DNA of 29,477 nt, taken from a virus. Made by a program: the position numbers and the translations under genes. Every line of letters starts with the position of its first letter. Position 1 is the first letter of the stretch. The notes under the pieces were generated by a model. It saw nothing but the letters and a program-made list of their open reading frames with translations, searched no databases and was not told the DNA's origin. Location of the stretch: positions 1-29,477 of IMG/VR virus record IMGVR_UViG_3300034520_000106; one strand, written 5' to 3'. Positions 1 through 29,477 of this stretch are shown here, one piece after another.

Positions 1-294
1 CGTAGCGAACAAAAAGAAATAAGGACTTATATTTTCCCCGGCAGGCCTGATAACTTCTCCAGCAGGTGGGCGGAGTTAAGGGCAAATAATAAACTGCCAC
101 CTATACGTTTTCACGACTTAAGACATTATCATGCATCATGGCTTTACGCTCAAAACATACCGGACCAATATGCTGCTGAGAGATTGGGCCATGATGTGCA
201 GGTTCTTAAAACAATATATCAACATTTGCACTTGGAAAAACGAAAAAAGCTGGACAACAAAATTGTCCAGCTGCAAAAAAAGAACGCCCGTTAA
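1..294 (+). CDS. int: Tyrosine recombinase (integrase), C-terminal part
   Basis: The 3' end of a site-specific tyrosine recombinase; the 5' part lies outside the window. The visible 97 residues hold the C-terminal catalytic half: the HDLRH box (H38, R41), the LGH box (H64) and the nucleophile Tyr in TIYQHL (Y73), numbered from the first visible codon. These are three of the conserved catalytic elements of the XerC/lambda-Int family, so the active site looks intact here. It would cut and rejoin DNA at the attachment core about 90 bp downstream. It is the only recognised gene on the plus strand, convergent with the late operon, the usual place for int next to attP. It ends at a strong terminator. 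Confidence 0.95.
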   Translation, partial: RSEQKEIRTYIFPGRPDNFSSRWAELRANNKLPPIRFHDLRHYHASWLYAQNIPDQYAAERLGHDVQVLKTIYQHLHLEKRKKLDNKIVQLQKKNAR

Positions 295-311
295 AAGGAC
301 GTTCTTTTTTT
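275..311 (+). terminator. Rho-independent terminator of the integrase gene
   Basis: A perfect 12-bp inverted repeat (275-286 with 300-311) encloses a 13-nt loop. Its right arm ends in a run of T residues. The left arm overlaps the last integrase codons, and the stop codon (292-294) lies in the loop. This should end int transcription before the attachment site. Confidence 0.85.
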
Positions 312-321
312 ATCAAAAATT

Positions 322-344
322 TTTGTTTGGCATTTGTTTGGCAT
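322..344 (+). repeat. attP left-arm repeats (2 x GTTTGGCA)
   Basis: The 12-mer TTTGTTTGGCAT occurs twice at an 11-bp period (322-333 and 333-344, sharing one base), about one helical turn apart. The 8-bp core GTTTGGCA (325-332, 336-343) is repeated in the same orientation twice more on the other side of the tRNA core. Paired direct repeats flanking a crossover core are typical of arm-type integrase binding sites. The binding role is inferred. Confidence 0.65.
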
Positions 345-383
345 AACCCACTTTTTCATGCCTAACAAAAACCTCGGAAGCCT

Positions 384-442
384 TGGTGCGGCTGAAGAGA
401 CTTGAACTCCCACGGGCTTGCACCCACTAGAACCTGAATCTA
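384..442 (-). other. attP: Attachment core: 3' half of tRNA-Leu(CAG)
   Basis: Read on the minus strand this is the 3' part of a class II tRNA-Leu. It has the 3' side of the anticodon stem-loop with loop TTCAGGT (anticodon CAG), a long variable arm with a GGG/CCC stem, a T-arm with loop TTCAAGT, the acceptor strand CAGCCGC, discriminator A and CCA (384-386). The 5' half (D-arm, 5' acceptor strand) is absent to the right of 442, so it is not a functional tRNA gene. A 3' tRNA half carried by a temperate phage is the usual identity segment that restores the host gene on integration. Because the lysis end of the phage lies on one side and int on the other, it is read as attP rather than attL or attR. 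Confidence 0.85.
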
Positions 443-796
443 ATATGTTGCTTTTCAGTCAACTTTTGTAAAAATTCAGTATTACCAAGGCTTTGTTAAC
501 TCTTTATTTTCTTGAAAAATGTTGCGTAATAAGCAAGTGTTATTATTATTTTTAATGCCGTTAAAATATATTTTAATGTTTTGTTTGGCAAAAAGTTTGG
601 CAGAAAACCATGGTATCACTATTTTGTCACTACATGTAGCAAGGGGGAAAACGGCTTCTCAGAATGACCTAGAATCGACGAAAAATAGGGCGGTAAGGTG
701 TTTGTATACCCCCTTGCAAAAAGAAAAAAGCCGACCCGTTTGAGCCAGCCGTTTTCATGCGTTATATTGCAACAAAAATATTCCATAGGAACAAAA
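443..796. other. Non-coding right arm of attP
   Basis: About 350 bp with no convincing gene: short open frames have no ribosome binding site and no family resemblance. It is AT-rich near the core. It holds two GTTTGGCA copies (583-590, 595-602) and a 9-bp inverted repeat (639-647 with 709-717, GCAAGGGGG). Arm sites for integrase, excisionase or a bending protein would be expected here. Only the repeats are directly visible. Confidence 0.5.
583..602 (+). repeat. attP right-arm repeats (2 x GTTTGGCA)
   Basis: Two direct copies of GTTTGGCA (583-590 and 595-602, 12-bp period) in the same orientation as the two copies left of the tRNA core. The matching pairs on both sides suggest that one integrase serves both arms. 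This supports a single intact attP, or a tandem junction of the same phage, rather than an unrelated neighbour. Confidence 0.65.
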
Positions 797-821
797 TAAA
801 AAAGGGAGGCCCACGCCTCCC
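797..821 (-). terminator. Terminator of the late operon
   Basis: On the minus strand, GGGAGGC and GCCTCCC (stem 804-810 with 815-821, 4-nt loop) are followed by a T-rich run (797-803). It lies about 80 bp after the endolysin stop and is the natural end of the long right-to-left operon. Confidence 0.85.
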
Positions 822-847
822 TAAGTTTGCGCACACTATATATAAGG

Positions 848-873
848 CACTCAGCCGAAATTTCGGCCCAGTG
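848..873. repeat. 26-bp imperfect palindrome after the endolysin
   Basis: The perfect 14-bp palindrome GCCGAAATTTCGGC (854-867) is extended by CACT (848-851) and AGTG (870-873). It lies between the endolysin stop and the terminator. It may be an extra 3' hairpin or a protein-binding site; the sequence alone does not decide. Confidence 0.5.
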
Positions 874-900
874 TTTAAGGTGGTATTCTCCTGGGCAGCA

Positions 901-1470
901 TCAACCAACTACCCCCTTCTGGGCCATCCTCCTCAACATGGCCCATATTTCTTTCCGGGTCGCTGGCCTGTCCGGGTCACTCCCGTCGCTGATGCCGTTT
1001 TCAATAGCCCATTGACGGTCAGCTTCAAAAGGATCCTTTAGCGCTATAGGACCCACCTTGTTTTCTATCCCGAGATAATCAGCAGGATTGATGTCCTCAC
1101 GATTTTGCCAGTTGCCTTTCCTCACTTCAAAATGCAGATGTGGGCCTGTGCTTCTGCCTGTACTCCCTTGTAGCCCTATTCCGTGTCCGGGCCCAAGTAT
1201 CATGCCTGCCTGTACAAGCACACTTGCAAGGTGGGCATATATAATCTCGTGACCATCCTGGTGGCGTACTATCACATAGTTTCCCCAGCCATCCGGGTCC
1301 GCCCCCTTCCCCGGGGCATATTTTGCGACTACGACCACACCGGGACCCACAGAATATATGTACTTGTCACTTTCGCCCGCCACCAGGTCGATACCGGTAT
1401 GATATCCCTTTTTGTACTTTCCCGGGCGACCATATTCTTGCGTGACACGTCCGTTTTTAACCGGCAACAT
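901..1470 (-). CDS. Endolysin: M23 peptidase with SLH-like tail
   Basis: Peptidoglycan-degrading lysis enzyme of 189 residues. Residues about 1-125 form a lysostaphin-type M23 zinc metallopeptidase: HTGID (H24, D28), H80 in YAHL, and HLHFE (H111, H113). M23 enzymes cut peptide cross-bridges or stem peptides. Residues about 145-185, with WAIENGISDGSDPDRPATRK, resemble an SLH-like wall-targeting segment common in Bacillota phage lysins. There is no signal peptide, so release would depend on the holin encoded just upstream (3-bp gap). The start has a good AGAGGTG site. It is the last gene of the late operon. Confidence 0.9.
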   Translation of the reverse strand: MLPVKNGRVTQEYGRPGKYKKGYHTGIDLVAGESDKYIYSVGPGVVVVAKYAPGKGADPDGWGNYVIVRHQDGHEIIYAHLASVLVQAGMILGPGHGIGLQGSTGRSTGPHLHFEVRKGNWQNREDINPADYLGIENKVGPIALKDPFEADRQWAIENGISDGSDPDRPATRKEIWAMLRRMAQKGVVG

Positions 1471-1473
1471 TAT

Positions 1474-1896
1474 TTACACCTCTTTTTTCTGTGGTTGAGC
1501 CCTACCTTTTAGCACTTCTACAGCTTGCTTAAGTATCTCCGGAATGGGCAATCCTACACGGCCAGCGTTTTCTATGATACTAAGGAGTTCATTCGCAATA
1601 TAAAAGAATATGGCAGCGTCCATGAGAAAATTGCCGTTCCCGATAGCTGTATCGGCCAGATGAGCAACGGCCACAATGACAAAAATAAATACCTTTTTGG
1701 CGATACCTCTCATACCCACGGAACTGGAGAGCTTGCCTTCGATCCCACTGGCCAACACGCCGGTAATATAATCGATAACCACAAAAGCCAGCAGGATTTG
1801 CAGCAAGATGCTCCACCCCCCGAATAAGTATGATATGCAACCGCCTCCGGCTGCTACGCAGAGTTTAAAGATTTCCCCGATGTTAAATCGATCCAT
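1474..1896 (-). CDS. Phage holin (phi29/Cp-1 type, holin_4 family)
   Basis: A 140-residue membrane protein directly upstream of the endolysin. It has hydrophobic segments at about 28-49, 67-86 and 90-108, the motif FVVIDYITGVLASG typical of phage_holin_4 (TcdE/UtxA-like) proteins, and a polar, lysine-rich C-terminus. Holins form membrane lesions that release the endolysin or trigger lysis. The ribosome binding site is AAGGAG. Family assignment is by pattern; position and topology agree with it. Confidence 0.9.
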   Translation of the reverse strand: MDRFNIGEIFKLCVAAGGGCISYLFGGWSILLQILLAFVVIDYITGVLASGIEGKLSSSVGMRGIAKKVFIFVIVAVAHLADTAIGNGNFLMDAAIFFYIANELLSIIENAGRVGLPIPEILKQAVEVLKGRAQPQKKEV

Positions 1897-1932
1897 GGCT
1901 ATACTCCTTTCTTTACTCCTTTCTTTGTTAAG

Positions 1933-2739
1933 TTATAAAGCAGTAAACTTCACTGGCTCGCCTACAAATGCTACTTGGCCGGATAATGCCTTTTGGTACA
2001 TCTCTTTGACCTTGTACCACGGCGTGATGAAACCAATATTGTTGATAGGAATGGTTTTCTCGGCGTCAGCCCACAGCACAACGAAAGTGGGGAGACCAAT
2101 TAATTCGCCAAGATAATTAAATGCCCCGCCCCCGGAGTTACCAGGATTGATAGCCGCATCAGTCTGTATCCATTCCGTAGAGCCTATTACCCGTTTGACA
2201 CAGGTTACAACTCCTTTGGAGGCGGTATCTGTGTAGCCAAGAGGGTTGCCTATACAATAGCACTCATCGAGCAATTCAAGTGATTCTGCAAATTGTACTG
2301 GGCAAAGGAGAGCCGGGTCAGCCTGGATCTTGATGATCGCTATATCTTGTCCAAAGTCGCCGTTAAGCACCTTTGCTTTCAGACCGGCATTGGGCATTGA
2401 GTCGAGAAACACCTCTAAGCTCTGCCAGGGGTCTAACCCATCCATGGCAACATGTACATTTGTAGCGATATGCCCTTGTTTATCGAGAATTACGCCACTA
2501 CCAAGAGAGCCACGGCCATCCGCACGCTTGGCTTTAATAGTAACAACAGAGGGGAGCAGACCTTTTATAAGTTCTGATTCACGTTGCCTGTACTTATCAA
2601 TAAGGGCCAATGCTTCCACTCTGGTTACGGGGTTTTCGGGCCTGAATGTGCCATCCTCATAACCATCCACAGCTTTCATCTTTAAGATTCGCTGTAGGAA
2701 AGAGTAATACCACTTATCAGGGGTTACATCTTTAAACAT
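1933..2739 (-). CDS. Trypsin-like (HtrA/DegP-type) serine protease with N-terminal SLH domain
   Basis: 268 residues. Residues 1-50 read as one SLH module (MFKDVTPDKWYY, then GYEDGTFRPENPVTR). Residues about 62-250 are a trypsin-like S1C protease with an apparently complete triad: H96 (NVHVA), D132 (GQDIAII) and S202 in GNSGGG. No PDZ domain follows, and no signal peptide is visible, so export would need the holin or lysis. It lies between the tail accessory genes and the holin, with an excellent AGGAGG site. Possible roles are cleaving an envelope protein at lysis, processing a virion protein, or modifying the surface of the lysogen. The domain calls are firm, the role is open. Confidence 0.85.
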   Translation of the reverse strand: MFKDVTPDKWYYSFLQRILKMKAVDGYEDGTFRPENPVTRVEALALIDKYRQRESELIKGLLPSVVTIKAKRADGRGSLGSGVILDKQGHIATNVHVAMDGLDPWQSLEVFLDSMPNAGLKAKVLNGDFGQDIAIIKIQADPALLCPVQFAESLELLDECYCIGNPLGYTDTASKGVVTCVKRVIGSTEWIQTDAAINPGNSGGGAFNYLGELIGLPTFVVLWADAEKTIPINNIGFITPWYKVKEMYQKALSGQVAFVGEPVKFTAL

Positions 2740-2758
2740 ACATATCTCCTCCTAAAAT

Positions 2759-2797
2759 AAAGAGGTGACTACGATAGTGGTTCGTAGTCACCTCTTT
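2759..2797. terminator. Strong hairpin between tail and lysis genes
   Basis: A perfect 16-bp inverted repeat (2759-2774 with 2782-2797, 7-nt loop) with T-rich flanks on both strands. For the minus-strand operon it separates the tail module from the protease-holin-endolysin group, and it ends a few bases before the ribosome binding site of the protease. It may be an intrinsic terminator allowing partial read-through, or a processing or stability hairpin. Confidence 0.75.
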
Positions 2798-2837
2798 TAT
2801 ATTTGATTTTATTGCACATTATAGTCCTAAGACGCCA

Positions 2838-2993
2838 CTACTTTTCCTGCAAAATCTCCAGAATTATGTTCAGCTTCTCATCTATATCCTCTAGCGTTAG
2901 CTTGCCTTTCGCCTTTTTATCAGCAATAACAGCTAGCTTGGTTCGCCGTTGTTCTTTTTTGACAGTATCATCATTAGACTTAGGTATCTTCAC
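2838..2993 (-). CDS. Small charged protein, unknown
   Basis: A 51-residue frame starting at GTG. The start overlaps the stop of the upstream gene (GTGA), so translation is probably coupled. The product is lysine- and glutamate-rich (KKEQRRTKLAVIADKKAKGK) and ends in a predicted amphipathic helix (LEDIDEKLNIILEILQEK). I do not recognise the family. Small proteins of this kind often sit between fibre and holin genes of Bacillota phages. Confidence 0.7.
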   Translation of the reverse strand: MKIPKSNDDTVKKEQRRTKLAVIADKKAKGKLTLEDIDEKLNIILEILQEK

Positions 2994-3391
2994 AGTACCA
3001 CCACCCTTGCGGAAGCTATTATGCCCTGCGGGGACATAGCTACCAGTTCAAATTCGCCTGGTTCGGCGCTTTCAAATGTTGTAGTTCCTTTTCCGTTATT
3101 TACTGGAACATGCTCGGTTATTTCGCCACACTTCAGTACAACATCTTCACCATAGCTTATGGGATTGTTATCAGCGTCTACCCATTGGATGATTACGCTA
3201 GTAACTTCATTTACCGCAAGGTCTGTCTTGCATGAAATAGCTAGCTTCCGAAAAGTATTACCATCCCATAAACAGCCTAGGTACTTTGTTTCACAACAAG
3301 GAATTTCCACACTTCCGGGAACATCAATAGCGGCAGGTGCTTCGAGTACCGTGTGCACGATTCCTTGTGTTAACTGTGCATAGTTAGGCAA
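2990..3391 (-). CDS. Putative tail-fibre-associated protein with Ig-like fold
   Basis: 133 residues with TTG as the apparent start, backed by GGGAGGTG at good spacing; it overlaps the fibre gene by 8 bp. The N-terminus (YAQLTQGIVHTVLEAP, then CLWDGNTF) looks like short proteins encoded after tail fibres. Residues about 60-133 are beta-rich with an Ig-like pattern (VIIQWVDADNNPISYGEDVV, ending in repeated hydrophobic strands). It is probably a fibre accessory or assembly protein. The function is not established. Confidence 0.6.
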   Translation of the reverse strand: MPNYAQLTQGIVHTVLEAPAAIDVPGSVEIPCCETKYLGCLWDGNTFRKLAISCKTDLAVNEVTSVIIQWVDADNNPISYGEDVVLKCGEITEHVPVNNGKGTTTFESAEPGEFELVAMSPQGIIASARVVVL

Positions 3392-4475
3392 TTTGAGTCA
3401 CCTCCCAAGCTACAGTTACAGCGCCAAATGCACTATTCCTTTCTATTGCTAGAGTAGTTGGTGAAGTTAACCTAACGCTTGGAAGTTCCCGTACACTATT
3501 GTCTCCTACCTTAACCCCTCCAAACGATACAAAAGACTTGCTTACATCAACTGTGCTAATTGTTACATTTACTGAAGTTAAACCAATAACTAGTAAAGTA
3601 TAACCTCTTTGTACAGTTACCGTATTTGCCACATTCTTCCACCCCGTTCCATCATTATATTGAAGCACACCATTGTATATGCGAAAGTGAATCCCATCTA
3701 CCTTATCGGCGCTACCGTTCAACGTAGCAGTTATCGTCCCCGCCGAAAAGTTTCCTGAAGCATCTCTAAGCACTATCCTATTAGCTATGTTATCGCTGGT
3801 GGCCCCATGCACCGCATTATCTGCCAAATGCGCAGCATGGGCCTGGCTAAGGCTAACTAAAGCATCCTGTTCAGCTACCCCACCAGGAGCCCCTTTTTCG
3901 GATGCCGGAATGTATCCTTGCCCCTCTAAAGTCTCCATAAATGCATCAAATTGAGCTTGCATCTCAGTTGTATCTACTTGAATCAACGAGTTGACCAGTC
4001 CACATACGGAAACGTCCAGGCGTTCATCTGTCACCTTGTCAGCAGCTACTACACTTGTGTTGTGAACTATAAGGATTTGCGCCAGGCTTATTTCGTAGAC
4101 AAGCCCTTCCCGAGTTAATTCAGGCGCTACTGGATTCATTCCAGGAGTTCCCGTCTTTACAAAAGCCCGAATATATCTATTTTCTGGGTTTCTGTCCAAG
4201 CGCAATACTATCCGGTCAATACGGTCATAAGTTCCATCAGCAGGAGCCAGCTCTAAAGGCAACTCAGTAGTATTTTTGTAAAAATACCCTTCGATCCACG
4301 CTACGCCGGGCTTGATTCTGGCGTATCGGTCTGTTCCGTTGCAATACACCTGCAGATTGGTTCCACCGTTCAATATCCCAGATGTGAGCACCTGCCGAAA
4401 ATACTCTGCGAATTCGTCGGCATTGTACTGCCGATCTCCTTCGATATGGTTAAAAAAGCGATATTCTTCTGCCAT
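3384..4475 (-). CDS. Tail fibre / baseplate receptor-binding protein
   Basis: 363 residues. The N-terminus (EYRFFNHIEGDRQYNADEFA, then ILNGG) matches the conserved start of baseplate or fibre proteins in clostridial-type siphophages. The middle holds SLSQAHAAHLADNAVHG followed by RDASGNFSAGTITATLNG, the fibre-repeat pattern. The C-terminal 100 residues are beta-rich and would be the likely host-contacting tip. It lies downstream of Dit and the Gp37-like hub, the usual place for a receptor-binding protein. The ribosome binding site is GAGGTGAT. Host specificity cannot be read from the sequence. Confidence 0.8.
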   Translation of the reverse strand: MAEEYRFFNHIEGDRQYNADEFAEYFRQVLTSGILNGGTNLQVYCNGTDRYARIKPGVAWIEGYFYKNTTELPLELAPADGTYDRIDRIVLRLDRNPENRYIRAFVKTGTPGMNPVAPELTREGLVYEISLAQILIVHNTSVVAADKVTDERLDVSVCGLVNSLIQVDTTEMQAQFDAFMETLEGQGYIPASEKGAPGGVAEQDALVSLSQAHAAHLADNAVHGATSDNIANRIVLRDASGNFSAGTITATLNGSADKVDGIHFRIYNGVLQYNDGTGWKNVANTVTVQRGYTLLVIGLTSVNVTISTVDVSKSFVSFGGVKVGDNSVRELPSVRLTSPTTLAIERNSAFGAVTVAWEVTQIA

Positions 4476-4479
4476 GATA

Positions 4480-5589
4480 TCACCTCAATTCTCTTTTGAT
4501 GAGTTCTGTAAAGGTCGGTAGATTGTTCCCAAAAGTCACGTCGATTCGATTCTTGTTTGCTTCCAAGACTTCCTTCACCTCAATAATTCTGGCGTTCATC
4601 TCTACACCCCATGCTCGATGCCGGATTATAACCAAGTCGCCCAAGTCGAAATCTTCACGATAAACAAGATTGGAAACAGTGAGTATTTCTGCTTCCAGCG
4701 ACTCTACGCGCCCATATTCGGCTAATTTTTGGGTTCCTCTGTCTATAAGCAACGCTTCCTCTTCTTCCGGGGTAAGAGGGTTTTCGTCTGTTGAACCGAT
4801 ATCTCTAGCATCGACAAACATTTCCCGACGCGCCAGACCGGAGCCTCCGCTTACCTCTACAATTCTGCGGGCAATCTCCTCTCCCTGACCTCCTACATAG
4901 GCGGTATTTTTGTACGTGGCCGACGAAATAGTCAATGATTGTGCCGCTATATTGTCAAACTCCGTGGAGAACACCACGGGGGGGAGTAGACTTTGACCAG
5001 CTGTGAGGTCTCGTCCTTCCAGTACATCAAACACCCAGCGGGAATTTGCAGTATCAAGGGTAATTTCCCAGCTTAATCCACTAGATATAGACAGCTTTTC
5101 CAATTCGTCAGAAAGCACTTTGTACCTTGTCTGATAGGTTGTGTTGGCGCCTCTACCCTGGTCTGTGGCTACTACCAAATTCGGTATTGCTCGATCTAAA
5201 TCTACCGGATTAACGCAGTTGTGATCTACATATTGTTTCATAATTGTTTCGAAAGGCCCGTTGCCTCTATCGTACCCTTGCCCCTCCGGAGGAACCGTGA
5301 CCCTTCGCTCAAGTACTCCGGCCAGGAACTTGCCTTTTACAACTAAGTTCTCTTCTCCAGACTCTTTTTGCTCTACTTTACGGTAATTGATTATTCCAGC
5401 CTCGGTTTTGTCGTGGGCCCGGAACACTAAAACACCTTCTTGGAGCAGGTTGGCCGCTTCTGCTATCGGTGGTAAATGTAACTCAAATTCTCCAGGTTTG
5501 TGCCAGCGGCGGATCCATTGCAGCGAAGTATATTCATCAATCTCTCCCAGGAGGTTAAAATTAGCATCTATAATCCGTATGGGCTGCAT
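4480..5589 (-). CDS. Siphovirus Gp37-like baseplate hub protein
   Basis: 369 residues resembling the siphovirus ReqiPepy6 Gp37-like family (Sipho_Gp37). The start IRIIDANFNLLGEIDEYTSL is followed by WIRRWHKPGEFELHLP, and the C-terminus has EDFDLGDLVIIRHRAWGVEM, a Tal/hub-like element. This family sits directly after Dit and is thought to form the tail-tip hub. It lies 3 bp after the Dit gene, with GGGGGTG as ribosome binding site. No extra lytic domain is seen. Confidence 0.85.
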   Translation of the reverse strand: MQPIRIIDANFNLLGEIDEYTSLQWIRRWHKPGEFELHLPPIAEAANLLQEGVLVFRAHDKTEAGIINYRKVEQKESGEENLVVKGKFLAGVLERRVTVPPEGQGYDRGNGPFETIMKQYVDHNCVNPVDLDRAIPNLVVATDQGRGANTTYQTRYKVLSDELEKLSISSGLSWEITLDTANSRWVFDVLEGRDLTAGQSLLPPVVFSTEFDNIAAQSLTISSATYKNTAYVGGQGEEIARRIVEVSGGSGLARREMFVDARDIGSTDENPLTPEEEEALLIDRGTQKLAEYGRVESLEAEILTVSNLVYREDFDLGDLVIIRHRAWGVEMNARIIEVKEVLEANKNRIDVTFGNNLPTFTELIKRELR

Positions 5590-5592
5590 ATT

Positions 5593-6444
5593 CTACACCC
5601 CCAGGTATCTATTCCGCCAGCGAATCCAGACTTTTGCCGATTCTTTGCCCAGGTCCGCATCATAACTCAACTGATTGTCGCCCGGCTGAAGTTGGAAAAA
5701 AATGCTGTCTAAATCAATGTAATTAAAGGCATTGGATTCTTCCCCGGTATAAATGTTTAGCAACCTGACGCGTTTCCGACCAAAGTCAGTAGTGATTATC
5801 AGTTTTTCATATTCTGCAAGTTCTTTGTTAATTTTAATAAACTCCCCTGTATCAGCATTTATCACCTTTGGATTAGTACATGGACCTATAAATTCAAAAG
5901 TTAGAGGTGTTTCTACATCCCCGGCGTTATGAAGTACTGTATTTACCCTTGTGCTTCTGCCGGCAAACATCATCGGTAATTGCAGCGGGAAGGCCAAACC
6001 ACCGATCCAGTCAGCCATTTCCTCTGATTCCGTGAATGTATCTAACCAGAAAGGAGTAGGGCAAAGCAAAGTAATTAAAAAAAGCTGGTGAGGTTGTTGC
6101 ATATTACTAGGGAAGGCCGGGGCTAACTCAGGTACACAGGATATTTCCTTTACCACAGTTCCGCGTTCATAGCGAAGCGTTCCGGTTAGTTTAGGATTGA
6201 ACACCCGCAAGAGTTGGCGCCGGTATACCTCCTTATCTTTCGCCAAGATTACACCCTCAATGACCAATTCGCGTTCAGATAATGTCTTGCCCGTCACCGT
6301 CGATCCGTCTTGATATGGGGCCTGCTGTTTTTGTATTCTATTTTGTACACTGCCTAGGCCTTCAATTTTCGTGACAAGTAATGGGGCAGAGTCCCCAAAT
6401 GTCAAACTCTGCCCTCTTTCATTTACGTAGGTTAGTCTTGCCAT
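5593..6444 (-). CDS. Distal tail protein (Dit, Sipho_tail family)
   Basis: About 283 residues of the YomH/Sipho_tail family: RLTYVNERGQSLTFG at the N-terminus, then the characteristic QDGSTVTGKTLSERELVIEG, and a beta-rich C-terminal half. Dit forms the ring joining tail tube and baseplate. I prefer the ATG at 6444: GGAG lies 8 bases upstream of it, while two in-frame GTG codons further up (6453, 6450) sit on top of that site. The start overlaps the tape measure stop. Confidence 0.9.
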   Translation of the reverse strand: MARLTYVNERGQSLTFGDSAPLLVTKIEGLGSVQNRIQKQQAPYQDGSTVTGKTLSERELVIEGVILAKDKEVYRRQLLRVFNPKLTGTLRYERGTVVKEISCVPELAPAFPSNMQQPHQLFLITLLCPTPFWLDTFTESEEMADWIGGLAFPLQLPMMFAGRSTRVNTVLHNAGDVETPLTFEFIGPCTNPKVINADTGEFIKINKELAEYEKLIITTDFGRKRVRLLNIYTGEESNAFNYIDLDSIFFQLQPGDNQLSYDADLGKESAKVWIRWRNRYLGV

Positions 6445-6446
6445 CC

Positions 6447-8804
6447 TCACCACTCCAAGGCCAGCAGACGGCTGGCGTTTTTAATCTGTCTTGCTGTCTC
6501 ACTGGGAGATAAAGGTTCAGGAGATTGTACTGTGATGTTTTGTATTATCTCCCTGCCAACCGTATTAACTGTAGAACCGCTGACAACACCAGGCTCTACA
6601 TTCGGCAATTGTAATTGTGTACTCCGCTTTAGCTCCTCTACCAAATTAGCAATAGCATTTTGGGTTGCCAAAGCCCCGTTCTCGATACCTATTGCCAATC
6701 CCTGGCTTATATTTTCACCTATTTCAGCAAAAACTTTGGAAGGGGACTTTATCCCCAGCATACCTTTTGCGCTTGCAATTATACCGTCAACAAAACTAGA
6801 TACCTTGCTGTATATCCAGGAGGCCATACTCTGGATACCGTTCCAAAGCCCGGTCACAATATCTTTGCCTATCTGGAACATGTCTTCAATGAGCTTACTA
6901 AATATAGTCTTAATTGTATCAACAAGAGTGGTGATAATAGTATAAACACCAGTCACAAAACCTTTAAGTGCTTCTATCATGGCCTCCCAAGCACCTTTCC
7001 AGTCTCCTGTAATAAGTTTCAGAAAGGCCTTGATTATGTTTGTCACAACCATTGTAAAAGTGGTTATTATGCTCTGTAAAATGTCAAAAATCATTTTTGT
7101 TATTGCCTTTATGTCATCGCCAAAAACACTCCAAATGTATTTCAGAGCTTGGACCAGCTCGTTCCAAAGTGTTATCACATTATTGCGGAATTCCTCGTTA
7201 TTTTTCCACAGGTCGGCAATTACAGCGATCAGGCCAACTACAGCAGCAACTCCAATCGCAATGGGGGCGGATAATGCAGATATGCTAATGCCCATACCAG
7301 CTACAGCTGTTGAAGCGGCACCGACGAATGTTATCAGTTGACCTATTATAGTTATTACCGGACCTGCTGCGGCTAAAAAGCCTGCAAGGGCTAATATAAC
7401 CGTTTGTACTGCAGGAGATAGTGCTGCAAATTTTTCGACTAAGCCAATGATGAACTCAACAAGTGACTTCACAAGAGGAATGAGCTTGTTCATCGCGTCA
7501 AAAAACTTACCAGCAATAGGTTCGAGAGCAAGCAATATGTTATTTTTCAACTCCATAAGGCCCTCAGCCCAGTCTTTTGTCTCATCAGCTACGCCCAGGA
7601 TTGTTTCGCTGCTTCCCTGCAACTCTTCCAAAAGAGCCTGGTATTCTAGTTTACCTTCCCGAATTGCTGTTGCAAGGGCAGGCCCCGCTTTTGCCCCAAA
7701 AACATCAAGCGCTGCTTGTGTCGCAGCCATGTCGCTGGGAGCGTCCTTGATTTTCTCAAAAAGAGTCCGGATAGCCTCGTTTGCATCTGTGATTCCCTCT
7801 TTAGCCATATTTGCTATTGCTTTTGTTAGGCCGGAAAGAGTCTGTTCTACATCAACCCCGGCTTTATCAAGCTGGCCCATGAGCGTAGCACTTTCTTTAA
7901 ATCCTAGGCCAAGCTGTTTGAGAGCAGGAGCAAATTTAACGAGGTTTTGCTGAAGCCTAGTAATCCCTATCCCAGTGGATTGCGACACTTTGAAAATGAA
8001 GTCTAAGCCTTCTCCGTAGTCCTTTGCGTCTAGATTAAAAGCTTTGAAAGATTGTGAAGTTTCTTCTATTGTCGTTGCTAAGTCTCCGCCAGTGATCCGT
8101 ACAAGTTCAAGAGTTTGCTTGGAAAGATTCTGCAACTCTTCTCCAGACATTCCTAACCTGGTATTGTAGTCAGCTATAGCGGTGGAAATGTCGCCAAAGT
8201 TAGCAGGCACTTCTTTTGCGACGGCCCGAAAATCATCTTGTAGAGATTCCAGGGCCTTCCCTGTCGCTCCAGTGCCTATCCGTATTTTGTCAAAGGCCTC
8301 ATCAAAAGTGTTCCCGACCGCTACAAGCCCAGCTCCCGCTGCTGCGAGGGGAGCAGTAACGTACTTAGTTAAGCTGCTGCCTACATTCGAAATCTTTTCT
8401 CCAGCGGCTTTTGCCTTTTCACCAAAAGATTCCAGGATCGGACTGGACTTTTTGAGTTGTTCTTCAAACTTTTTTAATTCTTCCTCAGTTTTTATAAGCT
8501 CTCGTTGAAAGGCTCTGTACTGGCCTTCGCTGATTTCACCTTTTGCAAATTGCTCAGCCACCTGAGACTGCGCATCTCTCAGACGGTTCAGTTTCTCTTT
8601 TGTTGTTTCGACGGCGTCGCTAAGGAGTTTTTGCTTCTGGGCTAGTAGCTCAGTATTAGACGGATCCAGCTTCAGTAACCTTTCAACCTGTTTTAATTCA
8701 GACTGAATGTCCTTACTGTGCTTATTGACATCGGCCAGTGCCTTTTGAAGGCCGGTTGTTTCTGCTCCTATAACGACATTGATACCCTTGATTGTTTCAG
8801 CCAC
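6447..8804 (-). CDS. Tail tape measure protein
   Basis: 785 residues, the longest tail gene. The N-terminal 130 residues are strongly coiled-coil (repeated L/E/K heptads), followed by the TP901-type tape measure core (about 150-420), several hydrophobic stretches (about 465-550, e.g. VQTVILALAGFLAAAGPVI) and further helices to about 660. The protein sets tail length; at the usual 0.15 nm per residue it would give roughly 115-120 nm. The start is GTG behind GGGAGGTGAT. It follows the G/GT chaperone genes as in nearly all siphophages. No lytic transglycosylase or peptidase domain is obvious. Confidence 0.95.
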   Translation of the reverse strand: MAETIKGINVVIGAETTGLQKALADVNKHSKDIQSELKQVERLLKLDPSNTELLAQKQKLLSDAVETTKEKLNRLRDAQSQVAEQFAKGEISEGQYRAFQRELIKTEEELKKFEEQLKKSSPILESFGEKAKAAGEKISNVGSSLTKYVTAPLAAAGAGLVAVGNTFDEAFDKIRIGTGATGKALESLQDDFRAVAKEVPANFGDISTAIADYNTRLGMSGEELQNLSKQTLELVRITGGDLATTIEETSQSFKAFNLDAKDYGEGLDFIFKVSQSTGIGITRLQQNLVKFAPALKQLGLGFKESATLMGQLDKAGVDVEQTLSGLTKAIANMAKEGITDANEAIRTLFEKIKDAPSDMAATQAALDVFGAKAGPALATAIREGKLEYQALLEELQGSSETILGVADETKDWAEGLMELKNNILLALEPIAGKFFDAMNKLIPLVKSLVEFIIGLVEKFAALSPAVQTVILALAGFLAAAGPVITIIGQLITFVGAASTAVAGMGISISALSAPIAIGVAAVVGLIAVIADLWKNNEEFRNNVITLWNELVQALKYIWSVFGDDIKAITKMIFDILQSIITTFTMVVTNIIKAFLKLITGDWKGAWEAMIEALKGFVTGVYTIITTLVDTIKTIFSKLIEDMFQIGKDIVTGLWNGIQSMASWIYSKVSSFVDGIIASAKGMLGIKSPSKVFAEIGENISQGLAIGIENGALATQNAIANLVEELKRSTQLQLPNVEPGVVSGSTVNTVGREIIQNITVQSPEPLSPSETARQIKNASRLLALEW

Positions 8805-8816
8805 TATATCACCTCC

Positions 8817-9038
8817 CTACGTAAAAAATTTGTCTATATCTTCTTGTGTCGCCATTCTTGTCCTGTCATCTTTTTCTCCTGTGTAGGCTCGGGCGTATGC
8901 TAAAAGGTCTTTCACCCTTAGTTCATTTATTTCTGCGAATGTCAGTCCTGTTCTTTTGCCGATTGCAAGTATTTCAATATCTATTCGTTCTGGTTCTCTA
9001 CTTGTTCTGTTTGTTTTGCTTACCTCTACAAAGAAACC
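8817..9038 (-). CDS. Tail assembly chaperone, T part (frameshift extension)
   Basis: A reading frame offset +1 (equivalently -2) from the preceding chaperone gene. It encodes EVSKTNRTSREPERIDIEIL followed by LTFAEINELRVKDLLAYARA and ends RMATQEDIDKFF, a pattern typical of the T segment of G-GT pairs. No start codon with a ribosome binding site lies before the conserved part. It is therefore most likely made as a fusion with the upstream product by ribosomal frameshifting in the overlap (8998-9039). The listed left boundary of the frame is the point where it begins to look protein-like. G-GT pairs act as chaperones for the tape measure protein, which follows directly. Confidence 0.75.
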   Translation of the reverse strand, partial: GFFVEVSKTNRTSREPERIDIEILAIGKRTGLTFAEINELRVKDLLAYARAYTGEKDDRTRMATQEDIDKFFT

Positions 9039-9339
9039 CGTCAGCGGCTTCCTCCAGAGCCGCTTTAAGAAAAGATGGATCTGAAAAGTCAATAGTATCA
9101 AGCGAGCCTACCCACTCCTCAAAGGAAGGAAAGTTGGACCCGAAAGCATCAGCTTTAGCCATAGCCCAAATTAGTTGAAGTAAAGCAACCGTATCGAGTT
9201 TTGAAAGGTCCTTTTCTATGTCTACAAGTTTGATCAGGTCTCCTAATAAGTCCGTTTTAAAAGCCTGCTTGTAATATAAAAGGGCCAGAGGTGTTGCTCT
9301 GACCCTAATCTTTTTATCACTTATATTAAGCTCTCTCAT
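8998..9339 (-). CDS. Tail assembly chaperone, G part
   Basis: 113 residues from the ATG at 9339, which has AGAGGTG six bases upstream; an in-frame GTG at 9348 overlaps that site and is less likely. The product (IRVRATPLALLYYKQAFKTD, then LLQLIWAMAKADAF) has the look of siphophage tail chaperone G. It sits between the major tail protein and the tape measure. The C-terminal codons overlap the T frame. The in-frame tail after the overlap (GKQNKQNK) looks like non-conserved padding before the stop. Confidence 0.8.
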   Translation of the reverse strand: MRELNISDKKIRVRATPLALLYYKQAFKTDLLGDLIKLVDIEKDLSKLDTVALLQLIWAMAKADAFGSNFPSFEEWVGSLDTIDFSDPSFLKAALEEAADGFLCRGKQNKQNK

Positions 9340-9354
9340 GTGATACACCTCTTT

Positions 9355-9930
9355 TTACATTCCGCTAGCCGGCAGCGTTACAGAGTTGAAAAAGTTATTA
9401 TAAGCAGTTGCATTGGTATCCGAAAGTTCCATGACTCCTTTAACAACTCTTTTCCCGCCTATTTCAACAGGAAAGATAGTTAATGTCAATACATCTGTTG
9501 AAGGCTCTATATTCTCGCCCTTTGTGCTATGTTCTTTGGCTGGGCGAGCAGCTTGGCAATCATAGTACACAAATCTGCGGTTCTTGCTGTCACCCAGAAC
9601 CTGCCCCATCAATGCAAATCGCTTTGGAGTAGCGTCAGCCACCTCAATCAGCATCCCGTTTGAATCTATTTCCCAGCCCAGCATTTCAGCCAGAACAGCG
9701 TCCGGCACTAGGGCCATCTCAAGCTCAGCGGTATATCCGTTATTTGCTGTTACTACAAAGTACGGGGAGTTATCTGCATAAAATGTATTTTCCTGTCCCT
9801 GGGCTGTTGGTGTAAAACGAACAGCTCCGGGAATGGCAACTGGCGTTTCCCAGGCTGGCTGAGTCGGGGCAGCGGTATCTCGAAAAGCGATATGAACCTG
9901 TTCAAGTCCGTATGTTACCTTATTAGGCAT
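9355..9930 (-). CDS. Major tail protein (phi13 type)
   Basis: 191 residues of the phi13-like major tail protein family: NKVTYGLEQVHIAF at the start, NTFYADNSPYF, a central GYTAELEMALVPD and a C-terminal EIGGKRVVKGVMELS. It polymerises into the tail tube. The start is behind GGAGGTTG. It lies directly before the chaperone pair and after the tail terminator-like gene, the standard siphophage order. No C-terminal Ig-like extension is present. Confidence 0.9.
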   Translation of the reverse strand: MPNKVTYGLEQVHIAFRDTAAPTQPAWETPVAIPGAVRFTPTAQGQENTFYADNSPYFVVTANNGYTAELEMALVPDAVLAEMLGWEIDSNGMLIEVADATPKRFALMGQVLGDSKNRRFVYYDCQAARPAKEHSTKGENIEPSTDVLTLTIFPVEIGGKRVVKGVMELSDTNATAYNNFFNSVTLPASGM

Positions 9931-9934
9931 ATGT

Positions 9935-10255
9935 TCAACCTCCTATCAATTGGACTTCATAAATCACCTGGCGGAGTTTTTCACTATCCAGCCAGGTTTC
10001 AATTTTTGAGTATGGCAGGCGCAATTCCTTTAGTTTATCCTGGACCAATTTCTCTGTAGCAGGGTCCTTTTTAGCAGTGTAAAGTTCTATTTGAAAGTAA
10101 CTAGCTTCAATATAGTTCTGGTTGTCTGCTATCAAGTCACCAGAATAAGCAAATTGATAAGTTATAAAAGGGGGATTTGTTGGCTGGGTAAACTCTCCGT
10201 ACGCCACTGGCAGACCAAGCGATTTCAAGGCCGCATAAAGTTCCGCTTGTGTCAA
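9935..10255 (-). CDS. Tail terminator / tail completion-like protein
   Basis: 106 residues with a TTG start behind AAGGGGGAT. MTQAELYAALKSLGLPVAYG and PPFITYQFAYSGDLIADNQN, followed by alternating strands and a final helix (EKLVQDKLKEL), fit the small tail-terminator or completion proteins that lie between the gp10-like and major tail genes. Such proteins cap the tail tube and join it to the head. The assignment rests mainly on position, size and pattern. Confidence 0.7.
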   Translation of the reverse strand: MTQAELYAALKSLGLPVAYGEFTQPTNPPFITYQFAYSGDLIADNQNYIEASYFQIELYTAKKDPATEKLVQDKLKELRLPYSKIETWLDSEKLRQVIYEVQLIGG

Positions 10256-10257
10256 CT

Positions 10258-10644
10258 TTATCCCCCTTTCTTGATAATCCGCTTAATCTCTTCTGGTAAG
10301 TCGGCCGCATATTTTTCATATGCTGGCCGCAAGTGCGGATAAGCAGGTACTCTGCCGCCGCCCCGTTTGGCATGGCCGAATTCAAGCAGATGAACCCGGC
10401 GGTAGTGTTTTTTGTTCCAGATGACACGCCGGGTCCGTCCATATTCATCTTGTTTGGTCTTGACGAAGCCTTTGGTGTACTCGCCTGAACGGTCGGTATA
10501 CGGGTGGTTGCTTTTGACCTCTTCGAGCACGAGGTCGGCCACTTCATCGACCTTACGCTCGATGGCCGCACTCACGTCCTCGGTATATTCCCGGACCGCC
10601 TCGGTAATAGCGTCAGCTAACTGATCAATGGACACATTAGACAT
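10258..10644 (-). CDS. HK97 gp10-like head-tail protein
   Basis: 128 residues from the ATG at 10644, which has GAGGGTGG six bases upstream and overlaps the end of the preceding gene; an earlier in-frame start lacks a site. HK97-gp10 family features are a helical N-terminus (IDQLADAITEAVREYTEDVS), then a beta-rich central part with PYTDRSGEYTKGF and YRRVHLLEFGHAKRGGGRV, and a C-terminal AYEKYAADLPEEIKRII. The family works at the head-tail junction or in tail completion. Confidence 0.85.
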   Translation of the reverse strand: MSNVSIDQLADAITEAVREYTEDVSAAIERKVDEVADLVLEEVKSNHPYTDRSGEYTKGFVKTKQDEYGRTRRVIWNKKHYRRVHLLEFGHAKRGGGRVPAYPHLRPAYEKYAADLPEEIKRIIKKGG

Positions 10645-10942
10645 CGGCGGCCACCCTCTCGCAGGTAAGCTCCACTTCCTCAAAGTCGATCGCATATGTT
10701 CGGATTACTCGGTACCGAACGCCTTCAAACTTGACTAATTGCTCTCCGTTATACTCGTAACCATGGATGACGAATACCATCTCCGGGCGTAACCCCGTAA
10801 CGGCGGCATTGTAAAACTCCGTCCGACCAACTGATTTAAGACCGCAAAGGATAACCGTTTCTGTCTCAACCGGGATCGGATTTCCTATTTCATCCTCCGT
10901 ATATGACTGCCCAATGAGCGTTAGTTCATGGTCATATGTCAT
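10637..10942 (-). CDS. Head closure / head-tail joining protein
   Basis: 101 residues from the ATG at 10942, which overlaps the stop of the upstream connector gene (ATGA). A compact beta-barrel pattern (ELTLIGQSYTEDEIGNPIPV, VFVIHGYEYNGEQLVKFEGV, YRVIRTYAIDFEEVELTCER) fits the phage head-tail joining family (SPP1 gp16/HK97-like stoppers). These seal the connector after packaging and offer the docking face for the tail. Confidence 0.85.
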   Translation of the reverse strand: MTYDHELTLIGQSYTEDEIGNPIPVETETVILCGLKSVGRTEFYNAAVTGLRPEMVFVIHGYEYNGEQLVKFEGVRYRVIRTYAIDFEEVELTCERVAADV

Positions 10943-11370
10943 GTTGTAACCACCCACTGCCCATTAACCAGGTCGACCTCTGTCCACGCCCCGTCAATAT
11001 ACATCTGCTTGCTGCCGTCGGTGGTCAGAATATAGACGGTGTAGGTTGCAGGAATATCGGGCAACATTGTAACAATCTCAACGCTATCTACCCTAAGGTT
11101 AGTAGCGCCAACATGGATCATCAGGTTATGCATCCGGAATTGAAGATGCCTCGGCATCCCTGTATCACTGTCTCGGCTTTGGTACCGCCATGTCGCATAA
11201 TCCACAACAAACATAAGATGATAGAGGTTAGCCCCATCCAGGACTAACCCCTTTTCATCCTCCAGTTCCTTAATCGCGCCTTCAACGATGGCGGTCAGAT
11301 AGGCATTACGGACATTGGTCTTGATCCCCAATCGTTCTTTAACCAAGGAGACTACGGTTGTTGTGTCCAC
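10939..11370 (-). CDS. Head-tail connector (adaptor) protein
   Basis: 143 residues with a GTG start behind AGGGGTGAT. The helical N-terminal 85 residues (VVSLVKERLGIKTNVRNAYL, then VVDYATWRYQSRD) match gp6-like head-tail adaptors that bind under the portal. The C-terminal 55 residues are a beta-rich extension (TYTVYILTTDGSKQMYIDGA), longer than a minimal adaptor. It follows the capsid genes and precedes the closure protein. Confidence 0.8.
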   Translation of the reverse strand: MDTTTVVSLVKERLGIKTNVRNAYLTAIVEGAIKELEDEKGLVLDGANLYHLMFVVDYATWRYQSRDSDTGMPRHLQFRMHNLMIHVGATNLRVDSVEIVTMLPDIPATYTVYILTTDGSKQMYIDGAWTEVDLVNGQWVVTT

Positions 11371-11380
11371 GTGATCACCC

Positions 11381-11560
11381 CTATTCGGCGTCAGCGCCTT
11401 TGTTCTTTACCTTGCGAGCTTTGCTTTTGGGTTCGTCTATCGATTCTTCAACATATCCTTTTGCCTGCATTTCCTCCAAGTTGTCACCATCGTATTCATC
11501 GCCAACGTGGTATATTTTGCCGGTGTATCGGCATTTGAATCCGCTTATAACTTTAGGCAT
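11381..11560 (-). CDS. Small protein after the capsid gene, unknown
   Basis: A 59-residue frame with ATG behind AGGTG at seven bases. The first half is a compact beta pattern (KVISGFKCRYTGKIYHVGDE) and the second is charged (PKSKARKVKNKGADAE). Small proteins of this size between major capsid and adaptor genes are common in Bacillota siphophages; some are head decoration or head-completion proteins. No family is recognised with certainty. Confidence 0.75.
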   Translation of the reverse strand: MPKVISGFKCRYTGKIYHVGDEYDGDNLEEMQAKGYVEESIDEPKSKARKVKNKGADAE

Positions 11561-11576
11561 AATCTAGCACCTACCC

Positions 11577-12965
11577 CTACGCATTTGCCGTATCAGCAGC
11601 AAAAGTTACGGTAGTGGTCGGCGCGGTATTGGCTATGTTCACGATGACAAAGTCCTCGCCGAACACGGGCATACCATCGTAGCGAGCAGTGCCCTTGAAC
11701 ACGGTCTGGTCCTCGATGAACCGAACATGCTCAGAAGCGGCCAGTTGCGCACCGGCTCGTTCGGCCAAGAGATACACGGAACCGTACCCACCAATGATGT
11801 CGTTGTCCGGGACGAACGGCAGTTCCACTATGTCGCCGCCCTCAACCGGCATGGTCCCATTCAATCCTGCCACAACAGCTCCGGCAGCGTTGAAGGTGAT
11901 AGCCTTGGAGAGCAGTTTCATTCTGGTCTGCCGGTTCATGGCCCAGAAGGTTCCACCCATGGCGTAATTTGGTTTCGCTACTCCGAGATATAGCACGAGT
12001 TCTGCAAAGAATTCTTCCGGCGTCATACCTGTCGGGTCAAATTTCAGCAAGTTGGTCGTACTGAGGTTAACCCATGCAGGCGCGTTTGCTCCCCAATCGG
12101 ATGGCTGCGCGATCTGAGCAAGCCTCGTCGCGATGCCAAGAGGCATCTTGGTACCTGTACCATACAGGATAGCCTTATCAACTCCCAGGCCGATTGCCTG
12201 GCCGAGTGCATCCAAGATTTCATTAGCCAGATTCAAGTCACTGTCCTCAAGAGTCGGGTTGGGAATCGGGATGAACCCGCCAACTTTATACCCGTCAACC
12301 TCAACTTGATTAAATGCCAACGCCAGTTCGTTGAGCTTGCCGACCGCTTCGGTCCAGATGCCTTCGGGAACAGCGCCCATTATGTTCTGCCGGGCCTTAC
12401 CGCCTACGGTTTTAACCCGCACTTTGGTAATCAGCTTGCTGTAACGATACAGGTTATCCCGCAGGAGATCCAGCATTACATCGGGAATAGTCAGTTCCGC
12501 GCCGGTGATGGCTCTCTTTTCGGTAGCCAAGCCCCGCACACGGGTCAGAAAGTCTTTTACTTCCTCACGAGTGATGAGGCTTTCGATTTCGCCCCTGTTC
12601 ATGCCTTGGAAAAATCCTCTTTTCATTCGTATTTCTCCTCCTTGTTCTTTGCTTCTTTCGAGCTTTCCTCCCGAAGAATTAAGATTGTTTTTGGGTTCCT
12701 TGCTTTTCAGTTGTTCGAGTTCTCCTTCAAGCTCTGCGATCTCGCCTTCGAGCTTGGACTTTTTCTCTGCCAACTCGGCTTTTTCGGAATCGAGCTTCCC
12801 GATTTCTTCCTCGACGGCGGCAATTTCCTCTTCGGTTTGCGCCTCGTCGATAGCCGCTTCCAACTCTTCTGAACGAGTTTTAAATGCCTTCTCTCGTTCT
12901 TGCAGTTCTGCCAGCATTGCCTTGCGTTGCTCGATTTTCTTGCTCAACATCAACTGTTTAAGCAT
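11577..12965 (-). CDS. HK97-type major capsid protein with scaffolding (delta) domain
   Basis: 462 residues. Residues 1-100 are almost pure coiled coil (e.g. EEIAAVEEEIGKLDSEKAEL), the delta domain that acts as built-in scaffold in HK97-like heads. From about 114 the shell-forming domain begins (MKRGFFQGMNRGEIES), with typical elements such as GAELTIPDVMLDLLRD and LAERAGAQLAASEHVRFIED, then KGTARYDGMPVFGEDFV near the end. The start at 12965 has GAGG at a good distance and overlaps the protease gene by 16 bp. A second in-frame ATG (12626) has a stronger ribosome binding site. The adjacent protease should remove the delta domain. Confidence 0.95.
   Translation of the reverse strand: MLKQLMLSKKIEQRKAMLAELQEREKAFKTRSEELEAAIDEAQTEEEIAAVEEEIGKLDSEKAELAEKKSKLEGEIAELEGELEQLKSKEPKNNLNSSGGKLERSKEQGGEIRMKRGFFQGMNRGEIESLITREEVKDFLTRVRGLATEKRAITGAELTIPDVMLDLLRDNLYRYSKLITKVRVKTVGGKARQNIMGAVPEGIWTEAVGKLNELALAFNQVEVDGYKVGGFIPIPNPTLEDSDLNLANEILDALGQAIGLGVDKAILYGTGTKMPLGIATRLAQIAQPSDWGANAPAWVNLSTTNLLKFDPTGMTPEEFFAELVLYLGVAKPNYAMGGTFWAMNRQTRMKLLSKAITFNAAGAVVAGLNGTMPVEGGDIVELPFVPDNDIIGGYGSVYLLAERAGAQLAASEHVRFIEDQTVFKGTARYDGMPVFGEDFVIVNIANTAPTTTVTFAADTANA
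12624..12643 (-). promoter_or_regulatory. Strong internal ribosome binding site and start in the capsid gene
   Basis: AAGGAGGAG (12643-12635) is followed after 8 bases by an in-frame ATG (12626-12624, residue 114). This signal is better than that of the annotated start and lies exactly between coiled-coil scaffold and shell domain. It would yield a 349-residue capsid protein without the scaffold. Whether it is used is inference. Confidence 0.6.
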
Positions 12966-13537
12966 TTTTTCAACCTCGCTTTCAAGTTTAATTTACGTTG
13001 CTGCAGCTGTCGTTCCCGGTGCTGCTGGACTTCGGCTTTGCGGGCCTGGACGCCAGTTTCTTCGTAGGCCGGGAACGTGCAGACAGAAACCTCATGAAGG
13101 TCAATCTCGGTGATTGTCCATTTGACGGTGCCATCGTCACGCCATTCCGTGTTTTCGGAAACAATGTTGAAGCCGAAAGAGCACTGGTCGACGTCGCCGC
13201 GTTTAACGCGCTCATAGAGGTTCACCGCGTCGGTGTCGTTATGGTTGATCTTAATTCGGCCCCAAAGCCCGTGGCTGTCTGTTTTCAGTTCAAGCGTGCC
13301 GGATTTGTTTCGCCCCAGGACAAGCGTCGTATCATGGTTGATCAGTGCCCGGATATCGTTGCCGAGCGTCTTGTCAAAGGCCCCCGGTGCTATTTCCTCG
13401 AGTGCCCCAGGCCAGAGCTCAGTTTGCCGGTTAAACACCGCGAAGTAACCCTCAATGTACATATCCTGGCTTTCAGGCTCGGCTCTGGTCTGAAGCTTTG
13501 TTTGTAGGCTTCTGGTTTGTCGCGTCTCCCTACTCAA
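12950..13537 (-). CDS. HK97-type prohead protease
   Basis: 195 residues of the U35/S78 prohead protease family. The start is TTG, with GGAGGTG seven bases upstream and a TTGA overlap with the portal stop. Characteristic sequences are [28 protein letters not shown] (H68 likely catalytic), the basic [12 protein letters not shown] (S120 likely nucleophile) and the strand following it. The C-terminus is basic and Gln/Arg-rich. It matures the prohead by removing the delta domain of the capsid protein encoded next. Confidence 0.9.
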
Positions 13538-14721
13538 TCTCCATCACCTCCCTGTAAAAGTTTCTTCTGGTCGCCAATCATGCCGAGAGGAATGTAATTT
13601 TCCAGGATGACCAATTCTGACAGCCCTTCTTTAGGCGATAAACCAAGCCAATCCCGTACCTCATTTCCAGTCATAATGCCGCGCACATACATATTACTTC
13701 CGACTTCCGCAAGCTCTTTCAGGTCGTAAGCATACAGGCTGCGCGGATTAAATTTGAAGTACAGGTCTGGACTGTAAAGCAGCTTCCTGGTTAACTCCTG
13801 CTCTATTCCTTTAGCAATAGGCAGGATAGTAGAGTTAATAAAACTGTTATACTCATCCTTCTTGTAATCACCTACGCCCAAGAAAAAAGCAGGCACCCCA
13901 AAGATACCCGCCACTGTTCGTTTATCGATTTGTACTGCGTCATTGATTGCCAGATCATTCAGGCTCAGCGGTTTCACCTGCTCTACTTTCACCAGCTCAG
14001 CTGGGATCACCCATGGCTTGCCGCCACCTGTTTCAGAAATATATTTCCTCAGTATCGCATCCCGGCCCTCCTCGCTGGCCAGTTCCTCCGTCATGGCATC
14101 GACGGCCACAATGATTGACGGCTTCCATTTGTCGCTCATAAAACTGTTCTTAGTCTTTGTTGCCTGCTTGAGATTATCAATGATATCTTTTAGTACCACC
14201 CGATATCCTGTCCCGAGATATGGTCTCTCAGGGTCTGGATTAACAATAAAATGGAGCACTTCATCCGGATTATATGTTTTGCCCTGGTAGATAACCTGAT
14301 AACCATCAGGAGTATCAAAAAAAGTTATCCCTGAAGGCTTAAGCGGAATGAGTTCATCTATTAACCCGTCTTTTATTCTGGGGTAGACTACACTGTTTCC
14401 CTTGCCATCTAGCAGCATTGTGAAAACAATCCAATATACCCAAGCCTTACGCGTCATAAGGCTATATGGATTAATGTCCAGCTTCCGCGCCAGCTCATTT
14501 TTTACCCGAATATCGCCATCCTCGGTGTTCTGCATTAAATGGATAGTCATTGAGCTTATTAAATCGGCAATCTTATGGACCGCCATACGCACTTCCGGAT
14601 TATCACTCAATCTAGTATACCCTGGAATACAAAGCGTATCGTAGGCATCTGTAGTTAGAAACCACCCCAAAGGCTCCGCTCTTGTTTTTCTTTTTCGCCA
14701 AAATCTATCTAGGATCCCCAC
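13534..14721 (-). CDS. Portal protein (HK97 family)
   Basis: 395 residues with a GTG start behind GGGAGG. It has HK97-portal features: [20 protein letters not shown] and [15 protein letters not shown] near the N-terminus, then [20 protein letters not shown] and [20 protein letters not shown], ending in the helical [12 protein letters not shown] typical of the C-terminal domain. It forms the dodecameric ring at the packaging vertex. It is placed between terL and the protease, as usual. Confidence 0.95.
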
Positions 14722-14725
14722 TTCT

Positions 14726-16450
14726 TCAGCCTCCCTTCAGCCACTCTTCAGCTTTTGATGATTTTTCCATGTTTTCAAGCATTCTTACAACCGCAAATAC
14801 ATCGGCGTCAAAAATATCAATTCTTTGAGTTGGCATAATCTTTTCGTACTGTATCATGTCATCGGTCTTTTCAATCCCATGTACGTTTTGAACACAATAC
14901 TCATATGCGGTAGAATGTAGATAATAAAGCTTCCCGTCTTTGGCGGCTTTTTCTATATGCCGGAAGCCTTCCGACTTCTTGTAGAAATACTGTGGCTGAT
15001 CAACTATCCGAAAACCTTTTTGTTTCATTCCCAGGAAAAACTTCCTGCCAAATTTGCGGTCAAATCCGACCTCTTTAATCCTGAACCCGAGCTTTTTCAT
15101 TTCTAAAAACCAATTGATTATGTCGGTTTCATTGACTGTCGGGGTGTTACACATAGTCAGCCAGCCATCATCTTTCCAGCCGAACAACGGGATATTGTCT
15201 TCTTCTGCTTTCTGAGCTGCAGCTACAATCGGAAACCAGGCATGAGTTATCGAAATATCCACACCTTTATACTGTCCGTGTAAGGCCGCCGCCGTTAGGT
15301 CGTGTTTCTTTGAGAGGTCAGCACCGCCAAACCAGTGAATTGGTAATCTGGCCAGTTCCTCCAATGTCCAATTATATTTTCTGTCGGACGCCTTGAACTC
15401 GTCGATGTTGAAGTAGGCCTTCATGGCCGCCGTGTAGACGTTCAGCGACTTGGCGAAGAAGTCTTTCCGTTGCTGAGGGTCGTTCTGGGCCTGGAGAGCA
15501 TCATTCATGATGTCATCAGGCCGGATGGTCACGCCGTAGTTCGGATTAGCTTTCTCGTGCTGGACCTGGTTGGTGTAGTCTACCTCGCCAGTGTCCGGGT
15601 CCTCATCGGCCTTGCAGATAAACACGAAATACTGTTCATCCTTCACCGTCCCGTCCAGGATTTTCTTGCAATACTGAAGCCGCTGGTAACAAAAGCTGGT
15701 CATATCGTCGCCAGCCGTCGTAATACCAATCATCAGCTTATTTGAATAGGCCTTCATGGCCTCCTTGATGATGTTGTACTGCTTTGGTGTCTTGTAGGCA
15801 TGAATCTCATCAGCAATTCCCACGTTGCAGTTGAGCGAATCCTGCTTGTCCGGGTTGGCCGCCAAGGCCTTAATGTAAATAGAACCATCCCCGAGATCGC
15901 CGCTGATGCTGTGTTCCTGGTTGTTATCCAAGATGCGGAAGTTTTCTTCCTCCCCGAGCTGGCGCAAGTTGAACAAGATGAAATTAAAACTCTGTAGCGA
16001 CTGCTCCAGGACAGCACTGGTGATATAGATTTTGCTGCCTGACCTCCGCTGCAACAACGCCAAAGCCCAGGCCAGCGCAGCCACAAGTCTGGTCTTACCA
16101 TTTTTTCTGGGTATAAAAATAAAGGCCTCTTTATATCGCCTTAGTTGTGTGCCTTTGCGGTAGAATGCAAGCAGGTTGTAAATAATGAACTTCTGCCACG
16201 GCTCAAGTAAAAACGGCTCCCCGCGCAACGGAGTGCCGTCTAGTTTTTCACCCTGGTCATGAACGAAGGTTTTTTCGATGATCCCAATGACGAACTCAGC
16301 GTCTTTTGGATTGAATTCGTATTCCGGGTTGTTTAAGTCGTCCAAAAACCGTTGGCAAGCCTGAATCAATTCCCGACATGCAATTTTTCGCCCTTCAACT
16401 ATACTTTTGGCATACTCTATTACCAAATCATAGTTCCTATGTTTTTTCAC
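14726..16450 (-). CDS. terL: Terminase large subunit
   Basis: 574 residues of the Terminase_1 (HK97/YmfN-like) family. The N-terminal ATPase has Walker A PRKNGKT (114-120) and a Walker B GIADEIH (D214, E215). The C-terminal RNase H-like nuclease shows D378 (GADLSKKHD) and D548/D550 (IDIFDADVF) as likely metal ligands. It pumps DNA into the prohead and cuts it. The start is GTG, overlapping the end of terS. The type, with P27-like terS and a neighbouring HNH gene, is usual for cos-type packaging, but no cos site was identified. Confidence 0.95.
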
Positions 16451-16787
16451 TCAGCTCACCAAGAACTTTTGCCAGTTTTGATTGATTGGGATGTTCTGGA
16501 GTGACAGTTTCCAGGGCTTTGGGATTGATACAAAGCCTATCAGAGTATGCCAAGATATCTTTTCTGAGAGTTTCGAGAGTGGCCACGATAGCAGATTTCT
16601 TTGTTCCGCCCTGTGCCGTATATTCGTAATACTTGTACCCGTCAGCTTTAAATTTTTTTGTAAGTATCTGGTACTGCTCACAAAGCTCGGAGTAGATTTC
16701 AATTACCGGATCATATTCAGGCTTGTATACTCCGAGCTCCTTCATGTTTTGGATTGTCTTTTTCTTAATCGATGCTTTGCCGGCCAC
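16437..16787 (-). CDS. terS: Terminase small subunit (P27 family)
   Basis: About 116 residues of the P27/Terminase_4 family, recognised from the typical layout ([20 protein letters not shown], then [20 protein letters not shown] and KLAKVLGEL). I prefer the GTG at 16787: GGAGGTG lies eight bases upstream, whereas an earlier TTG at 16805 would place that site inside the gene. It recognises the packaging site and recruits terL, encoded with a 14-bp overlap. Confidence 0.9.
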
Positions 16788-16871
16788 ACTCTCATCACCT
16801 CCCAAAAAAGTTTTCTGAAAGTCGCTCTATTGGAAAAAGTTCCCCTGCCCGGTCCCTTGGGCTCTAAAATA

Positions 16872-17159
16872 TTAGCTTTGAAGGAGGGGGGATACCTTTT
16901 CTTTCCAATACTCACCTACTGCTGTCAGTTCGCAAGTTGTCCTATCGTGCATCTTGTCATGACATACACTACAAAGACTTAAAAGATTGGTGCTCACTAA
17001 TGCAAGCTCCGGTCTTTGCTCTAAAGGTATAATGTGATGCACTGTCGTTGCTGGCGTGGTCTTTCCGTACCGTTTACACTCCTGGCAAAGGTACTCGTCA
17101 CGGCGAAGAATTTTGACACGCTTGTTTTGCCAGCGTCTTGACTTGTAGAATGGATTCAT
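16872..17159 (-). CDS. HNH endonuclease (packaging-associated)
   Basis: 95 residues from the ATG at 17159. The HNH fold is clear: zinc-type cysteine pairs CQEC (25-28) and CSVC (63-66), HHIIPL (H41, H42), N59 and HDKMH (67-71). Such genes next to the terminase, as HK97 gp74, stimulate or provide cleavage at the packaging site. A longer frame running up to 17207 would have to include the upstream terminator hairpin, so the shorter start is preferred, though its ribosome binding site is weak (GGGGTTGAT). Confidence 0.9.
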   Translation of the reverse strand: MNPFYKSRRWQNKRVKILRRDEYLCQECKRYGKTTPATTVHHIIPLEQRPELALVSTNLLSLCSVCHDKMHDRTTCELTAVGEYWKEKVSPLLQS

Positions 17160-17170
17160 GTTATCAACCC

Positions 17171-17196
17171 CAAAAGAAAAGAGCCCGAAGGCTCCT
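17171..17196 (-). terminator. Terminator after the DUF4429/SHOCT gene
   Basis: On the minus strand GAGCC-TTCG-GGCTC (17194-17181), a stable UUCG-type tetraloop hairpin, is followed by TTTTCTTTT. It ends the preceding gene and separates it from HNH-terS. The late genes must then be transcribed from a promoter here or by read-through. Confidence 0.8.
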
Positions 17197-17203
17197 CTGA
17201 AAG

Positions 17204-17668
17204 TCATATCCCTAATAATTGTTTCTTCTTTTTATCAAATTCCTCCTGTGTTATAATTCCTTGATCCAGCAATTCCTTAAATTTTTTTATTTCTTCTGCT
17301 GCACTGGCTTGTACCGGCGTTCCTGCTACTGTAGCCGTATTTTGTAGTTCTTCAATTTTAGCCTTAATCTGTTCCACAAGCTGGTTATGTTTTTTCGCAA
17401 ACATTACAGTATTTTCGTCTTGCGTAGCATTAAATAACCCTTTCGTATTTTCATTACCACCAGCTAAAGTAAATTGGATATACCCGTTTGTAAATGCAGT
17501 ACCCGGCTTTACCTGTATGCTTGATATCTGCCTCAAATAAATCGTCTTATCCCCTTTGAAAAAACCTTGGGTCACCTTTGCTAGTACGCCTTTTCGCTTA
17601 ATAATGAGTTTATCCGGATACAATTCCAATTGTCCGTTTACACCATCCAACCTAAATAAAATACTCAT
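17204..17668 (-). CDS. DUF4429-like protein with C-terminal SHOCT domain
   Basis: 154 residues from the ATG at 17668, preceded by GGGAGG. Residues about 1-90 are a beta-rich DUF4429/PH-like fold (MSILFRLDGVNGQLELYPDK, IYLRQISSIQVKPGTAFTNG). Residues about 125-154 are a SHOCT module (EEIKKFKELLDQGIITQEEF, ending in KKKKQLLGI). This pairing is widespread in bacteria; its role is unknown, with SHOCT thought to aid oligomerisation. The gene is not part of the packaging set. It lies between two terminators, which marks it as a possible lysogenic-conversion (moron) gene. Confidence 0.85.
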   Translation of the reverse strand: MSILFRLDGVNGQLELYPDKLIIKRKGVLAKVTQGFFKGDKTIYLRQISSIQVKPGTAFTNGYIQFTLAGGNENTKGLFNATQDENTVMFAKKHNQLVEQIKAKIEELQNTATVAGTPVQASAAEEIKKFKELLDQGIITQEEFDKKKKQLLGI

Positions 17669-17679
17669 TGCCGTCCTCC

Positions 17680-17742
17680 CTATACATTTTTTCTGATAAC
17701 TTCGGCAAAAGGAAGCATTTTCCTTGACAAAAATTCCGACAT
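17680..17742 (-). CDS. Putative 20-residue leader peptide
   Basis: A very short frame, MSEFLSRKMLPFAEVIRKNV, starting at ATG behind a near-perfect GGAGGTG. Its stop codon overlaps the GGGAGG of the DUF4429/SHOCT gene, an arrangement suited to translational coupling. No homologue is recognised. It could be a regulatory leader or merely a remnant. Confidence 0.45.
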   Translation of the reverse strand: MSEFLSRKMLPFAEVIRKNV

Positions 17743-17813
17743 ATTTTTCACCTCCGCTGCCCCGCCCCCGCAGCATATTGAGGTGTACCTTTCCCGCCTT
17801 TCGGCCACCCATG

Positions 17814-17843
17814 AAAAAAGGCACCTGCTCCTGCAAGTGCCTT
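17814..17843 (-). terminator. Terminator after the sigma-like regulator
   Basis: On the minus strand AAGGCAC and GTGCCTT (17843-17837 with 17824-17818) enclose a 12-nt loop and are followed by six T residues (17819-17814). It lies about 35 bp after the regulator stop and probably ends the early transcript. Confidence 0.85.
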
Positions 17844-17879
17844 AATCTTCACAATACCATAATAACACATAAGAGTGTG

Positions 17880-18287
17880 TCATTTAGTGTCATCTTTTTC
17901 TTTTGCTATACCTTGAAGAGCCCTACTGTGAATTCTATGAACCTGCTTCCAACTATAGTTCATTTCTACCGCAATCGCCTCCCATTTTTCACCATCTATA
18001 TACCGCAATCGCATCAGTAGCCGCTGATCCGCCGGCAGTTTCGTGATTGCATCCTCAATCTCACATCTTATAAAAATCAACTGTTCCAAACTTTCGTTCA
18101 ATTTTGTTTTTAAGTCCACTATCTTGGCGATAATGTTAGCGGTCCTGTCCACTGCATAATTGCTTTTTGGCAGGCCGTCTGGCTTTGGCGGCGCTAAGAG
18201 GCTTGTCTGTAGCTTTTCGATTTCCTCCTCCAGCAGGAGGATTTCTTTTTCCAAATGTTTATACTGTCTTAGTTTTTCTTTGGTCAT
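17880..18287 (-). CDS. Sigma-region-4-like late regulator (DUF1492 type)
   Basis: About 135 residues from the ATG at 18287, which has GGAGGT six bases upstream. The N-terminal half is coiled coil (LEKEILLLEEEIEKLQTSLL). The C-terminal part is a sigma70 region-4-like helix-turn-helix (LPADQRLLMRLRYIDGEKWE, then EMNYSWKQVHRIHSRAL). Proteins of this DUF1492/ArpU-like class occur just before terminase genes and are thought to switch on late transcription. Here the gene is last in the early transcript, before a terminator. Confidence 0.85.
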   Translation of the reverse strand: MTKEKLRQYKHLEKEILLLEEEIEKLQTSLLAPPKPDGLPKSNYAVDRTANIIAKIVDLKTKLNESLEQLIFIRCEIEDAITKLPADQRLLMRLRYIDGEKWEAIAVEMNYSWKQVHRIHSRALQGIAKEKDDTK

Positions 18288-18564
18288 GCCTAACCTCCAT
18301 TTCACACAAGAAAGCTATATTACAAGCCAGGTGCCACAGGTGCGGTAGCCCGCTTTCTTCGTCTATCCCTTCCGGGTTATCCAAGTAGGCCAGGAAGTGC
18401 CTGAAAGCCGCATCTCGGTATCTTTCTTTTTCTACCTTACGCCAGTTTTCCGGGTCGCCGTATTTAGCGGTTCCATATTCCCGGATGGTGGCAATAGCCC
18501 AAATTATTTGCCTGGGAACCAAGGTTAATTTTGGTTTACCTGCATCGGCTTTAGCTACATTCAC
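18259..18564 (-). CDS. dATP/dGTP diphosphohydrolase-like protein (DUF5664 type)
   Basis: About 101 residues from GTG at 18564, which has GGGGTGA upstream; a GTG at 18573 is possible. The motifs EYGTAKYGDPENW, RHFLAYLDNPEGIDEESGLP and HLWHLACNIAFL match the small all-helical proteins annotated as dATP/dGTP diphosphohydrolase N-terminal domain, related to MazG-like nucleotide hydrolases. A role in purine nucleotide pools is inferred from the family name and untested here. It overlaps the regulator gene. Confidence 0.75.
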   Translation of the reverse strand: MNVAKADAGKPKLTLVPRQIIWAIATIREYGTAKYGDPENWRKVEKERYRDAAFRHFLAYLDNPEGIDEESGLPHLWHLACNIAFLCEMEVRHDQRKTKTV

Positions 18565-18586
18565 ATCACTCACCCCTTTTAGCCTT

Positions 18587-19965
18587 TCATGCTACCTTAA
18601 CCTTTTCTATCCGGACTTTCAGGGCTTCAATCAACGCTTGCTGTGTCTGGGACTTCGATTCCAGCCGTTTCGCCACTTCTTCATCCATGCTGTCCCGAAC
18701 CATCAGCATGTGCTCAATAACCTTCTCTTCCTGTCCCTGCCGGTGCAGCCGTTTCTGCGCCTGCTCATACAGCTCCAGACTCCACGGCAGGGTGAACCAG
18801 CAAATATGATTACCACCGCGCTGGAGATTCAGGCCGTACGCCGTCGACGCCGGATGGGCCAAGCCAACATGAATCTTTCGGGCGTTCCAATCAGCATAAT
18901 CTTCCGGGCCTTTCAGCTCACGAACTTCCAGCCCTTTTACCTTCCGCAACGCCCTGAGAATTCGGTCCCGGTCGTGCTGGTAGCCGTAGAATGTCAGCAG
19001 CGGCTTACCCTGCATACTCTCCACCAGTTCCAAAAACGCCTCGATTTTCGCGTTGTGGACCTCATGCACATTTCGGTCCTCATCGTACACGGCGCCGGCG
19101 CAAAACTGCAACAGCTTGTTGGTGACGGCCGCAGCCTGGGCAGCTGTTATAATCCCGCCCTCCAGCTCCAGCACTTGCTGTCTCTCGAAATCCTGATACG
19201 CCTTCCGAACTCTAGCATCCAGTTCTATCGGGATCCGATTCTGAACCAATTCCGGCAGCTCCAAGTAATCTTCGGCTTTCATGCTGATGCAGATATCCTC
19301 AATGGCAGCCCGAATCGCATCTTCTGCGCCAATCTTTGCTTCATACTTCGGATAATCCAACCAAACAGCCTTTTCAAAATACCGCGTCTGGAATTGTTCA
19401 AATTTCGGATATAGCCGCTGCCCCTGGTCCAACAGATACACTTGCGCCCATAAGTCCAAAAGCCCATTCGGCGCCGGCGTACCGGTCAGCCCCAACACGC
19501 GCTTGATCAACGGTCTAACACGCTTCATACTCTTAAACCGAACCGACGACGGGTTTTTAAAACTTGACAGCTCATCCAGCACCACCATGTCGAAAGGCCA
19601 GGCCTGTCGATAATGATCCACCAGCCACTGAATGTTATCTCGGCCAATTACATAAATATCGGCTGGTGTGGCCAGGGCCCGCAGCCGCTGCCGCTCCGCC
19701 CCCAGTACCGGCTGCACTCGCAGCAGCCGCAAGTGCTCCCACCTGGCCGCCTCATCCGTCCAGGTCGCTTCGGCCACCTTCTTTGGCGCGACTATCAACG
19801 TCTTTCGAACTGTGAACCGGTTGTACATGAGGTCATTGATGCCGGTTAGAGAAATTACAGTCTTTCCTAACCCAAGCCCATATCCAAAAACAACCCAAGC
19901 ACTGGCTCCGTCACAACACGGTGGATACAGTATCTTTGATATGGGTGTGGTATGAACTTTTCCAC
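18587..19965 (-). pseudogene. SNF2-type DEAD/DEAH helicase, frame broken in the P-loop
   Basis: The helicase is encoded in two frames. The first runs 19965-19867 from a GTG behind GGAGGTG: it reads MEKFIPHPYQRYCIHRV and ends LFLDMGLG then TAG. The second carries on from GKTVISLT (about 19864 downward), is open to 18587 and contains DE (85-86 counted from the ATG at 19828), TGTP (115-118) and motif VI QAQKRLHRQGQ (356-366). Joining them restores the expected LDMGLGKT. Compared with that consensus, five extra bases (GGTTA) sit in the P-loop. It may be a true mutation, a sequence error or a -1 frameshift. Phage SNF2 helicases like this are found with VRR-NUC nucleases. Confidence 0.8.
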
Positions 19966-20046
19966 AGCATCACCTCCCCCAAACTCCGAAAAATCTATTT
20001 TCAGCCACGTGCCATTCGGCATGTTCTTTCTGCCAAGGTACATTTA

Positions 20047-20325
20047 TCACGCTCTCAACTCCCGGATCAGCTCGTCCACGCCCTCGCGGCTGTCAATCAC
20101 CCGAACATCACAACCCAACTCCCTCAGGCGGTTCTGCTGCTGTAACTGCAATGCAGTCGGTTTCCGCCCTGGCGCCTTCAACTCAACGAAAATGATTCGG
20201 CCGTCTGGTGCAATTACAATCCGGTCTGGAACGCCGGAGTTGCCCGGGCTCGTCCACTTTGGCGCCCAACCGCCAATTTCCCTTATTCGATCCCGAAGAT
20301 ATATTTCAATGCTGCGTTCTCTCAC
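20047..20325 (-). CDS. VRR-NUC domain nuclease
   Basis: 92 residues, nearly all one VRR-NUC domain of the PD-(D/E)xK superfamily: E7 in the first helix, GVPDRI (D34), then VELKAPG (E48, K50) and the helix following it. The start is GTG, with GGGAGG nearby. Stand-alone VRR-NUC proteins of phages act as structure-specific nucleases, probably on branched DNA. It is followed by the SNF2-type helicase, a common pairing. Confidence 0.92.
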   Translation of the reverse strand: MRERSIEIYLRDRIREIGGWAPKWTSPGNSGVPDRIVIAPDGRIIFVELKAPGRKPTALQLQQQNRLRELGCDVRVIDSREGVDELIRELRA

Positions 20326-20327
20326 AA

Positions 20328-20612
20328 TTAAGCCTCCCGCGTTTCCAGTTCTCGTAAAACATCATAAAACACTCCGCCGCGCATCATCCGCACCGCAAGA
20401 TCAGGACCAAGTTTTTGCTCAAGTTTCCTCCGAAAAATTATTCCATCCATGCTGTTCCAAAACCGTATAAATTCCCTTGTCGCCTTTCTTCTTAGATCTG
20501 GTTTTCTACCGCCGCGCCGGCGCATTGCAACACTATTAATCAAACCTTGCTGAACAATCCCATTTAATTCAGGATCGTTTTTGATGAATCCATATAATTC
20601 AGGTCCAGTCAT
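20328..20612 (-). CDS. Small phage protein, unknown
   Basis: About 94 residues starting at the ATG at 20612; an in-frame TTG at 20624 is an alternative, and both lie near AGGAGG. The protein is basic in the middle (SVAMRRRGGRKPDLRRKATR) and helical. I do not recognise it. It lies just after the GTTGACA repeat cluster and is the first gene of the block including VRR-NUC and helicase, so a link to DNA metabolism is possible. Confidence 0.7.
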   Translation of the reverse strand: MTGPELYGFIKNDPELNGIVQQGLINSVAMRRRGGRKPDLRRKATREFIRFWNSMDGIIFRRKLEQKLGPDLAVRMMRGGVFYDVLRELETREA

Positions 20613-20640
20613 TCTTCCTAGCAAACCTCCTTAAAATCAA

Positions 20641-20895
20641 TGTCAACAAAGTTAGTTACGCGCGCGATCTAGACAATAAATAGAGAATTAGACAGTTATA
20701 CACCCCTATAATCTCTCAAATTTCTATAATTCAGACTTCTATAGTTTTTATTGTTGACATTGTTGACATTATAAAAATGCTTATATATCAAGGGTTTAGA
20801 GGTTATATTTTGTCAACAATGTCAACATTACCTAAAATCTGGGAATGTTGACAAAACGCCTAAAATGTTGACGTTTTTAAGGCTGAATGTTGACA
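20641..20895. repeat. GTTGACA iteron cluster, candidate replication origin
   Basis: Eight copies of GTTGACA or its complement: 20641-20647 (-), 20753-20759 (+), 20762-20768 (+), 20811-20817 (-), 20820-20826 (-), 20847-20853 (+), 20867-20873 (+, one mismatch) and 20889-20895 (+). The two central pairs form a perfect 17-bp inverted repeat (20752-20768 with 20811-20827), each with a 9-bp period. Between 20690 and 20750 the DNA is very AT-rich with repeated CTATAAT-like words. Iterons plus an AT-rich stretch beside a primase-helicase gene suggest an origin. A repressor operator array is the alternative. Confidence 0.6.
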
Positions 20896-23336
20896 CCTTG
20901 TTTTCGGATAAACCCCCTTTGACTACCATAATTGGCCCCCATCCTGATGACCCCGGACCGTTCCCATCCTGGCAATCTGCTCAGGATGTTATTGATTCGG
21001 TTTGCGTCTGCTTTGGAAGCCGTTCGTCTTTCGCCTAAACACTCCCGCCAGATTTCGGCCGCACAAATACGATCACGTTTCATCAGCGGACCGTCATACT
21101 GCATTCCGCCACCCCAATATATCAGGCGCCGTTCAAGATCCCATTTCAGCCAGTCTGCTGGCACAGGACGCTCCAAAAATTCTTCGATGATGCCTTCCAG
21201 CGGATCCCTAACCATATGCTCCTGCCGGCGTCGTTCTGCTTCGGCTTCCAGCTCAGGCGGCAGATACAGCGTCTCGCCTTCTCGCCAACGAACGACGGCT
21301 TCGGCCCATATTTGGCCCACCTCGTAATCAGTGAGATTCTGAAACACGTTTTTTGTTGCTTTCTCCGGACGCGCATCCACCGGCCAAAAGCGTCGGTTTC
21401 CAGTTGGATCATGCAGATATTCGTGATCGTTCGTCGTTCCGAAAAAAACTGCCCGGCGAATTTGGTTTTTGACATTTCGACCATAAGCTTCCCGGTACTG
21501 GTCGTCCTCTTTACTTAGAAACTGTTTAATCCGGTTAATATCCGCCCGGTTAAAAGCCTGGAGCTCTGCAATCTCAACAATCCACTTTCCTTGAATGAGT
21601 TCCTCGGCCTCTTTGCCCTCAAAAGACTTGATAGAGTCTGTGAACCATTCTTTGCCCAAGCGTCTTAATAAAGTGGATTTACCAATTCCTTGCTGCTGGC
21701 TGTACAGCACGGTCATATAATCGAATTTGACTTTACCAATCATGGCCCGGGCGACAGCTGCAACAAAGGCCTTGCGAGCCACTGCGCGCACATACTTGCA
21801 GTCCTCGGCGCCAAAATAATCGATATATATTTTATCTAGCCGCGGCACGCCGTCCCATGCCAGGCTATTGAGATATTCTGCGACGGGATTAATTGCATTG
21901 GCTTCGGCGATCTCGGATAGCGCCATGCGTAGCGGACGTTCCGAGCTGAAGCCGAGCACGCGGTCAATGTACATGGCGAGGCCAAAATCGTCTGAGTCAT
22001 CCCAGACAAAGTTGCCGGTTGTTCTTGCGCGCTTTGCCCATGGCAGCGGACCGCGGCCCATGATCCGCTCAGCGAACGTATCACGATAGATTTTTCCAGC
22101 GACAGCAGGGTCGTGACGGAGGAGTGTCAGAATATTGTATGGCGTTTTAGCCGGCCGGCCGGTGGTTGGTGATAATTCCAGCAAGCGGATCCAGTCCTGG
22201 GGTTCTGTCGGCTGCCCACTTAGCTGCCCTCCGTGTTGCACAGCCCCTTGGAACGCCCCCACAGCCAGCTCATACCGCTCTTGCTGCATAATCGCTGCCA
22301 CGCCGGCATCCTGCAGGGCAAATGCCATCATGGCCGTGTAGCTGGGCAGCCGGTTGGTCGGCGTCCCTGGTACCGCATCATCGTCCATATCACCGAATTT
22401 GTGCAGGCGAATCAAGTCAAAAGCATTTACCAGCCGGCCGGAACACGGATCCGTAGCATGGTGGCTGTATAGGAACTTGCCACCGTCATACACTACCGCC
22501 CCGCCGGTCGTGCTGCCGGCTGTGTAGGTGTAGCGGCCCGGTGGTGTGGCATCATCTGCAGGCTCATAGACACCGGGCAGAAATATCTCAATTGCTTTAT
22601 GAATGTCGTATATGCGGCAGAACGCCCCGACTACACCTTGTTTTGTGAGCGGGTCGCCTTGTTTGGCGGCCAGGCGGACATGCTGGTTTTCAGTACCGGG
22701 GATTTGTGGCCAGGTGGTCCAATCTCGCCATTCTGCGTAAAGCGCCAGCATGCCGTCGGCAGAAAGAAACGGTTTATCTCCGTAAACATAAATATACTGG
22801 CTGTCTGAACAACAACTTGGCCAATACATTAAGCGTATTACCTGGAAGGTGGTTGGGTCGCAGAAGCTGATACCGATCATCTCGGCCAGCTTTCGGGCGA
22901 TTGGTTCATATTCGTCCGGGGCCATGGCGCGATCTGTCGGTACAATCAGACGCAGCCGGGGCCGATCCGCGGAGTGCTTACGCGTGGAGTAAACGGCATA
23001 GGCGCAACCCAGGCCGTCAATCCGGCGCAGCACGTCGTCAGTGCCGAATGGCGGAATGCTGTCCAAGTCAAGCGTCACGAGGTCGCGGCCGGTAACGGCG
23101 TTGGCTTTCCGGCGGCCACCGGAGAGGGAACCGCCAACAAAACCGCCGACATCTTTGAGGTTGTCTTGTTGTTTTTTGGGCAACGCCAGATATTCGGCCA
23201 AAGTTTCCGTTCCGCGGACGGCCACCCGTAGGCGCTCAATGATCTCGGACCACCAAATGGTTTGATTCTGCCAGTTGTTTGAGTACCGGTTGCCGGCGGT
23301 GGATATTGTGAGTTGTCTGTTATATTGGATAGCCAT
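20877..23336 (-). CDS. Primase-helicase (VirE/D5-like)
   Basis: 819 residues. An N-terminal primase-polymerase-like region shows TLDLDSIPP (D90, D92) and STRKHSADRPRLRLIVPT (H121). The C-terminal half is a VirE-type superfamily 3-like ATPase with Walker A QGIGKST (549-555), a Walker B-like IVEIAEL (585-591) and FFGTTNDHEYLHDPTGNRRF further on. Such fusions unwind the phage origin and make primers. The start has GAGGTG. It is placed between the polymerase and the candidate origin, whose last repeat lies inside the 3' end of this gene. Confidence 0.9.
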   Translation of the reverse strand: MAIQYNRQLTISTAGNRYSNNWQNQTIWWSEIIERLRVAVRGTETLAEYLALPKKQQDNLKDVGGFVGGSLSGGRRKANAVTGRDLVTLDLDSIPPFGTDDVLRRIDGLGCAYAVYSTRKHSADRPRLRLIVPTDRAMAPDEYEPIARKLAEMIGISFCDPTTFQVIRLMYWPSCCSDSQYIYVYGDKPFLSADGMLALYAEWRDWTTWPQIPGTENQHVRLAAKQGDPLTKQGVVGAFCRIYDIHKAIEIFLPGVYEPADDATPPGRYTYTAGSTTGGAVVYDGGKFLYSHHATDPCSGRLVNAFDLIRLHKFGDMDDDAVPGTPTNRLPSYTAMMAFALQDAGVAAIMQQERYELAVGAFQGAVQHGGQLSGQPTEPQDWIRLLELSPTTGRPAKTPYNILTLLRHDPAVAGKIYRDTFAERIMGRGPLPWAKRARTTGNFVWDDSDDFGLAMYIDRVLGFSSERPLRMALSEIAEANAINPVAEYLNSLAWDGVPRLDKIYIDYFGAEDCKYVRAVARKAFVAAVARAMIGKVKFDYMTVLYSQQQGIGKSTLLRRLGKEWFTDSIKSFEGKEAEELIQGKWIVEIAELQAFNRADINRIKQFLSKEDDQYREAYGRNVKNQIRRAVFFGTTNDHEYLHDPTGNRRFWPVDARPEKATKNVFQNLTDYEVGQIWAEAVVRWREGETLYLPPELEAEAERRRQEHMVRDPLEGIIEEFLERPVPADWLKWDLERRLIYWGGGMQYDGPLMKRDRICAAEIWRECLGERRTASKADANRINNILSRLPGWERSGVIRMGANYGSQRGFIRKQGVNIQP

Positions 23337-23381
23337 GGTGGCACCTCACTATGTTGCGTTCTACCAAAGGTAAAATGATGC

Positions 23382-25352
23382 TCAATCTTTCATATAGAAA
23401 TCTGTCACAAACCCTGCGGCATCCAGCGGCAGCCCTGGAGCCCAGGGAATTGGTTCTCTCATGATTTCCAGCATTTCTTCCAGCCGGTCTCCCTCTACCT
23501 CAGCAATAATTTCATCATGGACATGCATAACAATTTCAAAATCTGCTGCTGCCAGCTTTACCATCGCATTAGCTAAGCAGTCCCGGCTAATAGCCTGCAC
23601 GATGTTTTCCGTAAGTTTCCCGCCGTAGGTGGAGAGCACAGACCACTTCTTTTCTTCAATGCCATAATAGTGGAGCGCTGGCTTACCGAATTGGTTTTCC
23701 GCAATGTACGGCTGTGGATAAAAGAGTTTGCGCCCACTGGGCAGCCGGATCGTCATGAAGTCCTGACCGGTCTGCCAGTCCATCTCCCGGGCGATAACCA
23801 GTCCGCGGAGGCCCACCGCCTCGCCGGTTTGGACAGCATGCAGAGCGGCGGCTTCAATGTTGCGCCAGAACTCTACGATAGCACGGTTCGCGTTACGCCA
23901 GCGCTCCACGATTTCGGCCAACTCGTCCTCTTTGAGGCCCATTTCCAGTGCCCCTGCTTTAATTAATGCAGGAGCGCCTCCCTGGTAACCAAGGGCAAGC
24001 TCCGCGATTTTTCCCTTTTGACGGAGTTCGGAGCCCTTTGTGATTTGATCTACAGGTACTCCAAACATCTGGCTTGCGGATGCTTCATAGATTTTGCCGT
24101 GTGTTCGGAACACGTCCAGTCTCCACTGTTCGCCAGCAAGCCAGGATAACACCCGGGCCTCGATGGAGGAAAAATCAGCAACATGAAGAGTAGCTCCTGG
24201 CCGAGGAATGAGTGTGGTTCGGATAAGTTGGGAGAGTGTATCTGACAATCTGCTGTACAGTATTTTCAATGCCTGCGCATCTCCATGAATGGCGTAAGTT
24301 CGCGCCAACTCGATGGCCGGCAAATTGTTCCGCGGCAGATTATGTACTTGCACCAGACGACCAGTCCAGCGCCCTGTACGAGCCCCATAAAATTGAAATA
24401 GTCCTCGGATCCGGTCGTCGTCGCAAATAGTCTCGCGCATGGCGGCGTATTTCTTTGTACTGGATTTGCTCAGTTCCTGTCGAATCTCCAGCACCCGCCG
24501 AGCTTTCCCCGGCTCCAGCCGTTCAATCATTTTGGAAACAGTGTCCTTCCGCAGGTCGGCTACTTCTTCGCCGGTTTCCTCTTCAAGCCATTTAGAGAGT
24601 TGCTGAACGGACTTCGGGTTTTTAATACTCGTGAGCTGCACGGCCTCGGTAACAAGCGCAGCCGTTTCCGCACCAAGCATTTGGATAGCCGACTCGACGA
24701 GCTGTCGAGCACATCCAACGCCACGCTCATTGATCACCATGTCGAGTCGCCAGAGTTGCCATTCCTGCTCTGGCACGGGGAAGGCGTCCAGCTTTTCGGT
24801 GATGGCCATTTCGGCCACTACATCGCCGGCATTGTATTGTTTGAAAAGTAGCCATTTTTCTGGTTCATGGTGTGGCAATGTCCTGGTTCTATAACCGTTT
24901 GATTTTGTTGGTGTCTGTGGAATACAGAAAGTTCTGATGAGGGCCCCGCCGACAGATATTTTCTTTTTATCCTGGGGCAGGCCTAGGGCTTCACCGGCCT
25001 TTTCCAGACCGCCGGGATATCCGCAATAGTAGGAATGTATCATGCTGCATTTCCACTGCCACAACCATGTCAACAGCTGTTCCCGCGGCAATCCAAAATG
25101 CTGGCTAAGACAATACCACTCAAAAGCCGCATTCCAGGCGCGCTTTTCCACAGCTGGATCAAATAGTGCATTGATGATATGTTGTGGGATCTGTTCTCCT
25201 TGGGCCAGATCCACTACTTGTACCTTCTGGCCATCGAGACTGTAGGCGAAAAGTAACACCTGGAAATCGGGGGCCTGCACATACCTGTACAGGCCCGATT
25301 TCGGCAGGTCAACGCTACTATATGTCTCGATGTCCACGCTTAACCGGCTCAT
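23382..25352 (-). CDS. Family A DNA polymerase
   Basis: 656 residues. The N-terminus keeps a 3'-5' exonuclease motif (SVDIETYSSV; D7, E9). The polymerase domain has motif A VADFSSIEAR (D393), motif B ELRQKGKIAELALGYQGG (about 443-459) and motif C HVHDEI (D613, E614). A 5'-3' exonuclease domain is absent, as is usual for phage replicases. It starts at an ATGA overlap with the ssDNA-binding gene, so the two are probably translationally coupled. Confidence 0.95.
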   Translation of the reverse strand: MSRLSVDIETYSSVDLPKSGLYRYVQAPDFQVLLFAYSLDGQKVQVVDLAQGEQIPQHIINALFDPAVEKRAWNAAFEWYCLSQHFGLPREQLLTWLWQWKCSMIHSYYCGYPGGLEKAGEALGLPQDKKKISVGGALIRTFCIPQTPTKSNGYRTRTLPHHEPEKWLLFKQYNAGDVVAEMAITEKLDAFPVPEQEWQLWRLDMVINERGVGCARQLVESAIQMLGAETAALVTEAVQLTSIKNPKSVQQLSKWLEEETGEEVADLRKDTVSKMIERLEPGKARRVLEIRQELSKSSTKKYAAMRETICDDDRIRGLFQFYGARTGRWTGRLVQVHNLPRNNLPAIELARTYAIHGDAQALKILYSRLSDTLSQLIRTTLIPRPGATLHVADFSSIEARVLSWLAGEQWRLDVFRTHGKIYEASASQMFGVPVDQITKGSELRQKGKIAELALGYQGGAPALIKAGALEMGLKEDELAEIVERWRNANRAIVEFWRNIEAAALHAVQTGEAVGLRGLVIAREMDWQTGQDFMTIRLPSGRKLFYPQPYIAENQFGKPALHYYGIEEKKWSVLSTYGGKLTENIVQAISRDCLANAMVKLAAADFEIVMHVHDEIIAEVEGDRLEEMLEIMREPIPWAPGLPLDAAGFVTDFYMKD

Positions 25353-26101
25353 ATGCCGTAGATGCCGCCGCCCAGCGGCTGCCCAGTAATGGGGTCATAT
25401 TGCTGCGGAAGTGGCTGAGGCCCGGGCTGGGATGTTACATGTTGACTATATACCGGAGGCTGTTGAGCGGTAGGCTGACCATAGCCGTATCCCGATTGCG
25501 GTCCGCCAGGCTGCCCAAACATGACCGGAGCTGCCGGATTTGCCGGCATTGAGTTGGGAACGGGCATGCTGCCGAACACTTCCTCTGCTGTCACACGCCC
25601 GCCCAACGGCTCACCATCGCGAAGGACCTGCACAGGGCCGAGACCGGCAGCAATGCCGCGGTTACCTGACTGAGAATACGGGAAAAAGTTGATGTGAACG
25701 CGACCGTATACGCCGCTATAGACCTTGGATTGGTCAATGATTGGGTTCAATTGCGTATCCACGATCTCAGGCCGTTGTTTACTCGACGCCGTGAATACCC
25801 AATGCCCTTTACACTCCGGGCCGAACGGTTCGCCGCTTGGTCTGACACCATCGCCGTCATGGATTGTGTGTTTGAGTTGCGGTCGCGCCCCGTTCCATTT
25901 TGTCTGCACACCTAACTCATATGCGGCTTGAATTGCTTGCATGATGCGCTGATATGTGGCTACGTCACTCTTTGGCAAAAGGATCGTCACGCTGTACTTT
26001 AGCTCTCCACCCTGTTGCGCTGCTCGCGGTTGAAACAGATTCACGTAGCTCAGACGCACTTCACCAGTCACTACGCTCGTTGCATTTTGACTCATTGACA
26101 T
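25349..26101 (-). CDS. ssDNA-binding protein (DUF2815 type)
   Basis: 250 residues. Residues about 10-175 match the DUF2815 family, thought to be gp2.5-like OB-fold ssDNA-binding proteins (GEVRLSYVNLFQPRAA, LKYSVTILLPKSD, GRVHINFFPYSQ). The C-terminal 65 residues are a flexible Pro/Gln/Gly-rich tail ending GGGIYGI. Unlike many SSBs, it has no acidic tip. The ribosome binding site is AAGGAG. Its neighbours, polymerase and DUF2800 nuclease, support a replication-recombination role. Confidence 0.85.
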   Translation of the reverse strand: MSMSQNATSVVTGEVRLSYVNLFQPRAAQQGGELKYSVTILLPKSDVATYQRIMQAIQAAYELGVQTKWNGARPQLKHTIHDGDGVRPSGEPFGPECKGHWVFTASSKQRPEIVDTQLNPIIDQSKVYSGVYGRVHINFFPYSQSGNRGIAAGLGPVQVLRDGEPLGGRVTAEEVFGSMPVPNSMPANPAAPVMFGQPGGPQSGYGYGQPTAQQPPVYSQHVTSQPGPQPLPQQYDPITGQPLGGGIYGI

Positions 26102-26236
26102 ATCGACTCCTTTTCAAGTTTTTAGTTTAAATGCGGCCATGGGCCACCCTCCCATGGACGTGGCTGGGGAATCACGGAGGAGCGCGCATCCCCTCAATTT
26201 GCCTCCTGCGTCTCTCTTCCGCCACCGCATCCGTGT
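26102..26236. other. Short intergenic stretch with a 7-bp hairpin
   Basis: About 135 bp between the nuclease and ssDNA-binding genes. It carries CCATGGG/CCCATGG (26137-26143 with 26151-26157, 7-nt loop). Tiny open frames exist, for instance MAAFKLKT behind GGGAGGGTGG, but none is convincing. Confidence 0.4.
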
Positions 26237-27415
26237 TTATTGACCAGCAGTCGCAAAGACCGCTGCTGCTTTCGAATATGCCGGCCGCTTGTCTTCAATT
26301 AATGCCAGTGTAGGTTTACCGGGTTCTCGAATAACAAGCTGGGGTTCTTCGAGTAGTTTCTGATATTGCTCTTTACCCAGTGCCTTTTCAAGCTGGGCTG
26401 GGGTAAGTGGCCGACGTTCGTAAAGGATTGCTTCATCAATACCGGCCGCCTTAAGAGCCAGAAATGCTTTTTCCAAATCGGCATAAGCCCGGGAAGATCG
26501 TCCTTCGACGGCCTTCCATCCGGCAACCTCGCCGCCATCTAGGATATGAGATAATGCCATTTCTTTTAGACTGTTGTACCAAGAGACTATCCCCTCTGCT
26601 TTGCGCAAAACCTCCCCTACCTCATCCCAACTTATGATAGGCGGTTTGTGGGGCATGAGTTCTGCAGCACTGAAATAATGCTCAATTCGCGCCCGGCATC
26701 GTTCCTTGGCCCGGCAAAAGTCGCAGTGGGGCCCGATAACGTATCCGCCCTCGCCAGCGTAGGCTCGCCGCGCAATTGGAGCAATTTCTGCCGCCCATTG
26801 CTGAAGCTCTTCAACGGTGATCTCTTCCTCCTGCGGCTCATCGTACACCTTCGGCTGGATAATTACCATTTTCACCCTGGCGGCCGGGAATATGCCGGAT
26901 ACAGCCTGGAGCGCGCCCAGGGCATAAAGCCGCATTTGCTCATTTCCCTGGGCCGATACCAGCTTTCCTTGGCCAGTCTTCAGATCAGCAATGACCAGCA
27001 GGTCGTCACCAATCGCGATAAAATCTGCTGTACCAAAACCCTCCGGGGCCACATGGGAATAATCAACCCTGGTTTCGATCAGCACATAGGGCCGCGAGCT
27101 GAATAGCATTTCGACGGATTTGCAGTAATCAACGAACATATCCACGATTTTTTCTAGCTCAGGAGTATAGATTTCATGCTGTCGGAACTTTCGCATTATA
27201 CTGGCGAATTTTTGGGGCCCGATTGGTTCAATAAAATGTTTTCGGAGCTTCGCTTCTGCCATTTCATGCGCTAGGCGCCCGGAGTCGGCGTAAGACGAAT
27301 GCCGCTCCGGCAGTGTTTCTTCCAGCCTGGCGCTTGGTGTGCAGCGTAGCCAGCGATGGGCAGAGCTGGCAGAGAGGAGCGCATGGCTCCGCTTCGCATG
27401 CGTTATCTGCGTCAT
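26237..27415 (-). CDS. DUF2800 protein: Cas4/AddB-like PD-(D/E)xK nuclease
   Basis: 392 residues. The nuclease core shows H50, GTADF (D131), IADLKTG (D144, K146) and NEQMRLY (Q160, Y164). One cysteine near the start (C25) and three later (C231, C234, C240) fit an iron-sulfur cluster of the Cas4/AddB type. A C-terminal helical region follows (about 275-392). The family is found in phage recombination-replication clusters, where 5'-3' resection is the likely job. It begins at an ATGA overlap with the preceding gene. Confidence 0.9.
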   Translation of the reverse strand: MTQITHAKRSHALLSASSAHRWLRCTPSARLEETLPERHSSYADSGRLAHEMAEAKLRKHFIEPIGPQKFASIMRKFRQHEIYTPELEKIVDMFVDYCKSVEMLFSSRPYVLIETRVDYSHVAPEGFGTADFIAIGDDLLVIADLKTGQGKLVSAQGNEQMRLYALGALQAVSGIFPAARVKMVIIQPKVYDEPQEEEITVEELQQWAAEIAPIARRAYAGEGGYVIGPHCDFCRAKERCRARIEHYFSAAELMPHKPPIISWDEVGEVLRKAEGIVSWYNSLKEMALSHILDGGEVAGWKAVEGRSSRAYADLEKAFLALKAAGIDEAILYERRPLTPAQLEKALGKEQYQKLLEEPQLVIREPGKPTLALIEDKRPAYSKAAAVFATAGQ

Positions 27416-27906
27416 ATCTTCGCGCCCCTTAGTCGCAGAACAGCTGCATATTCAGCATAACGTTCCTTCGGAAGCTGGTTCAGTGCCTGGATGCCGAACT
27501 GGCTGAATATTTCGAAGATGTTTTGCCCGGCCTGCTGTAACTGCATGGTAGCGCTGGCCAGCTGGTTGAAGTCGTATTGAGGGGTTGCTGTGGGGGCAGT
27601 TGTCGGAGCAGCAGAAGGTGCTACAGGAGGTGCTGTTACAGGCGGCATTGTAGGAGCAATTACCGGGGACGCCGCAGTCTGAGGTGCTGCAGCTGTTTGT
27701 TCTGCCGGAGCGGCTGTTGGTATCGTAACAGGCGCAGGAGCCGGTATTATCGCTGGCTGGTCAGTGAGTATAGGTTTATTGGCTGCTTGAGCCGCAGTTT
27801 CAATTTGTCTTTCAGCTACTTTAATAGCTTCAAAGAGCGCTTGCAGGGTTCCAGTTTCCACTCCTCGCATCAGCTCATCCGGGTTAAATTCAATTAAAAT
27901 TCTCAA
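27412..27906 (-). CDS. Ala/Pro-rich linker protein, unknown
   Basis: 164 residues with a TTG start behind GGAGGAG at six bases. An N-terminal helical piece (RILIEFNPDELMRGVETG) is joined by a long Ala/Pro/Thr-rich disordered stretch (about 50-108) to a C-terminal conserved-looking part (IFEIFSQFGIQALNQLPKER). The gene lies directly before the DUF2800 nuclease and overlaps it. It may be an adaptor for the nuclease or the ssDNA-binding protein, but no function is established. Confidence 0.75.
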   Translation of the reverse strand: MRILIEFNPDELMRGVETGTLQALFEAIKVAERQIETAAQAANKPILTDQPAIIPAPAPVTIPTAAPAEQTAAAPQTAASPVIAPTMPPVTAPPVAPSAAPTTAPTATPQYDFNQLASATMQLQQAGQNIFEIFSQFGIQALNQLPKERYAEYAAVLRLRGAKI

Positions 27907-27918
27907 TTTTTACTCCTC

Positions 27919-28098
27919 CTATCTATTTGGTTTATAGACATTTAAGCCAATTTTGATATTATCTTTACCGACTGGCTGATTGCCTTCGGTGCTGGCAATG
28001 ACAATAGATTTGCCACTGGAAGATGGACCGAACTCTTTGGTTAAATCCACTTCGATTAGCAGCTTGTCCCCGTTAACAGTAAGCTTTACGTTTTTCAT
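27919..28098 (-). CDS. Small protein, unknown (59 residues)
   Basis: A frame with ATG behind GGAGTGA. The product is a compact beta-type domain (KNVKLTVNGDKLLIEVDLTK, then GKSIVIASTEGNQ and KIGLNVYK). Proteins like this are frequent next to recombination genes of Bacillota phages. The family is not certain. Its end lies over the ribosome binding site of the Ala/Pro-rich gene. Confidence 0.75.
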   Translation of the reverse strand: MKNVKLTVNGDKLLIEVDLTKEFGPSSSGKSIVIASTEGNQPVGKDNIKIGLNVYKPNR

Positions 28099-28120
28099 TG
28101 TTTCTCACTCCAATCGCAGG

Positions 28121-28351
28121 CTAATTGCTTGTCTTTTTCCTCCGTGATAAAATTAACTGGTCGGAGATGTTTGAATAGTCATTTTTTGTGCGCTCCTGAT
28201 CAGCTGCCGGGCTGACGGGGGCTTTTTTCATTTCTATGCACAGACAATAGGGCAATTTCCCCGGTGGGCAGCATAAATCGATTGCATCACGTTGGCATAT
28301 TTCGTCATTACAATATTGGCAGTCATCTCTTGGGCAAAATATTGTTGTCAA
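28121..28351 (-). CDS. Cysteine-rich small protein, probable zinc binder
   Basis: 76 residues with a TTG start seven bases after GGAGGTG, overlapping the upstream gene by 4 bp. Eight cysteines lie in the first 38 residues (C6, C11, C14, C19, C27, C28, C36, C38), spaced as in small metal-binding folds. The rest is polar and basic (LILSRRKKTSN). No family name can be given. Confidence 0.75.
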   Translation of the reverse strand: MTTIFCPRDDCQYCNDEICQRDAIDLCCPPGKLPYCLCIEMKKAPVSPAADQERTKNDYSNISDQLILSRRKKTSN

Positions 28352-28491
28352 TCTTCTTCACCTCCTTTGAAGGTTATTTTGAAGGTTACGTCTTTGCCGT
28401 CGTTGATTATTACATCTATGCTTCTTTCGCGCAGCCATATTGCCTGCCCAATTGTTATTTGACCGCTTGAGTTTTTGTATGTAACTGGCAT
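28348..28491 (-). CDS. Small protein, unknown (47 residues)
   Basis: A frame with ATG behind GGAGGGAC. It encodes MPVTYKNSSGQITIGQAIWL followed by a beta-rich, mixed-charge end (RSIDVIINDGKDVTFKITFK). Its last codons contain the ribosome binding site of the cysteine-rich gene, so translation of the two is likely coupled. Unrecognised. Confidence 0.7.
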   Translation of the reverse strand: MPVTYKNSSGQITIGQAIWLRERSIDVIINDGKDVTFKITFKGGEED

Positions 28492-28655
28492 TCTTTTGTC
28501 CCTCCCTTCTGAATATTTCGCCTGCTAAGTCCATGTCGATGGATGAGCTCCATGTAGTTTGGCGTATCTTTTACTACTAACCAGTTGTCAGGATTAAGCC
28601 GGCGTGACTTCATCAGCAGCTTCTGCCGCATAGTTGGCCGCTTGCCGTTTTTCAG
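28455..28655 (-). CDS. DUF6906-like small basic protein, apparent CTG start
   Basis: About 66 residues. KNGKRPTMRQKLLMKSRRLN followed by PDNWLVVKD matches small phage proteins that usually begin MKNGKRPT. The codon at that point is CTG (28655-28653), six bases after GGAGGTG. The only other upstream start in frame is a GTG inside that site. CTG initiation is therefore the simplest reading. The C-terminus overlaps the next gene by 37 bp. Confidence 0.65.
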   Translation of the reverse strand: MKNGKRPTMRQKLLMKSRRLNPDNWLVVKDTPNYMELIHRHGLSRRNIQKGGTKECQLHTKTQAVK

Positions 28656-28872
28656 CTTGTTCACCTCCTCTCAATGGGCACCATTTCGGCCATTCCCCGC
28701 CGTGCCAATCTGCATCAAATTTAATTTTGCGGATAGAGTTCATTGTGCAGTAGTGGGTATATAGCTTGAGTCTGGCCAGGCCGGTGATGCTGTCGCCGTT
28801 GTCAATTTTAAGCACGATTTGCCCGTTTTCTGATACCGTATAACCGTGTTTCTCGCATTTTGAGCAGGTCAT
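28594..28872 (-). CDS. Zinc-ribbon-like phage protein, unknown
   Basis: About 92 residues from the ATG at 28872, just after the stop of the preceding gene. MTCSKCEKHGYTV carries a CxxC pair, with further Cys at about C42 and C65. The central part is LTGL/KLYTHYC-like and ends in an Ala/Glu-rich helix. Its own ribosome binding site is distant (GGGAGG about 15 bases away), so re-initiation is likely. A longer form from 28902 is less supported. Confidence 0.65.
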   Translation of the reverse strand: MTCSKCEKHGYTVSENGQIVLKIDNGDSITGLARLKLYTHYCTMNSIRKIKFDADWHGGEWPKWCPLRGGEQAEKRQAANYAAEAADEVTPA

Positions 28873-28873
28873 T

Positions 28874-29002
28874 TTAGGTTTGTCCACATCCTCCCTCTGC
28901 ATTTTCAGGTATTGGTTCCCCGCAGTTGTCGCATATCCAAATAGGGCTGTTATCAGAGCTGTACCAGTCTTTTCCGCAATGCTTGCAGGTGCGTTTTTGC
29001 AT
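28874..29002 (-). CDS. 42-residue zinc ribbon protein
   Basis: An ATG frame behind GGAGGTAGC. MQKRTCKHCGKDWYSSDN and WICDNCGEPIPE give a CxxC...CxxC zinc ribbon (C6, C9, C24, C27). Its role is unknown. Such ribbons often bind nucleic acids or partner proteins. Confidence 0.75.
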   Translation of the reverse strand: MQKRTCKHCGKDWYSSDNSPIWICDNCGEPIPENAEGGCGQT

Positions 29003-29004
29003 AG

Positions 29005-29115
29005 CTACCTCCCAATTATTTGAGCAACCCATACAGGGATAGTGAATAGGGCGGCTATGTATATAGTGAAAATCAACGGGGCATGCCGCTCGCAGAATGA
29101 ATCAATCTTGTTCAT
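29005..29115 (-). CDS. 36-residue single-helix membrane protein
   Basis: An ATG frame behind GGAGGGT, overlapping the upstream stop (ATGA). A polar N-terminus (MNKIDSFCERHA) is followed by one hydrophobic segment of about 22 residues (PLIFTIYIAALFTIPVWVAQ). Probably an inner-membrane peptide; role unknown. Confidence 0.65.
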   Translation of the reverse strand: MNKIDSFCERHAPLIFTIYIAALFTIPVWVAQIIGR

Positions 29116-29252
29116 CCTCGACCCTCCTTGTTCTCATGTTCGATATCCCCACCCACGGGTCCGACGGCTTGTACCCCCAGAGGGTGCAGGCTTTTCTTTT
29201 TAAGCTGAGATATTCTCTCTTCAAGCTGAGATATTCTCTCTTCAAGTGACAC
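29112..29252 (-). CDS. 46-residue coiled-coil peptide with duplicated heptads
   Basis: GTG start behind GAGGTG. The N-terminus repeats LEERISQ twice, exactly as the 21-bp direct repeat encodes, and continues LKKK, forming a short coiled coil. The rest is Gly-rich and polar. Unrecognised; a short oligomerising peptide is plausible. Confidence 0.6.
   Translation of the reverse strand: MSLEERISQLEERISQLKKKSLHPLGVQAVGPVGGDIEHENKEGRG
29202..29243. repeat. 21-bp perfect tandem repeat (2 copies)
   Basis: Copies at 29202-29222 and 29223-29243 are identical and in frame with the coiled-coil peptide gene. Each encodes seven residues, one heptad. Confidence 0.9.
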
Positions 29253-29257
29253 CTTTT

Positions 29258-29477
29258 TCACCTCGCTTTCTCAATAACTTCCCAGCCTCTAGCTTTTGCT
29301 GTTTTGTTCAAATCAATCTGAGCTTGGGCAAAGGTTTGCCGCCAGGGGAATATGCTGCAAGCTTTTTCTTTATTGCTCCCCGGTTTGCGGTAGAAAGTTT
29401 TATATACGCCTCCAATTCCGCCCCGGACAAAATATATCCAGCCTCGCTCGTCTGTGTATTTTTTGATGAAGCCGCAG
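29258..29477 (-). CDS. Unknown phage protein, N-terminus outside the window
   Basis: The last 72 residues of a gene running off the right edge. Visible sequence includes KKYTDERGWIYFVRGGIGG, then FYRKPGS and FPWRQTFAQAQIDLNKTAKA, ending GWEVIEKAR. It is a compact, aromatic-rich domain typical of small early phage genes; no function is known to me. Its stop overlaps the ribosome binding site of the coiled-coil peptide. Confidence 0.75.
   Translation of the reverse strand, partial: CGFIKKYTDERGWIYFVRGGIGGVYKTFYRKPGSNKEKACSIFPWRQTFAQAQIDLNKTAKARGWEVIEKAR

Follow-up and report, generated by a model that had tools for sequence, protein, structure and literature searches.

Intasomes of the lambda and KplE1 type combine a heterobivalent integrase with core-type and arm-type sites; arm-type sites are expected of heterobivalent integrases in general, and in KplE1 the target is a tRNA gene (PMC2951348). 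The viral DNA analysed here (the window, all 29,477 bp of IMG/VR record IMGVR_UViG_3300034520_000106) appears to follow the same plan, with a different placement of the integrase gene (int). In KplE1 the intS promoter overlaps attL and intS reads away from the site (PMC2951348), whereas in the window the 3' end of int faces the phage attachment site, attP.

Two integrated elements are the closest known systems. A prophage in the genome G051 (contigs L122, L123, L124 and L141) shares with the window collinear early and replication genes, an integrase (62% identity), an M23 endolysin (67%) and the att module (72%, DNA); unlike the window it is integrated, at a tRNA-Leu(CAA) gene, its TerL is only 26% identical, its att module is inverted and its arm motif is GTCTGGCA. 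An element in the genome G077 (L228) encodes an integrase of the same family (49% identical to that of the G051 prophage) and resembles the window in having a near arm of two direct and one inverted repeat and a tRNA CCA end that faces int, but it is integrated at tRNA-Pro(GGG) and carries the arm motif AATGCCCAAC.

Anatomy of the attachment region

The phage is in all likelihood temperate and tailed, of the HK97-fold kind, with a host of Peptococcaceae type, and the window covers most of its genome. The record is classed as linear and, on the question of circularity raised by the preliminary description, does not close on itself, there being no terminal repeat. The central observation of that description, a lysis end and an integrase end joined across a tRNA-Leu(CAG) core, was borne out by HMM matches of the integrase, endolysin and holin and by a 59/59 match of the core (Table 1). 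To judge from its sequence, the left 0.6 kb very probably constitutes an intact attP of a lambda-type heterobivalent tyrosine recombinase; it is an ordinary, well-preserved example of an anatomy already seen in integrase relatives.

Table 1. Features around the attachment site and at the right contig edge, in window coordinates
Feature	Position	Strand	Basis
Tyrosine integrase, C-terminal 97 aa	1..294	+	PF00589, phrog_1; 62% identity to G051 prophage int; N-terminus off contig
Hairpin and T tail at end of int (possible bidirectional terminator)	275..311	.	Inverted repeat I2
Near arm, two direct arm-type repeats TTTGTTTGGCA	322..343 (322-332, 333-343)	+	Aligned in relatives
Third near-arm repeat TTTGTTAGGCA, inverted, 1 mismatch	359..369	-	Inverted copy likewise present in att sites of G051, G077 and L148
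att core, 59-bp tRNA-Leu(CAG) 3' fragment, anticodon stem to CCA	384..442	-	59/59 to intact tRNA-Leu(CAG) of L110 and of G051 L143
Spacer of far (P) arm	443..579	.	Homologous to G051 spacer; blastn 72%, window 318-590 vs L122 9814-10087
Far arm, two direct arm-type repeats, GTTTGGCA at 583-590 and 595-602	580..602	+	Repeat search
Late-side flank kept beside att site in G051 prophage	634..753	.	78% to L141 6098-6213
Probable late operon terminator	803..822	-	–
M23 endopeptidase (endolysin), last late gene	901..1470	-	PF01551 E=2e-23; 67% to G051 prophage
Holin (Phage_holin_4_1)	1474..1896	-	PF05105 E=5e-44
Early gene at right contig edge	29258..29476	-	91% to L122 13431-13634; homologue ~3.0 kb from int position in G051 prophage

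ARAGORN calls no tRNA in the window, so the tRNA gene there is truncated. Across about 85,000 species genomes the exact 59-bp core has a single match, at the intact tRNA-Leu(CAG) of a Peptococcaceae metagenome-assembled genome (L110), and a second intact tRNA-Leu(CAG) identical to the core lies in the related 3.8-Mb genome G051 (L143); an intact gene, which the preliminary description had wanted looked for in the host, is thus present in two genomes, at 59/59 identity. When a phage collection was searched with the attP region, the sole match was 62 bp long and lay over the tRNA fragment. An inverted repeat around the core, ACCAAGGCTT (378-396 and 475-493), was considered as a pair of additional core-type sites and dropped, being inconsistent among relatives. 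Three unrelated integrase and arm systems occur on the same tRNA-Leu(CAG) within one host family, with arm motifs TTAGCCCA (L143/L142), GTTGGGGACAA (L110) and GTTTGGCA (window).

The 8-mer GTTTGGCA occurs five times in 29.5 kb, and four of the five copies surround the core, at 325 and 336 on the int side and at 583 and 595 beyond it. In none of 20,000 dinucleotide shuffles did the two flanks of the core share such a close pair, and none of 100 whole-window shuffles reproduced the paired arrangement. Integrase relatives in IMG/VR have the same succession of int stop, repeat pair, tRNA 3' fragment and second repeat pair some 210-270 bp away, with the motifs TGTTTGACA (L005), TGTTGGGCAT (L006, L008), TGTGCAACAT (L010), TGTTCCAG (L013), TGTGCACTTTT (L017) and TGTGCGTT (L018). 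Among integrases about 40-60% identical (L004-L022, L148, L161, L228, L122) the arm motif varies while layout and spacing remain similar, and this diversity could amount to a specificity code read by the N-terminal part of the integrase. When the paired near arm was searched for exactly, only an unrelated tandem repeat matched, with no related integrase beside it. The far-arm spacer also contains, at 471-493, the motif TTCAGTATTACCAAGGCTT, possibly a site for an accessory protein; G051 has a close copy of it, and strings resembling CAGTAATATCAA occur in several relatives.

On the int side, the open reading frame at 1-294 (+) runs off the contig edge and encodes a catalytic C-terminus (PF00589, E=7.6e-9; phrog_1, E=8e-17) with HxxR, LGHD and the Y box all present, which places a tyrosine recombinase catalytic domain directly beside the att site; in full-length relatives the N-terminal region is conserved as well. 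No excisionase (Xis) was identified in the window. Since int is cut by the contig edge, its linkage to the window phage is one that we infer. An integrase foreign to this phage family, named in the preliminary description as the contrary finding, is not what was found, the integrase of the G051 prophage being homologous at the identity given above.

On the other side, the minus strand carries from position 900 on the M23 endopeptidase, the holin and then the full late operon. In the four relatives tested (L005, L010, L013, L022) an amidase-type endolysin lies 0.7-2.6 kb past the int stop. Between the holin and the tail genes, a late gene at 1933-2739 encodes an SLH domain fused to a trypsin-like protease; what seems to be another trypsin-like protease gene is found in the L142 prophage (14064-15497). 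A further phage gene, at 17204-17836 between an HNH endonuclease and the replication genes, encodes DUF4429 and SHOCT domains.

The core, arms and gene order, and their comparison with integrated relatives, would fit the following course of binding and recombination by an active integrase. The catalytic domain of Int would bind the 59-bp core, a sequence that attP has in common with the host tRNA-Leu(CAG) gene's 3' part, while its N-terminal domain, off the contig, would bind the GTTTGGCA arm sites. Of these sites the short near arm has three, two of them direct and one inverted, and the long far arm has two. With the arms bound, attP would be folded into an intasome able to capture attB. Once integrated, the phage would have a restored tRNA gene beside int and the near arm at one end, and at the late end the far arm together with a 3' tRNA fragment.

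Integrated relatives and the circular map

In G051 the tRNA-Leu(CAG) gene is occupied by a prophage unrelated to the window phage. At one end of it (L143), int, one arm set and the intact tRNA-Leu(CAG) lie together; at the opposite end, 39 kb away (L142), are a 58-bp tRNA fragment and the other arm pair. In G077 (L228), an integrase of the window family likewise adjoins near arms and an intact tRNA-Pro. These layouts show the two arm sets apart, and integration thus separates them; the presence of both around one truncated core in the window accordingly points to attP or to a tandem junction of identical sequence. The position of int on the 3' side of the tRNA, on which the preliminary description had relied, is present in the window but is not diagnostic alone, since an intact tRNA also faces int in the integrated elements L143 and L228. 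The diagnostic feature is the replacement of the 5' half of the tRNA by phage late DNA that carries the second arm pair.

The G051 prophage at tRNA-Leu(CAA) and the window are collinear over the stretch that runs in the window from 29.3 to about 17.9 kb, with protein identities of 91% for the gene at the right contig edge, 63% for DNA polymerase A, 56% for a VapE-like protein, 54% for DUF2815 and 50% for DUF2800. At its outer left end lies int (62% identical), with an S24 repressor and a Bro-N protein next to it, and near the other end its endolysin (67%), beside the intact tRNA-Leu(CAA). Because homologous int and endolysin genes occupy the two opposite ends of this prophage, the window reads as a circular permutation of its map, in agreement with the earlier proposal that the order late genes, core, int is that of the circular phage. 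By comparison with L122 (10455 to 13431), about 3.0 kb of immunity region would be absent from the window, for an estimated genome of about 32.5 kb. The head genes differ (TerL, 26%), and most phages closest by terminase carry recombinases other than that of the window; for these reasons the genome is a mosaic and int a mobile module, and terminase relatives were of little help on the att question. A viral scan with single-sequence tags returned no relatives of the G051 integrase, and an alignment-based scan returned mostly known loci again.

A degenerate near arm (L122 9814-9880) flanks the int-end att site of the G051 prophage on the outer, host side. It is probably the remnant of an earlier integration, with successive integrations at tRNA-Leu(CAA). 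Core, degenerate near arms and far arms thus stand together in the G051 chromosome (L122 9814-10087), and the degenerate near arm makes an attP-like site within a chromosome possible.

Unintegrated phage DNA as the probable source, and its alternatives

Since both phage ends meet in the window, the contig derives either from unintegrated DNA, be it circular, concatemeric or from virions, or from copies of one phage in tandem. The earlier list of an excised, circular or tandem form is upheld by the two arm pairs around one core and has to be extended by packaged linear virion DNA with an internal attP; circular, concatemeric, packaged linear and tandem forms cannot be separated from the sequence alone.

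A tandem lysogen, in which two identical or nearly identical phages lie head to tail at tRNA-Leu(CAG) and the succession of late end, core and int is their internal junction, would have the same sequence as attP at that junction. Stacking at one leucine tRNA has a precedent in the host family, in the residual second near arm of the G051 prophage at tRNA-Leu(CAA), but the window att module is undegraded, unlike that residual arm. As the record contains no host gene over its 29.5 kb, and as the same attP layout is common in related viral contigs, as expected of excised or virion DNA, we regard such a lysogen as unlikely.

Still less credible is a tandem of different elements, with the late end supplied by the window phage and the integrase by another element in the same tRNA gene. 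The truncation of int by the contig edge leaves room for it, and unrelated integrases do use the same tRNA-Leu(CAG) in L110 (GTTGGGGACAA arms) and L143 (TTAGCCCA arms); yet the late-side and int-side arms of the window share one 8-mer, though motifs differ among the relatives of its integrase, and this integrase belongs to the family of that of the collinear G051 prophage. Chimeric assembly, with the shared tRNA sequence as the point of joining, is the most improbable, for although an identical 59-bp core could in principle mislead an assembler, neither the 5' half of the host tRNA nor any host flank is present and both flanks are phage DNA with matching arm sites at family-typical spacing.

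Polarity of the attachment cassette

If the window contains an intact attP, as we consider very likely, its orientation can be compared with that in its relatives. The att module (318-590) aligns with L122 9814-10087 at 72% on the same strand, while the strands of int and of the late genes are reversed between the two loci: in the window the near arm, on the CCA side, is next to int, and in G051 the far arm is, with the near arm at the late end (L141 6616-6680). Orientation was counted over the 12 family attPs in which both arm sets could be scored. In all 12 the core strand and the arm-repeat strand flip together, the CCA end pointing toward int in seven and away from it in five; under independence this has a probability of 1/792, though these are related sequences. 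On the tree of integrases, where placement of the window's partial integrase (26% of columns) is weak, orientation needs seven changes (5-7 in bootstrap trees), no fewer than with shuffled labels, and well-supported branches force at least two. L006 and L228 make up a second clear pair, in which both have tRNA-Pro(GGG) as target and the motif AATGCCCAAC, with opposite placement.

It seems moderately probable that in this integrase family attP behaves as a cassette whose internal polarity is fixed (near arm, CCA end of the core, far arm) and which has repeatedly been turned around with respect to int and the late genes. On this reading the window phage and its collinear counterpart in G051 form an inverted pair. 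The resulting arrangements of tRNA and integrase genes have been classified (PMC2951348). Our search of the open literature found no paper describing inversion of an attP cassette, queries on orientation returning mainly Drosophila transgenesis, a result that falls short of showing absence.

If inversion is correct, each event would bring the opposite prophage end (int for lysis, or lysis for int) next to the restored tRNA gene, and would also change the direction of the prophage on the chromosome. The inversions suggest that orientation and tRNA context can be switched with the recombination chemistry unchanged. For the window phage, the locus fixes a Peptococcaceae-type host and tRNA-Leu(CAG) as host family and target. 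More broadly, a complete attP with its arm sites, whose motif can be compared over some 15 related phages, offers material on how the integrase N-terminus reads arm DNA.
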